Positions 1 to 64,000 of a DNA stretch of 64,000 bases are shown here, one piece after another; position 1 is the first letter of the stretch; every line of letters begins with the position of its first letter. The DNA lies in NCBI RefSeq assembly GCF_030409055.1, contig NZ_CP116619.1, positions 1,459,628-1,523,627 of the forward strand. The letters are read 5' to 3'. This DNA comes from Trichocoleus desertorum NBK24. Lineage in GTDB: Bacteria > Cyanobacteriota > Cyanobacteriia > FACHB-46. A program made the position numbers and the translations under genes. The notes below the pieces were generated by a model. The model had not been told where the DNA came from, ran no database searches, and saw only the letters and a list, made by a program, of their open reading frames with translations.

Positions 1-291
1 GCTGTGCAAATGCCAGCCCAGCGGGGAGAAGTGTACGGGGCTATCTATCAAGTAGGCCCGGAGGCTGGTTTAACAACTCTCTTAGCAGACACCATCCAGC
101 CCCTAGCCGATTGGGAAGCAACTTTAGCTAGCTGGCCCACGACCTATGAGTTAGTCAAAGCAGAGGGGGGACTGGGTGAATCGGTTTTAGGAGTTTTAGC
201 GTTGGCTGAACAGGATTGGAACCAAGGGGTGCAATCGCATTGGTCAGAAGCCCTGCCTTTTTATGGTCAACACCCAGTAACTAAACAATAA
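1..291 (+). CDS. C-terminal end of an unidentified protein (partial)
   Basis: The frame is open from the first base and stops at TAA 289-291, so about 96 residues of a longer protein are visible. The piece has a GEVYGAIYQV stretch followed by an acidic, Trp-containing helical tail. The GEVYG start is faintly like gamma-glutamylcyclotransferase folds, but the rest gives no support and no function is assigned. A clear intrinsic terminator follows two bases after the stop, which supports this being a true gene end. Confidence 0.6.
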   Translation, partial: AVQMPAQRGEVYGAIYQVGPEAGLTTLLADTIQPLADWEATLASWPTTYELVKAEGGLGESVLGVLALAEQDWNQGVQSHWSEALPFYGQHPVTKQ

Positions 292-292
292 A

Positions 293-322
293 AAAGACAG
301 GAAGTGCCTGCTTCCTGCCTTT
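293..322 (+). terminator. Intrinsic terminator of the first gene
   Basis: AAAGACAGGAAG (293-304) and CTTCCTGCCTTT (311-322) form a 12-bp stem with one mismatch and a 6-base loop. A T-rich stretch follows. It starts just after the upstream stop codon. Confidence 0.7.
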
Positions 323-547
323 GTTGTTCACCCAGTATTTGCCCTATCAGTCAGCTCACGAATTGCGACCCAGTAGTATTTCTGGGCAGCTTTGCATGAC
401 CGATACAGTCACATAGAGAATATACTGAGCTAATTCTAGAAGAGCCAGGAAAATAAAAGTCAAAAATGTGACAAAAATCAAGACAAGGCAGATCTTTACG
501 TAAATCTCCCGAATTCAACTCAGGAAAATTACTGCCCTACTCCCTTA

Positions 548-1612
548 TTAGCGCTGCAAACTCCGAGGATCGAGGGCATCCCGTAAGCCATCACCCAGGA
601 CGTTAAACGAGAGCACCGTCAAAATAATCAGCAACGCTGGAGGCCAGACCAACCAAGGTTGCAGCACCAAGATAGAAGCATTCGTCGCGGCAGAGAGCAT
701 GTTGCCCCAAGAGGGATCAGGCTGCTGAATCCCTAAGCCAATCAAGCTCAGCACCGACTCCGCCACAATAAAGCTAGGAATAGCGAGCGTGGCTGAAATG
801 ATTATGTAGGTCGCGGTTTGCGGCAGAATGTGACGCACAATGATGTAGAAAGGTTGACCGCCCATTGCGGTAGCAGCTTGGACAAATTCCCGTTGTTTGA
901 TGGAGAGCACTTGCCCTCGAATCACCCGTGCTAAGCCTGCCCAGCTAATGAACGACGTAATCAACACAATCAAGAGAAATCGTTGGGCGCTGGTCAGCCC
1001 AGGCGGTAACACTGCTGCGAGTGCCACCAACAAATAAATGCTGGGAATGGTCATTAACACTTCTACAAGACGCATCAAGAAGCTGTCAGCCAAGCCCCCA
1101 AAAAACCCAGAAATGCCGCCGACTAACATGCCCAGGGGAAAAGAAATTGCGACTCCCACCAGACCAATGCTGAGGCTAATACGTCCGCCGTATAGCAACC
1201 GACTAAACTGATCTCGCGCTTGCTCATCCGTGCCGAGTAGATTGAATTTGGCTGGCCCGACTGCGCCGAAGAGATGCCGCTTCAACTCCAACCCCAAGAT
1301 TTTGTAAGGATGACCTGCAACGAAGGGGCGCAGCGGTGATGGCTGGCTACGGTCAATCACTAGCTGGCGATCGCCTGTATTCAAATCCACTGGCCCTTGA
1401 ACCGTGGGATAAACGTGAGGCCCGATAAATTGACCTGCCTGATTACGCCAGTAAATTTGAGTCGGGGGTAGCAACGCTCCATCGGGTTGTGAAGCGTAGG
1501 GGTCATAGGGGGCAACAAAATCAGCAGCCAGCACCGCGAGATAGAAAACCAACAGCACCAAAGCTCCAAATCGAGCCAAAGGATTTTTTTTAAGTTTCTG
1601 CCACCAATCCAT
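548..1612 (-). CDS. ABC transporter permease, DppC/OppC type
   Basis: Inner-membrane permease of a peptide/nickel-type ABC importer. The 354-residue protein has an N-terminal membrane segment (about residues 15-32), a large periplasmic insert up to about residue 120, then the BPD_transp_1 core. The EAA-like cytoplasmic loop that contacts the ATPase lies at about residues 237-262 (EFVQAATAMGG then RHILPQ). The C-terminus NVLGDGLRDALDPR is typical of DppC proteins. ATG 1612 begins MDWWQKLKKNPLAR, the usual start. No binding protein, partner permease or ATPase is beside it, so the substrate cannot be told; orphan dppC-like genes are common in cyanobacteria. Confidence 0.88.
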   Translation of the reverse strand: MDWWQKLKKNPLARFGALVLLVFYLAVLAADFVAPYDPYASQPDGALLPPTQIYWRNQAGQFIGPHVYPTVQGPVDLNTGDRQLVIDRSQPSPLRPFVAGHPYKILGLELKRHLFGAVGPAKFNLLGTDEQARDQFSRLLYGGRISLSIGLVGVAISFPLGMLVGGISGFFGGLADSFLMRLVEVLMTIPSIYLLVALAAVLPPGLTSAQRFLLIVLITSFISWAGLARVIRGQVLSIKQREFVQAATAMGGQPFYIIVRHILPQTATYIIISATLAIPSFIVAESVLSLIGLGIQQPDPSWGNMLSAATNASILVLQPWLVWPPALLIILTVLSFNVLGDGLRDALDPRSLQR

Positions 1613-1665
1613 AACACTGCTACCTAATGCGAACTGACGAAAACTCTCGTACTTAGCGATAAGAC

Positions 1666-2859
1666 TTAGCGATCGCGCTGGGTTCCTGTAGCACTCACCA
1701 TAACAGGAGCCGCTTCCCCATCCCCAGTTCCAGCCACATCTACCGTAGAGTCTGAGCTAGCCAATTCTAGCGTTGGAGCAACCAGCGGATCAGGGTTGAG
1801 AGGATTGTAGAAAAATGAACCCGTTTGCGGCGGCAGGGTGGGGTCTAGAACCACCTCGGCAATACTTTTCACAACTCCCGTCAGGGGAATCGCCAAAATC
1901 ACCCCCAAGAGGCCCGCCACCTTCGCACCAAGCAGCAACGACGTAAAGATAATCACTGGGCTTAAACCCGTTAAATTGCCCATCAATCGGGGAGCTAGCA
2001 AGTTGTCTTTGATCTGTTGCGTCGCGATCGCCACCCCCAACACTTGCAGCGCCAGCCACCAATCAATAAATGCTACTACTACACTCACCGTGGCAATGCC
2101 CAAGGTCGCCCCGATAAACGGGATCACTTCCATCACCCCAATAAACACGGCAAACAATAAGAAAAATGGCACTCGCAGCCACAAAAAGGCCAGGGACAGC
2201 ACTACAGCCATAAACAACCCTAATAGGAGTTGACCCGCAAAAAATTGCCGCAGATTTCGTCGTAACGAATCGGTTAAGCAAGTGCGAATTTGGGGCGAAA
2301 ACAGGCTGACCAGTCCTCGCCACACCCGCTCTCCATCCAAGAGCATGTAAAACGAAATCACCAAAATCAAAACTAGATCTAGCGTCCAGTTGACTGTCCC
2401 TAAGACTAAGCCAAACCCTTGAGCTGCGATCGCCTGTGCCCGCTCTCTCACTTCTGCCGACAACTGCTGCTCTAAAATCTGGACATCAAAGGGGAGATTG
2501 TGAGCCTCACTCCAAAACTGGAACTGATCTAGCTGATTGCGTCCCGATTCCAGCAAGCTAGGAAAATTAGTTGCTAGTTGCCGCGCTTGCTCAGAGACAG
2601 GAGGCGCGATCGTCAGACCAATCAACGTCACCCCAACCCCTGCCGCCAAGTAGACCAATGCTGCGGCCAAACCTCGTGGTAAAAAAGCTTGCAGCTTAGC
2701 CACCGCGTAGTTCAGCAAAAAGGCGATTAAACCTGCTGTCACCAAAATACTAATTAGATCGCCAAAGTAATTAAGAGCGTTGAGTGTAACCCAACCCGCA
2801 GCCAGCACCAGTAACCAGGTGATTAGGAGTTGTTGCACAGGGGAAAAAACTCGATTCAT
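1666..2859 (-). CDS. AI-2E family transporter (TqsA/PerM type)
   Basis: Integral membrane protein of 397 residues with about eight hydrophobic segments. It has the family layout: two N-terminal helices, a helix pair, a soluble helical region (about 105-160), then the conserved membrane core with PFFLLFAVFIGVMEVIPFIG and IKDNLLAPRLMG. The polar C-terminal tail of about 45 residues lies beyond the family core. The family is often labelled an autoinducer-2 exporter, but most members have no proven substrate. It precedes the ABC permease on the same strand with a gap of about 50 bp, so the two may be cotranscribed. Confidence 0.88.
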   Translation of the reverse strand: MNRVFSPVQQLLITWLLVLAAGWVTLNALNYFGDLISILVTAGLIAFLLNYAVAKLQAFLPRGLAAALVYLAAGVGVTLIGLTIAPPVSEQARQLATNFPSLLESGRNQLDQFQFWSEAHNLPFDVQILEQQLSAEVRERAQAIAAQGFGLVLGTVNWTLDLVLILVISFYMLLDGERVWRGLVSLFSPQIRTCLTDSLRRNLRQFFAGQLLLGLFMAVVLSLAFLWLRVPFFLLFAVFIGVMEVIPFIGATLGIATVSVVVAFIDWWLALQVLGVAIATQQIKDNLLAPRLMGNLTGLSPVIIFTSLLLGAKVAGLLGVILAIPLTGVVKSIAEVVLDPTLPPQTGSFFYNPLNPDPLVAPTLELASSDSTVDVAGTGDGEAAPVMVSATGTQRDR

Positions 2860-2884
2860 GAGTGTTAGAGCTATCTCGTTTCTA

Positions 2885-3727
2885 CTAGCCGACCGGAACT
2901 GGGTCTTCGTGTTCTACCACAAAGACATTAGAGTACAGGTTGGCAATAATCTGCTTACCTTGCTGAGTTAAGGACAAATAGTGCAAGGCATCTTTGACAT
3001 AAGGATGGACGCCATGCCAGTAAAACTTGGGATAGTTTTTGCGTAGGTCAGCAGGGTTGCGATAGCCCAAGGCTTTGTTAACCCCTGTCTCTTCAAACTC
3101 GTAGTACAACGCACAAATTTTCTTCAAATAACGGGGGTCGCTGAGTTGCCCAATCAAGTCAGAGGCTCGGATTAAGCCTGGGTAGTTGACTGTATCTTGA
3201 TGATCTTCCACCGAAGGCACCGGGAAACGAGTCAGCTCGATGTTGTACTTGATCACATCGGCATCGATTAGCTTATGCCCACCAAAGCGCTCATCTATAA
3301 AGAGTTTGGCGCGATCGACATGGTAGGGGGTCAGACCCGCATCCGAAGATCCCGGTGCTAAGGGCACCATTGCTCCATCTTTACCCGTAGCATAATAGCC
3401 ATCTTTATCTTGGCGACAGACTCCCTTGACGTAACCAATGTCGTGGCAGACCAGCGAGATAATGAAGTGCAGCCAATCTTCACAAGAAACACCTCCCTCC
3501 CGAATATGCCTACCTCGCAAGATTTCCTGACCCACTAAAGTCACGAGGATAGTGTGCTCGACGTTGTGGTAGAGGGCATCACTGTTGGCAATATTCTCCA
3601 AGGCCATGCTGCCTGCCCAACCAATAATGTCTTCGTAGTCTGGCTTCCACCCGCCATAGGTCCGTCGATAGCCTTCTTTAAGTCTTTGAACAAAATTATC
3701 GATCAGGATTTCAGTGGCATTAAACAT
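2885..3727 (-). CDS. HD-domain metalloprotein, Npun_R2479 type
   Basis: Probable metal-dependent phosphohydrolase of 280 residues. HD-superfamily metal ligands are visible: H54 and H58 in YHNVEHT and the H95-D96 pair in VCHDIGYV. The length and motif order fit a conserved cyanobacterial family of unknown substrate. Start ATG 3727 gives MFNATEILIDNF. It ends 25 bp before the AI-2E transporter start on the same strand, so an operon HD protein-transporter-permease is plausible. Whether it acts on nucleotides is not shown by the sequence. Confidence 0.85.
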   Translation of the reverse strand: MFNATEILIDNFVQRLKEGYRRTYGGWKPDYEDIIGWAGSMALENIANSDALYHNVEHTILVTLVGQEILRGRHIREGGVSCEDWLHFIISLVCHDIGYVKGVCRQDKDGYYATGKDGAMVPLAPGSSDAGLTPYHVDRAKLFIDERFGGHKLIDADVIKYNIELTRFPVPSVEDHQDTVNYPGLIRASDLIGQLSDPRYLKKICALYYEFEETGVNKALGYRNPADLRKNYPKFYWHGVHPYVKDALHYLSLTQQGKQIIANLYSNVFVVEHEDPVPVG

Positions 3728-4073
3728 GCTAGATACTCGCTTTTGCTGCCTTGCAGGGTAAGAGGGGTGAAGTGGGGTGGTCAGGACATCTACGAATGCT
3801 TATTTTTTCTAGGGCACTACACTTAAACCAGTAATGTAACTGTGCCGATTTTTGATGAGATTGTCACCTAGTTGTCACCTAGGTAGATCAATTAGATAGA
3901 CCAATCCCAAGCTGAGCATGATTGAAGATCACAAAATCTTGAGCCAGCTACTCGATTCATAAATATCTATAATCCGCTGGACATCACCTCTAGTTTTCCC
4001 GGTTATGGTGGTGGCATACGAGTCTTAGCACAGACTTTTTCTATTTATTTCCACTCAAGAGTAGGTAATCCCC
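3728..4073. other. Divergent intergenic region
   Basis: 346 bp between the starts of the HD gene (minus) and the TPR gene (plus), so it should hold both promoters. It contains a tandem 11-bp repeat (3861-3882) but no convincing open frame or RNA. Confidence 0.6.
3861..3882 (+). repeat. Tandem 11-bp direct repeat
   Basis: TTGTCACCTAG occurs twice with no spacer (3861-3871 and 3872-3882) and the second copy runs into the palindrome ACCTAGGT. Its place between divergent starts would suit a regulator site, but this is only an inference. Confidence 0.6.
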
Positions 4074-4793
4074 ATGAGGCACGCCCCAGTTCGTTACGCT
4101 AGGCAACTGCTTACTGTGGGGATAGCAAGCTTGGTTTGGGCCACCGCGATAGAACCAACTTTGGCTGCACAAAACAGTTCTACACCCAATCAAAATCAGA
4201 ACGCCCAATTGGATTCTAACAATGCTGCTTCTTACTATCAGCAAGGAAACGAACTTTATCAGCAAGGAAAGCTAGCTGAAGCGATCGCCACTTACCGTAA
4301 AGCGATTGAGCTGAATGCGAAGTATGTGGAAGCTTATGTCGGCTTAGGCAATGCCCTGGATGACAACGGAGATACAGAACAAGCGATCGCTGCTTATCAA
4401 CAAGCTTTACGCTTACGCCCCAAAGATGCGATCGCCCACTACAACTTGGGTGTTACTCATTACCGCCTCAACAATTACGCCGAGGCTGTGACCGCTTTTG
4501 AACAAACCACCCAACTTGATCCACAGTTTGTCTCAGGTTTCATCAGTCTGGGCAATGCTTTAGACGACCTCGGAAAATTTCCACCCGCGATCGCAGCGTA
4601 TCAAAAAGCTATTGAACTAGAACCCAACAATGCCAGTGCTTATCTGAATATGGGCATTGCTTACGCTCGGCAAAAGCAAACCAAAGAGGCGATCGCAGCC
4701 TTGCAAAAAGCCAAAACCCTCTATCAAACCGAAGGCAATCTAGAAGCAGTTCAACAAATCGAGCAGATGTTGCAACAGCTCACAACTTCCTAG
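4074..4793 (+). CDS. Secreted or periplasmic TPR-repeat protein
   Basis: The 239-residue protein begins with a basic stretch and hydrophobic core (about residues 12-30) ending TLAAQ, a likely signal peptide. Residues about 51-218 form five consecutive 34-residue tetratricopeptide repeats with the usual Ala/Gly/Tyr positions and LxPx ends (for example AYVGLGNALDDNGD, AHYNLGVTHYRL). TPR arrays bind partner proteins; the partner here is unknown. The start follows a GAGTAGG at suitable spacing. It is transcribed alone, followed by tRNA-Gly. Confidence 0.85.
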   Translation: MRHAPVRYARQLLTVGIASLVWATAIEPTLAAQNSSTPNQNQNAQLDSNNAASYYQQGNELYQQGKLAEAIATYRKAIELNAKYVEAYVGLGNALDDNGDTEQAIAAYQQALRLRPKDAIAHYNLGVTHYRLNNYAEAVTAFEQTTQLDPQFVSGFISLGNALDDLGKFPPAIAAYQKAIELEPNNASAYLNMGIAYARQKQTKEAIAALQKAKTLYQTEGNLEAVQQIEQMLQQLTTS

Positions 4794-4843
4794 CCTCCAC
4801 CTCAGATTCCGCCCACCTCTAGCATCTGCGATCGCGATCGGTC

Positions 4844-4849
4844 TATAAT
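4844..4849 (+). promoter_or_regulatory. Probable -10 box for tRNA-Gly
   Basis: A perfect TATAAT lies 32 bases before the tRNA, directly after a double GCGATCGCGATCG. No strong -35 match is seen, as is often the case in cyanobacteria. Confidence 0.45.
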
Positions 4850-4881
4850 AAGCGTTCAGCGATTAATCAGCTGAGCCTGTT

Positions 4882-4953
4882 GCGGGTGTAGTTCAGTGGT
4901 AGAACGTCAGCTTCCCAAGCTGAATGTCGTGGGTTCGAGTCCCATCACCCGCT
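4882..4953 (+). tRNA. tRNA-Gly (anticodon CCC)
   Basis: Acceptor strands GCGGGTG (4882-4888) and CACCCGC (4946-4952) pair fully, with discriminator T at 4953. The anticodon arm TCAGC/GCTGA encloses loop TTCCCAA, giving anticodon CCC, which reads GGG. The T-arm carries GGTTCGAGTCC and the D-loop has GTTCAGTGGTAGAA. CCA is not encoded. Confidence 0.95.
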
Positions 4954-4960
4954 TTTAGCT

Positions 4961-4995
4961 AAAGCTCTGATTCCATAGAGTTTCGGAGCTTTTTT
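4961..4995 (+). terminator. Terminator after tRNA-Gly
   Basis: AAAGCTC (4961-4967) pairs with GAGCTTT (4986-4992), followed by a run of T. It begins 8 bases after the tRNA. Confidence 0.6.
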
Positions 4996-5152
4996 AATTC
5001 GCATCTTAAGCTCCAAGCAAAGTACACCCGTTCTAAAAAATGGGTAAAAATTGGGGTAGTAGGAACAGCTTTGGGTGTGATTTGGGTGTACAGCGATCGC
5101 GGCTTTTGGTGAACCTTGAAGACATTGCCCTCCAACTGCTCTAATAATTTGA

Positions 5153-5220
5153 GGCGCTACGCGCCGGGGAAAAGGGAGAAAGAAAATAGGGTAAAGGGCA
5201 AGAGGGCAAAAGAGCAAAGG
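5153..5220. repeat. Hairpin plus purine-rich simple sequence
   Basis: A short palindrome GGCGC-TAC-GCGCC (5153-5165) is followed by about 55 bases of nearly pure purine made of GGGCAAAAG/GGGAAAAGG-type units, reaching the stop codon of the FGE fragment. Such GGGCAAAGGG tracts recur in cyanobacterial intergenic regions. On the minus strand the sequence follows the gene's stop and may act in termination. Confidence 0.5.
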
Positions 5221-5221
5221 G

Positions 5222-5856
5222 CTAGCAAAGAACCCTCGGGGCACTACATACTACTCGAAAACCAATAACGCTGTAGCGGGCGTCGGGCGGGAGGATGAAG
5301 CGATAGGCAGAACGGCAAGACCCCGGATCGGCGTGCCAGGAGCCGCCGCGTATAACTCGATATCGATTATCATTCTCACCAATTAACCAAGCTTTGCTAT
5401 CCGTTGGAGCATCCTTGTAGTTGCTGTGCCAGCGATCTTCACACCACTCCCAGACATTCCCGTGCATGTCGTATAAGCCAAAAGCATTTGGTTTCTTCCC
5501 TCCCACCGGATGCGTTTGACCAATAGAATTACCGTCATACCAGGCATAGTTTCCTAGCTGGCTCTCATCATTACCAAAGCTGTATTTCGCTTGGCTTCCG
5601 GCACGACAGGCATACTCCCATTCGGCTTCGCTGGGTAAGCGATACCCGCGTTTTGTCAGTTGAGTTAGCTTTTGACAGAAGGTTTGGGCAGCGCTCCAAC
5701 TCACATTAATTACAGGTTGGCGATCGCCCCGAAACTTTTCACCATACTCAGCCGACGGATCAGTTTGCATTACCGCTCTCCATTGGGCATTTGTGATCGG
5801 GTACTTGCCCATACAAAGCTGAGGCACAGTCACACGATGCTGCGGACGTTCCCGAT
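5222..5856 (-). pseudogene. 3' part of a disrupted kinase-FGE gene: formylglycine-generating-enzyme domain
   Basis: This is the C-terminal part of a Ser/Thr kinase-FGE fusion whose 5' part lies at 7316-8462. The family motifs are clear: MGKYPITNAQW, LPSEAEWEYACRAG, GLYDMHGNVWEW, VIRGGSW and GFRVV near the end. These match the FGE-sulfatase (SUMF1-like) fold used by sulfatase-modifying enzymes and, fused to kinases, by many bacterial proteins without sulfatase partners. The IS at 5857-7315 separates it from the kinase, with target duplication CCCGAT at 5851-5856 and 7316-7321. Reading on from the duplication gives GDRERPQHRVTV, the normal continuation. An internal ATG at 5833 could in principle start a stand-alone fragment, but the domain's N-terminal strands would be missing. 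Confidence 0.9.
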
Positions 5857-7315
5857 CAGGACTTGGAAGGTTAGGCTCCCAGAGAACGGAGTACTAAGCA
5901 GGCATAATCACCTCCAGGACTTGCTCACACGATCGCCCCTGAGCAAACAACCCCTCAACCAGATGCAGCAATTGCCGGTAGGCCTCCCGAGTCAGACTGT
6001 AGAGCCGCTGTCCCACTGTTTGCTGGTCCTTGGCAAACGCAAACCTCTCCGATTTCTTGCCCTGACAAGTTGCCTGCTGGAGTAGCGACTGCGCTACACA
6101 ACTTAAACGGAAGTGGCGTTTGACCGCTTCCTGATTGCGTACCTGAGCCGCCTCAAAGCCTGCTACTTGTTTGCAAAACTCATGAAAGATCTCGCAAGCC
6201 CAGCGGTAGCTCCAAGTCTGAATCACTCGGGCACTTTCCCAATGCAGGGCATCACTGAGCAAAAAGCGCGGAGCGTCGCTAAGGTCGGGTTGCTGATGCA
6301 CGACAACGAGGCGTTTACGCCCGTAGCGCTTGAGTCGAACCGTTTTTGTGAAGGTCCAGAAGGACTTAACTTCGCCGTTGCGACCGCGCACCTGGAGAGA
6401 GCGAAAACTCTCTGGGTGCTCTTGGCGCAGTTCGGTGGCAACCGCATCGACCCGCTGCCATTGCCCGTTCCACAGAATGAGTCGAGAGCATTCAATCTCG
6501 CTGACCCAATGCTTGCCGGATGCCTCAATCAGCTGCGTCAATTCCAGGGTTAACACTCCATTGTCAAAGGCATAGTCAGCTTGGGGAAATTGTCCCTCTG
6601 CCTCGATTTGCCGCACCAAGTCCACGACCATCTCGGTGCGTTTGCGATAGGCCAATCGGTTCTTGTGATAGTGCAACAACTCCACCAAGCGTTGCTTCAC
6701 TTGTTCCATCTGCTCGTAACTCGGTTGAGCCGTCATGCGCAGGTAGCCTCTCTCTGCTTCACTAAAATCGGGCAACTGCACCTCAACCGCAATTCCATCA
6801 AGCTGCTGGCCATTAGCAATCACACCCGTGACGACCGTTTGGTAGCGGCTCATGCAGTGGTTGACATAATCGTAGGCGCGCTTGACCCCATAGATGTGCT
6901 CGCCATCTTCATGATGCGATAGGGTCCAGTCCAGACTGATGATTTCTCTCCCACATCCTTGGTGCCGCAGACCGACTTGCCGCCGATGCTGCTGCATGAG
7001 AGCCTCACTATCCCATCGAGCCTCAAACACCGCCTCATGCATCGCTCGTCGACTGACGGCTTTGCCCTCTGGATATACCTGCTGAGCGTGAATGCCTTGC
7101 AGGGTCTTGTTCTGGCTCAGCAACAGCCCACTGATGTAGCGACTGACATGCTCGAATCCGGCTTCCCGACAGAACACGTCTCGGTAAGCACTCATCCCTT
7201 GGGCAATGGTGGCAGGAACACCGATGAGGGGAATCATTTGCTGCTCCGCTAGCGATTCACCATCACGATACCTTGTTAGCCTCCCCTCCTTCTACTCCTA
7301 ACCTTCCAAGTCCTG
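5857..7315 (-). mobile_element. Insertion sequence, copy 1 (1,459 bp, DDE transposase)
   Basis: A complete element bounded by 19-bp perfect inverted repeats CAGGACTTGGAAGGTTAGG / CCTAACCTTCCAAGTCCTG. It is flanked by 6-bp direct target duplications CCCGAT (5851-5856, 7316-7321). The second copy at 62152-63610 has the same length, the same ends and an identical transposase, so transposition was recent. The 6-bp duplication and IS4-like transposase do not let me name the IS family with certainty. The transposase reads on the minus strand, the same as the disrupted kinase-FGE gene. Confidence 0.95.
5894..7237 (-). CDS. DDE transposase of the 1,459-bp IS (copy 1)
   Basis: A 447-residue transposase starting 78 bp inside the element. 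Candidate catalytic residues are Asp in IISLDWTLSH, Asp in ADYAFDNGVL and Glu in the RWACEIFHEFCKQ block, which resembles the YRE signature of IS4-superfamily (RNase H fold) transposases. The following AAQVRNQEAVKRH is like the conserved QVRxxxAxxRH region of that group. The protein is intact and identical to the copy at 62230-63573, so it may still be active. Many overlapping frames on the other strand are shadows. Confidence 0.92.
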   Translation of the reverse strand: MIPLIGVPATIAQGMSAYRDVFCREAGFEHVSRYISGLLLSQNKTLQGIHAQQVYPEGKAVSRRAMHEAVFEARWDSEALMQQHRRQVGLRHQGCGREIISLDWTLSHHEDGEHIYGVKRAYDYVNHCMSRYQTVVTGVIANGQQLDGIAVEVQLPDFSEAERGYLRMTAQPSYEQMEQVKQRLVELLHYHKNRLAYRKRTEMVVDLVRQIEAEGQFPQADYAFDNGVLTLELTQLIEASGKHWVSEIECSRLILWNGQWQRVDAVATELRQEHPESFRSLQVRGRNGEVKSFWTFTKTVRLKRYGRKRLVVVHQQPDLSDAPRFLLSDALHWESARVIQTWSYRWACEIFHEFCKQVAGFEAAQVRNQEAVKRHFRLSCVAQSLLQQATCQGKKSERFAFAKDQQTVGQRLYSLTREAYRQLLHLVEGLFAQGRSCEQVLEVIMPA

Positions 7316-8462
7316 CCCGATCACCTCCCTCGCCATCAAGAGAACCCATCAAAAAGCTACCTGCGGGAATAGCAATCATCTCCAAAGGCACCTTTCTCGG
7401 CAGCAACTCCTGATAGTTTTGGTGAGGCGCAGGAGCCGGAGAGGGAGGTGTAACGATAGGAGGCTTTGGGGCTTTTGACTGAGGAGCAGGAGAGGGACGG
7501 AGATTAACCGGAACAGTCGGGGCTGTATTCGGAGCAGTGGGTGGGATACGTTGAACAGAAGCCTGTGGCTGGGGTTGCACTTGGGGAACCGGAGAAGCTG
7601 AATGCTTGAGCGTCACCATTGCATCTAACGCTTGCTTCGCAGTCCAGCGTTTTCGCCAGTCCTGAAGTAAACAGCCTTGGACTAGCAGTTTTAGCTCTAA
7701 AGGTAGCGAATTTTCTGACAACGCCTCAGGTACATCTCCCGTCGCAGCAACCACACTCATCACACCCAAAGACCACATATCCCAAGCGGGTGCCACAAGA
7801 CCCTGCAATGCTTCCGGTGACATATACAGAGGGGTTCCAGCAATGTGTACCGTCTGGACATAGCTTCGAGTATCTAGGTTACGAACCGTACCAAAATCAG
7901 ACACTTTCCAAACATTTCTGACCCACAGCACATTTCCTGGCTTTAAGTCTTGATGTACCAGACGGTTAGCGTGGAGATAATTGAGGGCACTAGCTACCTG
8001 AGCAATCATCTGATACAGCCGTTGACCCGATAGCAAATCGTCTTGAAGATGGCTATCTAAGCTGTAATCAGCCAATTCCATCACTAAGTATAGAAATGAG
8101 CCATTGCCAACTTGGTTTGAGTCTGGTATCGAGCTAAATAGCTCTTGAAGCTTATTCCAGAAATTCTTTTGGGGGTTATTCGAGTTGGCAACAAACTCTC
8201 CGGCAGCAAAGCAGCGAATAATGTGAGGGTGATCTAAATTCACTGCGGCATACAACTCATTCAGTTGTTTAGCCTGTGCCGCCGCAGTCTCCGCTGGAGG
8301 AATCAGCTTCACTGCGACTTGCCGCAAAATGCGATCGCGCACCACCTCATCAGCTTGAAATACAGCCCCAAAACCGCCAGCACCCAACAGCTTGATTAGA
8401 CGATATTTCCCATCAATGACTTGACCTTCCAGCAACTTGAACTGCGAGAAATTGGGATTCAT
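7316..8462 (-). pseudogene. 5' part of a disrupted Ser/Thr kinase-FGE gene: kinase domain
   Basis: A Hanks-type protein kinase starts at ATG 8462. The glycine-rich loop GAGGFGAVF is at about residues 27-35 and the ATP-binding lysine is K52 in VAVKLIPP. The catalytic loop HQDLKPGN is near residue 170, DFG near 188 and the APE-like MSPEAL near 215. A Pro/Ala-rich linker (about 285-355) leads to PLEMIAIPAGSFLMGS, the first strand of an FGE domain. At the target duplication the IS replaces the native frame, adding a foreign tail (LGRLGVEGGEANKVS) that ends at 7263. Without the IS and one duplication, 7316-8462 plus 5222-5850 make one 592-codon frame. The truncated product keeps a complete kinase domain and might still be made. 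Confidence 0.92.
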
Positions 8463-8757
8463 CGCCTACTCATGCCTCAACTTTCATCGCTAGTTACGAT
8501 TCTCAAGGAACCTTTAGCACTCAAAATTCCCGATCTGCTCTATTAAACTCCATTCCTGCTAGGCGATCGCCCCCTACCCAGTTAAGGAGTGCATAAGTTG
8601 CGATCGCAATTCCGAAATGGGGCGATGAGTTGTGTAGTTTTTATCAGCGACTAACAGCTCTGGCTAATTTCCCGGCAAGTCAATGGGAGTGAGCTATGAG
8701 CTGATGTTCTGTCGTCAAATCTTACACTTCAGCATTGCCATTAAGGACTCTCTCTCA

Positions 8758-9204
8758 ATGAAAAAGCTTGCAACCATTACGCTCTCCCTGACCTGCGCTC
8801 TATTAGGCTTAGGTGCTGATATCGCCTTAGCCATCCCTACACCTAACCGGCAAGGAGATTATCCCGCTCCACCTCCAAAACAAGCCCAAGGCCTGCATGT
8901 CAATTGGCAAGTCGTCGATTCAGACCCCAAGGGACTCAACTGCCGCATGGCTAGACAGTTCCAAGGCTTCGCAGTAGATGGCAGCGATGCACCACGCGAT
9001 TTATCTGCGCGAAACAAACACAATATCTCTCAGTGGTCTGTGGTGTTTGCCTTCAAGCAAGGTCAACGTTTACAAGCGGTGACTGGCAATTGGGGTAATC
9101 ACATCATGTTGACCGATCAACAAGGCAAACCATGGCTAGCTGTCAACACTAGCAAAGGCCATTGCTTCGTCCGTGCCAACAGCAATTTTATTAAGCCGAT
9201 CTGA
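8758..9204 (+). CDS. Hypothetical secreted protein
   Basis: About 148 residues from ATG 8758 (MKKLATITLS). The open frame reaches farther upstream to 8683, but this ATG gives a classical signal peptide (Lys-Lys, hydrophobic core, AIPTP after it). The mature part is small, has two Cys residues (in LNCRMAR and GHCFVR) that could form a disulfide, and ends NFIKPI. It has the look of a small beta-rich extracellular domain (WQVVDS, SVVFAFKQGQRLQAV, WLAVNT), perhaps SH3-like, but I do not recognise the family. It stands alone, next to the kinase gene on the opposite strand. Confidence 0.75.
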   Translation: MKKLATITLSLTCALLGLGADIALAIPTPNRQGDYPAPPPKQAQGLHVNWQVVDSDPKGLNCRMARQFQGFAVDGSDAPRDLSARNKHNISQWSVVFAFKQGQRLQAVTGNWGNHIMLTDQQGKPWLAVNTSKGHCFVRANSNFIKPI

Positions 9205-9428
9205 GAAAATGGCTTGCCCCTCCAGCCACTTGAGTCATTCTCCGATTCCGCTATAAAGCTTGCATTTGCTGCCTGATCTTTTAGCTTTGAGAGCTTGCGT
9301 CAAAGGCGATCGCAAGCTAAGAGCTTAAACTGCTTCCATCAACGTTAATTGTCTGGCTGCAAAACACAATAACTCTGCCATCGGGTCATAGGTAAAATCG
9401 ACGTAAGGCAATTTGCGAAAGGAATGCC

Positions 9429-9983
9429 ATGAGTACAATTGTCCAGCCAATGACCCTGGAAGCGTTTCTGCAACTGCCAGAAACCCAACCCGCCTCAGAG
9501 TTTATCAATGGAGCTGTGATTCAAAAGCCAATGCCACAAGGAGAACACAGCCGAATTCAAAGTAAATTCTGTGCAGAAATCAACCAGGTAACAGAATCGC
9601 AGAAAATCGCTTACGCCTTCCCAGAGTTGCGCTGTGTGTTTGAAGGTGATGCGATCGTTCCAGATGTTGCTGTGTTTCGCTGGGAGCGTATTCCCCGCAC
9701 TGCTTCTGGACGCATTGCCAACCGTTTTGAATTGCATCCAGACTGGGCAATTGAAATCCTTTCACCTGAACAAAGCCAAACCAAGGTGCTAGGCAAACTG
9801 CTACGTTGCTCTCAGCACGGAACTGAGTTAGGCTGGCTGATTGATCCGGAAGACGAAAGCATCCTGGTTATCTTGCCGCAACAAAGAGTCCAGATCTTGC
9901 AAGGAGAGAGCCAAGTACCAATTCTCAGCGGGATCGAATTGGAGCTAAAGGTGAATCAGGTATTTGGTTGGTTGACTCTTTAA
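9429..9983 (+). CDS. Uma2 family endonuclease (DUF820)
   Basis: A 184-residue protein of the Uma2/DUF820 family, greatly expanded in cyanobacteria and having a PD-(D/E)XK nuclease-like fold. The active-site pattern is present: VPDVAVFRWE (Asp), WAIEILSPEQS (Glu) and then QTKVLGKL (Lys). The N-terminus MTLEAFLQLPETQPASEFINGAVI matches the family's usual opening. Its biological target is not known; many copies lie singly, as here. Confidence 0.88.
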   Translation: MSTIVQPMTLEAFLQLPETQPASEFINGAVIQKPMPQGEHSRIQSKFCAEINQVTESQKIAYAFPELRCVFEGDAIVPDVAVFRWERIPRTASGRIANRFELHPDWAIEILSPEQSQTKVLGKLLRCSQHGTELGWLIDPEDESILVILPQQRVQILQGESQVPILSGIELELKVNQVFGWLTL

Positions 9984-10082
9984 ATATGCTTGAGGTTGTG
10001 TTTAAGCATGTGCGGAAGGATTGGATGAGCTGCGATCGCAACCTTTACCGAACTCGAAATTAGGGTATTAATAAAACTTAAA

Positions 10083-10111
10083 GCCCTATAGATTTTTGAA
10101 ACCTATAGGGC
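10083..10111 (-). terminator. Hairpin, probable terminator of the small minus-strand gene
   Basis: GCCCTATAG (10083-10091) and CTATAGGGC (10103-10111) form a perfect 9-bp stem with an 11-base loop. On the minus strand it is followed by TTTAAGTTTTATT. It lies just past the stop of the small gene at 10140. Confidence 0.6.
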
Positions 10112-10139
10112 CAAATTAGCAATTCTGGGCTTTTTAGAT

Positions 10140-10298
10140 TCATTCAATTTCGTCTGAGTTTACTCCCCGTTTTCGCAATGAAGCTAGCATTTGCTGCCTG
10201 ACTTGAGCGGCCCAAGAGTCAAAGCCGATCTTTTCTACATTGCTATCTGCCACTGCCTCATCGGGAGGAGTTTGCGGTTTCTTAGTTTTGGTTTCCAT
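10140..10298 (-). CDS. Small hypothetical protein
   Basis: 52 residues from ATG 10298 (METKTKKPQTPPDE); a TTG at 10325 would give 61. It is polar and charged, with a likely helix QVRQQMLASLRKRG and an acidic end NSDEIE. There is no recognised family. A good minus-strand terminator lies 30 bp beyond the stop, the main support for its being real. Confidence 0.42.
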   Translation of the reverse strand: METKTKKPQTPPDEAVADSNVEKIGFDSWAAQVRQQMLASLRKRGVNSDEIE

Positions 10299-10325
10299 GG
10301 AAATCGGTGCCTGGGGAACTGACAA

Positions 10326-10758
10326 AGAGCGTGCAGCGAACTACTCACCCTGTCCACATCTTAAAAGGGTTAGCCAAGAAGCTCCACCCGGAAATGCGCT
10401 AAGTACATTAGATCCTTGCAGTTCCTGAATCGAAACCCTGTAGCTGTTACGTAGATAACAATTAGGCCGCTTGACTTTTAAGAATGCTTGACTTCTGACA
10501 AGGGCAGTGCGACTTGCGATCGCCAGTATCACTTCAAGGCGATCGCAGTCATACCTCCAAATAAAATTAAAATTTGTCAACTTTCCCGCTTTAGACGCCC
10601 GCTCCGCTAGTTTAAAAGGGCGCTTCAGGGTGTAACCACTTTAACAAACGGGAACTTTATAGTTAAGAAGTGACAGGTAAGAAGTCGAGAGCTTCTCACA
10701 CTTCTTCATTAGAGTTAAGAGAACGAAAAAGTCATTATAAAAACTTGCTTGCAGCCCC
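10326..10758. other. Intergenic region upstream of the MHYT hybrid kinase
   Basis: 433 bp with several HIP1 sites and no convincing gene. An 8-bp inverted repeat AAGAAGTG (10665-10672)/CACTTCTT (10699-10706) encloses a smaller palindrome about 50-90 bases before the kinase start and could be a leader hairpin or operator. Confidence 0.5.
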
Positions 10759-13700
10759 ATGAATCATGGCTTGACTGGCAGCTATAGCTTTAGCCTAGTT
10801 GCGCTTTCGTTCGCGATCGCCGTTTTTGCTTCCTACACAGCACTCGACTTGTCTGGACGGGTACGGCCAACCACAAGACCGACCCGCTGGATTTGGTTGT
10901 CGGGTGGAGCTGTGGCAATGGGCACTGGCATTTGGTCAATGCACTTCGTGGCCATGCTAGCTTTTCACCTCTCTGTAGTCGTTGGCTACGATCTCCTAAG
11001 CACCTTGGTGTCGCTGCTCTATGCCATTATTGCTTCTGGCATTGCTTTGTGGCTCTGGAGCCATCCTGATTCCAAGCTACCGTTACTGCTGTGCGGCGGT
11101 GTTTGCATGGGCGGTGCGATCGCTTGGATGCACTACACAGGGATGGCCGCAATGCGACTTCCAGCCAAGATTGAGTATCACTCTGGCTTAGTGGGTGTAT
11201 CAGTAGCAGTTGCCATTTTTACTTCCCTCATAGCCCTTTGGCTAGCCTTTCGACTGCATAACCAATCCCTCAAAGCACCCTTCTGGCAGAAGTTAGGCAG
11301 TGCTTTTGTCATGGGAATTGGCATTAGCGGTATGCACTACACTGGCATGACCGCAACACGCTTTGTGCCCAAACCCGTATTCGCTAGCGACAATCCTGCT
11401 TCCACAATTCATGCGTCCTCAGTGGCGATCGCCGTTGTCATTGGCACGTTATTGGTTCTGAGCTTGAGCTTGATTGCGTCTTTGGTTGATCAACAATTTA
11501 CAATTCAATTGAACCGCCAACAAGCGTTGTTAGAAAGCGAAAAGCGGTTTCGCACTCTAATTCGGGAGATGCAGGTGGGTGTGCTGTTCTTGAATGCTGA
11601 TGCAGAAATTCTCATCAGTAATCAAGCCGCGATTGCACTTCTGCACTTGGAGCAAAGCGATGATTCCCGGACTGTATTTGGAACCAACCAGCGTTGGCTG
11701 CGCGAAGACGGCACTTGCTTCGCCACGGCAGAGCTACCTGTACAGCAGGCGATCGCTCAACGCCAACCGATCCGGAATGTGGTGATGGGCATTGAGCAGA
11801 CCCAGGATTCCGATCGCACCTGGATGTTAGTCAATGCCGATCCGCAATTTACAGAAGATGGAACGCTAGAGCGAATTGTTTGTACGTTTAGCGATATAAC
11901 TCAGCAAAAGCAAGCGGAAGAAGACTTTCAGCAAAGCCAAGACCAACTTGCCAAAGCGTTTCACTCCAACCCTGTCGCGAGTTGCATCACGACTGTCGCC
12001 GAAGGCCGCTTTGTCGATGCCAACAGCAGTTTTCTCAAGTTGTTTGGTTACTCCCGCGAACAGTTGATTGGCTGTACTTCGAGGGAGTTACAGATATGGG
12101 CCGATCTCAAAGACCGCGATCGCGTGATTCAAATGCTGCAACGCGATCGCTCAGCCCAAATGGTAGACGCTCCCTTTCGCACGAGTTCAGGCGAAATTCG
12201 GGAAGGACTCTGTTCTTTTGAAATGATCGACGTGAGAGAGGAACCTTGTCTCCTCAGCATCGTTAACGACATCACCGAGCGCAAGCGGGCCGAGGAAGCT
12301 TTACAACAGGCCAAAGAAGCAGCAGATAAGGCAAACCGAGCCAAAAGTGAATTTCTGGCCAACATGAGCCATGAGTTACGCACGCCCCTCAATGCCATTC
12401 TTGGCTTCACGCAACTCATGAGTGGCGACACTGCTCTCTCAGCTCAAAATCAGGAGCATCTCAGCATCATCAATCGGAGTGGCGAACATCTGTTGCGGTT
12501 GATCAATGACATTTTGGAGATGTCGAAGATTGAAGCAGGGCGATCGACGATCAATGACAACGACTTCGATCTCCATTATCTGCTGCAAAACCTCCAAGAG
12601 ATGCTACAGCTTGCCGCCACCGCTAAAGGCTTAAAGCTAATCTATGACTGCGATCCTCAAGTCCCTCAGTACATCAGAGCTGATGAGAGCAAACTACGCC
12701 AGGTTTTAATCAATCTTTTAGGCAATGCCATCAAGTTTACGCAGCAAGGCAGTGTGACCTTGCGAGTTAGGAGAGCAAGGAGGCAGGAAGTCGGCATCAG
12801 GAGCCAGGATTTAGCAAGCAGAAGTCAAGAGACTGAAGCCACGTTTTTTCTAAACTCAGACTGCGGGAATGCGAGCAGCGAACGGCCCTTAGCACTCTCT
12901 TTTGAAATCATCGATACAGGCCCTGGGATAGGGTCTAGCGAACTGAGCAATTTGTTCACAGCTTTTGCCCAAACCACCACTGGCCTAAAGTCCCGGCAGG
13001 GAACGGGTTTAGGCTTGGCTATTAGTCAGAAGTTTGTGCAACTCATGGGCGGAGAAATTACCATTAGTAGCACGATCGCTCAGGGTTCTCAGTTCTGCTT
13101 TACATTGCCTGTGTATCCAGCACGGGCTGATCAGGTAGCTATCTCTCATCGAACTCCTCATAGAGTCATTGGCATTGCACCCAATCAGCCCACTTACCGC
13201 ATTCTAATTGCTGAGGATCAACGCACTAATCGGCTTCTGCTCAGCAGACTCCTCAGTTCTGTAGGGTTTGAGATCAAGGAAGCGACTAACGGCAAAGAAG
13301 CGATCGCTTTATGGGAAAGCTGGGTTCCACATCTGATCTGGATGGATATGCGAATGCCTGTGATGAATGGTTATGAAGCCACTCAATATATCCGGGCTTC
13401 GCTGAAAGGAGAAGCAACGGTAATCATTGCCTTGACTGCCAGTGCATTTGAGGAACAGCGCCAGTCAATCTTGTCGGCTGGATGCGATGACTTTATGGGC
13501 AAACCTTTCAATCGAGAAGAGTTATTAGGCAAAATCAGCCAATATCTAGGCGTGCAATACCTCTACGCGAACCCCACGGATAGTCATTCTGTAATAGCTT
13601 TTCCTTGCACAACTCAGGCAGATGGCTCTGTCATTCACTTAGCTTCTTCGGGACAACTCAGCCTCAATAGCCTCAGAATGATGCCGCCGGATTGGGTAGA

Positions 13701-13878
13701 ACAATTACATCTTGCGGCTTTACAAGGAAGCGATCTCCTCATCCTGAAACTCATTCAGCAAATTCCTGGAGAGCATGCTGCGCTTAGTTGCACTTTAGCT
13801 GAGTTGGTTTCAGATTTTCGCTTTGACCAAATTGTTAAACTAGCGCGATCGCTCCAAAGCGAAACCAGCCAAGGCTAA
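10759..13878 (+). CDS. MHYT-PAS-PAS hybrid histidine kinase with receiver domain
   Basis: A membrane sensor kinase of 1,039 residues. The N-terminal MHYT domain (about 5-240) has seven hydrophobic segments and three metal-binding-type motifs: SMHFVAML, WMHYTGMAAMR and GMHYTGMTATR. These are thought to bind copper and sense a diatomic gas or redox change. Then follow two PAS domains (about 265-385 and 390-510) and HisKA with [11 protein letters not shown] (about 535). HATPase_c follows with NAIKFT, DTGPGIG and GTGLGLAI, then a receiver domain (about 815-935; LIWMDMRMP carries the phospho-acceptor Asp). A C-terminal helical segment resembles those after receivers in cyanobacterial hybrid kinases but has no obvious Hpt histidine. 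A low-complexity insert (about 670-710) sits inside the ATPase domain. No response regulator is adjacent. Confidence 0.93.
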   Translation: MNHGLTGSYSFSLVALSFAIAVFASYTALDLSGRVRPTTRPTRWIWLSGGAVAMGTGIWSMHFVAMLAFHLSVVVGYDLLSTLVSLLYAIIASGIALWLWSHPDSKLPLLLCGGVCMGGAIAWMHYTGMAAMRLPAKIEYHSGLVGVSVAVAIFTSLIALWLAFRLHNQSLKAPFWQKLGSAFVMGIGISGMHYTGMTATRFVPKPVFASDNPASTIHASSVAIAVVIGTLLVLSLSLIASLVDQQFTIQLNRQQALLESEKRFRTLIREMQVGVLFLNADAEILISNQAAIALLHLEQSDDSRTVFGTNQRWLREDGTCFATAELPVQQAIAQRQPIRNVVMGIEQTQDSDRTWMLVNADPQFTEDGTLERIVCTFSDITQQKQAEEDFQQSQDQLAKAFHSNPVASCITTVAEGRFVDANSSFLKLFGYSREQLIGCTSRELQIWADLKDRDRVIQMLQRDRSAQMVDAPFRTSSGEIREGLCSFEMIDVREEPCLLSIVNDITERKRAEEALQQAKEAADKANRAKSEFLANMSHELRTPLNAILGFTQLMSGDTALSAQNQEHLSIINRSGEHLLRLINDILEMSKIEAGRSTINDNDFDLHYLLQNLQEMLQLAATAKGLKLIYDCDPQVPQYIRADESKLRQVLINLLGNAIKFTQQGSVTLRVRRARRQEVGIRSQDLASRSQETEATFFLNSDCGNASSERPLALSFEIIDTGPGIGSSELSNLFTAFAQTTTGLKSRQGTGLGLAISQKFVQLMGGEITISSTIAQGSQFCFTLPVYPARADQVAISHRTPHRVIGIAPNQPTYRILIAEDQRTNRLLLSRLLSSVGFEIKEATNGKEAIALWESWVPHLIWMDMRMPVMNGYEATQYIRASLKGEATVIIALTASAFEEQRQSILSAGCDDFMGKPFNREELLGKISQYLGVQYLYANPTDSHSVIAFPCTTQADGSVIHLASSGQLSLNSLRMMPPDWVEQLHLAALQGSDLLILKLIQQIPGEHAALSCTLAELVSDFRFDQIVKLARSLQSETSQG

Positions 13879-13958
13879 CTCATAACTCATCTCCTGACTG
13901 ATGTATCACCCTAACCTCAGCAGTAGGTTGATTGGTAGTTAGTTCAGCAGGTTTGACC

Positions 13959-14495
13959 ATGTCCGTGCCATTACTTGTCGTTGATGTGCAGCAAGGGTTT
14001 ATCAACGAATTTACACACCATATTCCGCAGCGTGTCGCTCGCCTGATTAAGCAAGGAGATTATGCTCCCATCCTGTTCACTCGGTTTGTAAATCAAGCTG
14101 ATGGGCCTTACTCTCAGTTACTAAATTGGCATAATTGCGATCGCGAACCCGAAACCAGCCTGGTTCCAGAGTTGCAAACTTACACCAAACCGGAATGTGT
14201 TTACACAAAACCGGGGCTTTGTGGCTTGCCCAATGACTTGATTCAATGCTTGGAGCAGCGCCAGATCCAACGAATTAATGTGGTAGGCATTGACACCGAT
14301 ATGTGTGTGTTGAAGATTGCAATGGATTTGTTCGATCGCGGCATTGAACCAATCGTACTCACCGATTGCTGCGCTAGTACCGCCGGATTACAAGCTCACC
14401 TGGCAGGATTGGCGGTGCTGAGCCGCAATATTGGAGCCCAACGGCTCTGCGATGCGGGCCTTAGCGAAGGTATGCTAGCTGCACCCTCAACTTAG
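13959..14495 (+). CDS. Isochorismatase-family cysteine hydrolase
   Basis: About 178 residues from ATG 13959, which gives MSVPLLVVDVQQGF with the catalytic Asp in the first strand, the usual start of this family. An upstream start at 13932 would add nine unlike residues. The nucleophile Cys lies in GIDTDMCVLKIAMDLFDRG, followed by VLTDCCAST. Members hydrolyse nicotinamide, isochorismate, ureidoacrylate or N-carbamoyl compounds; the substrate here cannot be told. It ends 10 bp from the convergent murD stop. Confidence 0.87.
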   Translation: MSVPLLVVDVQQGFINEFTHHIPQRVARLIKQGDYAPILFTRFVNQADGPYSQLLNWHNCDREPETSLVPELQTYTKPECVYTKPGLCGLPNDLIQCLEQRQIQRINVVGIDTDMCVLKIAMDLFDRGIEPIVLTDCCASTAGLQAHLAGLAVLSRNIGAQRLCDAGLSEGMLAAPST

Positions 14496-14505
14496 AGTGG
14501 GGGGT

Positions 14506-15870
14506 TTAGAGTGTAGGGTGCTCTGCGACGAAGGTTTCACAGAGCTGGCGGAAGTGGTCGCCACGTTGCTCAAAGTTGGCATATTGGTCAAAACTAGCGC
14601 AGGCAGGTGAGAGTAATACGACTTTAGCTTGATATTTTTGAGCTAGCTCTGCGCCTCGCACCACCGCCCGCTCCATAGTTTCCACAATTTCAAATTGGGT
14701 ATAACCCACTTGCTCCAAACGCTGAGCAAACGTAGGGCCAGCAGTACCAATCAGCAGCACCGCCGCCGCCTTCGCTTGGATGACTTGCAACCACCCTTTG
14801 TCCTCACCTTCTTTAGCTTCGCCACCTGCGATCAAAATCGCCGGACTCTCCACCGAAGCTAGCCCTACCTCAGCCGCATCGTAATTCGTGGCTTTACTGT
14901 CATTGATAAACTCGATGCCCTGCCAATCGCAGATATGCTCCAAGCGGTGAGGGACACCAGAAAAATTTGCGATCGCCTGAGTAATCGCTTCTTTGCTAAT
15001 TCCTGCCAGCCGAGCCGCTGCTACCGCCATCAACAGATTTTGTTGGTTATGGGCTCCGGGCATCCGTAAAGTGTGAGCAGGGAGAATCGGTTCTCCTTGA
15101 GCAATTACCCAACCATCCTCAATATAGGTGCCTAGAGCTGGATCACCAATCAAGTCAGCCTTTCCAGTCACACTTGTCCAACCCGCATGGGGCCACTGAC
15201 TAAGCCCAATCTGCCTCAGAAAAGGATCATCCCCGTTAAATACTTGATGCTGAGACTGACGGAGCAAGCGAGCTTTGATGTCGTAGTAATTCTCTAGAGT
15301 TTTGTGACGCGCTAAATGATCGGGGGTGAAGGTCGTCCAAACCCCAATCCGAGGAGCCACCGAGGGAGACGACTCAATTTGGTAACTACTCAACTCAGCG
15401 ATCGCCCAATCAGGGTGCGGATCAGCTAGCGCCACCTCACAGGCTGCATAGCCAATATTGCCAAACGCAGGCGCATTAAACCCAGCCGCCTGAAAAATCG
15501 CTGCAATCAGGGCCGTCGTTGTCGTTTTGCCATTGGTGCCCGTGACACAAACCCAAGGCTGTGGTAGATAGCGCCAAGCTAATTCAATTTCGCCAATCGT
15601 ATCAATCCCTAATTCTCTGGCTCGCACCAACGCAGGTACATCCCAAGGCACACCAGGACTCACCACCACCAACTCAGAAGCCATAGCATCCGGATCAAAA
15701 TTGCTCCCTAACTCGACCGCAATCCCCTCACTGACAAGAACTTGCCGCTGTTGTTCTAAATCTGAAGAATTGCCGCGATCGCTGATCGTTACCTGCCAAC
15801 CTTCACGCTGTAGAAGTTTTGCCGCAGCAATCCCTGATTTCCCCAAACCAATCACATAAGCGTTAGGCAT
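14506..15870 (-). CDS. murD: UDP-N-acetylmuramoyl-L-alanine--D-glutamate ligase
   Basis: Cytoplasmic Mur ligase that adds D-Glu to UDP-MurNAc-L-Ala in peptidoglycan synthesis. The 454 residues match the family length. The Rossmann-like N-terminus is [18 protein letters not shown], the ATP loop [12 protein letters not shown] and the central domain has ELSSYQIE and FTPDHLARH. The C-terminal domain carries NDSKATN and [12 protein letters not shown]. Start ATG 15870 fits. It is a single gene between the convergent hydrolase and a small membrane protein gene. Confidence 0.97.
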
Positions 15871-15952
15871 ATTGGCAGTAGATCAGCTTTCCTAATAGAG
15901 CAATCCTTATGGTACTGCGGAACGGAACCCGGCAGGCAGACCTAAAGCAGAC

Positions 15953-16177
15953 CTAAATACGGTCTAAGTCTTCCGGTTTTCTTCCAGATAGTCCCTCCGG
16001 AGATGAAGAGTAATACTGGCGCACCTGATACAGGCATAAACCCAGGAGCGCCCCCAGCAAAACCGCTTTAGAATCCGTCAGCGCGATCGCCCCAGGCACC
16101 AACACCCCACTCCCCACAATCAACACCCACAACCGCCACCGTGATCGCCCTCTACCCTCAAACTCAGAAGCACCCAT
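15953..16177 (-). CDS. Small membrane protein, hypothetical
   Basis: 74 residues: a basic N-terminus (GRGRSRWRLW), two hydrophobic stretches (about 17-33 and 37-52), then a polar tail ending EDLDRI. It lies on the same strand between glyS and murD and starts 150 bp after the glyS stop, separated by a repeat element. I do not recognise the family. The membrane pattern and conserved-looking codon use favour a real gene. Confidence 0.6.
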   Translation of the reverse strand: MGASEFEGRGRSRWRLWVLIVGSGVLVPGAIALTDSKAVLLGALLGLCLYQVRQYYSSSPEGLSGRKPEDLDRI

Positions 16178-16230
16178 AAACCTACCCCCAACTCACCCCA
16201 TCATTCACCTCCAACCCCCACTCCCCTTTT

Positions 16231-16297
16231 GGAGGAGGTCTGGAGGACGCAACCGTCCTTCAGCGGGGGTTTGGGGGCACTCGCCCCCAAGGCTCGG
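16231..16297 (-). repeat. Dispersed double-hairpin repeat, copy A
   Basis: A GC-rich element of about 67 bp between the glyS stop and the next gene. It contains a stem TTGGGGGC/GCCCCCAA (16271-16278 and 16283-16290) and a second stem GGACG/CGTCC (16245-16249, 16254-16258). A related copy lies in the opposite orientation at 52115-52181. Confidence 0.75.
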
Positions 16298-16327
16298 TTT
16301 CCACAAAACTCAGCCAGAGAAAACCAC

Positions 16328-18505
16328 CTACCCCTTCACAATCGCCCCAAAATCCGCCAACACCCGCGCATGATTCCGCAGCAGCCCCAACAGATTCAGC
16401 CGATTCCGCTTAACTTCGGGGTCAGGGTCCATCACTAACACACTCTCCGGGCCATCAAAGAAATTGCTCACCATCGGCGCAATCTGGCTCAACCCAGCCA
16501 CCAACTTTTGGTAATCTCGCTCCGCCTGAGCTGCTTGAGTTTGGGGCACCAACTGCACCAATGATTCGTATAAAGCTGACTCCGAGGGCTGCTTGAACAA
16601 ATCAGAATTGACCAAAGATGCTGGGTCTAGCGACTTTGTATCCAGATCTCCCTGAGCCGCCAAACGCGAAGCCCGATTTACCGTCTCGTAAATCTTGGCC
16701 AGCGTGCCATCGTTGCGGAGAGATTGCAAGAAGAGGGCGCGATCGCGGACATCCAGCAAATCCTTCAACGCCCGCTCTGTGTATTCGGGGTCATTTTCTC
16801 CCAGCACCGCATTCACCAAGTCATAGTCGATGTGGCGGTCTTCTTGCAGCAGCGTCCGAATCCGTTGCAAGAAAAAGTCCTTGAGCTGTTGCAGCAGTTC
16901 TGACGCGCTCATTTTCAAAACCGCTGCATGACTGGTCGCAAAGTCAGCCGTAACTTGTTCCAGTAGTTGCAACAAGTTCAGAGGTAAGCTAGCCGCCCAA
17001 GTCACGTTCACCACAGCATTCGCGGCTCGGCGGAGGGCAAAGGGGTCAGAGGAACCGCTGGGCACCATACCCAAACTAAAAATCCCTACTAGCGTATCCA
17101 AGCGATCGGCCAAACCCACCACTTGACCCGCCAGAGTTTGCGGCAAGCGATCGCCTGCCCCCTTAGGTAAGTAATGCTCCACAATCGCCGTCGCTACTGC
17201 TTCAGGTTCACCACTGGCTAGGGCATATTTTTCGCCCATCACCCCTTGCAGTTCCGGGAACTCGCCCACCATCTGTGTCACTAAGTCTGCCTTACACAGA
17301 AGCGCTGCCCGTTGAATTTGGCTGCGATCGCCCGCTGAAACCTGCAACTGCTCAGCAATGCGATCGGCAATTTGACAAATTCTTGTGACTTTATCCCGGA
17401 CTGAGCCTAAGGCTTCTTGGAAAGTCACAGTTTCCAGACGTGGTAGATAACTCTCTAAAGAATTAGCGCGATCAGCATCAAAGAAGAATTTGCCATCGGA
17501 GAGTCGCGCCCGAATCACCCGCTGATTTCCCGCAGCAATAATGTCAGCCTTGGCAGGGTCCCCATTAGAAGCAGTAATGAAATAAGGCAGAAGTTCAGTC
17601 GAACCTTCACTTTGAAACACCGGGAAGTAGCGCTGATGACTCTCCATTTCGGTGATGCTAACTTCCGGGGGTAGCTCCAAAAACTCCGCATCAAATTTAC
17701 CGACGACAGCAGAAGGCCACTCCACCAAATTCATCACTTCTGTCAACAAGCTAGGCGAGATTGAAGCCCAACCCCCCACCTTCTGAGCCGCCGCCCGTAC
17801 CTGTTCCTGAATTGTGGATCGGCGCTGAGCGGGTTCAGGCTCTACGGATGCTGCCCGCAAGGTCGTTAAATAATCCCCCGCTTGCTGAATTGTCACAGGT
17901 TGAGGATGTAGTACCCGATGACCACGCGAAATGCGATCGCTCGTCACCACTTCCGAACCACTCACAATTTGGAGGGGTAATACAGTTTCATCTAGCAAAG
18001 TCACTAGCCAGCGAATCGGGCGGGGAAATTTCAGGTCACCATCTCCCCAGCGCATAAATCGCTTACCTTCCAGACTGTTGATCCACTGCGGCACCAGTTC
18101 TGTGAGCAGCTCAGCCGTGGGTCGTCCTGGAATCACCTTTTGGACAAAAACAAATTCTCCCTTCTCCGTCGCCCGGATTTCTAGCGCTTCTAGAGACACC
18201 CTTTGCTTCTGGGCAAAACCTTCTGCGGCTTTGGTGGGCTTGCCATCCTTAAAAGCTGCCTGAACTGGAGGGCCTTTCACCTCTTCTTCTTGGTCTGGTT
18301 GTTGAGTCGGCAAATCCTGAATCAATACAGCTAAGCGCCGGGGTGTGCCATAGACCTCAACCGCTTCAGTCGCTAAGTCTTTAGTTAAAAATAAGTAGCG
18401 CTCAGTCAGGCTTTGAGGAATCCGCGATCGCCACTGCTCCAAAGCTGAATCCACAAAACTTGCAGGCAACTCCTCCGTGCCTACTTCTAACAAAAACGTC
18501 GCCAT
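16328..18505 (-). CDS. glyS: Glycyl-tRNA synthetase, beta subunit
   Basis: Beta subunit of the alpha2beta2 bacterial glycyl-tRNA synthetase, which charges tRNA-Gly in the cytoplasm. ATG 18505 gives [19 protein letters not shown], the classic start; an upstream ATG would add five residues. It is about 725 residues, the family size. Recognisable blocks are [29 protein letters not shown], the HD-like region [15 protein letters not shown] and [14 protein letters not shown], and [13 protein letters not shown] near residue 505. The alpha subunit gene glyQ is not in this window. Confidence 0.97.
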
Positions 18506-18729
18506 AGCGCCCCATTTCAAACGTCAAGCGGCCAAGTACCAGCCAATTTCACCAGTTTACCCTGGGAAGAATCCGGGCGGACGCATCCCAAGCGGATTTG
18601 AGGAAATCTCAACTTTGGCGCTATAGCGATCGCTGCCCCTAGCCACATCCTCAACTACATAAAGAAATCTCTTTAAAGTGCATTTAAACATCAACTTTTC
18701 ATCTATAACAGTGCGGATTAGCTCTTACC

Positions 18730-18927
18730 ATTGCGGAATCTAAAGATAGAGATTTTGTTTCGATTCCTTTGGAGCGATTCATGAAATAGAGCCCCCACGA
18801 CATGACTACAGCTAGGTCAGTTGGCACAGTTCAACAGCATTACCCACCACCGATATTTCAGTACTGTCGCGTTCTTTACCTCGTGAAAATACGGAGCCTG
18901 AAAAAATAGCCTCTAAGATTCCGCAAT
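18730..18927. repeat. Possible MITE-like element with 12-bp inverted ends
   Basis: ATTGCGGAATCT at 18730-18741 is matched by AGATTCCGCAAT at 18916-18927, bounding 198 bp. No target duplication is evident, so a mobile origin is unproven. Confidence 0.35.
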
Positions 18928-19058
18928 CCTCACTAGGAAATTTAGTAGTGACTTCTGGCATGTTTATAACAACACCAAACAGCGCGGCAGAATAAAACGT
19001 CGGTATCTTCTGACACCTGCTTCCTTACCTCCGCCCTACACCTCAAGAGCACAACCCC

Positions 19059-19217
19059 ATGAACATGAGTTTTCCCTTCTGGCAATTCCTCAATCAGCCC
19101 GTCTTCTCCTCTAGCCATAAAGTGATTTTGAATCCCCAGCGCTTCTGGCATGTGCATAAAGTCGAAGTGCTAGAGCGTTGCTGGTCTAGAGCTTATGAGC
19201 CAGAAGGCCGTCGTTAG
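19059..19217 (+). CDS. Possible small protein, 52 residues
   Basis: ATG 19059 (or 19065) to TAG 19215-19217. The translation begins MNMSFPFWQFLNQPVF and is rich in aromatic residues (three Trp) with a basic, charged C-terminus ending EPEGRR, unlike a random frame. There is no clear Shine-Dalgarno sequence. Not recognised. Confidence 0.4.
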   Translation: MNMSFPFWQFLNQPVFSSSHKVILNPQRFWHVHKVEVLERCWSRAYEPEGRR

Positions 19218-19728
19218 AAGGGTTTGCTCTCCGGAACTCATCATTTTTCCGAGCAGCCATAATTTTTTACTTATGATTAAAATCGCCGCATCTGCCAGAT
19301 TTTGATTGTCATCATTCATACACTCCCTAACTAGGGATGCGGTTTATAGATAACAGCAATGCGAGTTCTGGGTCTTTAGTGATCTCAGGGCTCGCATTTT
19401 GCTAGGTCGCGATCGCCCACCTCAGAATCAAACTCCACAGCCAAACTCACAGCCAAATCTCACCTAGATCTCACAATAGATAATAATCTCAAGGCTTGTC
19501 CGGAATTAGTACCAGCTGAGCGAAGAAATGATTGGATAGAGGGTCGATGCACTGACACCTGTGACTGATTGAATCAACCTTTTGCCAAGATTGATTGTTC
19601 CCCTGCAAATATCTTCTGCAAAAAGTTAATCAACAGGACCAACACACGGGGGCTGAGTCCCTTGCTGCATCCTGATCGCTTAGTCAGTTCAGCCCTATCT
19701 CTACTTAAGCAAGGAGATTCGAGACATC

Positions 19729-20853
19729 GTGGTACTAAAACCTGTGTATTGCTCAGACGCTACTGGAAACATCGCAATTGAGATTTCCCAAGAAGAATTG
19801 CGAACCATCCTCAGCCAAATAGAGTCCGAACTCTATCACAGTGAAGTCTATCGTCGAGTATTAGCTGGCCTACAGACCATGCTGGGCGAAACTGCTGGCG
19901 GGGCACAGACCCTCGTCAAAGCAGTGAGCAGAGAAGCCATTCGACTTGCATTCCGACAATTTTTTAAGCAATATCGAGCCATTTCTGCTTCGCTCAAGCA
20001 AGACGACGCTATTCCAGATGAAGCCGCAGACACAGTAAGTGACTTACCCTCTACAGTTACTTCTACTGACCCCATTGCCAATCCTATGGAACTTGAAGCC
20101 TTAGCAACTTCTACCACCACTGACGAGAACGCTACCCACCAAGATACGATTGTGGTCGTAGAGGACGCTCCTCTAGAAGCAACGCCCATTGAAAGCATTA
20201 AATCGACTCCTGTAGAAGAGGCACCCATCCTTTTAGGACTGATGGGTAAGCCAGCGAAGAAACTTACCAAGGCAGAGTTGGCAGCGCAGAAGTTTGCTCA
20301 AGAGAGAGAGGAAAGCCTGCGCCAAGTTGGTCACGAAATTCGGACGGCTCGGCAGGCGCGATCGCTCTCGCTGCACCAACTCCACAATCTAACCTTGGTG
20401 CCGATTCATCAACTCGAAGCCCTCGAAACAGGCCACATTGAGCGTTTGCCCGAAGATGTCTATGTCCGGGGTTTCATCCGGCGCATTGGCAACGCCTTAG
20501 GCTTAGATGGCAATAATCTTGTAGCTGCGATCCCAGCCCCTGATCCCGTCAAGGCAGTTTTACCGTCCTGGTATCATCCGGAAGCTGAGTCCGGCGGATT
20601 ATGCCTGCGTCCAGTGCACTTATATGTGGGTTACGCAGCGCTCATGGCGGGTGCAGTGGGTGGCTTAACCTGGCTGTCACACCAAAATGCCCCAGAAGCG
20701 GCTATCGACACCACTCAGGTTTTTCCAGAACAAGCTTCAGTGACGCCTTCCGCTCGTCAGCAAACGCCTAAGACTACTCCTGGTCTAAAAGCGAGCAAGA
20801 TTGGGGTTGTGGCTGGACCAGATATTGCCCCACCCGAAGCGTTCTCTAACTGA
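19729..20853 (+). CDS. RodZ-like helix-turn-helix membrane protein
   Basis: 374 residues from GTG 19729, chosen because AAGGAG lies at 19711-19716. The N-terminal ~150 residues are helical and acidic. A RodZ-type HTH_25 domain spans about 195-265 (VGHEIRTARQARSLSL, LEALETGHIERLPEDVYVRGFIRRIG). One membrane segment follows (about 305-322, VGYAALMAGAVGGLTWL), then a Thr/Pro-rich tail. RodZ links MreB to the membrane in cell shape control. Here the HTH-TM order is kept, but the long N-terminal extension is unlike E. coli RodZ, so the role is inferred. Confidence 0.78.
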   Translation: MVLKPVYCSDATGNIAIEISQEELRTILSQIESELYHSEVYRRVLAGLQTMLGETAGGAQTLVKAVSREAIRLAFRQFFKQYRAISASLKQDDAIPDEAADTVSDLPSTVTSTDPIANPMELEALATSTTTDENATHQDTIVVVEDAPLEATPIESIKSTPVEEAPILLGLMGKPAKKLTKAELAAQKFAQEREESLRQVGHEIRTARQARSLSLHQLHNLTLVPIHQLEALETGHIERLPEDVYVRGFIRRIGNALGLDGNNLVAAIPAPDPVKAVLPSWYHPEAESGGLCLRPVHLYVGYAALMAGAVGGLTWLSHQNAPEAAIDTTQVFPEQASVTPSARQQTPKTTPGLKASKIGVVAGPDIAPPEAFSN

Positions 20854-20895
20854 TACTCATCAGCACTTACCACAGCCACAGGCACAGGGCTATGT

Positions 20896-20919
20896 AGGGG
20901 CGAATTACCATTCGCCCTT
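20896..20919. repeat. Palindromic GGGGCGAAT repeat
   Basis: AGGGGCGAAT (20896-20905) and ATTCGCCCTT (20910-20919) pair over 10 bp with one G-T, loop TACC. It resembles a short palindromic repeat (GTAGGGGCGAAT...ATTCGCCC) that is common between genes in cyanobacteria. Sitting between the convergent RodZ-like gene and proB, it may also terminate transcription. Confidence 0.6.
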
Positions 20920-20960
20920 CCTCACTTCTTCCTCGCATTTTATAGAAGTGCCCTAATTCG

Positions 20961-22133
20961 CTAAAGGGTAATATCCGGTTCTTCGACTAGCGAACTAAGC
21001 GAAGGGGAGCGATCGCTGGGTTGTCCACTCAGCACTAAGTTGTCGCGATGTACCACAGTCTCCGGTGCAGCGTAGCCCAAAATGCCAGGAATCGCTTCGG
21101 AACGACAGCCCCGAATTTGCTGTAGTTCTGTGCTGTTGTAGTTGACCAACCCTCTGGCGATTTCGCGGCCATTGCGATCGCACAACTGCAGCGCATCCTG
21201 GCTCTGAAACTCCCCTTCCACTTCCACAATCCCAGCGGCGAGTAGAGATTTGCCTAACTGACGGATCACCTTGACAGCACCATCGTCTAAATAGAGCTTG
21301 CCTGCAGGTAATAAACCGTGAGCAATCCAACGCTTGCGAGCACTGGCCGCTTGAGGCTGAGGCTCAAAATGGGTGCCAATCGGTTCGCCTTGCAAAATTT
21401 TGAGTAGATTCTGGGGCGATCGCCCTTCTGTAATCACCGTCCGCACCCCTGCGCCTGTGGCAATACGAGCTGCGGTAATTTTAGTGACCATTCCCCCGGT
21501 TCCCCAACGAGAGCCGCGATCGCCGACTTGCACCTGTAGCGCTTCTAGTTGTTCGATCGATTGCACCAAACTAATTGGTTGGGCATCTGGATTACTACGG
21601 GGATCAGCTGAGTACAAGCGATCGACGTCGGTCAACAAAAACAGCCAATCTGCTTCTACCAAGCTAGCGACCAAAGCCGATAAGGTGTCGTTATCACCAA
21701 ACTTCAACTCGTCCACGGCGACAGTGTCATTTTCGTTGACGATCGGAATCACGCCCAACCGCAACAGTTCCTGGAAAGTGCCGTAAGCATTCAGGTAGCG
21801 ACTGCGCTGCACTAAGTCAGTCCGAGTCAGCAGCACTTGAGCGATCGGCTGTTGTAGCGACGTAAAAAAGTCATCATAAACCCGCATCAATCGGCCCTGA
21901 CCCACAGCAGCCACTGCTTGCTTGAGCGCGATCGTGCGGGGTCTCTCTGTCATCCCTAAGCGCGCACAGCCCACCCCAACGGCCCCCGAAGATACCAAAA
22001 TCACGGAGTGGCCCAGTTGCCGTAATTGGCTTAACGTTTCGACCAAAGCCGCGATCGTAGACAGAGCTAAATACCCAGTATCGGGATTCGTCAGGCTCGA
22101 AGTTCCAATTTTGATTACTACGGTTTGAGGCAT
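20961..22133 (-). CDS. proB: Glutamate 5-kinase with PUA domain
   Basis: Phosphorylates L-glutamate with ATP, the first step of proline synthesis. The 390 residues comprise an amino-acid kinase domain (about 1-260: [62 protein letters not shown]) and a C-terminal PUA domain (about 280-365, ending [11 protein letters not shown]). The enzyme is normally inhibited by proline. Start ATG 22133 is standard. A GC-rich hairpin lies 45-75 bp upstream, probably the end of the preceding transcript. Confidence 0.97.
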
Positions 22134-22176
22134 GGAAGCAGGCCGAATTTCGCGGGCGTCACTAGAGAAAGTGTAA

Positions 22177-22209
22177 AGCGCCAGGTCCTCTATTCATGAG
22201 GCTGGCGCT
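22177..22209 (-). terminator. Hairpin between yqeG and proB
   Basis: AGCGCCAG (22177-22184)/CTGGCGCT (22202-22209) and inner CCTC/GAGG make a 12-bp interrupted stem with a 7-base loop. On the minus strand it is followed by TTACACTTT. It probably ends the yqeG transcript, although a role in the proB leader is possible. Confidence 0.55.
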
Positions 22210-22378
22210 CTACATAAGTATTCACAGGGATTTATGGATTAGGGTCTTTATCTTCGCTGACCCCAATTGAACTTTATATAGAATGCCAGAACTTTTTAGC
22301 AGAGCTCGGATCTCATAATGTTTTCTTTATATTTTTGATTTGTTAGATTTATCACGCTCTACAAAGATTCGTAAACAG

Positions 22379-22900
22379 CTATTGTTTCGACGTTAGAGAA
22401 GCACCGAGGGCTTGCGACAGCCAAACTTCAAACGTACGCACAGGATGACGACGGGCGACTTGAGTAGGGTCTACCATCGGTTCTACCAAAATGGTAAACA
22501 TACCAAATCGATTTCCCGCTAGAACATCGGTGAACAAGCGATCGCCCACCATTGCCACCTGTTCCACAGGCAGATCCATCGCTGTCACAGCTTGCCTCAA
22601 CTTGCGACGAGAGGGCTTACCCGCTCCAAACAGGTAGGGCAACTTCAGCGAGTGAGCAATGCCACGAATGCGACTCTCGCTCAGGTTATTGCTTACCAGC
22701 CAAAGTGTGGCGACTTCTTGGATATCTTCTACCCAATTCAGCAATTCTGTCGAAGCTTGCGTCATTCTGAACGGTACAAGCGTTTCATCCACATCTAGAA
22801 TCAAACCTTTGAGGCTGTACTGCTGCAAAATTTGCGGTGTCAGCGTCAAAATTGAGCCTTCTAAGACCAAATCAGGCTGTAACAGGGAACCCCAGGACAT
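22379..22900 (-). CDS. YqeG family HAD IIIA-type phosphatase
   Basis: 173 residues with HAD motifs: LILDVDETLVPF (nucleophile Asp, motif I), LVSNNLS (motif II) and AMVGDRLFTDVLAGNRFG (motif IV), with lysine in the GAGKPSRRKLR stretch. The length and the absence of a large cap fit class IIIA. The family is related to mitochondrial phosphatidylglycerophosphate phosphatase, so a lipid substrate is possible but unproven. It follows mltG on the same strand with a gap of about 115 bp. Confidence 0.88.
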   Translation of the reverse strand: MSWGSLLQPDLVLEGSILTLTPQILQQYSLKGLILDVDETLVPFRMTQASTELLNWVEDIQEVATLWLVSNNLSESRIRGIAHSLKLPYLFGAGKPSRRKLRQAVTAMDLPVEQVAMVGDRLFTDVLAGNRFGMFTILVEPMVDPTQVARRHPVRTFEVWLSQALGASLTSKQ

Positions 22901-23015
22901 AAATCAAAACAGGATAGCGCTAACTAAAATATAGATATTAAAAATGAACGAGCAGACTGACAGATTTTAATCAGCGTTTAACTCGATCCAACCTAACCGA
23001 CGACGTGTGAGAAGG

Positions 23016-24158
23016 CTACTGACGATTCTGAGGAGCGTTTGAGGGATTTTCTGCCTCGGCATTCCGTGCAGCAGCGCGCCCATCCTGAATTTGAGCTTGG
23101 GCAGCTTCATGCTCTGCTAACGTACGACTGAACACATGGGTGCCATCATAGCGAGCCACAAAATAGAGATACTCCGTTTTCTCAGGCTTCAGAGTTGCCT
23201 CTAGACTGGCTAAGCCAGGACTACCGATGGGCGTGGGTGGTAGTCCTGCATTGAGGTAAGTGTTGTAGGGCGAAGCAGTGTTGACTTGAGCTAGAGTCAA
23301 GGGTTGGTCAGGTGTTTGTTGAATTCCCAAGCCATACTCCACCGTTGGATCAGCGCCTAGGGGAATACCTTGTTGCAGACGTTGAGTAAATACCCCAGAA
23401 ATTCGGGGCCGTTCGGCAGGAATCACTGCTTCTCGTTCCACAATGCTGGCTAAAGTCACCCACTCCAGCAAACTCAATTTGGTTTGTTGCTGATTTTGTT
23501 GATAGAGGGGTAAGGCAGCTTGCTCAAAACGGTTGAGCATCTGTTCCAACACAGCTTGAGGCGTAATTTGGTCGTCCGACAACTGATAGGTATCAGGGTA
23601 CAAAAAGCCTTCCAAGTGAGGCAACCCTGCAGGCAACCAAGGATATTGATTTTGAGGAATTTGGCTAGCAGCAGTGAGAAATTCTTGAGCTTTGAAAAAG
23701 CCCTGCGACTCAAAGTAAGCAGCCATTTGTTGAAGTGACCAGCCTTCAGGAATGGTGAAGCTAGCTTGTACTACCTCCCCAGACCAAATTTTGTCGGCGA
23801 TCGCGGGCAAAGGCTGTGCAGGCGACAGCTCATAGGTTCCTGCCTGAAAGCCGCCTTGACGATTTTGGAAAGATAACCAGCGCGTCCATAAATCCCAAGC
23901 AGTGGCCGAACGAATTAATCCCGCCCCCTCTAAGTCGCGGCCAATTTGTTGCGCTGGCGTGCCAGGTGGAATTTGGATTCGAACCGCTTTATTACCTTCT
24001 ACAGCTGTAGCCGAAGTTGGGGCTGAGGCCGTCACCTTCAAGGGTGGGGCGCTGGCCCAACTCCACCATGACCACCCCTGCCACGCAGACAAACCTAGAA
24101 CTGCGGGCAGGAGTAATAAGTAAAATGACCACTTGGAAATGCGTTGGACTGCTTTCAT
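23016..24158 (-). CDS. mltG: Endolytic transglycosylase MltG
   Basis: A membrane-anchored YceG-like enzyme that cuts nascent glycan strands and so sets their length. ATG 24158 (MKAVQRISKWSFYLLLLPAVLG) places the single membrane helix at the N-terminus; the open frame extends to 24200 but gives an unlikely leader. A LysM-like region (about 60-120) precedes the catalytic domain. That domain contains LEGFLYPDTYQL, the catalytic Glu in TLASIVEREA, then FTQRLQQGIPLGADPTVEYG, SPYNTYLNAGLPPTPIGSPG and YLYFVAR. Length about 380 fits. It lies within the minus-strand run ruvX-DUF3727-mltG. Confidence 0.94.
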   Translation of the reverse strand: MKAVQRISKWSFYLLLLPAVLGLSAWQGWSWWSWASAPPLKVTASAPTSATAVEGNKAVRIQIPPGTPAQQIGRDLEGAGLIRSATAWDLWTRWLSFQNRQGGFQAGTYELSPAQPLPAIADKIWSGEVVQASFTIPEGWSLQQMAAYFESQGFFKAQEFLTAASQIPQNQYPWLPAGLPHLEGFLYPDTYQLSDDQITPQAVLEQMLNRFEQAALPLYQQNQQQTKLSLLEWVTLASIVEREAVIPAERPRISGVFTQRLQQGIPLGADPTVEYGLGIQQTPDQPLTLAQVNTASPYNTYLNAGLPPTPIGSPGLASLEATLKPEKTEYLYFVARYDGTHVFSRTLAEHEAAQAQIQDGRAAARNAEAENPSNAPQNRQ

Positions 24159-24214
24159 GGTTTGGTTGAGTGAATCACGTTTCCCGGTAGGTGCGTGCAA
24201 GGCTCAACTCAGCC

Positions 24215-24802
24215 TTATTCCATCTCATCAAAGAGTTGATCTTCGATCATGGGCAACATCGGTTCAATCTTGCTTAATTCCTCTGGGGAGAGTAATTTGG
24301 GTTGCCCTTCGGCATCCATCTTAGCCAGAATAAAAAATGGGTCAAGAGGTGCATAAATGGCATACTCTTGCTCTTCATCATAGAAGCTAGCAAGCAACTG
24401 CAACTCTTCGTGCTCACCCGAATCCCCTTCGTCAGCCACCTCTACATCTTCCTCATTGAGTTCGGGCAAATCTCCCTCAACTGTAAGAGTGACGGCAGTC
24501 CGCTTGAGTTCCAAGTTCTGCTCTTGCAAAACCGCACGGGCGATGGGAAAAATCCGCTCGATTTCTGCCTCGTCCTCCACTGGAATGGCTTCTTCCTCAT
24601 CTCCTTCTTCTTGCCAAGCAAAAATTTCGACGGGAGAGTCAATGGGGAGAAGAAATACGTACTCTTGTTCCTCAATATCGATCGAATGCTCGATATAGCA
24701 GTTTAGCGATCGCCCGGTGTCATCGGTAAGAACGACAGTAGGAGCATCAAAATCTTCTTCGGGCATGCCTGCGCCTTCTCGATCCATGTTTGACTCAGTC
24801 AT
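24215..24802 (-). CDS. DUF3727 domain protein
   Basis: About 195 residues from ATG 24802, preceded by GCAGGAG at ideal distance; an upstream start at 24883 lacks support. It is very acidic, with two similar halves: VLTDDTGRSLNCYIEHSIDIEEQEYVFLLPIDSPV near the start and ASFYDEEQEYAIYAPLDPFFILAKMD near the end. The first half looks like the DUF1292/YrzB fold and the second is the cyanobacterial/plastid DUF3727. The function is unknown. Placement between ruvX and mltG recurs in cyanobacteria. Confidence 0.88.
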   Translation of the reverse strand: MTESNMDREGAGMPEEDFDAPTVVLTDDTGRSLNCYIEHSIDIEEQEYVFLLPIDSPVEIFAWQEEGDEEEAIPVEDEAEIERIFPIARAVLQEQNLELKRTAVTLTVEGDLPELNEEDVEVADEGDSGEHEELQLLASFYDEEQEYAIYAPLDPFFILAKMDAEGQPKLLSPEELSKIEPMLPMIEDQLFDEME

Positions 24803-24967
24803 CGGATTTCTCCTGCAATTATTCGCGCTTTCCTCTGAAAAGTATCGCCTACGCAGACACTTCGCAGCATGGTTGACTGCCATTGAGCCGCCAGCATTTT
24901 AAGTCCAACCCTATGAATAGAGTTGAAAAACCAATTACTGCAACGTAGAAGTGGCGAAGCCAGCATA

Positions 24968-25438
24968 CTACATCAGTGCAGAGTTTGGGGTTGTCATGGC
25001 AGAATCTGGGGATTTTTGGGAACGGCGCTGATCTAACCATTGTTGCAGAATTAGGGCCGCAGCTTTGCGATCGATTAATGCTTTATTCCGCGATGGGGAA
25101 ATATTTTCAGCCTGCAACAACTGCTCCGCTTGGAATGACGTGAGTCGTTCATCCATATATTCCACTGGCATTTGCAGAGCGGCTGTTAGCCGTTTGGCAA
25201 ACTTTTGTACCTGCTTGGCTTGAAAACCCAAGCTCCCATCCATCGAATAGGGCAGACCTACGACTAAAACTTGTACCTGACGCTGCTGGATTAAGTCTCT
25301 GAGTTGGTCTACTACTTGGGCAAAGGATTTGTACTCAATCGTCGTTAGCCCAGTTGCGATTAGCCCAGTGCCATCACAACCCGCCACGCCAATGCGCTTC
25401 CTACCGACGTCTAAACCTAGAGCTGAAATCCTCGCCAT
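24968..25438 (-). CDS. ruvX: Holliday junction resolvase-like nuclease RuvX (YqgF)
   Basis: 156 residues with an RNase H fold. The first catalytic Asp is in SALGLDVGRKRIGVA, then VVGLPYSMDGS, the Glu in MDERLTSFQA and the final Asp/Lys in ALIDRKAAALILQQWL. YqgF proteins process Holliday junctions or, as in E. coli, the 5' end of pre-16S rRNA; which applies here is not decided by sequence. It is the first gene of the ruvX-DUF3727-mltG-yqeG run. Confidence 0.93.
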   Translation of the reverse strand: MARISALGLDVGRKRIGVAGCDGTGLIATGLTTIEYKSFAQVVDQLRDLIQQRQVQVLVVGLPYSMDGSLGFQAKQVQKFAKRLTAALQMPVEYMDERLTSFQAEQLLQAENISPSRNKALIDRKAAALILQQWLDQRRSQKSPDSAMTTPNSALM

Positions 25439-25503
25439 GCTTGGTTAATTCCTAGAGCAACCTTAGCCGTTTGGCTGGAGTGAACTGCATCAACTCAGCC
25501 AGC

Positions 25504-26898
25504 TTAGCACCAGGAATCATTTTGATGTCCTTGAGGAAAATGGATTTCCGGTACAGGGTTGAGCTTTAGCTCTTTCTTGCTGGTGAAGATGCGGCGTTTG
25601 CCCCAAAAGTTGCGAGCGATCGAAAAGCCTAACTTGCGGGCAGGTACTTCCGAGACAGGTGAAGACAGAGGTGTGACGGCAGATGGCTCTGGTGTGGAAA
25701 GCGATCGCGCTGCGGTTTCTGCGTCGGGAGTCTCACTATAGGCTAAAGGAGCTTCGGCTGGCTCAGCAGTTTTGTCGCTTTGCCACAGGTTGGGGAGAGA
25801 CATCCGACCAGGTACTGGCTTACGCGCAGGTTGAAAGCCTTGCAGAACATCGGATAGCTGCAACCCTTCTAGGGAAACTGGTTTAGCTTCTCGTAATTTG
25901 TGCCAGACCGAGCGCGACATCATCAGCGTATGCTCGGTGCGAGTTGCGCCGATCCGCTCTAAATATTCTTCGCGTTCGGGTTGGTAGTCCGCCGAAGACA
26001 AAAGCAGCGCTTGCGCTGGAAAATCTTGGGCAATCCGGGCCATCTGAGACAATAGCTCTGGATACAGCCAGGTGTAGGCGGGATGAACAGTTAGCTGTCC
26101 CTGGTGGTTTTGGGAACTATCGCGACACAGTTGAATTTGGAAGTAACCAATAGCAGCTTTGCGTTGGGGTTCAAATACGTAACCGCTGACCACTTCCGTC
26201 TGATTAACCCATTGCTTAACGCCTTCTAGCAGCGCCCCAAACAAGCTGGTTTTGAAGTCGTGTAAGTGGCGATCGAACACTTGCCGTACCAATGGCGGCA
26301 TCGCTGCTGTATCAAGTTGGTACAGCAACTGCGCATCGGCATTACTCACAGGTAGCAAGTTAGGTAAATCAGGTTCGCGCTCAGCTAGCTCTTGCAGTAA
26401 CTCTGGCGCGATCGCCCAGTGAGTCAATTGAGCCAGCGGCTGAAACCCATTTTGGCGATAGAGGGCTAAAGCCGTTTTGTTATTGACGTTGACTTCCAAG
26501 AGCCAAGTTCGCGCTTCCCAAATCGCCTCAAAACAAGACCGCAGCAGTTGGGAGCCTGTCCCTTGAGTCTGAGATTCTGTCTCCACCACCCCCACTCGCT
26601 CTACCCGCCAAGTGCTACGAGTGCGATTAAACGGTGACACCTGAATGGCACCTCGCACTTGATGATCTTGCTCCGCCACATAGGTGCAGAAGCGGTATTG
26701 AAACGGATTGGGGAACAAGCTGAGAAATTTGAACAGCCCATACCAACGCCGCACTTGCTGTAAGCGTCGCTGCAAGGCATCCAAGTTGCTGTGATTGTCT
26801 GCGATCGCAGCCTCCACAAACAACGGCTCAACAACGTCCAGGTCTTGGTGCTGGACTGGACGAATCACAGAGTTGGAGTTTTGGGAGACTGAAGTCAT
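25504..26898 (-). CDS. GNAT-family N-acetyltransferase with long C-terminal part
   Basis: 464 residues. Residues about 10-165 form a GNAT domain, with the acetyl-CoA loop in ETESQTQGTGSQLLRSC and the later LEVNVNNKTALALYRQNGF. The second part (about 185-335) may be a decayed or divergent second GNAT-like domain (VVSGYVFEPQRKAAIGYFQIQ, then LLLSSADYQPEREEYLERIGA). A low-complexity Pro/Ser/Glu region follows (about 370-435). The substrate is unknown. It precedes ruvX on the same strand with 65 bp between. Confidence 0.82.
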   Translation of the reverse strand: MTSVSQNSNSVIRPVQHQDLDVVEPLFVEAAIADNHSNLDALQRRLQQVRRWYGLFKFLSLFPNPFQYRFCTYVAEQDHQVRGAIQVSPFNRTRSTWRVERVGVVETESQTQGTGSQLLRSCFEAIWEARTWLLEVNVNNKTALALYRQNGFQPLAQLTHWAIAPELLQELAEREPDLPNLLPVSNADAQLLYQLDTAAMPPLVRQVFDRHLHDFKTSLFGALLEGVKQWVNQTEVVSGYVFEPQRKAAIGYFQIQLCRDSSQNHQGQLTVHPAYTWLYPELLSQMARIAQDFPAQALLLSSADYQPEREEYLERIGATRTEHTLMMSRSVWHKLREAKPVSLEGLQLSDVLQGFQPARKPVPGRMSLPNLWQSDKTAEPAEAPLAYSETPDAETAARSLSTPEPSAVTPLSSPVSEVPARKLGFSIARNFWGKRRIFTSKKELKLNPVPEIHFPQGHQNDSWC

Positions 26899-27067
26899 GA
26901 CAGGTAAGGCTACAGTTAAGCCTAGGGTAACAGCTAAGGCCCGAAGTCTTCATCTACCCCTGTAGAGCTTTTTCATCAACCCAAACTCACGGCTCCAAGT
27001 CGCCGAGGCAACCAGACTGAACGAATAGAAGCAGCCAAAGAACCATCAATTTATCAGCTAACTTTAC

Positions 27068-28288
27068 TCAGCTAACTGCTGGCTTGACGCTCCCGTTGGC
27101 ATCAGTGGGTCGAATCAAAACGATTGGCGTTTGTTCGTCAGAATTTCCGGCGGGATTACTGATTAATGCCTGCTCCAAAAAGGTTTGAGTTAGGCCAGGG
27201 GATGCTGCCAATATCTTAACTGCTTTTAAATCGTTCACGTCTACGATCGCGGCTAGCAACCCTGTTTCTCGATAGATCTGATCCACGACTTGCTGCGGGT
27301 TTTCTGGCCCCATGACAATAAATTGGTCGTAAGGCGGCAGAGTACCCGTCACATCATCGATCAGGCGAGCTTGTTCGCCAGCCAGTTGGTAAAACATCCC
27401 TGGTTTACCAAAGATCTTGGCGATCGCGCCCACCACAAACGCAAAGACTACTCGCCCAGGCCCCACAATATCCACCAAGGCTTGCAACCCACAAGCAGTC
27501 GCCAAGCTGGAAGTAGGCAAGAAGAAGTAACACAAGCGCTTCGCAACCCAACCAGGCTTCACTTGTGTGGGGTGTCGAAACCGCCCTTGCATGATTGCCA
27601 CTGGGCTTTCTCCCAGGGTGACCACATCTCCGGGTTGCGAGTAAGGCGCGACGTAGCGCTTGATCACTTCAACCGGATCATCTAAGTGAGTCAGAAGATG
27701 CGTACGGATGGGCAACACATCGGCATTCGTAGCAGGTCGCCAGCGCGAGGGAGCGGTTTCAGGGGTTGGGAATTGCAGTGGCACAATCACATGCCGCACT
27801 TTAGGAATGCGTCCCTCCGGACCATAGGTGACGTAGCGAATTTGAATCCAGGCAACTTGAAGGGGTGTCAGGTCTTCACCTTGCATCTCCACCACAACTT
27901 GCAGACGGGTAGACTTGCCAATTTTAACGATGTAACCAAACCAGTAGTCATCAGGTCTAGCGGGGACATCCGCATGATTGGGCACCACCCTTGTGGTGTG
28001 GGTCACGCCCTCTAGGCTCGCCTTGGACAGCAACTTCACCTGAGCCTGAACTTCTGGCACCATAATTTCCAAGCTGCGAGTACGATTGCACAGCTCAAGT
28101 TCACCAACCAAAACATACCGTTGAGGTTCGTACACCTCTAGTTGCCAGTTGCCTGAGGTCAGCTCTAGGTCATTTCCAGGACGACGACGGTATTGACTCT
28201 CTAGCGCTAAGACTCCTAGGCCAACGAGTAGCGCTGCTGCTCCTAAACCAATTCCGATACTCCCCACAGTCGCCCAACCCTCGATCAA
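27068..28288 (-). CDS. Membrane-anchored CofE-like (F420-0:gamma-glutamyl ligase-like) protein
   Basis: 406 residues. One N-terminal membrane helix (about 8-28) is followed by a ~160-residue beta-rich region (WQLEVYEPQRYVLVGELELCN) and then a domain from about residue 190. That domain contains IKRYVAPYSQPGDVVTLGESPVAIMQGR and PGRVVFAFVVGAIAKIFGKPGMFYQ, followed by LIDDVTGTLPPYDQFIVMGPENPQ and AAIVDVNDL. The last part resembles the CofE fold, and such proteins are labelled F420-0:gamma-glutamyl ligase in cyanobacteria. Cyanobacteria are not generally known to need F420 glutamylation, so another ligase function is likely. It is transcribed away from cruF. Confidence 0.7.
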   Translation of the reverse strand: MIEGWATVGSIGIGLGAAALLVGLGVLALESQYRRRPGNDLELTSGNWQLEVYEPQRYVLVGELELCNRTRSLEIMVPEVQAQVKLLSKASLEGVTHTTRVVPNHADVPARPDDYWFGYIVKIGKSTRLQVVVEMQGEDLTPLQVAWIQIRYVTYGPEGRIPKVRHVIVPLQFPTPETAPSRWRPATNADVLPIRTHLLTHLDDPVEVIKRYVAPYSQPGDVVTLGESPVAIMQGRFRHPTQVKPGWVAKRLCYFFLPTSSLATACGLQALVDIVGPGRVVFAFVVGAIAKIFGKPGMFYQLAGEQARLIDDVTGTLPPYDQFIVMGPENPQQVVDQIYRETGLLAAIVDVNDLKAVKILAASPGLTQTFLEQALISNPAGNSDEQTPIVLIRPTDANGSVKPAVS

Positions 28289-28746
28289 GTAACTAAATCT
28301 AACTAAAACTAACTAGTGCAAATTGGTTGCAATCAAACCACTTTAAGGCAACCTGAGATCTAACCAAGTCCGTAAGCTCAAGACAAGCGTCTTTAAGTCT
28401 ATAGAACAAATGGGTTCTTGGCAGCGGGAAAAATCGCAATCTTTGGCAAGTTTCCCCATAGACTTAAGCCTTTAGCGGATAGCCTCATTATTCAAAGCTA
28501 GTATCAGATGTTCCGAAACGAACAGCTTTTTTCTCACCTTAGGTTTACAAAACTTATTATGATGAGTGAATGAAGTTTGAGCGGCTGGAAATTGCTATAG
28601 CTAGCAGAGCTTGGAGTTGATCCAAATTTGTCCGTATAGCTTCTGTGCTAGCTCGAACCTGGCGAACTGAGTCGATAGATTTTTCTTAAACGTTTGTAAA
28701 CTTTTAGGATGCACTCACAGAGTGCTTTGGTTTCTGAGGAGTCTGT
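28289..28746. other. Divergent intergenic region, CofE-like gene / cruF
   Basis: 458 bp with no open frame worth naming. It holds a perfect 10-bp inverted repeat (28393-28402/28458-28467). A small hairpin GCACTC-ACA-GAGTGC (28711-28725) lies just before the cruF ribosome-binding site GAGGAG, which is 6 bases from the cruF ATG. Confidence 0.55.
28393..28467. repeat. 10-bp inverted repeat enclosing 55 bp
   Basis: TTAAGTCTAT (28393-28402) and ATAGACTTAA (28458-28467) are perfect complements. Inner GGG/CCC runs (in ATGGGTTC and TTCCCCAT) could extend pairing. It may be a transcribed structure or an operator. Confidence 0.45.
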
Positions 28747-29715
28747 ATGAAGCAACTTGTGACTGCTGAGCGCTTCAGTTTAATTGGCCATGTGGTAGCA
28801 ATGGCCTTTGGACTAGCCGGATTGCTTTTAGTTTTACCCCATCCAGAGTTTATTCTCCAGCTGCCTGCGGCAGGGCAAACCTTATTTCAGTGGAGCATGG
28901 CTGGGGGCGGAGTGGTTTACATTCTGCTAGGGGCGATCGCCGTTGCCATCTACACCTATCGGACTTTAGGCTGGCAGCGTTGGCTGGCTTTTATGGTGCC
29001 TTCTGTCTGCATTTCTCTTTCTAGTGAGCTTTTGGGCACCAGCACTGGTTTCCCCTTTGGTGACTACGGTTATCTGAGCGGTTTAGGTTACAAGATTGCT
29101 GGTTTGGTACCGTTCACGATTCCTTTGTCTTGGTTCTACCTCGGTTGTGCTTCTTATTTATTGGCCCGCGTGGGTTTGGAGGCTAGCCAGCAGACCAAAT
29201 TACCAGGATGGGTACGGGGTGGTTTGGCGATCGCCCTGGGTGCTCTGCTACTTACCTCTTGGGACTTTGTGCTAGACCCTGCCATGAGCCAAACGGCAGT
29301 TCCTTTCTGGGAATGGAAGCAACCAGGCGCTTTCTTTGGCATGCCTTACCAGAACTTTGCAGGTTGGTGGGGTACGGGCGCTGTGTTTATGAGCGTCGCT
29401 GCCCTGTTATGGGGTAAAGCTCCCATCACGTTGAATCGGCAACAGTTACAGCTACCTTTGGCGATTTACCTCAGCAATTTCGCCTTCGCGATGATTATGA
29501 GCTTGGCCGCAGGCATCTGGATTCCAGTGCTGTTGGGCTTGGCGCTTGGCGTGGCTCCAGCATTGATTCTGTGGCGCATGGCCCCCGCGACTAGCATTTC
29601 CCAGCTTGGGGATACGACCGAGGCTGTGTTGCCTTTTGTCGGCGAAGTCAGTGAACCAGCGATCAGTCTGGCGAGTGAACTGTCTGTTGCGCCTATGGAA
29701 CTCGGCTCGAAGTGA
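28747..29715 (+). CDS. cruF: Carotenoid 1',2'-hydratase CruF
   Basis: An integral membrane protein of 322 residues with about seven helices (DUF422 carotenoid biosynthesis family). CruF hydrates the psi end of gamma-carotene/torulene, a step towards myxol-type carotenoids. Family stretches are SLSSELLGTSTGFPFGDYGYLSGLG, VPFTIPLSWFYLG, DFVLDPAMSQ and PYQNFAGWWGTGAVF. ATG 28747 follows GAGGAG at 6 bases. Its stop overlaps the next gene's start (GTGA), and that neighbour is CruG-like, which strengthens the call. Confidence 0.9.
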   Translation: MKQLVTAERFSLIGHVVAMAFGLAGLLLVLPHPEFILQLPAAGQTLFQWSMAGGGVVYILLGAIAVAIYTYRTLGWQRWLAFMVPSVCISLSSELLGTSTGFPFGDYGYLSGLGYKIAGLVPFTIPLSWFYLGCASYLLARVGLEASQQTKLPGWVRGGLAIALGALLLTSWDFVLDPAMSQTAVPFWEWKQPGAFFGMPYQNFAGWWGTGAVFMSVAALLWGKAPITLNRQQLQLPLAIYLSNFAFAMIMSLAAGIWIPVLLGLALGVAPALILWRMAPATSISQLGDTTEAVLPFVGEVSEPAISLASELSVAPMELGSK

Positions 29716-30959
29716 ATCTCAGTTTCGTTTTGTATGGGTTCGCTTTGACTCCGGTAGCATTCAGTGGACAAGGAGATGGTTCTGTACCAGGAGCGATCGG
29801 CCTTGTTCTGCTGCTGCTACAAGTTCCTGCCGTCGCAATTTTGCTGTCTCGCTTATTGCGCGGTCCCAATCGCCACCCTCCATTACAGCCTCAGAAACCT
29901 AGCCCAGAACTGCTGGGAAAGGTCAGCATTGTCGTTCCTACGCTCAACGAAGCAGAGCGAATTGGGCCTTGTCTCGCCAGTTTGAGCCAGCAAAGCTACG
30001 AAGTGCGAGAAGTTTTGGTGGTGGACAGCCGTTCCCAAGATGGCACGCCAGATCTGGTTAAACGAGCGGGACAAGCTGATCCGCGCTTCCGGTTGCTGAC
30101 GGATGATCCGTTACCTCCGGGTTGGGTAGGACGGCCTTGGGCTTTACATACGGGCTTCGTCGAAAGCTCGGAGCAAAGCGACTGGGTGCTGGGCGTAGAT
30201 GCTGATACTTATCTAAACCCTGGCTTAGTTAGCAGTTTGGTGAAGACCGCGATCGCGGAAAGCTACGACATCCTTTCCCTAGCCCCCCAATTCATCCTCA
30301 AGTATCCGGGAGAGCTATGGCTACAACCTGCTCTGCTGATGACGTTGGTGTATCGCTTCGGTCCCGCTGGCGAAACTAACAATTCCGCTGAGCGGGTGAT
30401 GGCGAATGGGCAATGCTTTCTTAGTCGGCGTTCGGTTTTGGCGGCTTTGGGCGGTTACAGCAGCGCGCGCAACTCCTTCTGTGATGATGTCACGCTGGCT
30501 CGTCATGCGGCTGCCCAAGGAGCCAAGGTGGGGTTCTTTGATGGCTCGAAGTTGCTGAAGGTACGAATGTACGAAGGAGCAGCGGAAACTTGGCGCGAAT
30601 GGGGGCGATCGCTCGACCTCAAGGATGCAGCAGACCGTGGTCAAATTTGGGGCGACCTCTGGCTACTCGCTGCTGTGCAAGGATTACCAGTACCTCTAAC
30701 GCTGATGTTGCTGAGCTGGATCAGCCTGGGATTTGGTTCTTTACCTGTGGTGGCGGCTTTAGGCTTAAACCTGGGCTTGTTAGTCATGCGGGTAGGCTTG
30801 CTATGGGCGATCGCACCCTCTTACGACCTCACTCAAGCTAAAGCGGCTTGGCTTTTCTGGCTCTCTCCTTTAGCCGATCCCTTAGCTGTACTCCGCATCT
30901 TCCTTTCGTCTACTCAAACCTCAATTCAGTGGCGAGGGCGGAGCTATACCCAGGCTTAG
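29712..30959 (+). CDS. cruG: Family 2 glycosyltransferase, CruG-like
   Basis: 415 residues from GTG 29712, overlapping the cruF stop by 4 bases, so translation is probably coupled. An N-terminal membrane helix (about 5-55) precedes a GT2 domain. It has SIVVPTLNEAERIGPCLASL, VVDSRSQDGTPDLV, the DxD motif in LGVDADTYLNPGL and the acceptor-site acidic pair in FCDDVTLARHA. Two or three C-terminal helices follow. In Synechococcus PCC 7002 CruG is the 2'-O-glycosyltransferase acting after CruF to make myxoxanthophyll-type glycosides; the same function is inferred from family and neighbourhood. The sugar is not predictable. Confidence 0.87.
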   Translation: MNLSFVLYGFALTPVAFSGQGDGSVPGAIGLVLLLLQVPAVAILLSRLLRGPNRHPPLQPQKPSPELLGKVSIVVPTLNEAERIGPCLASLSQQSYEVREVLVVDSRSQDGTPDLVKRAGQADPRFRLLTDDPLPPGWVGRPWALHTGFVESSEQSDWVLGVDADTYLNPGLVSSLVKTAIAESYDILSLAPQFILKYPGELWLQPALLMTLVYRFGPAGETNNSAERVMANGQCFLSRRSVLAALGGYSSARNSFCDDVTLARHAAAQGAKVGFFDGSKLLKVRMYEGAAETWREWGRSLDLKDAADRGQIWGDLWLLAAVQGLPVPLTLMLLSWISLGFGSLPVVAALGLNLGLLVMRVGLLWAIAPSYDLTQAKAAWLFWLSPLADPLAVLRIFLSSTQTSIQWRGRSYTQA

Positions 30960-30991
30960 CCCATCTCATTAATTTTCTCTGGCTTTACCCC

Positions 30992-31786
30992 ATGCTCCAC
31001 AGCTTCGCTCAACTACCAGTGTTTTATCTGGGCTTATTTGGCAGTCTTTTGGCAGGATTGGCTACAGGAGTCGGAGCCTTACCTATTCTATTTTTGAGCA
31101 AAGTCACCCAGAAGTTTCAGGGGGCTTTGATGGGGTTTGGAGCAGGGGTGATGCTAGCCGCAACTTCATTTTCCTTGTTGATTCCAGGGATTGAAGCCGC
31201 AACGGAGCAGACGGGCAGTGAAGTAGTAGCAGCCCTAATCGTTAGCGCTGGTATGCTACTCGGTGCCTTCTTTCTCTGGTTCAGCCATCGTTATTCTCCT
31301 CACGAACACTTTATTAAAGGGCCGGAGGGTTCCAATCCGGTGAGCTTAAAGCGGATTTGGCTTTTTATTATTGCGATTACCATTCATAACTTCCCCGAAG
31401 GTTTGGCGGTGGGAGTAGGCTTTGGCGGCGAAACTTTAGCCAACGGCATCACCCTCGCGACCGGAATCGGCCTGCAAAATATGCCCGAAGGCTTTGTAGT
31501 GGCTCTAGCCCTGGTGGGTGAAAAATATTCCAAGGGGACTGCCCTCATGGTGGCTCTGATGACTGGTTTAGTCGAACCTTTTGGCGGTGCGATCGGCGCG
31601 GGTCTAGTTTCTTTAGCCAAACCGATTTTGCCTTGGGCGATGGCCTTTGCAGCGGGAACCATGCTGTTTGTGATCAGCGATGAAATTATTCCAGAGTCCC
31701 ACCGCCTCGGCTACGAGAAAGGCGCAACCTTTGGTGTTATCCTCGGGTTCGTCTGCATGATGTTTCTAGATGTGACCTTGGGCTAA
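30992..31786 (+). CDS. ZIP family metal transporter
   Basis: 264 residues from ATG 30992 (MLHSFAQLPVFYLG); the frame is open further back but overlaps cruG. It has about eight membrane helices. The metal-binding signatures on helices IV and V are present: HNFPEGLAVGVGFG and QNMPEGFVVALAL, each with the PEG motif. A His-bearing cytoplasmic loop (HRYSPHEHF) lies before helix IV. ZIP proteins carry zinc, iron or manganese into the cytoplasm. It starts about 30 bp after cruG and may be cotranscribed. Confidence 0.92.
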   Translation: MLHSFAQLPVFYLGLFGSLLAGLATGVGALPILFLSKVTQKFQGALMGFGAGVMLAATSFSLLIPGIEAATEQTGSEVVAALIVSAGMLLGAFFLWFSHRYSPHEHFIKGPEGSNPVSLKRIWLFIIAITIHNFPEGLAVGVGFGGETLANGITLATGIGLQNMPEGFVVALALVGEKYSKGTALMVALMTGLVEPFGGAIGAGLVSLAKPILPWAMAFAAGTMLFVISDEIIPESHRLGYEKGATFGVILGFVCMMFLDVTLG

Positions 31787-31800
31787 TCATTCCAGATGCT

Positions 31801-33459
31801 TCAGCTAGAAGAAGTTAGGGCTAACTTGGCTTGGTGTTGCAGTAGCAGCCCGTACTCTAACCCTTCCACCACGGCCTGGTAAGACGCTTGCAGAATGTTA
31901 GTCGAGACGCCTACCGTAGTCCAGCGTTGATAGCCGTTGCTCGATTCAATCAGTACTCGCGTTTTGGCGGATGTTCCAGACCCACCGTCCAAAATCCGCA
32001 CTTTGTAATCAGTGAGATAAAACGTTTTGATTTCTGGGTAGAAGTTGACCAAGGCTTTACGCAAAGCCGCATCCAACGCTGAAACTGGCCCATTTCCTTC
32101 GGCTGCTTCTAAGATATCTTGGCCATCTACTGCCAACTTCACCGTTGCCAAAGACAAACTTTGCGAGGGGTCGGTGTCGGGCATCATGTGATAGTGAACC
32201 TGCCAGCTTCTAAGTTGAAATGGCTGTTGCCTTTGGCCCAATGCTTCCCGCATCAGCAACTCAAAGCTGGCTTCTGCCGCCTCAAACTGATAGCCTTCGT
32301 GCTCCAAGTTTTTCAGGTGTTGCAGAATTTGACGATAGGTAGGGTCTTGCGGATCGAGTTCGATGCCGAGGCTTCGAGCTTTGGCCAAGATATTGCTTAG
32401 ACCTGCCTGGTCAGAAATCACAATGCGGCGGTTATTGCCAACTAGTTCTGGCTGAACATGCTCGTAGGTGATGGGATTGCGTTCCACCGCACTGACATGC
32501 AAGCCCCCTTTATGAGCAAAGGCCGAAAGCCCTACGTAAGGCGCATGGTCATCGGGAGCCAAATTCACCACTTCACTAACAAAACGGCTGAGTTGAGTCA
32601 AAGTTGTTAGTTTTTCTGGGGGTAGGCAGGCGTAACCTAGCTTCAGTTGCAAGTTGGGAATCAGAGAACAAAGATTGGCATTACCGCAGCGTTCGCCATA
32701 ACCGTTGATCGTGCCCTGCACCATCTGAGCCCCTTCCATCACTGCCGCGATCGCATTGGCTACGGCCATCTCTGTGTCGTTGTGGGTATGAATACCCAAA
32801 GGGGGTAAGGGAGCATTCGCATCTTGGCCTCTAGCGGACTGCCGTTCCCTTAAGCGCTGTTTGACCTCTCGCAAAGTTTGACTAATTTCGTGCGGCAAGC
32901 TGCCGCCGTTGGTATCACACAAAACCAACCACTCAGCCCCCGCCGCGATCGCCGTTTCTAGCGTCTCTAGGGCATAGTCAGGGTTGTGCTTATAACCATC
33001 GAACCAATGCTCCGCATCGTAGATCACCCGTCGCTCTTGGCTACGGAGGTATTCGATGGTGTCACGAATCATCGCTAGATTTTCGGCTAGCGTGGTTTTC
33101 AGTCCTTCCGTGACATGCAGATCCCAGGATTTGCCCACAATTGTCACCCAATGAGTGCCTGCGGCTAACAAGGGTTGCAGCATGGGGTCAGTCGCAGCGG
33201 TTTTTCCGGGACGGCGGGTAAAACAAAACGCCACAACTTCCGCCTGAGCCAATGGTGCTTCTTTGATTTGCCAAAAAAACTGCACATCCTTTGGGTTCGC
33301 TCCGGGCCAGCCCCCCTCAATAAATGGCACTCCCAGTTGATCAAGTTGATGAGCGATGCGGAGTTTATCTTCTAGGGATAGAGATAATCCTTCGCGTTGA
33401 GCACCGTCTCGCAAGGTAGTGTCGTAGATCCAAAGTTGGGGAGAAGAGGGTGAGGTCAT
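31801..33459 (-). CDS. cimA: (R)-citramalate synthase
   Basis: Condenses pyruvate and acetyl-CoA to citramalate, feeding threonine-independent isoleucine synthesis. About 552 residues from ATG 33459; a TTG at 33471 adds four. The HMGL-like domain has the opening YDTTLRDGAQREGLSLSLEDK, GWPGANPKD, LCDTNGG and the metal-binding GIHTHNDTEMAVAN. The C-terminal LeuA dimer/regulatory domain (about 400-540) has GPVSALDAALRKAL. Its length and the GWPGANP motif separate it from leuA. It is divergent from the ferredoxin-like gene. Confidence 0.93.
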   Translation of the reverse strand: MTSPSSPQLWIYDTTLRDGAQREGLSLSLEDKLRIAHQLDQLGVPFIEGGWPGANPKDVQFFWQIKEAPLAQAEVVAFCFTRRPGKTAATDPMLQPLLAAGTHWVTIVGKSWDLHVTEGLKTTLAENLAMIRDTIEYLRSQERRVIYDAEHWFDGYKHNPDYALETLETAIAAGAEWLVLCDTNGGSLPHEISQTLREVKQRLRERQSARGQDANAPLPPLGIHTHNDTEMAVANAIAAVMEGAQMVQGTINGYGERCGNANLCSLIPNLQLKLGYACLPPEKLTTLTQLSRFVSEVVNLAPDDHAPYVGLSAFAHKGGLHVSAVERNPITYEHVQPELVGNNRRIVISDQAGLSNILAKARSLGIELDPQDPTYRQILQHLKNLEHEGYQFEAAEASFELLMREALGQRQQPFQLRSWQVHYHMMPDTDPSQSLSLATVKLAVDGQDILEAAEGNGPVSALDAALRKALVNFYPEIKTFYLTDYKVRILDGGSGTSAKTRVLIESSNGYQRWTTVGVSTNILQASYQAVVEGLEYGLLLQHQAKLALTSSS

Positions 33460-33564
33460 GGAAGCAGCCAAAGCAGAGGAAAGATGGAATAAAGTGTTTC
33501 AAAAAGCGTAAAGAAATTTAAACTTTAAAGCTGTAAGGCATCGCCGTTCGTATAGCTCAAAATC

Positions 33565-33903
33565 ATGCCGCAGGTTACAGCTCAAGGGAAAACATTTATC
33601 TGCGATCGCGGAGCCAATCTCCGTCAGGTTTTGCTTCAAAATAACGTTGCTTTGCATAATGGCAACGCCAGCTTCATCAACTGTCACGGTTTAGGTAGCT
33701 GTGGCACTTGTGCTGTTGAGGTTGAGGGGGAAGTCTCAGAACCCAATTGGCGCGATCGCACTCGGCGGTCTTTGCCACCCCATGACACTAGCCAAAATCG
33801 CCGACTGGCTTGTCAAACCAAAGTGCTAGGGGATGTGCGAGTCACCAAGTTTGATGAATTTTGGGGCCAAGGTACTCAACCGCTGTGGACTCCAGAGGGA
33901 TAG
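33565..33903 (+). CDS. [2Fe-2S] ferredoxin-like protein
   Basis: 112 residues. Cluster ligands are visible as C40, C46 and C49 in INCHGLGSCGTC and C83 in RLACQTKV, matching the Cx5Cx2C...C pattern of plant/adrenodoxin-type [2Fe-2S] domains. It lacks the usual PetF sequence around the cluster, so it is probably not the photosynthetic ferredoxin. Its electron-transfer partner is unknown. The following low-complexity protein gene starts 32 bp downstream. Confidence 0.88.
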   Translation: MPQVTAQGKTFICDRGANLRQVLLQNNVALHNGNASFINCHGLGSCGTCAVEVEGEVSEPNWRDRTRRSLPPHDTSQNRRLACQTKVLGDVRVTKFDEFWGQGTQPLWTPEG

Positions 33904-33935
33904 ACTGAAGAAAGGTTTGGGGAAGAACAACACCA

Positions 33936-34331
33936 ATGAATGACCTACTAAAAGCGGTAATTGGACTGATAGTTTTTGCTATCTTGCTGGGAGCATTCAT
34001 TGCCTTGCGCTCTCGCAACTCGGCTCAACAGATTGGGGGACCAGCAGATCCTCCTCCCAATGCTGCTCCTGCGGGTCAAGTGCGGAGCGTGGGCCAAACT
34101 ACTCAAGGCTCAACTAATCAACCCACCAGATCAGTCCCTGCCAGCCAAACAGGTACTTCTAATACAGGTGCTTCTGGTACAGGTACTTCTGGCACTACAA
34201 CTACCACAACCACCACCCAACCCAGTGGTACATCCACTACAGGCACCGCCGGATCGGGCGCTGGCGGCACTACTACAACCACTCCCAGCGCTGCGGGTGC
34301 AGGTAGTAAGCCAGTTCCAGCGCTTTGGTAA
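33936..34331 (+). CDS. Membrane-anchored Thr/Gly-rich protein
   Basis: 131 residues: an N-terminal membrane helix (about 6-24, AVIGLIVFAILLGAFIAL), then a low-complexity Pro/Ser/Thr/Gly tail with TSGTTTTTTTTQPSG-type runs. No domain is recognised. The tail looks like an extended surface or periplasmic linker and may vary in length between strains. Confidence 0.7.
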   Translation: MNDLLKAVIGLIVFAILLGAFIALRSRNSAQQIGGPADPPPNAAPAGQVRSVGQTTQGSTNQPTRSVPASQTGTSNTGASGTGTSGTTTTTTTTQPSGTSTTGTAGSGAGGTTTTTPSAAGAGSKPVPALW

Positions 34332-34370
34332 TCCTAACTTGGTAATTGTGACCCCATTTCAGCTTGTTGC

Positions 34371-36407
34371 ATGAATACAACCAGTGACGTTCTTATCATT
34401 GGCGGCGGCATCGTTGGCCTTGCGATCGCGATTGAGCTGAAATTGCGGGGAGCCACGGTGACAATTCTCAGCCGTGATTTTAAGCAAGCCGCTGCTCACG
34501 CCGCTGCGGGGATGCTAGCGCCCCAAGCCGAAGGCATTCCTCCAGGGCCAATGCTGGAGCTGTGCTTGCGGTCGCGCCAACTTTATCCCAATTGGATTCG
34601 CAAGCTAGAGGAGCTAACGGGTGCAAAAACGGGTTATTGGCCCTGTGGCATTTTGGCTCCTGTCTATGCAGCAGATGCCAGAGCAGATCTGAGAGAGGCG
34701 GCTGCGATCGCCCAAGCCTCCGGGACAGAGGCGCAATGGCTGGATCAATCTGTGATTCACCAATACCAAGCGGGTTTGGGTTCTGAGGTAGTTGGGGGTT
34801 GGTGGTTTCCAGAAGACGGTCAAGTGGATAACCGCGCCCTCACCCAAACTTTATGGATCGCTGCCCAAACTCTCGGCGTCAATATTCAAGATGGCGTCAG
34901 CGTCCAAGCGATTCAGCAGCAACAGCGCCAGGTGGTCAGTGTCCAAACCTCAGTGGGAGATTGGCAAGCCAAGCATTATGTCCTAGCCACAGGGGCTTGG
35001 TCGAATGAACTGTTGCCAATTCCGGTGCAGCCTTGCAAAGGCCAAATGTTAGCTGTTCAGTCACCCGACTCTCCTCAAGGTTTACCCTTACGACGAGTTT
35101 TGTTTGGCTCCGATTTGTATATTGTGCCGCGCCAAGATGGTCGGATTATTATTGGAGCCACTAGTGAGGAGGTTGGTTTTGCCCCCAACAACACCCCCGC
35201 GGGTGTTCAAGAGTTATTAGCACGAGCGATCCGGTTGTATCCAGCCCTACAAGATTTTGCTTTACAAGAGTTGTGGTGGGGCTTTCGGCCCGCAACGCCT
35301 GATGAACTACCAATTTTAGGAACCAGTGCTTGTGCTAACCTCTGGCTGGCTACGGGGCACTACCGCAATGGCATTTTGCTGGCACCGATTACCGCTCAAC
35401 TGATTGCCGAGGCGATCGCCCAACAACCCGATCCATTGCTAGAGCATTTTAGTTGGCAGCGGTTTCATCAAGCGAAACCCTCGACTCCCCCTACTTCGTT
35501 AGCAGCTTCCTCCACTCCTGCTGCTCTTAGTTCTTCCACCCACGTTCTCCCAAGGTCTAATTCTGTGTTGACTCACGCTGTTCCTGCCTTAGCTCAAGCC
35601 GATATCACCACGCTAGATAGCCCTTTAGTGATTGCTGGGCGATCCTTTCGCTCCCGCCTGATGACGGGGACTGGTAAATATCGCAGCATTACGGACATGC
35701 AGCAAAGCGTGGAAGCGAGCGGTTGTGAAATTGTGACGGTGGCAGTACGGCGGGTGCAAACTAAAGCCCCAGGCCATGAAGGTTTAGCTGAAGCGCTGGA
35801 CTGGAGCAAAATTTGGATGTTGCCCAACACCGCAGGCTGCAAAACCGCAGAAGAAGCAATCCGAGTCGCCCGCTTAGGCCGAGAAATGGCAAAACTCTTG
35901 GGCCAGGAAGACAACAATTTTGTCAAATTGGAAGTGATTCCAGATACCAAATACCTGCTACCCGACCCCATCGGCACGCTAGAAGCAGCCGAGCAATTGG
36001 TTAAAGAAGGGTTTGCCGTGTTGCCCTACATCAATGCCGATCCACTGCTAGCAAAGCGATTGGAAGAAGTAGGGTGTGCAACGGTAATGCCCCTGGGTTC
36101 CCCAATCGGCTCCGGACAAGGAATCAAAAATGCGGCCAATATCCAGATCATTATTGAGAACGCCCAAGTGCCTGTAGTGGTAGATGCAGGTTTAGGCGCA
36201 CCTAGCGAAGCCGCTCAGGCAATGGAAATGGGAGCTTCAGCTCTACTGATTAACACTGCGATCGCCGAAGCGCAAAATCCGGTAGCAATGGCTAGGGCAA
36301 TGGGATTAGCAGCAGAAGCAGGTCGTCTAGCTTACCTAGCAGGTCGTATTCCGGTGAAAAGCCACGCCAGTGCTAGCTCACCCCTCACGGGCACCATTAC
36401 TCAGTAA
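34371..36407 (+). CDS. thiO/thiG: Fused glycine oxidase ThiO-thiazole synthase ThiG
   Basis: A bifunctional thiamine-synthesis enzyme of 678 residues. Residues 1-365 are the FAD-dependent Thi[20 protein letters not shown] nucleotide site, [26 protein letters not shown] and [11 protein letters not shown]. It oxidises glycine to the imine. A Ser/Thr/Pro/Ala linker (about 370-405) follows, then ThiG (about 415-670) with [10 protein letters not shown], the Schiff-base lysine region [21 protein letters not shown] and [12 protein letters not shown]. ThiG builds the thiazole ring from the imine, DXP and ThiS thiocarboxylate. The fusion is known in cyanobacteria and would channel the unstable imine. 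No TPP riboswitch is evident upstream. Confidence 0.94.
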
Positions 36408-36510
36408 ATCTGAAGCAAATCTGAGCATTTTTCAGTTTCTAACTTAGGAGCGAGAGTATCTTCCTAATTTTTGTTACAGTTAGTTAATACAAAAGCTGAG
36501 GGTTCTGTTC

Positions 36511-36690
36511 ATGCGTTATACGACCGAGGAAGGTGGACGCTTAAATAACTTCGCCGTTGAGCCGAAGATGTATCAAGCAGAACCTCCAACTAAAGCCCAG
36601 CAAAGGAACTTCTTGATCTTGGGAGTTGTAGGCACGGTGTTAGTTGGTGGGTTAATCTTTGTCGCCTTCTCTGTATCCAACCTAAGTTAG
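36511..36690 (+). CDS. psb34: Photosystem II assembly protein Psb34 (ssl1498 family)
   Basis: A small thylakoid membrane protein of 59 residues. The N-terminal half MRYTTEEGGRLNNFAVEPK is the family signature, and a single helix follows (about 36-56, LILGVVGTVLVGGLIFVAF). Psb34 binds a photosystem II assembly intermediate, near where Hlip proteins bind the CP47 module. GAGGG lies 7 bases before the ATG. The short length explains why such genes are often missed. Confidence 0.9.
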   Translation: MRYTTEEGGRLNNFAVEPKMYQAEPPTKAQQRNFLILGVVGTVLVGGLIFVAFSVSNLS

Positions 36691-36735
36691 TAAAAAAATA
36701 AGCTTCAAAGCTTCCATAAAATATAAAAGATAGGT

Positions 36736-36770
36736 CAGGTATTGCTTAATTTTGGGCGACCTGGCTTTTT
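36736..36770 (+). terminator. Probable terminator after psb34
   Basis: CAGGT (36736-36740) and ACCTG (36759-36763) form a short stem followed by GCTTTTT. The stem is weak, but the position about 45 bp after psb34 is suitable. Confidence 0.4.
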
Positions 36771-36875
36771 GCTATGGGTTCCCGCCACAAGTCTGTTGAT
36801 GATCGCGATCGCACTACGTTAAAACTTCGTCAAAATCAAGCTTTAGTCCTGAATCGAGCTTGAGGAATTTGAAGA

Positions 36876-39392
36876 GTGTTATACCTCCAGATTTCCTCGC
36901 CACGATTAAGGGTATTGTTGGTGCAACTAGCTGATCGCCACTCCCCATTGCTCCGCATGACTGGGCCGAATCAAACCAGTTCACATTTGAATCGGCAAAG
37001 TTACCAGCGTTTAAAGCGAGCGCTGAGTTTACACTTACGCCGTCAAATTTTTGTGGCGGTCTGTGATGATCTAGCCCTCCGGAATCGCTTAGCAGCTCGG
37101 CTCCATGCTGAACTCGCCTATCCTGCTGCCTCGGCAGCCACACGTCACCCTGTAGAAGCTGGGCCTGCTTCAGATTACCCTCAACTTGTCACGCTCAACC
37201 TCAATCTCAACGACCCCAATCCGATCGCTCAGGTGACTCAGTGGTTAGCTCGTCATCCTTTACCGAAAGGATCAGGAACCGAGCCACCGACCCCTAGCTT
37301 CCAAATTTTGGGGACTGAGCGTCTGACGCGACAATCAGCTGCGGTACAGCGACTGTTTCTCAGCTATCTCCAAGGGTGCGATCGCAGCTTACCCACGCTA
37401 GAAGCCAGCTTGTTGCTGTGGGTGCCTCATCCCTGGTTTCGGGCAATTCAACAGTCTGCTCCAGAATTTTGGGGTTGGCGCACTGGCGTATTTGAGTTTG
37501 TTGGAGAACCCACACCGCTTTCAGTCATTGCTTCCCAACCCAAACACAGTCATTCAGGTCAGTCAGCGGCTCTCCCTGCTCAGCCAACTCCAAAGCATCC
37601 CCAACCCGCGATCGCGGCTCCCGCCACCCCTCTCCCGGTTGCACCTGCCAACCAGAAGCCCGCAGATGCACCGATTAGTTTACGGGATTTATTAACGGAA
37701 GAGTTAGCTTTCGGAAACCGGGTGGACGAGTCGGATGCAACTCCAGACGCAACGGTAGGAGAAAAGACAAGCGATCGCTTAGCTGCCGCTCCAGTCTCTC
37801 CTCCACCCAACTCTTGGAGTGTCCACGTTCCTACAGGCACCACGCCGACGAGCCAGTTCCCAGTCAACAGCCTACCCGCTCGCTCTGGGTTCTACTCAGA
37901 ACCACCTGCTTCAGAACCGCAGCCAGTTCCTACAGTTGCCCCGACAGCAAACCCATCAGAGTTAACCAATTCCGCACCGGAGGATCTGCTCCCAGGGATT
38001 GCCACCGAACTTGTCAATTTAATTCTGACAGCGGCGATCCAAGAGATAAGCGGAACAGCAGCGCTACCAGTTAATACTCCGGCTCCCTCTCTCTCCCGCC
38101 TCCACACCGCTTTACCTGCCCCTTTAGTTGCAGCTTTAGAGGACTTTCCACCTTTACGGATGTTGCGGCATCTAGAGCAACTACATCAGCAACAAGCTGA
38201 AACTACAGCCCTAGCAGTTAACTATCGTACTCTCGGTAATTTTTATCGCGATCGCATTGAGCAAGGACACAATTCTCCCCAACAGTTGGCGATCGCCATT
38301 CAAGCCTACGAACAAGCTTTAATTCATCTAGAAGAATCTTCGGCTTTAGTTCCCGATATTCTCAATGACTTAGGCAACCTCTATTGGATGTTGTCTCGGT
38401 TTCCTCCCAACCCCGAACAACGGTTGCTTTATCTAGAGCAAGGCATTGCTGCCTATCACTTAGCGCTGACTCACGTTAGTTCGGAGCAGTCGCAATCCTA
38501 CGCCATGATTCAGAACAACTTAGGAGCGGCCTATGGAGACTTGGCCCGCTACCGAGAACCAATCGAGAATTTACAATGCTCGATTACGGCCTACGAGGAA
38601 GCACTACGCCATCGCAAGCCAGAGTCAGAACCGTCAAAATATGCTTCAACCCAAAATAATTTGGGTACGGCTTACTGGCACTTGGCGCAACACCATCAAC
38701 CTGCCTTGCATCTCAAGCAAGCCATCGTCGCTTACAACGAATCGCTCAGCTTCTACAATCCAGAGCAGGAGCCGTTGCACTATGCCATGATCCAGAACAA
38801 TCTGGGCACGGCTTACTGGAATTTAGCCCAGCACGAGCAACCAGAAGAGTTTCTCAATTTGGCGATTAGTTGTTACCGCATTGCCCTGATTTACCGCACT
38901 GCTGAGGTCAATCCCGCCGCCTATGCTGCGACACAAAACAATTTGGGTACGGCTTACTGGCACCTCGCTAACCGCTCCAAAGACCAACCTGAAGCTTATC
39001 AGGCAGCGTTGCGATCGGCGATCGCAGCTTATGAAACCGCTTTAAACACCGTAGAGCAACTGAACCAAACTCCTCATGGGGCTGGCACTAAGCTCACCTT
39101 TGATTTGTATGCAACTCACAACAATCTGGGTTTAGCCCACTACCAAGTAGCAACAGACCAAGCAGGTGCTATTCCTGTCCCGGCTCGATCTGCTCATTTA
39201 GAAGCATCTTTGCGCCACCATCTCCAAGCCTTACAGGGATGGCAGCAACAACCTGAGTTTCACCAGACAGCGCTAGGCTATGTTCTACAAACAGTACGGG
39301 CTTTTTACAGCGAGTGCGGTCTGCAAGGCCAGAACTTAGCGCTATCTCTATTGCCAGGTCATTTGCTACCCGAAATTCTGCCGCGCCTGTAG
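36876..39392 (+). CDS. Large TPR-repeat protein
   Basis: 838 residues from GTG 36876, which has GAGGA 9 bases upstream; ATG 36957 is an alternative start. Residues about 30-210 form a compact alpha/beta domain (IFVAVCDDLALRNRLAARLHAELAYP, LLLWVPHPWFRAIQQSAPEFW). A Pro/Ala/Ser-rich linker follows (about 220-400). The C-terminal half is an array of TPR-like repeats of about 45-50 residues built on YAxxQNNLGTAYWxLA, seen at least four times. The long spacing between repeats is typical of a group of cyanobacterial TPR proteins. Partners are unknown. Confidence 0.82.
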   Translation: MLYLQISSPRLRVLLVQLADRHSPLLRMTGPNQTSSHLNRQSYQRLKRALSLHLRRQIFVAVCDDLALRNRLAARLHAELAYPAASAATRHPVEAGPASDYPQLVTLNLNLNDPNPIAQVTQWLARHPLPKGSGTEPPTPSFQILGTERLTRQSAAVQRLFLSYLQGCDRSLPTLEASLLLWVPHPWFRAIQQSAPEFWGWRTGVFEFVGEPTPLSVIASQPKHSHSGQSAALPAQPTPKHPQPAIAAPATPLPVAPANQKPADAPISLRDLLTEELAFGNRVDESDATPDATVGEKTSDRLAAAPVSPPPNSWSVHVPTGTTPTSQFPVNSLPARSGFYSEPPASEPQPVPTVAPTANPSELTNSAPEDLLPGIATELVNLILTAAIQEISGTAALPVNTPAPSLSRLHTALPAPLVAALEDFPPLRMLRHLEQLHQQQAETTALAVNYRTLGNFYRDRIEQGHNSPQQLAIAIQAYEQALIHLEESSALVPDILNDLGNLYWMLSRFPPNPEQRLLYLEQGIAAYHLALTHVSSEQSQSYAMIQNNLGAAYGDLARYREPIENLQCSITAYEEALRHRKPESEPSKYASTQNNLGTAYWHLAQHHQPALHLKQAIVAYNESLSFYNPEQEPLHYAMIQNNLGTAYWNLAQHEQPEEFLNLAISCYRIALIYRTAEVNPAAYAATQNNLGTAYWHLANRSKDQPEAYQAALRSAIAAYETALNTVEQLNQTPHGAGTKLTFDLYATHNNLGLAHYQVATDQAGAIPVPARSAHLEASLRHHLQALQGWQQQPEFHQTALGYVLQTVRAFYSECGLQGQNLALSLLPGHLLPEILPRL

Positions 39393-39423
39393 TTACCAAC
39401 AGGTGCCAATAGGTCTAATAGGC

Positions 39424-40275
39424 TTAGGCATCAAAGTAGCGATCGGGGTGAAGTGCAGGTGGCACCCCTAGCACCGGACAAGGGCTGTTCGCACTGAGAC
39501 TCCGCACGATAGGATTCTTGGGGGAATCGCAACCTAACCACAACAGCACTGCCGATTCTGCTTTCGCGACACTCCGCAACTCTTGAGCGACTTGCCCAAA
39601 CCGCAGGTGTGTTTTGAGAGAACCGCGCCACTCATTGGCGAGACAGCGAGCTTGCCACAAAATCTGGTCTGCCTGCTCAAATTGCTGCGCCTGTCCCATT
39701 GGGTACTTACTCAGAGGTAGCCCAGCATCCTCTAGGGTGGGCTCATCCAAAGTCGCGATCGCTCCGACGCGAGCCAAAGTTGCACTATCACTATAGGTAT
39801 CGGAGTAGCTATCGGATTCCAGCGCTAGGCCAGATCCTAAAGTAGGCATTTGGGCAGCACGTTTAGCAGCGGATTTTTTGCTAGCTCTGACTTGACGAAA
39901 ATCAGTCGTAGTGGGAATACTATCTAAACAATCGGCGGGGTTGATGACGTAAACCACCTGAACTGTCACTTGCCGACGAGTTGCTAGGCGGGTTTGGTGA
40001 GCAATCCAAAGGGTCAAGTCCAGAGCTGTCTGACTCTTGGGAGAGCTATTATAGCCCACCACTAAATTAATTTCGGCATCGGCTCCAGAGGCCACTTCTG
40101 AGGCATGGTTGGCTTGTACGTGTCGTTTGGCAGCACGCCGAGTTCGGCCTGGTAGATGCAGCTTACCAGAGGAGCGATCGCCTTTGGGTCGCTGAGGCAA
40201 AAGCAAAATTTGATCGATTAAGTCAGTTGAGCCCAGTGCGCCTTGGAGCCGCACCAACATTGGCATAATGTTCAC
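39424..40275 (-). CDS. Universal stress protein (Usp-domain) family protein
   Basis: 283 residues from GTG 40275, which has GGAGAGG 8 bases upstream; ATG 40266 is possible. A Usp-like fold is suggested by INLVVGYNSSPKSQTALDLTLWIAHQT, VTVQVVYVINPAD, a helix-rich middle and ESAVLLWLGCDSPKNPIVRSLSANSPCPVLGVPP, the usual GSxSxxxxxxxxCPVLVV end in altered form. A long insert (about 130-205) contains DSYSDTYSDS. The leader carries a probable c-di-AMP riboswitch, so expression may follow osmotic or potassium state. Some Usp proteins bind ATP or c-di-AMP; this one lacks a clear ATP loop. Confidence 0.75.
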   Translation of the reverse strand: MNIMPMLVRLQGALGSTDLIDQILLLPQRPKGDRSSGKLHLPGRTRRAAKRHVQANHASEVASGADAEINLVVGYNSSPKSQTALDLTLWIAHQTRLATRRQVTVQVVYVINPADCLDSIPTTTDFRQVRASKKSAAKRAAQMPTLGSGLALESDSYSDTYSDSATLARVGAIATLDEPTLEDAGLPLSKYPMGQAQQFEQADQILWQARCLANEWRGSLKTHLRFGQVAQELRSVAKAESAVLLWLGCDSPKNPIVRSLSANSPCPVLGVPPALHPDRYFDA

Positions 40276-40282
40276 GATGAAA

Positions 40283-40311
40283 ACCTCTCCAGACTACTTG
40301 TTTCGAGAGGT
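40283..40311 (-). promoter_or_regulatory. Hairpin that would hide the Usp ribosome-binding site
   Basis: On the minus strand ACCUCUC (40311-40305) can pair with GAGAGGU (40289-40283), 7 bp. The latter contains most of the Shine-Dalgarno sequence GGAGAGG. It lies between the riboswitch and the start codon and could be the expression platform. Confidence 0.5.
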
Positions 40312-40424
40312 GGGCCAGGAAACAGACATCATTAGCTCTGAGAGAAATCTCTCCAGGGAATTTGATATCTGCTAGGAGACCGCAATGACCATTGCTATCA
40401 AAAGCCTGCGTCCTAGGTACTCCT

Positions 40425-40580
40425 CCCACTGCCGACGGAGTTAGCTGACGGGCTAAGACTGGAAGGTGTCTCTCTCAAATTAATTTTTGAGATTAGCCCC
40501 AAAAATCGGTTCCTCCGTTCCAGACCAAACAGCATTTTGAGTTTTCACTCGGACGCTTCTTGAGCCGGATTAGGCTACCC
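40425..40580 (-). promoter_or_regulatory. c-di-AMP riboswitch (ydaO/yuaA class)
   Basis: Read on the minus strand, the conserved blocks of this class occur in order. GCC-UAAUCC lies near the 5' end (about 40577-40567). ACGGAGGAACCG is at 40518-40507, UUUUUGGGGCUAAUCU at 40505-40490 and CCGUCAGCUAACUCCG at 40451-40436, then GGCA closes P1. A variable hairpin (UCUCAAA...UUUGAGA) sits between the second and third blocks, as in known members. The motif lies 150 bp before the Usp gene. These RNAs bind cyclic di-AMP and usually switch off genes for osmolyte, potassium and wall functions. Confidence 0.88.
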
Positions 40581-41118
40581 ACTGAATGTTTTACCAAACG
40601 CCTTTTTGATGTAGAAAACGTCATCAAAAGACGGTTCGATTTCAGAGCAAAGATTGCGCTCAGATGTTATCTGAATAACATTAAGTAATCCTTCATCAAC
40701 ACGGTTGCATCAGGAATTACTTAGTTAGGTTGATTGAACCCTTCATCCTTGAGCCACTATAGCTCACGCTAAACTCTACGGTCATCTATCTAAAAGCAGT
40801 AGCCAAGTTTACGAGGAATCGGATATTTGCCGCTGTATCCTCGATTGCTATTCTCCAGAAACTCAATCAGGAAAGAACAATCGCACTTTGAATTCCTCTG
40901 AATTGAGCTGAAGAATGGTCAGGTTTTGATCACAATCAAATATTAAGATTCTTGAATGCGATCGCTGGCTTAGCTTGGTTCGCTCGTAGGGTGACGCTGT
41001 TGATCTTAGCAAACAGCTTGAGTGAGTGCGGTTTACAATTAAAAAGATGAATTGTCGGCCAATTTCGCAAGAAATTTTGCCTCTTGAGATAGATCGCAAC
41101 CTGATTGGAACTTAGTGC
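40581..41118. other. Divergent intergenic region upstream of riboswitch and helicase
   Basis: 538 bp that should hold the promoter for the riboswitch-Usp transcript and that for the helicase. It has a small palindrome TGTTAT-CTGA-ATAACA near 40665. No gene or further RNA is evident. Confidence 0.5.
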
Positions 41119-43776
41119 GTGAACGTTTCCTCTACTCTGCCAGAACTAAATTTACGAGAGCTGTTTCCCTTTGAATTAGATGCGTTTCAGTATCAAGCGA
41201 TCGCAGCTCTGAATGCAGGACGCTCGGTCGTGGTCTGTGCGCCGACAGGGTCAGGCAAAACGTTAATTGGCGAGTATGCCATCTATCGCGCTTTAGCCCA
41301 AGGTAAGCGGGTGTTGTACACAACTCCTCTTAAAGCGCTATCTAACCAGAAGTTGCGAGATTTTCGCGATCGCTTTGGAGCTGAGCAAGTTGGGCTACTG
41401 ACGGGAGATGTGTCCATCAACCGAGAAGCCCCAATTTTAGTCATGACGACCGAAATCTTCCGGAACATGCTCTATGGCACTCCCATCGGAGAAGTCGGCA
41501 CCTCAATGGTGGGGGTAGAGGCGGTAGTCTTAGACGAGTGCCATTACATGAACGATCGCCAGCGGGGCACGGTCTGGGAAGAATCGATCATCTATTGTCC
41601 ACCAGATGTCCAGTTAGTAGCGCTATCGGCCACCGTTGCCAACAGTGATCAACTCACGGACTGGATCGGTCGGGTTCATGGCCCCACAGAACTGATCTAT
41701 TCCGATTTTCGGCCTGTTCCTTTACGCTTTCACTTCTGCAACCCCAAGGGTTTATTTCCCCTCCTCTCCCAAGACCAGAAAAAAATTAGCCCTCGTCTAA
41801 AACCTAAGGGGGGTAGGGGACAGCGCAAGCGTGAGGATGAACCGATTCTGGCTTATGTGGTTAGCCAGTTACAGCAACGGGACATGCTCCCAGCAATCTA
41901 CTTTATCTTTAGCCGTCGCAACTGCGATCGCGCCATTACTCAAGTCGAGCATTTATCTCTGGTTAACGAGGCAGAAGCGGCAAAGCTGAAACACCTGATT
42001 GATGAATTTCTAATGCGGCATCCTGATGCAGGGCGATCCGGGCAGATTGAGCCGCTCTACCGGGGTATTGCCGCTCACCACGCCGGAATTTTGCCTGCTT
42101 GGAAGGGCTTAGTCGAAGAACTTTTTCAGCAAGGGTTGATCAAAGTAGTCTTTGCTACCGAAACCCTAGCTGCTGGCATCAACATGCCCGCCCGCACTAC
42201 GGTAATTTCCAGCCTCTCCAAGCGCACTGACTTGGGACATCGCTTGCTCAATCCTTCGGAGTTTCTCCAGATGTCAGGTCGCGCAGGTCGGCGGGGCATG
42301 GATGAGTTGGGGCATGTGGTGACGGTGCAAACTCCCTTTGAGGGGGCTAAAGAAGCGGCTTACTTGGCAACCATCGGGGCTGACCCGTTGATCAGCCAAT
42401 TCACCCCCAGCTATGGCATGGTCTTGAACTTGCTGCAAACCCACACCTTAGAGGAAGCGCAAGAGCTAGTGGAGCGCAGTTTCGGGCAATATCTGGCCAC
42501 CTTGTCTTTGCGACCTCAGCAACAGGCGATCGCGGACTTGAACAAAGAACTGGAGCAATTGCAAGCCCAACTCGAACTGGTAGACCCACAACTGTTTTCT
42601 AGTTACGAAAAGCTGCAAGAGCGATTGAAAGAAGAACGCCGCCTGCTCAAAATTTTGCAGCACCAAGCCCAGGAAATGCAATCGGGTGACATTGCAGTCG
42701 CACTTTCATTTGCGATCGCGGGCACCGTACTAGGGCTAAAAGGAGAGAACGTTCCCACTGCCGAACCGATACCTGCGGCTCTAGTAATGAAAACTCCAGG
42801 TTCAGGCCAATTCCCTTATCTCGTTTGCTTGGGGCAAGATAATCGCTGGTATGTCGTAGCGGTCGGAGATGTCGTCAGCTTGCGAGCAGAGATTCCTCGC
42901 ATTAAAGCAGTAGACAACCTGATGCCCCCGGCGGAGATGCCGCTGAAACCGGGACAAAACCGCAAAGGCAACGAAGAAACTGGCGCGATCGCGCGGCAAA
43001 TTCCCCCGGTGCCCTCTCTGGCCGAAACCGCCCCCGAAGTCCAAGCCCAAATAGAACGCTTACAAGCTGTCCAAGCTCAAGTAGAAACCCATCCTCTGCA
43101 TCAGTGGGGTAATTCTGCCACGCTGTTAAAGCGGCAGCGCCGAGTTCAGAATTTGCAAGAAGACATTGCTCAGCGCCAAGCCAAATTAGAGCAGCTATCC
43201 CATCAGCACTGGGAAGAATTTGTCCATCTGATCGAGATTTTACAAACCTTTGGGGGTCTAGATGGCTTAATACCAACTCCCTTGGGCCAAGCAGCAGCAG
43301 CGATTCGGGGCGATAACGAGCTGTGGCTAGGTCTCTCCCTGATGTCTGGAGAACTCGATGATCTAGACCCACAACATTTGGCAGCCACTTGTGCTGCATT
43401 AGTCACGGAAGTTTCTCGTCCTGACAGTTGGACTCGCTATCATGCTTCCCCAGAAGTCCAGGAAGCTTTAGGCGGGTTGCGGGGCTTACGACGACAGTTG
43501 TTCCAGGTACAACGACGGCATCAAGTAGCGCTTCCCGTTTGGCTAGAAGACGAGCTAATTGCTTTAGTTGAGCAGTGGGCTTTGGGAGTGGAATGGGCGG
43601 AACTGGGAGAAAACACCAGCTTAGATGAGGGCGATGTGGTGCGGATTTTGCGGCGGACTTTAGATTTTCTGTCTCAAATTCCCCATGTCCCCCATCTGCC
43701 AAATTCGCTGCGCCAAAATGCCTATCGAGCGATCCAACTGATCGATCGCTTCCCGGTTAATGAGGCAGTTGCCTAG
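41119..43776 (+). CDS. Ski2/Mtr4-like DEAD/DExH-box RNA helicase
   Basis: 885 residues from GTG 41119 (MNVSSTLPELNLRELFPFELDAFQYQAI). Helicase motifs are APTGSGKTLIGEYA (motif I), TTPLKALSNQK (Ia), VVLDECHYMND (II), ALSATVAN (III), TETLAAGINMPARTTV (V) and QMSGRAGRRGMDELG (VI). A helical stretch rich in Glu/Gln (about 475-525), a central beta region and a C-terminal DSHCT domain (about 715-880) match the Ski2/HelY group. These unwind RNA with 3'-5' polarity, in eukaryotes with the exosome. The bacterial partner is not known. Confidence 0.92.
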   Translation: MNVSSTLPELNLRELFPFELDAFQYQAIAALNAGRSVVVCAPTGSGKTLIGEYAIYRALAQGKRVLYTTPLKALSNQKLRDFRDRFGAEQVGLLTGDVSINREAPILVMTTEIFRNMLYGTPIGEVGTSMVGVEAVVLDECHYMNDRQRGTVWEESIIYCPPDVQLVALSATVANSDQLTDWIGRVHGPTELIYSDFRPVPLRFHFCNPKGLFPLLSQDQKKISPRLKPKGGRGQRKREDEPILAYVVSQLQQRDMLPAIYFIFSRRNCDRAITQVEHLSLVNEAEAAKLKHLIDEFLMRHPDAGRSGQIEPLYRGIAAHHAGILPAWKGLVEELFQQGLIKVVFATETLAAGINMPARTTVISSLSKRTDLGHRLLNPSEFLQMSGRAGRRGMDELGHVVTVQTPFEGAKEAAYLATIGADPLISQFTPSYGMVLNLLQTHTLEEAQELVERSFGQYLATLSLRPQQQAIADLNKELEQLQAQLELVDPQLFSSYEKLQERLKEERRLLKILQHQAQEMQSGDIAVALSFAIAGTVLGLKGENVPTAEPIPAALVMKTPGSGQFPYLVCLGQDNRWYVVAVGDVVSLRAEIPRIKAVDNLMPPAEMPLKPGQNRKGNEETGAIARQIPPVPSLAETAPEVQAQIERLQAVQAQVETHPLHQWGNSATLLKRQRRVQNLQEDIAQRQAKLEQLSHQHWEEFVHLIEILQTFGGLDGLIPTPLGQAAAAIRGDNELWLGLSLMSGELDDLDPQHLAATCAALVTEVSRPDSWTRYHASPEVQEALGGLRGLRRQLFQVQRRHQVALPVWLEDELIALVEQWALGVEWAELGENTSLDEGDVVRILRRTLDFLSQIPHVPHLPNSLRQNAYRAIQLIDRFPVNEAVA

Positions 43777-44192
43777 TAACCGCATGGCACTAGTAGTCGC
43801 ATGGCAAGTGCTCACAACCCTGAGTGTTTTATGTAGAGGTCAGCTTGGTCGTTGCTACGGTTTGCACCCAGGAACTAGCAAGGGTAGGATAAACGACAGG
43901 GTAAAGCTCTATACAGAGTTTAATTGGACAGGGGTGCAGGGATCTTTTTGAGCTTTTAACCCCCTTTAGGGAACCCTTCATATTGAAACAAGTCTTGAAA
44001 TCTTGCTCTTGAAAGGCTCCAGTTTCTCCTCGGCTGCAATAGCTGAGAGAAATGCTTTAGCACTGCCATATCTGCTTTAGGAGCCGATTTTTCTGCATGC
44101 GTGGTTTTCATAGCAATCTGCAACAGAAGCTGTGGCCCTGGTTCCAGCGATCGCTTTGCCCTCAGTCAGTTGTTTTGGATGTTGCCGATCTG
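43777..44192. other. Intergenic region, helicase to glycoside hydrolase
   Basis: About 320-415 bp depending on the start of the next gene. It contains a short direct repeat CGCATGGCA (near 43782 and 43799). A 7-bp stem AAGCTCT/AGAGTTT lies near 43905 without a T-run. No gene is supported. Confidence 0.45.
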
Positions 44193-47054
44193 ATGCATCA
44201 AAGACGCTCAACTCGTTCAGCTCGTTTTCTTCTAAATCTAGCAAGCACGAGTCGGCTAGCGACTGGTGTTTGTTTGGGCTTGTTGCTGCAATGTCTCGTG
44301 CTGCTTTCTCCGGCAGCAGCCGCGCGAGTGTCACTCGGCGTAGTCCGTAGCTCAGATAATGCGGCTGACTGGGAGAGTATTACCACTCGCCTGCAAGCCG
44401 CTAAAGTCGGTTATCGCGTGGTGGATTTTCAGCAGGTACAACGAGCCGCTGACCTCAACGGCATCAGCGTGCTCTTTTTGCCCAATGTAGAGACCGTTAC
44501 AGAAACCCAAGCGATCGCCTTAGAAGAATGGATGAGCCGAGGCGGTCGGGTGGTCGTAAGTGGCCCAGTGGGTCGGTTGTCGCCTTTGGGGGTACGCCAA
44601 GCTTTGCGATCGCTCTTGGGGGCTTATTGGGCCTATCCTCTTTCAGAGCCAAACAGCTTACAGACTATCACAATGCAACCCCAGTCTTGGGCACGTAAAG
44701 GTCAAGCGGCTACCGGACTTTGGGGCGGGGTAATTATGCCTTCTAGCCTCAGCAGCCAAACCATTGCCACCTGGAAAAATGCCACAGGTATTACCCCTGC
44801 TGTCACTGCCACTGGCGCTCCGAGTGACACCCCCCCAGCGATCGTCACCACCGAGCGCTCCACATTCTTTGGCTGGAATTGGGGACGGCGTTCTTCAGGG
44901 TCACCTGAGTTTGATGGCACCTGGTTACGGGCCGCTTTGAGTCGCTATGGGGAGGTACCAGTTGTGACAGTTCCAGTTGCAGCAGCGCCATCCCCCGCAC
45001 CTACAGCGAGCAGCAACACGCCTAAACCAACGGTGGGTAGCAACACCCTTAGCGTTCCTCTCACGTCTGGCTTACCCACAGGTTCTACAGCACTGCGTCA
45101 AGCACCTGCCAATGTTTTGCAGCCCCGCACGCCGTTTACTAACGACCCAGCCGAGCAGGTAGCGCCTCCGGGGATAGAGGTGGAGGCTGGTGCACTGCCG
45201 ATCGCCACCCTAGAAGCGATCGCGATGCGCCAAGAGTTAGAGAACCTGATCGGTAGAGTCTCCAGTGCTTTGCTCGCTGCGGATGCGATCAACAGCACCA
45301 ACAACTCCACTGCGAACTTAAATCTGCCTGCCAATTCCGCCAATTCCGCCAATTCCTCTGAGCCGAATCCCAATTTAGTCGCTAGCTCCCAAGAACTGGC
45401 TGGGGCAACTGCCGCTGAAGCAAGCAATTCTAAGGCCATCTCCACCACTGAGCAAGTTGTGGCTGAAGCACGGCAAGGATTGCGAAAGTTTTCTCAGCTA
45501 GTAGCTCAAGGAGATTACCGCAATGCTCGCTCTCAATGGCTGCAAACCCGGCGCTTTCTTTGGGATAACTATCCCACTGAGCGCTTACGCACCCAACCCG
45601 AAGTTCGCGCCATCTGGCTAGATCGAGGCACCATTGTCCGGGCTGGCTCTGAGCAAGGACTGAGCACCTTGTTCGATCGCTTGGCTGCATCAGGCATTAA
45701 CACGATCTTCTTCGAAACTGTCAATGCTGGCTATACCATTTACCCCAGTCAAGTCGCGCCCCAACAAAATCCCTTAACCCGTGGTTGGGACCCGCTAGCG
45801 TCGGCTGTGAAGCTGGCTCATGCGAGAGGGATGGAATTGCATGCGTGGGTTTGGGCTTTTGCGGCTGGCAACGATCGCCACAATGCCCTGTTGAATCTTC
45901 CTTTGGATTACCCAGGGCCAGTCATTTCTGCTCACCCAGACTGGGCCAATTATGACAATCGAGGCCGCATCATCCCCGCAGGCCAAGGTAAGCCTTTTCT
46001 CGACCCTGCGAATCCAGAGGTTCGGCGCTACTTATTACAGCTCTTAGGAGAGATTGCTAGCCGCTATCAAGTCGATGGCATTCAGTTAGACTACATTCGC
46101 TATCCTTTCCAAGATCCTAGTGCTGGCAGGACTTACGGCTATGGCAAGGCGGCTCGGGAGCAATTTCAGCAGTTGGCAGGGGTTGACCCTCTAAAGATTT
46201 CTCCCAGCGATCGCAATTTATGGCAGCGCTGGACTAACTTCCGTACCCAACAGATTGACAGCTTTGTGGCAGAAGCCGCTCAGAGTTTACGTCGGGTGAA
46301 ACCTAGTTTAGTCATGTCGGTTGCAGTGTTTCCGCTACCGCAGCATGAACGCATTCAAAAACTACAACAGCACTGGGAAGTCTGGGCAGAGCGGGGAGAT
46401 GTCAATTTGGTTGTGCCAATGGCCTACGCAATGGACACCAATCGCTTCCAACGCCTGGTTCAGCCTTACTTAACCTCTAGCAAACTCAATTCCACTTTAA
46501 TCCTGCCAGGAATTCGGTTGCTGAATTTACCAGAAGCCGTCGCGATCGATCAAATTCAAGCGCTACGAGATTTGCCTTCTGGTGGTTATTCTCTATTTGC
46601 GGCTGAGAATTTCAACGATCGCCTGCAAACAATTTTCCAAAAAACTCAAGGCCCTGTTCAGCGCATTCCAAGAGAGCCTATTCCCTATCGTCAACCCTTT
46701 GCCGCTGCTGCTGTCCGTTACTCCACCATGCAACGTGAGTGGAGTTTTCTGCAAGCGCAAAAGCAACTCTGGATGCGGGAACCCACCTTGAGCCGCTGGC
46801 AAAACCAATCTAAAGCTCTGGATCAATCTCTGAAAGCACTGGCCGAACGACCCGGACGCGATCGCCTAAAAGTAGCCAAGCGAGAATTAACGAATTTCCG
46901 CGCCCAGTTCCGCAGTTGGATGAATCTATACGCCCTAGAGCACCGCTACCAAGTGGAGGCATGGGAACACCGCCTAGAAAGTATTGATACTCTCCTCAAT
47001 TACGGAGAGCGAGTCACCTTTAATTCTGCTTCTAACCGCGCTACCAACCCCTAA
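44193..47054 (+). CDS. Secreted GHL10-type (DUF187) glycoside hydrolase-like protein
   Basis: About 953 residues from ATG 44193, preferred over ATG 44097 because it places the hydrophobic signal segment (TGVCLGLLLQCLVLLSPAAA) nearer the N-terminus. An N-terminal alpha/beta domain resembles a glutamine-amidotransferase-like fold (VDFQQVQRAADLNGISVLFLPNVET). A long Ser/Thr/Asn/Pro-rich linker follows. The GHL10 domain covers roughly the second half: EVRAIWLDRGTIV, NTIFFETVNAGYTIYPS, GMELHAWVWAFAAGN, DGIQLDYIRYP and NLVVPMAYAMD. Family acids in DYIRYP and FETVN would be catalytic candidates. The C-terminus is helical. A role in cell-wall or sheath polysaccharide turnover is inferred. Confidence 0.85.
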   Translation: MHQRRSTRSARFLLNLASTSRLATGVCLGLLLQCLVLLSPAAAARVSLGVVRSSDNAADWESITTRLQAAKVGYRVVDFQQVQRAADLNGISVLFLPNVETVTETQAIALEEWMSRGGRVVVSGPVGRLSPLGVRQALRSLLGAYWAYPLSEPNSLQTITMQPQSWARKGQAATGLWGGVIMPSSLSSQTIATWKNATGITPAVTATGAPSDTPPAIVTTERSTFFGWNWGRRSSGSPEFDGTWLRAALSRYGEVPVVTVPVAAAPSPAPTASSNTPKPTVGSNTLSVPLTSGLPTGSTALRQAPANVLQPRTPFTNDPAEQVAPPGIEVEAGALPIATLEAIAMRQELENLIGRVSSALLAADAINSTNNSTANLNLPANSANSANSSEPNPNLVASSQELAGATAAEASNSKAISTTEQVVAEARQGLRKFSQLVAQGDYRNARSQWLQTRRFLWDNYPTERLRTQPEVRAIWLDRGTIVRAGSEQGLSTLFDRLAASGINTIFFETVNAGYTIYPSQVAPQQNPLTRGWDPLASAVKLAHARGMELHAWVWAFAAGNDRHNALLNLPLDYPGPVISAHPDWANYDNRGRIIPAGQGKPFLDPANPEVRRYLLQLLGEIASRYQVDGIQLDYIRYPFQDPSAGRTYGYGKAAREQFQQLAGVDPLKISPSDRNLWQRWTNFRTQQIDSFVAEAAQSLRRVKPSLVMSVAVFPLPQHERIQKLQQHWEVWAERGDVNLVVPMAYAMDTNRFQRLVQPYLTSSKLNSTLILPGIRLLNLPEAVAIDQIQALRDLPSGGYSLFAAENFNDRLQTIFQKTQGPVQRIPREPIPYRQPFAAAAVRYSTMQREWSFLQAQKQLWMREPTLSRWQNQSKALDQSLKALAERPGRDRLKVAKRELTNFRAQFRSWMNLYALEHRYQVEAWEHRLESIDTLLNYGERVTFNSASNRATNP

Positions 47055-47075
47055 AGCCCTAGAGGAACTCACTGT

Positions 47076-48380
47076 TTATCTCACGGGTAAGGCGATCGCG
47101 AACTCTGTCCCTTGCCCTAATTCAGATGTCACGCTGAGTCGGCCTTCGTGTTTCTCTTCCACAATCTGTCGAGCGATCGAGAGTCCTAGGCCCGTACCCT
47201 TCCCCACTGCTTTGGTTGTAAAGAAGGGTTGAAAAGCTCTCTGCTGCACCTCTGTTGGTATCCCTCCGCCATTGTCGGAAATATGGACGACAATTTGTTG
47301 ATCCACAAAAGCTGTTTGAATCGAGATTTGGGGTGTGGTTGGTAAAGCTTCCTCTAAAGCATCAACCGCATTAGCCAAAACATTCATGAAGACTTGGTTG
47401 AGCAACCCTGGATAGCACTCTAGCTCAGGCAACTCTCCATAATCTTTCACGATCGCGATCGCGGGACGAGACCCTACCGCCTTTAAGCGATGGCGCAAAA
47501 TCGTTAAGGTGCTTTCCAATCCATCATGCAAATTGGCTCGCATCTTGGTTGTGGCGTCAGAACGGGAAAAGTTTCTCAAAGAAATCGAGAGGTCTTTGAT
47601 GCGCTCGGTGCTTAATTGCATAGAGTTAAGCAGCTTCGGCAAATCTTCCAAGGCAAAGTCGATATCAATCTCCCCTAAGGTTCGATCTAGTTGCGATGCG
47701 GCTTCAGGACAAGCCTGACGATAAAACTCAATCACCTTTGTCACATCGCTCACATACTCAAACGCTGGAGCTAGGTTGCTAGCAATACAGCCGATGGGAT
47801 TGTTAAGTTCATGAGCAATGCCTGCAACCAATTGACCCAAAGCAGACATTTTTTCGCTTTGGACGAGTTGCAGTTGAAAACGTTGCAAATCTTCTAATGC
47901 TTGAGTCAGTTTCACCGTTCGTTCGGTGACGCGCTGCTCTAGAACTTCATTCCACTGCTGGAGTTCTCTATTTTTCTGTTCCAGGGTTTTTGTCAGGCGT
48001 CGTAACTGCAAATGATTGTTGACCCTGGCAATCACCTCCTGTTCTTCAAAGGGTTTGGTGATGTAATCGACTGCCCCTAATGACAACCCTTTAAGCTTGC
48101 TCTCACTATCTGCCAAGGCTGTCATAAAAATCACGGGCACGGATTGAGTAGATGGATGTGCTTTCAAGTGAGCACAAGTTTCAAAACCATCCATCCCTGG
48201 CATTTGAATGTCTAACAAAATGAGTTCAGGCGATTGCTGCTGAGCAATATTCAGGGCGATCGCTCCATCCATTGCTACTCGCACTTTTAGACCCACTTGT
48301 TTGAGCGCTTGAGATAACACTGACAAATTAGTCGAGTTATCATCCACAATCAAAATGAATCCGGTCGATTGGTCATACAT
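47076..48380 (-). CDS. Response-regulator/histidine kinase (REC-HisKA-HATPase)
   Basis: 434 residues without membrane segments. An N-terminal receiver (about 8-125) has ILIVDDN and the acceptor Asp in LILLDIQMPGMDG, with the later Lys in DYITKPFEEQE. A coiled coil (about 130-175) leads to a HisKA domain with GIAHELNNPIGCIASNL (His near 190). HATPase_c has NVLANAVDALEE, HISDNGGGIP, GKGTGLGLSIARQIV and GTEFAIALP. This receiver-first layout lets another kinase modulate it. It lies 100 bp downstream of the larger hybrid kinase gene on the same strand, so the two may form one phosphorelay. Confidence 0.92.
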   Translation of the reverse strand: MYDQSTGFILIVDDNSTNLSVLSQALKQVGLKVRVAMDGAIALNIAQQQSPELILLDIQMPGMDGFETCAHLKAHPSTQSVPVIFMTALADSESKLKGLSLGAVDYITKPFEEQEVIARVNNHLQLRRLTKTLEQKNRELQQWNEVLEQRVTERTVKLTQALEDLQRFQLQLVQSEKMSALGQLVAGIAHELNNPIGCIASNLAPAFEYVSDVTKVIEFYRQACPEAASQLDRTLGEIDIDFALEDLPKLLNSMQLSTERIKDLSISLRNFSRSDATTKMRANLHDGLESTLTILRHRLKAVGSRPAIAIVKDYGELPELECYPGLLNQVFMNVLANAVDALEEALPTTPQISIQTAFVDQQIVVHISDNGGGIPTEVQQRAFQPFFTTKAVGKGTGLGLSIARQIVEEKHEGRLSVTSELGQGTEFAIALPVR

Positions 48381-48480
48381 AGCAAATAAGTAGTGCTTTT
48401 TAAAAGTGAAGCTGTTAAAGCGGAGAAATGAATTTAAGTGCTGAATCTAGATGCTCAGTCTGGGTAATCCATCTGAGTAA

Positions 48481-51303
48481 TTAGTCTGGCATTAACTGCT
48501 TGAGCAAAGCCGTGAGCGCGTTCAGTTCACAGCCTTCAGCTAGCTCCGTTATCTTGCGGGCAAAGGGTTGCAGTTGAGCATCGGCCTGCTCTAGTCGCTG
48601 GGCCATCTCCACAATGCCGTCCAAATCTCCCATTACTAACAGTTGGTGCAGGTGTTGTAAGTCTTTTAGAGAGGGTGGCTTGCTAGCTGCATCTAAATCC
48701 TCAGACGCTTCAATGGTTATGCCTAACTGCTCAGGCTTGTGGTCATAAATCCACTCCAGCTCCAGATAGCGCTGCATCCACTGCAACAAGGTTTCTGTCT
48801 GAATTGGCTTGGGTAAAAATTCATCGGCACCTGCCGCAACACTCTTAAACTCATCCGTCTCGAAAGCGCTAGCAGAAGAAGCAATGACAGCCGTATCCTT
48901 AAACTCAGAGAGCCGCCGTAAATGTCTGAGCATTTCAAAGCCATCCATCACGGGCATGACCAGATCGGTAATGATCAAGTCAGGATGCATAGCGATCGCT
49001 GTCTCTAATCCTGTTTGGCCATTGTCCGCTTCCATCACTTCAAAACCAATCGGTTCTAGTAGACTCGCGATCACAGACCGATTTTCCCAGCGATCATCAA
49101 TAACCAGAATTTTCCGTCTCGCCCCCTCATACCCCACAATCGTGCCTTGCTGAGAGGTTCTAGAAGCAGTGGCCCAATTTTCAGCTTCGGGCAAGTCTAC
49201 CTCCAACCAAAAGCGGCTACCTCGGCCAAACTCACTTTGCACTTCTAGGGCGCTACCCATCAACCCCACGATTTTCTGGCTAATTGCCAGTCCTAATCCG
49301 GTTCCTTCCGCCTGCTTTCTGACATCTCCTACTTGCTCAAAGGGCAGGAAGATTTTATTAACTTGCTCTGGTGTCATGCCCACACCCGTATCTTCTACTA
49401 GGAAACGAATTCGCCACGGGGAGGCAGTCATCCTGGCTCCTGACTCCTGACTCTTGACTCCTGGCCTTGCTTGCACTGCCACCCGAAACGTAACGCTACC
49501 TCTATCCGTAAATTTGACGGCATTGCCTAACAGGTTGATCAACACTTGGCGTAGTCGTTTTTCATCAGCTCGCACCCCAGTTGGCAGGTCTGCATCTGGC
49601 TGATAAACAAAGGCAATCTGCTTTTGCTCGGCCCGAATCCGACCAACTTCAGCAATGCCTTGAAGAAATGACGAAAAATGAAACTCGTTGGAACTTAAGT
49701 CCATTTTCCGGGCTTCAATTTTGGCTAAATCCAGGATGTCGTTAATCAGCATCAATAAGTGAGAGCCACATTGATGAATGATGCTGATGCCCTTACGCCC
49801 CTTACCCGTCATGGATTCGGTGCGCTGGAGGATCTGGGTATAACCGAGAATGCCATTTAAGGGAGTGCGTAGCTCATGACTCATGTTCGTGAGGAATTCG
49901 CTCTTGGCTTTGTTAGCGCTATCTGCGACTTCTTTGGCACTTTTGAGTTCTGCGGTGCGCTCTTCCACCCGCAATTCCAGAGCTTGATTGGTGTTTTCTA
50001 GTGCTGTAAAAGAGTCTCGTAGCTGCTGGGCCATGCGATTGAAAGATTGAGCCAGAACAGTAAGTTCTTTGACCCCAGAAACTTCAATGTTTTGGTCAAG
50101 TTCACCTTTGGCGATCGCCTCTGAAGCCTGACTGAGCTGCCAAATTGGTCGAGTAATCCAGCGAGACGTGTAAATGCCCAAGAGAGTTGCTAACCCCAAT
50201 GCACCAACACAGAGCCAAATCGTGTTGATAGTGTTGGCATTAATTTGGCCCATGAAATCTGATTCGGGCATAGCCACCACGACGAGCCAATCTAAGCCCC
50301 ACTCATCCTGCCAACGGTTCACCTGCACGAACTGACGCTGTCCATCCAGCCAAAAATCTAGCTGATGCTGGTTTTGAATCGTTTTCAGATCACCAAAGCG
50401 ATCGCTTAGATATTTTGAGGTGGCTTGAATTAAAGCATCTTGGCTTTCTACACCTCGCAGTCTTTGCGGTTTTTGGTTCACGACAGAGAAGACAGGGCGA
50501 TCGCTGGAACTCGCAACCAGGAAGCCATTAGGTTCCAAAATGAAGATTTTGCTGGACTGGCTGACCCGAATTTGCCGCAGAAAATCTCCAATCTGAGAAA
50601 GCCGCTGTTCTACGCCAACACTGCCAATTAACTTGCCTGTTTTGTCATAAATGGGACGGCTAGTGGCGATCGACAGTGGATAAGAGTTGGTTTCCCACTG
50701 ATAAATTTCACTCCATCCTGGTTTACCTGTTTCTACACCTTTGGCATACCAGCCTTCTTTCTGAAATTGGTAATCTTTGGTACCCGGAAAAGGCTGCACT
50801 GGCTGACCTTGATCATTGGTCGCATAGTTATACAGGTCAGTGCTACCGAAGCGTTTTGGTAAAACCAAACTAATATCGGGGTTGCCGTGCTTTGGAATAC
50901 TGGACTCGCGATAGTACCCGGAGGCGATGAAGTCTCCTGTTTTCGACCCGTAAAGAATGTAGCCAACGTTATAGGTTTTTACCTGTTTGGAGAAAAATTG
51001 CGCTAAATGGTCAGCATCGTCTGGATTCAGCAAACCCAAGTCAAGTTGTTCACCATCGATTTGAGTTAGATATCGAGTTGCGGCTGCATAGTTGTCAAGG
51101 TGCTGATTAACTCGATTACTGACCTCTGTTTGTAATCGGGTTGCTAACTCATTCACTGCTTTTTGTCCGTTTCGCAGTGACAAGTAGCCTGTCAGTCCCA
51201 CTGCCACAAAAATTTGCAAGATAAATGGAACTACCAAGACTGTTCTGAGCGGAACTTTGCCCGAGGCTTTAACTACGGCACTAGGTATAGACTTAGACAA
51301 CAT
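48481..51303 (-). CDS. dCache-HAMP hybrid histidine kinase with receiver domain
   Basis: A membrane sensor kinase of 940 residues. TM1 is at about 20-42, then a periplasmic dCache-type sensor (about 45-350; [49 protein letters not shown]). TM2 is at about 355-375, HAMP at about 376-428, followed by a coiled coil. HisKA has [14 protein letters not shown]. HATPase_c has [18 protein letters not shown] and [10 protein letters not shown], and the receiver has [17 protein letters not shown]-terminal helical tail follows the receiver. A short Ser/Gln/Glu insert (about 609-624) sits in the ATPase domain. The ligand is unknown; dCache domains often bind small organic molecules. Confidence 0.93.
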
Positions 51304-51465
51304 AGCTCAGGAACCACTGGAGTCAAGACGTGTGCTCTATAGTTCCCTACAACTTTGAAGAAACCTCCTTACGATTAAAGAATTCTGTATTATTTGTTAC
51401 TTTATATTTCGAGCTACTCTGTACTCTAACGGCCCTATTCAGATTTTAAGTTTCTCTTTAGACTT

Positions 51466-52080
51466 ATGCTTGAACCGTCTGATATTCGCATTTGTTTTGT
51501 AGGAGACTCCTTCGTCAATGGCACAGGTGATCCACACTGCTTAGGTTGGACGGGGAGAGTTTGCGCTACGGTTGCTCATCAAGGCTATAACGTTACGTAT
51601 TACAACCTAGGCATTCGGCGAGAAACTAGTGAAGATATCCGCGATCGCTGGCAACAAGAAGTAGAGCGTCGTCTCCCAGTAAGTTGCGATCGCCGAGTGG
51701 TCTTTTCGTTTGGTGTGAACGATACCACCCTGGAAAATGGTAAGCCGCGCGTTGACCCTAGTCATTCGATCAAAAATGCGCGTGAGATTTTGACTGAAGC
51801 CCAGCGATCGCTTCCTGTGTTGATGGTGGGGCCAGCACCTGTGGCTGATGCTGAGCAAAATCAGAGAATTTGTGATTTGTCGGTACGGTTAGCTGAGCTT
51901 TGTCAGGAGCTTGAGGTGCCATTTTTGGAAATTGCGGGTCTGCTGCAAGCTTCTGCGGTTTGGATTCCAGAGGCGATCGCGAATGATGGGGCGCATCCGG
52001 GAGCGGCGGGTTATGGGGAGTTGGCAGAGTTGGTTCAGGGTTGGTCGGCTTGGCGGGGTTGGTTTCCCGGTCAGGGTTAA
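51466..52080 (+). CDS. GDSL/SGNH-type esterase
   Basis: 204 residues. SGNH blocks are visible: FVGDSFVNGTGD (block I nucleophile Ser), YYNLGIRRET (block II Gly), FSFGVNDTT (block III Asn) and NDGAHPGAAGY (block V Asp and His). No signal peptide is seen, so it is probably cytoplasmic. The natural ester substrate is unknown. Transcribed alone; a double-hairpin repeat lies between it and the convergent regulator gene. Confidence 0.9.
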   Translation: MLEPSDIRICFVGDSFVNGTGDPHCLGWTGRVCATVAHQGYNVTYYNLGIRRETSEDIRDRWQQEVERRLPVSCDRRVVFSFGVNDTTLENGKPRVDPSHSIKNAREILTEAQRSLPVLMVGPAPVADAEQNQRICDLSVRLAELCQELEVPFLEIAGLLQASAVWIPEAIANDGAHPGAAGYGELAELVQGWSAWRGWFPGQG

Positions 52081-52114
52081 GCTCTTGTTTGTGGCACGTT
52101 CGAGATCTCTGAAG

Positions 52115-52181
52115 CCGAGCCTTGGGGGATTCTCCCCCAAACCCCCGATTGAGGGACGGCTGCGTCCCCCAAACCCCCTCC
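52115..52181 (+). repeat. Dispersed double-hairpin repeat, copy B
   Basis: Related to the element at 16231-16297 in the opposite orientation. Stem 1 is TTGGGGGA (52122-52129)/TCCCCCAA (52133-52140) and stem 2 GGGACG (52153-52158)/CGTCCC (52163-52168). It lies between two convergent genes, where it may also act in termination. Confidence 0.75.
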
Positions 52182-52202
52182 AGAGTGCAAAGCTGTCTAA
52201 AG

Positions 52203-52910
52203 CTAGATTTGGTTTTCTGGGGTTGAGCCGAAGCGGTAGCCTCTACCATAGACAGTGTGGATCAAGGGGATTTCGTTTTCGGCTTCGATTTTGCGGCGGA
52301 GGAGACGGATTTGGGCGGCTAGGACGTTACTGCCTGGTTTTTGCTCGGTATTACCCCAGAGATATTCGTGAATTTGTTGGTGGGTGAGGAGTTGGCCTGG
52401 ATGCCGCATTAGGTATTCCAGCAATTGGCTTTCTTTCTCGGAGAGGTCGATCGCGCGGCTTTGACGGTAAGCTAGCTGGTTTTCGCGATCGAGTTCTAGG
52501 TCTTCGACTCGCAGACGGGATGGGGTGGTGGCGGGTTCTGAGGTGACAGGGCGACGGAGTAAAGCGCGGACGCGAGCTAGGAGTTCTCGGAGTTCAAAGG
52601 GTTTGATGAGGTAGTCATCGGCTCCTGCATCTAAACCTTGAACGCGATCGTCTAAAGTGTCTTTGGCAGTAAGGAATAAAACTGGGGTGGTGTCGCCTTG
52701 CGATCGCAGCTTTTGACAAATTTCCAGACCCGTTTGCTGCGGCAACATCCAGTCCAGAATTAGCAAATCGTAGTGCCCTTGCGTCGCCAAATTTCCTCCT
52801 GCGGCTCCGTCATAGGCTACATCAACACCGTATCCTTCGCGCCGCAAAACATGGCTCAGCGGGTCGGTGAGTTCTACTTCATCATCTACTAATAGAATTC
52901 GCATCAGCAA
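52203..52910 (-). CDS. OmpR-type response regulator, RppA-like
   Basis: 235 residues. A receiver domain (about 3-118) has RILLVDDE, the acceptor Asp in [19 protein letters not shown] and DYLIKPFE. The winged-helix DNA-binding domain (about 135-230) has [26 protein letters not shown] and ending VYGRGYRF. The sequence resembles the regulators called RppA/NrsR in cyanobacteria (linked to redox or nickel response), but no partner kinase is adjacent and the symbol is withheld. Confidence 0.92.
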
Positions 52911-52978
52911 CCAACAGCGATTCGCGATCAGCTTTCAGCTATTATTATCCTGCTGACCGCTGCACGCTGAACGTTTCT

Positions 52979-53623
52979 ATGATTACTGTCGCATTACCGA
53001 AAGGTGCCCTGCTCAAGGATGCTATCCGTCTGCTGCAATCGGTTGGACTCGACTTTAGTGCCTTTCTTGACTCGGCCAATCGCCAATTGCAAATTTCAGA
53101 CCCAACAAACACAGCCAAAGCGTTACTGGTGCGGGCGCAGGATGTTCCAGTGTACGTTGAGTACGGGCAGGCTCATTTAGGCATTGTGGGCTATGACGTG
53201 CTGCGAGAGAAAAAGCCTCAGGTGGCGCAGCTAATTGACTTAAAGTTTGGTTATTGTCGCTTATCGGTGGCGATGAAAGCATCTAGCCCTTATCGATCAG
53301 CTTTGGAACTGCCACCCAACAGCCGAGTTGCTTCTAAGTTTGTCCACTGTGCTCACGAGTATTTCCAAAGTTTAGATTTGCCTGTAGAAATTATTCCGCT
53401 GTACGGTTCGGTAGAGCTAGGCCCGATTACAGGCATGTCCGAGGCGATCGTAGATTTGGTTTCGAGTGGCAAAACCCTACGGGAAAACGGCTTAGTCGAA
53501 ACCGATATTTTGTTTGAAAGCACATCCCGACTGATCGCCCATCCCCTCAGTTACCGTACCAATACAGGCAATCTGCATGATTGGATTGAGAAGTTACGGA
53601 CTGCAAGCTTGGTTAGCGCCTAA
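52979..53623 (+). CDS. hisG: ATP phosphoribosyltransferase, short form
   Basis: Joins ATP and PRPP in the first step of histidine synthesis. The 214 residues match the short HisG form, which lacks the C-terminal regulatory domain and needs HisZ (not seen here). Motifs are [46 protein letters not shown] and the PRPP site [18 protein letters not shown]. Start ATG 52979. Confidence 0.96.
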
Positions 53624-53720
53624 TCTGTAGGATTTATCCTGGGCTGAAATTCGCGGCAAGTCCGACTGCGCTAAATTTGGAGGATATGCCTTTTTCTGGA
53701 ACTAAAGTTTAGGTCTTAGC

Positions 53721-55532
53721 ATGGCTGGTTCATTGCCTCAGACGGAACAGCGGCGATCGCGCGAGAATGACTGGCGGCTGTTTCTCAGATTAGTGCCCTA
53801 TGCCCGACGCAGTGGTCGGTTGCTCGCTACTTCTATGGTGCTTTTGGTGCCGCTAGCGATCGCAGGAGCCATTCAACCGATCATTATTGGACAGGCCATT
53901 TCTTTCATTAAGCAAGAGCCAGCTACTTTTGATTTCCTCCAAGGCAAGCCGCTACTAGATGGCATCAATATCCTGGCGGGTCTGCTGCTACTAACCATTG
54001 TGGTGCGGCTGGTTTTGGACTCGATCCAAGGCTATCTAGTGCAAAACTTGGGCCAGCAGATTACGGCTGATATCCGCAACGATTTGTTCGATCATGTCAC
54101 CTCCTTGGCAGTGCGCTTTTTTGACCGGACTCCCGTAGGCCGCTTGATCACTCGCCTAACCAGCGATGTGGAAGCGTTGGGTGATGTGTTTGCCACTGGA
54201 GCGGTCGGAATTGTTAGCGATCTGTTCAATATGGTAGCGATCGCGATCGCTATGTTCAGCTTGCAATGGCAACTGGCCTCAATTCTAGTGGTGATGCTGT
54301 TGCCCGTGACGGGACTGATTATTTATTTCCAGAAAGAATATCGCCAAGCCAACTACAAAGCCCGGGAAGAACTTTCGGCCCTCAACTCAACCCTACAAGA
54401 AAATATTGTTGGGATTGGCGTGGTGCAACTGTTTCGGCGGGAAAAATTCAACTCAGAACTATTTCGTACCACCAATCAGCGCTACGTCAAAGAAGTCGAT
54501 CGCACCATTTTTTACGACTCAGCGGTTTCGGCCACTTTGGAGTGGATTTCACTAGTCGCGATCGCGGCAGTCCTTTGGTTAGGCGGCACCTTGATCTTGC
54601 AGGGCAACCTAGCCCTAGGAACGCTTTCGGCTTTCGTGATCTTTGGCCAGCGCCTCTTTGACCCCCTACGGCAGTTTGCCGAAAAGTTCACCGCGATTCA
54701 AGCAGGCTTTACGGCGGTAGAACGAATCAGCGACATCTTGAATGAACCGATCGAGATTCGTGATCCGGTTGGAGTTACGCCTAAGCTACCGGATGCAGCT
54801 ACCAAGGGAGAAATTCGCTTCGAGCATGTCTGGTTCGCTTACAAAAACGATGAGTACGTGCTCAAAGACCTCGACTTCACCATTCGCCCTGGAGAAAAAA
54901 TTGCGCTGGTTGGCCCCACAGGAGCAGGGAAAAGCTCAATTATCCGGTTGCTGTGCCGCTTATATGAACCTACGCAAGGCCGTATTTTAGTCGATGGTAT
55001 TGACGTTCGGAATTTGCCCCAACATGAACTGCGTCAGCACATTGGCGTGATTCTACAAGACGGCTTTCTCTTCGCCGGAGATGTCAAAGGCAATATTTCC
55101 CTAGGCGAAGATTATCCTTTTGCAAAGATCCAAGATGCTGCCGAGCGCACCAATGTTGCCAAGCTAATTGAGCAATTGCCCCAAGGTTATGACACCATTT
55201 TGCGGGAGCGGGGTACCAACTTATCAGGGGGACAGAAACAGCTTTTAGCCTTTGCCCGTGTTGCCATTCGGAGTCCTCAAATCTTAGTGCTAGATGAAGC
55301 GACAGCTAGCTTAGATGTCAATACTGAAGCTTTGATTCAAGAAGCGTTAGACCGCCTACTAGTAGGGCGTACAGCGATCATCATTGCTCACCGCTTGTCC
55401 ACCATTCGCAACGTCGATCGCATCTTTGTGCTCAAACGGGGTCAATTGGTGGAATCAGGCAGTCATGACGAGTTGCTAGAGCTAGGTGGTTTGTATGCTA
55501 GCTTGTACCGACTGCAAATGCTGGAGTCGTAA
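53721..55532 (+). CDS. ABC exporter, fused permease and ATPase
   Basis: 603 residues with one six-helix transmembrane domain (about 30-320) and a nucleotide-binding domain (about 355-600). The latter carries Walker A GPTGAGKSS, the signature LSGGQKQLLAFARV, Walker B ILVLDEATASLD and the switch His in IIAHRLST. It works as a homo- or heterodimer of the ABCB/MsbA type. Transported substrate unknown. A second half-transporter gene is not adjacent, which favours a homodimer. Confidence 0.93.
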   Translation: MAGSLPQTEQRRSRENDWRLFLRLVPYARRSGRLLATSMVLLVPLAIAGAIQPIIIGQAISFIKQEPATFDFLQGKPLLDGINILAGLLLLTIVVRLVLDSIQGYLVQNLGQQITADIRNDLFDHVTSLAVRFFDRTPVGRLITRLTSDVEALGDVFATGAVGIVSDLFNMVAIAIAMFSLQWQLASILVVMLLPVTGLIIYFQKEYRQANYKAREELSALNSTLQENIVGIGVVQLFRREKFNSELFRTTNQRYVKEVDRTIFYDSAVSATLEWISLVAIAAVLWLGGTLILQGNLALGTLSAFVIFGQRLFDPLRQFAEKFTAIQAGFTAVERISDILNEPIEIRDPVGVTPKLPDAATKGEIRFEHVWFAYKNDEYVLKDLDFTIRPGEKIALVGPTGAGKSSIIRLLCRLYEPTQGRILVDGIDVRNLPQHELRQHIGVILQDGFLFAGDVKGNISLGEDYPFAKIQDAAERTNVAKLIEQLPQGYDTILRERGTNLSGGQKQLLAFARVAIRSPQILVLDEATASLDVNTEALIQEALDRLLVGRTAIIIAHRLSTIRNVDRIFVLKRGQLVESGSHDELLELGGLYASLYRLQMLES

Positions 55533-55534
55533 GG

Positions 55535-56020
55535 CTATTGATAGGCTTGAGGATTTTGGCTAAGGAGCTTAGCGCCCAAAAACTGGATCGGCATGGAAAA
55601 TTGTGCCGATACTTCTGAAATTGACGGGGCTGATGCAGTAGAAAACTCTAGCTCACAGGCAGCTAAGAAGGTCAACTTGGAGTTATATACATTAGAGCAA
55701 GTGCTCAGATCCGATTCCCAAGCTATATCGGGCAGAGACAACTCTTCTAGGTTAGTCAAGCGCTGGCTGACTACGGTCGGCTCTAGAGACTGAAACCAAA
55801 CAACATCAGCCAAGTCACTCTGCTGCAAAGGCTCTAGCGCTACTGTCGTAACTTCTAGTTCAGTTGCAGTTCCCGCTTCTACCACAGGTAGCCCTAGAGA
55901 GATAGAAATGCGCTGAGGTGCAACATCAGATTGGAGAGCGATCGCAAGCATGGTCGTGATTGAAACGGTGCAGCCGAGGCCCGCAAAGACTGTTAAACAG
56001 TGCTCCCAGTTCAGGTTCAT
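55535..56020 (-). CDS. Hypothetical membrane-anchored protein
   Basis: 161 residues with a hydrophobic N-terminus (about 8-27, TVFAGLGCTVSITTMLAIAL) that is a signal or anchor, followed by an acidic, Ser/Leu-rich region without recognised motifs. Two Cys residues (TCSNVY, AACELEF) may pair outside the membrane. It converges on the ABC exporter with a 2-bp gap. The membrane start supports a real gene, but there is no family assignment. Confidence 0.55.
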   Translation of the reverse strand: MNLNWEHCLTVFAGLGCTVSITTMLAIALQSDVAPQRISISLGLPVVEAGTATELEVTTVALEPLQQSDLADVVWFQSLEPTVVSQRLTNLEELSLPDIAWESDLSTCSNVYNSKLTFLAACELEFSTASAPSISEVSAQFSMPIQFLGAKLLSQNPQAYQ

Positions 56021-56215
56021 TCTGACTTCCCAATCACAGGTAGATATCTATTGTAGATACAACACCTGCACTGAGTCATTCTGTATTCAAGCGCCTCATT
56101 TTGTAAATTTTTATGCCTTTGGGCGGATGAGTTCAGCGATCGCTTTTGGCAGATAATCGCGATTCACAGCCATTACGGCCTGCAAAAGTCCGCGATCGCT
56201 TTAGCCACAATCGCT

Positions 56216-56335
56216 TTAGCCACGATGTTTACGGCTTTGCTTCTCAGCCTCACCAATCAACCAATAAGCATAGGAAGTGGTGGCGAAGAAGGTGATCAAC
56301 AATAGCCAGTTTGTAGAATTAAATACGAAGTCCAT
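56216..56335 (-). CDS. 39-residue single-helix membrane protein
   Basis: ATG 56335 to TAA 56218-56216. The protein MDFVFNSTNWLLLITFFA... has one central hydrophobic helix (about 9-27) and a polar, basic tail GEAEKQSRKHRG. The form is like many small thylakoid or transporter-accessory proteins, but it matches none that I recognise (not PetN, Psb30 or KdpF). The stop lies in a tandem TCGCTTTAGCCAC duplication. A sister small gene lies 85 bp upstream on the same strand. Confidence 0.55.
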   Translation of the reverse strand: MDFVFNSTNWLLLITFFATTSYAYWLIGEAEKQSRKHRG

Positions 56336-56419
56336 GATTTTTACCACAGTTCAAGTTCAAGAGAATCAATAGTTTGGGCTAGCAACTTGCAGTAAATTTG
56401 CAGCACCATACCCAAAGTC

Positions 56420-56572
56420 TTATGCAGCAAACTCAACCTTTTCCCGACCTGCATCTAACAGGTACTCTCCTGCAACACTCAAAAAGTCTAGGCTGACAGG
56501 TGCAACTAGCATCAGTGCTTCTAGGATCAACTCCACAAATAGCCGTTTCCAATGCTTACGTTGCAGTTTCAT
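56420..56572 (-). CDS. 50-residue small protein
   Basis: ATG 56572 to TAA 56422-56420, with AAGG about 8 bases or more upstream of the ATG. The start MKLQRKHWKRLFVELILEAL is basic then amphipathic to hydrophobic, and the end is charged (EYLLDAGREKVEFAA). It could lie on the membrane surface or span it once. Not recognised. It precedes the 39-residue gene and may share its transcript. Confidence 0.5.
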   Translation of the reverse strand: MKLQRKHWKRLFVELILEALMLVAPVSLDFLSVAGEYLLDAGREKVEFAA

Positions 56573-56825
56573 GGCCTACCTACCTTCTGGGGGCTTGAGG
56601 GGGAGGGGGTGGGAGGAGAGGAGGCTTGAGAAGATAGTTATCTGCTTCAAGTTGAGTTCATAGTAAAAATTTCAGCTCTAGGTTAAATGCGAACCTTTAC
56701 TGAAATCTTGAACTCCCCAAAATTAGCTCCCGTAAAATCACGAGCCGTATTCTCCGCAGCCTTTACTCAAGAAAAATACCAAAGGCGATCGCGCTCTACT
56801 GAGACAGTTGCGATCGCGAGGCCGT

Positions 56826-57449
56826 TTATTGAGATAACAAGCGGGCCGCAAGAATTCCGCCTACAAACCCAAACAAATGTCCTTGCCAAGAAACGCCCCG
56901 ACGCGATGGCAAAATTCCCCAAATCATGCCGCCATAAAACAAACCGACAAAGAGCGAAATCATGCCTGTCCAGAGGCTCCGCTCAAAGTAGCCGTACAGG
57001 AGCAGAAACCCCAAGTAACCAAAAATTAAGCCACTTGCTCCCAAATGCACTGAGCGACTCGCGCCAAATAACCAAACACCAAAGCCACTGACTATTACAG
57101 TTACTGCGGTCACGACAAAGAAGTAATGAATGTCTTGTAGCATGACCAGCCACCCTAGAGTCACCAGTGGCAAGGTATTAGCTGCTAAGTGCTTGAAGCT
57201 GCCGTGCAAGAACGGAGCAAGAAAAATGCCAACTAAACCTCGAAGACTGCGGGGTCGAATGCCATAGCGATTTAAGGCTCCTTGGAAAAGCAGAAAATCA
57301 ATGATCTCCAAAGCCCAAATTAGCAACAGTAGCCCACCTAAAATGCTGGCCTGGGTTTGGAAGTTCTGTTCTAAGCCAGGTACCCTCTTAGATGCAACTT
57401 TTTGTAGGAGGTTGTAGATCTCCTGCGTCCAGGGTGAGAGGTTACTCAT
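56826..57449 (-). CDS. Rhomboid-family intramembrane serine protease
   Basis: About 207 residues from ATG 57449 (MSNLSPWTQEIYNLLQKV); the open frame extends to 57491 without support. It has about six membrane helices. The catalytic Ser is in HLGASGLIFGYLGFLL and the His in SWQGHLFGFVGGILAA, the two halves of the rhomboid dyad. HGSFKHLAANTLPLVTLG is the conserved HxxxN region. Substrates are unknown. Confidence 0.9.
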   Translation of the reverse strand: MSNLSPWTQEIYNLLQKVASKRVPGLEQNFQTQASILGGLLLLIWALEIIDFLLFQGALNRYGIRPRSLRGLVGIFLAPFLHGSFKHLAANTLPLVTLGWLVMLQDIHYFFVVTAVTVIVSGFGVWLFGASRSVHLGASGLIFGYLGFLLLYGYFERSLWTGMISLFVGLFYGGMIWGILPSRRGVSWQGHLFGFVGGILAARLLSQ

Positions 57450-57712
57450 AACAACCCAGTACCGTGTTGGTGGAATCCTATCCGCTCCCAATTCTTTACC
57501 TCCAAACTACCCTGGTTGAAAACAAAACTTTTGTACTTAAAATCACAGGAATTTAGATCAATAACTCCATCTATGGACCAATTTCCTTGGATAGAAGAAA
57601 ACCGGAAGTGAGTCAAGCTACAGTGTATTCAACAAAGGGACGGGAAGCGAGCCCAGACCTCCTCTTACTAGATACTCAGTTAGCCAGATTTCTCCAATAC
57701 AAAACCATTTAG

Positions 57713-57742
57713 CCTCTAGACGCCATCTAGAGGTTATTTTTT
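57713..57742 (+). terminator. Strong intrinsic terminator with no gene before it
   Basis: CCTCTAGA (57713-57720) and TCTAGAGG (57726-57733) form a perfect 8-bp stem with loop CGCCA, followed by TTATTTTTT. No plus-strand gene ends nearby, so it may end an unannotated small RNA. Confidence 0.75.
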
Positions 57743-57769
57743 CTGCAACGGCCCTACTGCATTAAAAGA

Positions 57770-57795
57770 AAAACCCCGGTCCCTGCCGAGGTTTT
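57770..57795 (+). terminator. Second hairpin, possible terminator
   Basis: AAAACCCCGG (57770-57779) and CCGAGGTTTT (57786-57795) pair with one mismatch, loop TCCCTG. The stem's own T-run ends the hairpin, so it could act in either direction. Confidence 0.5.
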
Positions 57796-58923
57796 AGAGA
57801 GGAGAAAAGTCTGAAATGTTAAATGCCCTATTAATTGATACAAGTTCAGTTTGGTCAATTCCTAGACAATTCAGCAAAGCTTCACTGTCTTTTTGCTCTG
57901 AGTTTGTAACTTCATCCCGACTGGCCCACCTGGAAATCGGATCTTTAAATTGAAGATGAAGAATTTACTTAGCCCCGGTTCAGCCTACAGGTCGGAGGTC
58001 TTTTTTAGGATTTGATAATTGATGCTTAACTGCTCCTGACTCACCGCTCCTTTCAAAATTTTGATGTCCACCGCAGATTTGGATGATTAGTTATCGACTC
58101 CGTATTCTGAATCTTGCCTTTGAGGACGTAGTAGCGGTATTGGGTGACCAGACAAGGTAAACATTTAATCAGGTAATGGTGTAGCTTCCTTTTCGTTGTT
58201 CGGCCATGACGTTTTACGTCGAAGCTACCATCTCTAGGCAACGTCGGATTTTGCCCAAAATTGTGTAGCGGCTAGAACCTTTTTCTAAAATGGGTAGTTT
58301 TGGACTAGCGTACTGAAACAATAGAAGATCACGCATGACGATATTCCTTGTGCGATCGCTGGTGAGAAAGGGCAGGATTTTTAATTGTGAGCAACCAGTC
58401 ATAATTGTCATTTCACAAGAGACCATATTTTCTAGAAAGGGTAGTAGTTTCATATAATCTTTTCGATATCCTAGGGTCGAACCCCAAATTTTTAAATTTT
58501 TTATGAAGTACTACAAGGCTAATTGATAAAAACATATAGTATTACCAAGTAAATCCAGAAGGAAAGCTAAAAATAAAACTTTGGTTAAGAAAATTTTCAG
58601 TTTATAGGATTTAGTGATTTAAGAGACAGCTTCTTAAGTTTCTTAGAAGAGCTACACCTTCCTCTATTTACTGGAATGAGGCCAGAGGATTTAAGACCTT
58701 TGTTCAAGAGTACAGAATGTACTTATGAACCTAGAAAACGCTATAGCCGGAAGTATTTCATTAGGAACAGTGCCCTCTTTCTGTCGGCGAGATGATCTCT
58801 ATTTTCCCTTTAACACTCTCGTTCACGGAAAGACGAATGGTTATGTTTCCGGCAATTTCGTTGAATCCTCATAACAATTCGTGTGCTAGTCCAAAGCTCT
58901 TTTAGTATAAAAGGATGGCTGTT

Positions 58924-59967
58924 ATGTCTGTATCGGAACCACAGGTTACTATCATCGTGGTACAGCGTGAGCGTTTCAGCTTAACTCAGCGCTCTTTAGA
59001 GAGCATTTATGCAAACACAACCATCCCCTTCAAATTAATTTATGTAGATGGAAAGTCTCCTCGTCCTATTAAGCATTACCTGGAAGAACAAGCTAAGCAG
59101 AAAAAATTCTGTCTAATCCGCGAGGAAAAACTGCTTGCTCCTAATCAAGCCCGAAACCTGGGCTTAGCCAAGGTAGACACTAAGTATGTTGTCATCATGG
59201 ACAATGACGTTTTAGTGACATCAGGCTGGCTAGAAAATTTGGTAAAGTGTGCAGATGAAACAGGGGCTTGGGTTGTAGGGCCAACATATCTTCAGGGAGA
59301 AATAGAAGATCAAGTCATTCACATGGCAGGTGGTTTAGCCCACTACAAGCAAGCAGGTGAGCGACGCATTTTCTTTGAGCAACATAGTCTCGCGGGCAAA
59401 AAGTTACCAGATGTTTGTTCTCTGCTAAAGCGTTCACCAACCGAGCTTGTAGAATTTCATTGCCTTTTAGTTCGGGTTGAAGCTTTTGAGCAGCTTGGCC
59501 TATTTGATGAGAAACTATTAAGCTCGCCAGAGCATGTGGACCTCTGTCTTTCAGTGCGTGAGCTAGGACAAAGCGTGTACTTCGAGCCAAAGGCGGTTGT
59601 GAGCTACGTCCTGCCAATTTCATTTAAGTGGTATGACCTGCCCCTGTACTTCTTGCGCTGGAATGATGTATGGAATAGAACCAGCCTTGAGCATTTTCGG
59701 CAAAAGAGAAATCTGTTGAAAAATGATCCCTTTATTGCTGGACATTATCGATGGTTGACTCGCCATCGTCTTATATTTTTTAGACCCATTCGTAAATTTA
59801 CCCAGCGCTTGTTTCCTAATAGAAGCGGTCTCAAGGTTGTTCAAATATTAGATACAATCGCCAGCTATCTTTTCGTAGATGAGGTTAGAAATCAAACTAA
59901 ATTCTTTACCAAGAATAGGGTATCAACCAGTAAGACAAGTGCTCGTTCTCCCATCACGCTCAGCTAA
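58924..59967 (+). CDS. Family 2 glycosyltransferase
   Basis: 347 residues from ATG 58924, chosen because AAGG lies 9 bases upstream; the nearer ATG 58915 overlaps that site. The GT2 fold is shown by PQVTIIVVQRERFSLTQRSLESIYANT, then IYVDGKSP, LLAPNQARNLGLAKV, the DxD in YVVIMDNDVLV and the later FDEKLLSSPEHVDLCLSVRE, which carries the family's acidic acceptor-side residues. No membrane helices are seen, so it is probably a cytoplasmic enzyme making a surface polysaccharide or glycolipid. It stands alone between an AT-rich stretch and the mobile-element cluster, which hints at a transferred or relict locus. Confidence 0.88.
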   Translation: MSVSEPQVTIIVVQRERFSLTQRSLESIYANTTIPFKLIYVDGKSPRPIKHYLEEQAKQKKFCLIREEKLLAPNQARNLGLAKVDTKYVVIMDNDVLVTSGWLENLVKCADETGAWVVGPTYLQGEIEDQVIHMAGGLAHYKQAGERRIFFEQHSLAGKKLPDVCSLLKRSPTELVEFHCLLVRVEAFEQLGLFDEKLLSSPEHVDLCLSVRELGQSVYFEPKAVVSYVLPISFKWYDLPLYFLRWNDVWNRTSLEHFRQKRNLLKNDPFIAGHYRWLTRHRLIFFRPIRKFTQRLFPNRSGLKVVQILDTIASYLFVDEVRNQTKFFTKNRVSTSKTSARSPITLS

Positions 59968-60098
59968 GAGCTATGGCCTTGTTTTGAATTAGTTGTCCCT
60001 GAAAAACTATCCAAAGCTAAGCAGGGCAGGGGTAAGCAGGTCTAAACAAGGCTGTAAAATACTCAGAAAATGCAGTTAAGACAGCAAAACCTGGTGAA

Positions 60099-60404
60099 AT
60101 GAGTCGTGGATTTCGCCCCAAAGCAGGGTCATCTCCCAACTTCCAACCGTTGTTGCAAGAGCAGTTGAACCTGGAGCATCCACTCGTCAAACTGAGCCAA
60201 GCAATGGATTGGGATGCGTTTGAGTGCGACTTTGGCAAGCAAGTGAGCCCTTAAGGAGGACGACCCGCCCTCCCAACTTGATTGATGGGGGGGTTGCACT
60301 ATTTGAAAGTGCTCTATGACGAGAGTGACGAATCAGTCGTGGCTAAATGGGTGGAAAATCCCTACTGGCAATACTTCTGTGGAGAGGAAACATTTATCAA
60401 ATGT
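60099..60404 (+). pseudogene. Decayed N-terminal fragment of an IS5-type transposase
   Basis: One frame gives MSRGFRPKAGSSPNFQPLL, then MDWDAFECDFGKQVSP, GGRPALPT, LHYLKVLYDESDE and VVAKWVENPYWQYFCGEE, the usual opening of IS5-type (DUF772) transposases. Two in-frame stops interrupt it (TAA after VSP, TGA after ALPT). The rest is missing where the ISL3 element begins near 60415. It is therefore dead. Confidence 0.85.
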
Positions 60405-60487
60405 CAACTACATAGGGCTTTTCCGAGCTTTTGGTGAAGCCGAGAAGGAGGAAGGAAACTAGAGATACCCCTTTCAGTGCTCCGCAC

Positions 60488-62098
60488 ATGGAATTCCTTC
60501 AAGCTCTGTTGCCCAGTACCAGTCTGCTACGTTTGGAAAGCTACGCCATTGAGTCAGGCAATTGTCTCTTGCTGAATCTTTCCTCTAAGCAAACGATAGT
60601 CCCCTGTCCGCTCTGCGGTGGTCTGACTCACCGTATCCATAGCCACTATGAGCGGACGCTAGCTGACCTACCCTGCGCCCATTTCAGGCTGAGACTGATT
60701 CTTCAAGTATGTAAGTTTTTCTGCCCAAACTCTGAGTGTCGCCGTCGCATCTTTACAGAGCGATTGCCTGAAGTTGCCGCCCCTTGGGGGAGAAGGACCG
60801 TGCGATTGATACAGCGCTTACAGTCCATCGGCTTAGCGCTGGGGGGTGCCGCAGGGGCTCGATTAGGCAATTGTCTGGGTTATGCTGTCTGCGGCAGTAC
60901 CGTGCTGAACCAGCTTCAGCGACTGCCACTACCGGGCTTTACAAGCCCCAAGGTATTGGGCGTCGATGACTTTGCCTTCCGCAAAGGCCACAATTACGGC
61001 ACGATCTTGGTTAATCTGGAAACGCATCAACCGATTGCCCTACTGGCAGACCGTAAGGCAGAAACCTTGGTCGAGTGGCTACAGGCTCACCCTGGTATAG
61101 AAGTGCTCTCACGTGACCGCTCCAAAACCTATAAAAGTGCGATGAGCGAAGGCGCACCGGGTGCCATCCAAGTCGCAGATCGCTTTCACTTGGTCAAGAA
61201 CTTAAGTGAAACCTTAGAGCAAGCTTTTGGGAGCTACCGCAGTGAGCTAAAAGCGGCTGAACAATCGCAGCATCAAGCCACTATTGCAGAGGTTCTTGAA
61301 GAAACCGTCTTAGCTGTCCCACAGCCAACCGCTACAGAGAAGTCGCAGCGACAAATCCGCCAGAACCAACAACGAAAAATAGAAGACCAGAGGACTATCA
61401 AATCTTTACGAGCCCAGGGATGGCCTCGAACCACAATTGCTCAGACGTTAGGCGTTAGCCTCAAGACCATTGAACGCTACAGTCGCTTGCCAGACTTTCC
61501 AGAGATACCCGCTCGCCGTCCCACGTTCGGGCGCAGTCTACTCGATCCCTACAAGCCACAGCTTTTGAACTGGTGGAACTCGGGGATTAGAGAGCCTAGC
61601 ATCCTGATGAAATTGCTCAAACCCTGCGGCTTTGAAGGCTCTCTTCGTACCCTACAACGCTATATTAGTGGACTGTGCAAAGCACAGGGGCTACTGCCAG
61701 TTAGGATTAAAGTTGCTCAGGCGTTGCCCAAAGTCGTGGACCCGCAGTCGCCACCCTTCACCCCGCGTCAAGCCGCCTACTTGGTCGTACTCAGTCCAGA
61801 GAATCGTCAGGCAGAAGAGACTGCTCTATTAGAGCGCGTTAGGCAGGAGCATCCCGACTTGACGCTGCTAATTGAGTTGGCCGATGAGTTCTTGCAACTG
61901 TTAAGACAACGGCGGGCAGATGCATTCGATGACTGGCTTCTAAAAGCAGCAAGCTGCACTCTCAAACCTTTGCAAACGTTTGCCAAAGGGTTATTTGATG
62001 ACTATGCTGCGGTCAAAGCTAGCCTGATGACAGAGTTTAGCAACGGCCCTGTCGAAGGCTTGAACAACAAATTGAAAATGCTAAAGCGACAGATGTAG
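60488..62098 (+). CDS. ISL3-family transposase, interrupted near the C-terminus
   Basis: 536 residues from ATG 60488 (MEFLQALLPSTSLLRLESY), the family's usual start. A zf-ISL3 zinc-binding region spans about 37-95 (CPLCGG, then FFCPNSECRRRIF) and an HTH lies near 325-345. The DDE core has KVLGVDDFAFRKGHNYGTILVN, VLSRDRSKTYKSAM and QVADRFHLVKNL, and the end NGPVEGLNNKLKMLKRQM. Family members continue with YGR and a further ~20 residues. Here the Tyr codon is split after TA and GTGCG follows, creating a TAG that spans the junction. Function is lost unless the inserted intron splices. Confidence 0.88.
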   Translation: MEFLQALLPSTSLLRLESYAIESGNCLLLNLSSKQTIVPCPLCGGLTHRIHSHYERTLADLPCAHFRLRLILQVCKFFCPNSECRRRIFTERLPEVAAPWGRRTVRLIQRLQSIGLALGGAAGARLGNCLGYAVCGSTVLNQLQRLPLPGFTSPKVLGVDDFAFRKGHNYGTILVNLETHQPIALLADRKAETLVEWLQAHPGIEVLSRDRSKTYKSAMSEGAPGAIQVADRFHLVKNLSETLEQAFGSYRSELKAAEQSQHQATIAEVLEETVLAVPQPTATEKSQRQIRQNQQRKIEDQRTIKSLRAQGWPRTTIAQTLGVSLKTIERYSRLPDFPEIPARRPTFGRSLLDPYKPQLLNWWNSGIREPSILMKLLKPCGFEGSLRTLQRYISGLCKAQGLLPVRIKVAQALPKVVDPQSPPFTPRQAAYLVVLSPENRQAEETALLERVRQEHPDLTLLIELADEFLQLLRQRRADAFDDWLLKAASCTLKPLQTFAKGLFDDYAAVKASLMTEFSNGPVEGLNNKLKMLKRQM

Positions 62099-62151
62099 TG
62101 CGATTCGTTGTGAGGCGAATCACGGTATCCAGTCCGTCAATAACCTCACCA

Positions 62152-63610
62152 CAGGACTTGGAAGGTTAGGAGTAGAAGGAGGGGAGGCTAACAAGGTATC
62201 GTGATGGTGAATCGCTAGCGGAGCAGCAAATGATTCCCCTCATCGGTGTTCCTGCCACCATTGCCCAAGGGATGAGTGCTTACCGAGACGTGTTCTGTCG
62301 GGAAGCCGGATTCGAGCATGTCAGTCGCTACATCAGTGGGCTGTTGCTGAGCCAGAACAAGACCCTGCAAGGCATTCACGCTCAGCAGGTATATCCAGAG
62401 GGCAAAGCCGTCAGTCGACGAGCGATGCATGAGGCGGTGTTTGAGGCTCGATGGGATAGTGAGGCTCTCATGCAGCAGCATCGGCGGCAAGTCGGTCTGC
62501 GGCACCAAGGATGTGGGAGAGAAATCATCAGTCTGGACTGGACCCTATCGCATCATGAAGATGGCGAGCACATCTATGGGGTCAAGCGCGCCTACGATTA
62601 TGTCAACCACTGCATGAGCCGCTACCAAACGGTCGTCACGGGTGTGATTGCTAATGGCCAGCAGCTTGATGGAATTGCGGTTGAGGTGCAGTTGCCCGAT
62701 TTTAGTGAAGCAGAGAGAGGCTACCTGCGCATGACGGCTCAACCGAGTTACGAGCAGATGGAACAAGTGAAGCAACGCTTGGTGGAGTTGTTGCACTATC
62801 ACAAGAACCGATTGGCCTATCGCAAACGCACCGAGATGGTCGTGGACTTGGTGCGGCAAATCGAGGCAGAGGGACAATTTCCCCAAGCTGACTATGCCTT
62901 TGACAATGGAGTGTTAACCCTGGAATTGACGCAGCTGATTGAGGCATCCGGCAAGCATTGGGTCAGCGAGATTGAATGCTCTCGACTCATTCTGTGGAAC
63001 GGGCAATGGCAGCGGGTCGATGCGGTTGCCACCGAACTGCGCCAAGAGCACCCAGAGAGTTTTCGCTCTCTCCAGGTGCGCGGTCGCAACGGCGAAGTTA
63101 AGTCCTTCTGGACCTTCACAAAAACGGTTCGACTCAAGCGCTACGGGCGTAAACGCCTCGTTGTCGTGCATCAGCAACCCGACCTTAGCGACGCTCCGCG
63201 CTTTTTGCTCAGTGATGCCCTGCATTGGGAAAGTGCCCGAGTGATTCAGACTTGGAGCTACCGCTGGGCTTGCGAGATCTTTCATGAGTTTTGCAAACAA
63301 GTAGCAGGCTTTGAGGCGGCTCAGGTACGCAATCAGGAAGCGGTCAAACGCCACTTCCGTTTAAGTTGTGTAGCGCAGTCGCTACTCCAGCAGGCAACTT
63401 GTCAGGGCAAGAAATCGGAGAGGTTTGCGTTTGCCAAGGACCAGCAAACAGTGGGACAGCGGCTCTACAGTCTGACTCGGGAGGCCTACCGGCAATTGCT
63501 GCATCTGGTTGAGGGGTTGTTTGCTCAGGGGCGATCGTGTGAGCAAGTCCTGGAGGTGATTATGCCTGCTTAGTACTCCGTTCTCTGGGAGCCTAACCTT
63601 CCAAGTCCTG
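62152..63610 (+). mobile_element. Insertion sequence, copy 2 (1,459 bp), inside the group II intron
   Basis: Same length, 19-bp terminal inverted repeats and transposase as the element at 5857-7315. Target duplication TCACCA at 62146-62151 and 63611-63616. It lies 54 bases after the intron's first base and splits the ribozyme's 5' domain. Confidence 0.95.
62230..63573 (+). CDS. DDE transposase of the 1,459-bp IS (copy 2)
   Basis: A 447-residue protein identical to that at 5894-7237, beginning 78 bp inside the left end in both copies. The candidate catalytic Asp, Asp and Glu (LDWTLSH, AFDNGVL, RWACEIF) are all present, so the enzyme appears intact. Identity between two copies points to recent transposition within this genome. 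Confidence 0.92.
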   Translation: MIPLIGVPATIAQGMSAYRDVFCREAGFEHVSRYISGLLLSQNKTLQGIHAQQVYPEGKAVSRRAMHEAVFEARWDSEALMQQHRRQVGLRHQGCGREIISLDWTLSHHEDGEHIYGVKRAYDYVNHCMSRYQTVVTGVIANGQQLDGIAVEVQLPDFSEAERGYLRMTAQPSYEQMEQVKQRLVELLHYHKNRLAYRKRTEMVVDLVRQIEAEGQFPQADYAFDNGVLTLELTQLIEASGKHWVSEIECSRLILWNGQWQRVDAVATELRQEHPESFRSLQVRGRNGEVKSFWTFTKTVRLKRYGRKRLVVVHQQPDLSDAPRFLLSDALHWESARVIQTWSYRWACEIFHEFCKQVAGFEAAQVRNQEAVKRHFRLSCVAQSLLQQATCQGKKSERFAFAKDQQTVGQRLYSLTREAYRQLLHLVEGLFAQGRSCEQVLEVIMPA

Positions 63611-64000
63611 TCACCAACCAAAGCCAGAAATGGCAACGGTTGAACTCTCGGTCTGATGAGGGTGAAAGTCCCTCCCGCCAGACTCAGGCGTGACTCCTAA
63701 TCTGCCCACACTGAGTAGACTCGGTTTCTACAGGGTGAAGCTGGGAACAGGACTGAACCAGACATCCGTTGCGGGATGACACTGCGGTTAACGGGGAGTT
63801 TCCACGGTGAAATAGAGCCTAGAAAAGCGACTTAGTCGTGAGCGGGGCGCAACATAAAACCCCCGACTTCGCTGGAGAACATTCCCGCCGTATTCTACAT
63901 TAATAACGGCAAGAGTCCAGGGAATCCAGCAGTCGAAGTGGCTACACCTAAAGGAACAAAACAATCGACCGAGGGAACGAAGAGAAACTAGATGTGGGTC

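Follow-up and report, generated by a model that had tools for sequence, protein, structure and literature searches.

A predicted c-di-AMP riboswitch precedes a recurring Usp gene in filamentous cyanobacteria, with a leader layout that points to translational control

Introduction

In Bacillus, the c-di-AMP riboswitch acts as a transcriptional OFF switch (ydaO/kimA, kdpFABC; PMC6488665), whereas the Corynebacterium glutamicum nlpC riboswitch is an OFF switch operating on translation, with a proposed alternative GGAG/CTCC pairing (PMC9960051). Studies of cyanobacteria have connected c-di-AMP with salt and osmotic stress (PMC5986932), as well as with potassium and survival through the night (PMC5897029), so that the osmotic, potassium, and day–night control invoked in an earlier note on the DNA analyzed here agrees with published work. 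A c-di-AMP riboswitch has been reported as verified for Synechocystis slr0753, a putative chloride efflux transporter (PMC10117731). On the protein side, the closest described systems are TeaD, a Usp protein modulating the TeaABC ectoine transporter (PDB 3hgm; PMC9006882), and KdpD, whose USP domain binds c-di-AMP (7ji4; PMC8214093); the KdpD of Synechococcus elongatus is also a c-di-AMP binder (PMC5897029).

Here we describe a c-di-AMP riboswitch in front of a Usp gene within a 64,000-nucleotide stretch of the Trichocoleus desertorum NBK24 genome (hereafter, the window). The element shares its cores, P1, and pseudoknot architecture with the RF00379 class, but belongs to a Usp-type form that adds a 5′ GUGGGU, the CCUUCCA/UGGGAGG pseudoknot, and a downstream layout ending over the ribosome-binding site, a combination found in 0 of 96 transporter-type leaders. 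The slr0753 riboswitch is cyanobacterial like that of the window, but controls a transporter rather than Usp. The predicted switch logic resembles that of C. glutamicum nlpC, although the gene is different; in nlpC, the released CTCC is itself proposed to block the ribosome-binding site, whereas the window leader carries a dedicated CCUCUC strand.

Results

A c-di-AMP riboswitch upstream of a Usp gene

The earlier note had placed a c-di-AMP (ydaO/yuaA) riboswitch at 40425-40580 on the minus strand, ahead of a Usp-domain gene of a cyanobacterium, and had suggested an Infernal comparison with RF00379. The Rfam scan bore out this assignment with a full-length match (model positions 1-134) at 40544-40415 on the minus strand, with a score of 69.2 bits (E 5.9e-14) that far exceeds the gathering cut-off of 38; besides it, a tRNA was the sole gathering-level match in the whole 64-kb window. 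The RF00379 cores GGNGGANCC and CCCGUCAGCUAAC are present, together with P1, whose GCC/GGC strands were placed via homologues, and a pseudoknot between the internal loop and the strand 3′ of P1 (CCUUCCA/UGGGAGG). The Rfam fit missed the true 5′ strand and put P1 inside the long P2 hairpin. Homologous leaders carry GUGGGU-N-GCCUAAU directly 5′ of P1, and the window counterpart, GUGGGU-A-GCCUAAU at 40582-40569 (1 match versus 0.01 expected from shuffles), puts the end originally suggested, 40580, nearer to the true 5′ end than the 40544 of the Rfam match. The element at 40582-40415 is an RF00379-class c-di-AMP riboswitch, with ligand binding predicted; its parts and the gene behind it, the Usp-domain gene that had been recognized from the outset, are collected in Table 1.

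Table 1. Features of the riboswitch leader and the Usp gene (window coordinates).
Feature	Coordinates	Strand	Basis
c-di-AMP riboswitch aptamer with Usp-type 5′ extension	40415..40582	(-)	RF00379; 5′ end from homologous leaders
P1 5′ strand GCC (of GCCUAAU), pairing with GGC 40433-40431	40573..40575	(-)	conserved in homologue alignment
Long P2 hairpin UCCGG...UCUGGAA, the insert misleading Rfam	40519..40569	(-)	unconstrained minimum-energy fold
Conserved core GGAGGAACC	40508..40516	(-)	homologue alignment and fold
Conserved core CCCGUCAGCUAAC	40440..40452	(-)	homologue alignment and fold
Pseudoknot 5′ strand CCUUCCA, loop CACCUUCCAG, Usp-type	40460..40466	(-)	41/59 Usp leaders, 0/96 transporter leaders
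Pseudoknot 3′ strand UGGGAGG	40422..40428	(-)	every cell paired with the 5′ strand, 19 distinct composite rows
Hairpin H1, outer stem AGGAG 40424-40420 with CUCCU 40378-40374	40374..40424	(-)	folds and homologues
H2 anti-ribosome-binding-site strand ACCUCUC	40305..40311	(-)	40/59 Usp leaders, 0/96 transporter leaders
Ribosome-binding site GAGAGGU, the H2 3′ strand	40283..40289	(-)	99.2% of cells paired
P0 5′ strand GUGGGU, proposed partner GCCCAC 40315-40310	40577..40582	(-)	39/59 Usp leaders, 0/96 transporter leaders
P0 3′ strand GCCCAC, beside the anti-ribosome-binding-site strand	40310..40315	(-)	homologue alignment and fold
Usp-fold protein gene, 283 aa, GTG start	39424..40275	(-)	Pfam Usp, 30.2 bits against a cut-off of 24

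The GTG start of the Usp gene is supported by homologues that begin at the same residue. The gene converges with a TPR-repeat protein gene (36876-39392, plus strand), leaving about 31 bases between the two (window 39392-39424). Elsewhere in the window, a single open reading frame (34371-36407, plus strand) fuses an FAD-dependent oxidoreductase (DAO, ThiO-like) to a ThiG thiazole synthase.

The genome to which the window belongs (5.46 Mb, one contig) contains two RF00379 elements and one diadenylate cyclase domain, and c-di-AMP can therefore be made there. The second riboswitch (G000:C1:2879873-2880030; locus L067, 8475-11911, minus strand) precedes a nitrate-type ABC operon encoding, in order, an NrtB permease, a Tat-signal NMT1_2 binding protein, and an NtrCD-type ATPase. 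This operon is unlinked to Usp in the window's genome, whereas the two are linked in many other genomes, linkage being what one would look for in a TeaD-like regulator. A search of the genome for CitMHS, made with one homologue as query and no positive control, found none.

Recurrence and targets across cyanobacteria

The pairing of riboswitch and Usp gene recurs across many filamentous cyanobacteria. Among 291 cyanobacterial genomes, RF00379 occurs in 156 and the Usp homologue in 108; the riboswitch is found in 104 of the 108 genomes with Usp versus 52 of the 183 without it (Fisher p 1e-33, ignoring relatedness). In 69 of 80 named Usp loci drawn from GTDB species, a riboswitch core lies upstream of Usp on the same strand, and none of the 80 has it on the opposite strand. 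Most of the 11 loci lacking the core are cut by contig ends; at four of the others (L105, L106, L111, and L132), Infernal likewise found no RF00379 upstream of Usp.

Several layouts are represented among the 80 loci. A riboswitch followed by Usp accounts for 29, and 8 show the order riboswitch, ABC operon, riboswitch, Usp. The order riboswitch, ABC operon, Usp occurs alone in 9, and at further loci it is found close to a CitMHS gene. Many genomes have Usp as the final gene behind a riboswitch-led ABC operon, without a separate riboswitch for it. In Microcoleus vaginatus WJT46-NPBG5 (L124, 1038-7753), three tandem riboswitches precede the CitMHS/ArsB-type transporter, the ABC operon, and Usp. 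At two loci (L128 and L130), the riboswitch is retained, and the ABC operon that precedes Usp seems to be truncated or in part missing. Other RNAs seen near Usp loci are a HEARO RNA (RF02033; L132, 4919-5155) and a Cyano-1 RNA (RF01701; L148, 4109-4180).

A census of 85 of the best-scoring cyanobacterial riboswitches in which the core was found revealed a three-member regulon composed of Usp, the nitrate-type ABC transporter, and the CitMHS/ArsB-type transporter, the last of which we take to be the slr0753 orthologue. The first gene was an NrtB-type ABC permease in 28 cases, a CitMHS/ArsB-type transporter in 25, Usp in 22, SBP-like in 1, and another gene in 9; by-eye naming of the latter yielded sucrose-phosphate synthase-like genes (3), a P-type cation ATPase, a KefB-like antiporter, and a few more. 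The ABC operon, CitMHS/ArsB-type, and Usp units frequently occur together on one strand. The riboswitches preceding sucrose-phosphate synthase-like genes (L030, L172, and L189) fit an osmoprotectant role, which Nelson in 2013 reportedly described for c-di-AMP riboswitch targets.

Architecture of the Usp-type leader

Comparison of 164 distinct leaders, including 59 from Usp genes and 96 from transporter genes, shows that most Usp leaders constitute a distinct riboswitch subtype with a layout covering the ribosome-binding site. The marks of the Usp target are a 5′ GUGGG (39/59), the loop CACCUUCCAG (41/59), and a CCCACCUCUC-like sequence before the start (40/59). GUGGGU, the CCUUCCA/UGGGAGG pseudoknot, and the ACCCACCUCUC...GAGAGGU hairpin occur jointly in 38 of the 59 Usp leaders and in none of the 96 transporter leaders. 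About a third of the Usp leaders lack the subtype features. In a separate test over whole genomes, a 29-base pattern of the subtype, CACCTTCCAGNCTNNGCCCGTCAGCTAAC, has 51 sites in 51 of the 291 genomes, with a Usp homologue directly downstream in 50 of the 51. The leader comparison and the whole-genome test share some genomes, and kinship among the species makes the counts partly dependent, so the p-values overstate the evidence; the contrast is nevertheless clear in itself. The lone Usp-type riboswitch lacking Usp (L076, 2611; G038:C150:32595-32623) has a similar anti-ribosome-binding-site hairpin and is followed by a short unrelated open reading frame (MKNYYKQWILLAKQELNG...). Within the literature searched, no description of the Usp target or of the Usp-type leader turned up, although earlier surveys of the riboswitch class may already list Usp genes.

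The pairing counts come from a composite alignment built by hand from short pieces, six rows of which were hand-corrected after a pattern mismatch, and the alignment leans toward structure, since the 3′ strand of H1 was chosen partly by pairing. Covariation is observed in both hairpins. The terminal pair of H1 varies among GC, AU, CG, UA, and UG across homologues, and 5 of 19 distinct rows have a C-G pair of H2 replaced on both sides by U-A. The pseudoknot of the transporter-type cyanobacterial riboswitches is mostly CUCUCA/UGAGAG instead. H1 and the pseudoknot are mutually exclusive, because the 5′ strand of H1 shares AGG with the 3′ strand of the pseudoknot. H2 (ACCUCUC/GAGAGGU) is a conserved hairpin over the ribosome-binding site, at which it ends, 7 nt before the GTG start codon; its anti-ribosome-binding-site strand takes the form (A/G)CCCACCUCUC and, in heterocystous lines, CCC(U/C)GCUUCUC. 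The long-range P0 helix has 95.6% of cells paired, with the outer pair failing in 4 of 19 distinct rows, and is put forward only as a proposal, since none of its pairs changes on both sides in those 19 rows.

Minimum-energy folding left the ribosome-binding site covered both without and with the aptamer constraint (mean unpaired 0.03 and 0.07, respectively), so the folding shows neither switching nor its direction. Two further pairings were considered and rejected: direct pairing of a released CUCC strand with the ribosome-binding site is possible in the window (UCUCC/GGAGA) but is not conserved in all homologues, and an anti-sequestor pairing between the anti-ribosome-binding-site CCUCUC and the pseudoknot strand GGGAGG breaks down in the heterocystous variants.

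The Usp protein

The protein passes the gathering score of Usp (PF00582) and has the corresponding predicted fold, consisting of a single Usp domain interrupted by a variable segment of low confidence and preceded by a conserved N-terminal stretch. In the AlphaFold2 model (56 sequences), mean pLDDT is 74.4, with most of the Usp core above 90 and the middle segment at low confidence. The predicted fold matches MJ0577 with Z 14.2 (rmsd 2.7, 133 aligned), TeaD with Z 12.7, and the c-di-AMP-bound KdpD domain 7ji4 with Z 11.0, and TeaD chains make up 3 of the 5 best Foldseek matches. A sequence search for solved relatives returned chance-level matches only, and in NCBIfam the protein matches no family. 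The Walker A motif G-X2-G-X9-G-(S/T) of ATP-binding Usp proteins (UspFG type) occurs in 0 of 56 homologues.

TeaD and the window Usp each comprise a single Usp domain, and the teaD gene is clustered with an osmotic transporter. TeaD, however, has been described as an ATP binder and works with a TRAP transporter, whereas the window family lacks Walker A, is ABC-associated, and differs further in its long variable insert and conserved N-terminal stretch. With the KdpD USP domain, the window protein shares the Usp fold, the absence of Walker A, and a retained first glycine; unlike KdpD, it has no histidine kinase. None of the 56 homologues has the complete KdpD-type c-di-AMP motif, (A/G/C)XSXSX2N...(Y/F) (PMC8214093). 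Of the five motif positions, three are present, the A/G/C residue in 55 of 56 and Ser78 and Tyr109 in all, but position 81 lacks Asn, and only 11 homologues have Ser at position 76.

Discussion

The placement of a known riboswitch class before a recurring cyanobacterial Usp target is well supported. On balance, we consider it probable that the riboswitch controls Usp translation as an OFF switch and that Usp belongs to the c-di-AMP regulon, where it would likely tune a transporter. The leader presumably binds c-di-AMP, upon which the CCUUCCA/UGGGAGG pseudoknot would hold the strand otherwise used by H1, and the 5′ GUGGGU could pair beside the anti-ribosome-binding-site strand, the role we envisage for P0. 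H2 would then keep the ribosome-binding site covered, and little Usp would be made. When c-di-AMP falls, H1 would replace the pseudoknot, leaving the leader more open to ribosomes. The anatomy of the Usp-type leader points to translational control, and OFF is the most likely direction by analogy, because c-di-AMP riboswitches are OFF in Bacillus and C. glutamicum. Given the recurrent pairing with the riboswitch and the RNA layout covering the ribosome-binding site, the Usp protein is very probably one of the factors by which the cell controls salt, ions, or osmotic state; by analogy with TeaD of Halomonas, its job may be to tune a transporter in ionic or osmotic adjustment.

An alternative is that c-di-AMP binding terminates transcription ahead of the Usp gene, as with Bacillus ydaO/kimA and kdpFABC, for which the transcriptional mode is the published one (PMC6488665). 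A short U run (UUUU) does follow H2 in the window, but a scan of the minus strand over 39300-41200 found no terminator-like site in the Usp leader, H2 ends at the ribosome-binding site, 7 nt from the start codon, and mixed sequence follows GAGAGGU in most homologues; we regard transcriptional control as unlikely here. It could also be that Usp is a mere passenger, the riboswitch deriving from a transporter operon lost at this locus and being left before its last gene. The many genomes in which Usp closes a riboswitch-led ABC operon, and the shortened ABC remnants at which the riboswitch is kept, would suit such a history. Yet the leader in the window belongs to the Usp-specific subtype, which none of the 96 transporter leaders shows, and eight loci maintain separate riboswitches for the ABC operon and Usp, with a ninth carrying three riboswitches, so that we disfavor the loss of a transporter operon at the window locus and hold it to be very improbable.

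A different question is whether Usp is itself a c-di-AMP receptor, which would create a direct feedback or feed-forward loop. The earlier note had raised such feedback on the grounds that the Usp superfamily includes c-di-AMP binders, and the KdpD examples, the lack of Walker A combined with a retained first glycine as in the KdpD binders, and the three motif positions found in nearly all homologues lean in that direction. The suggestion is not supported by the homologues, which lack a complete motif, or by the predicted fold, which is no closer to 7ji4 than to ordinary Usp proteins such as MJ0577 and TeaD, many of which rank above it. The motif positions that are present are probably common across the Usp family. 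Direct binding of c-di-AMP by this Usp thus seems rather unlikely. A bolder combination, in which a Usp-specific riboswitch subtype provides a long-range closing helix and a translational platform while the Usp protein gates the ABC and CitMHS/ArsB-type transporters and possibly senses c-di-AMP, is in our estimate improbable; if true, c-di-AMP would act on the same pathway at both the RNA and protein levels.

Under the favored reading of translational control of Usp, the Usp-type leader would represent a conserved variant, probably acting on translation, of a riboswitch known mainly for terminating transcription. Few cyanobacterial c-di-AMP targets have been worked out so far. Judging from the census, a single small Usp family stands among the three main riboswitch targets, beside two transporters, and the role of Usp is therefore directly testable by deletion.
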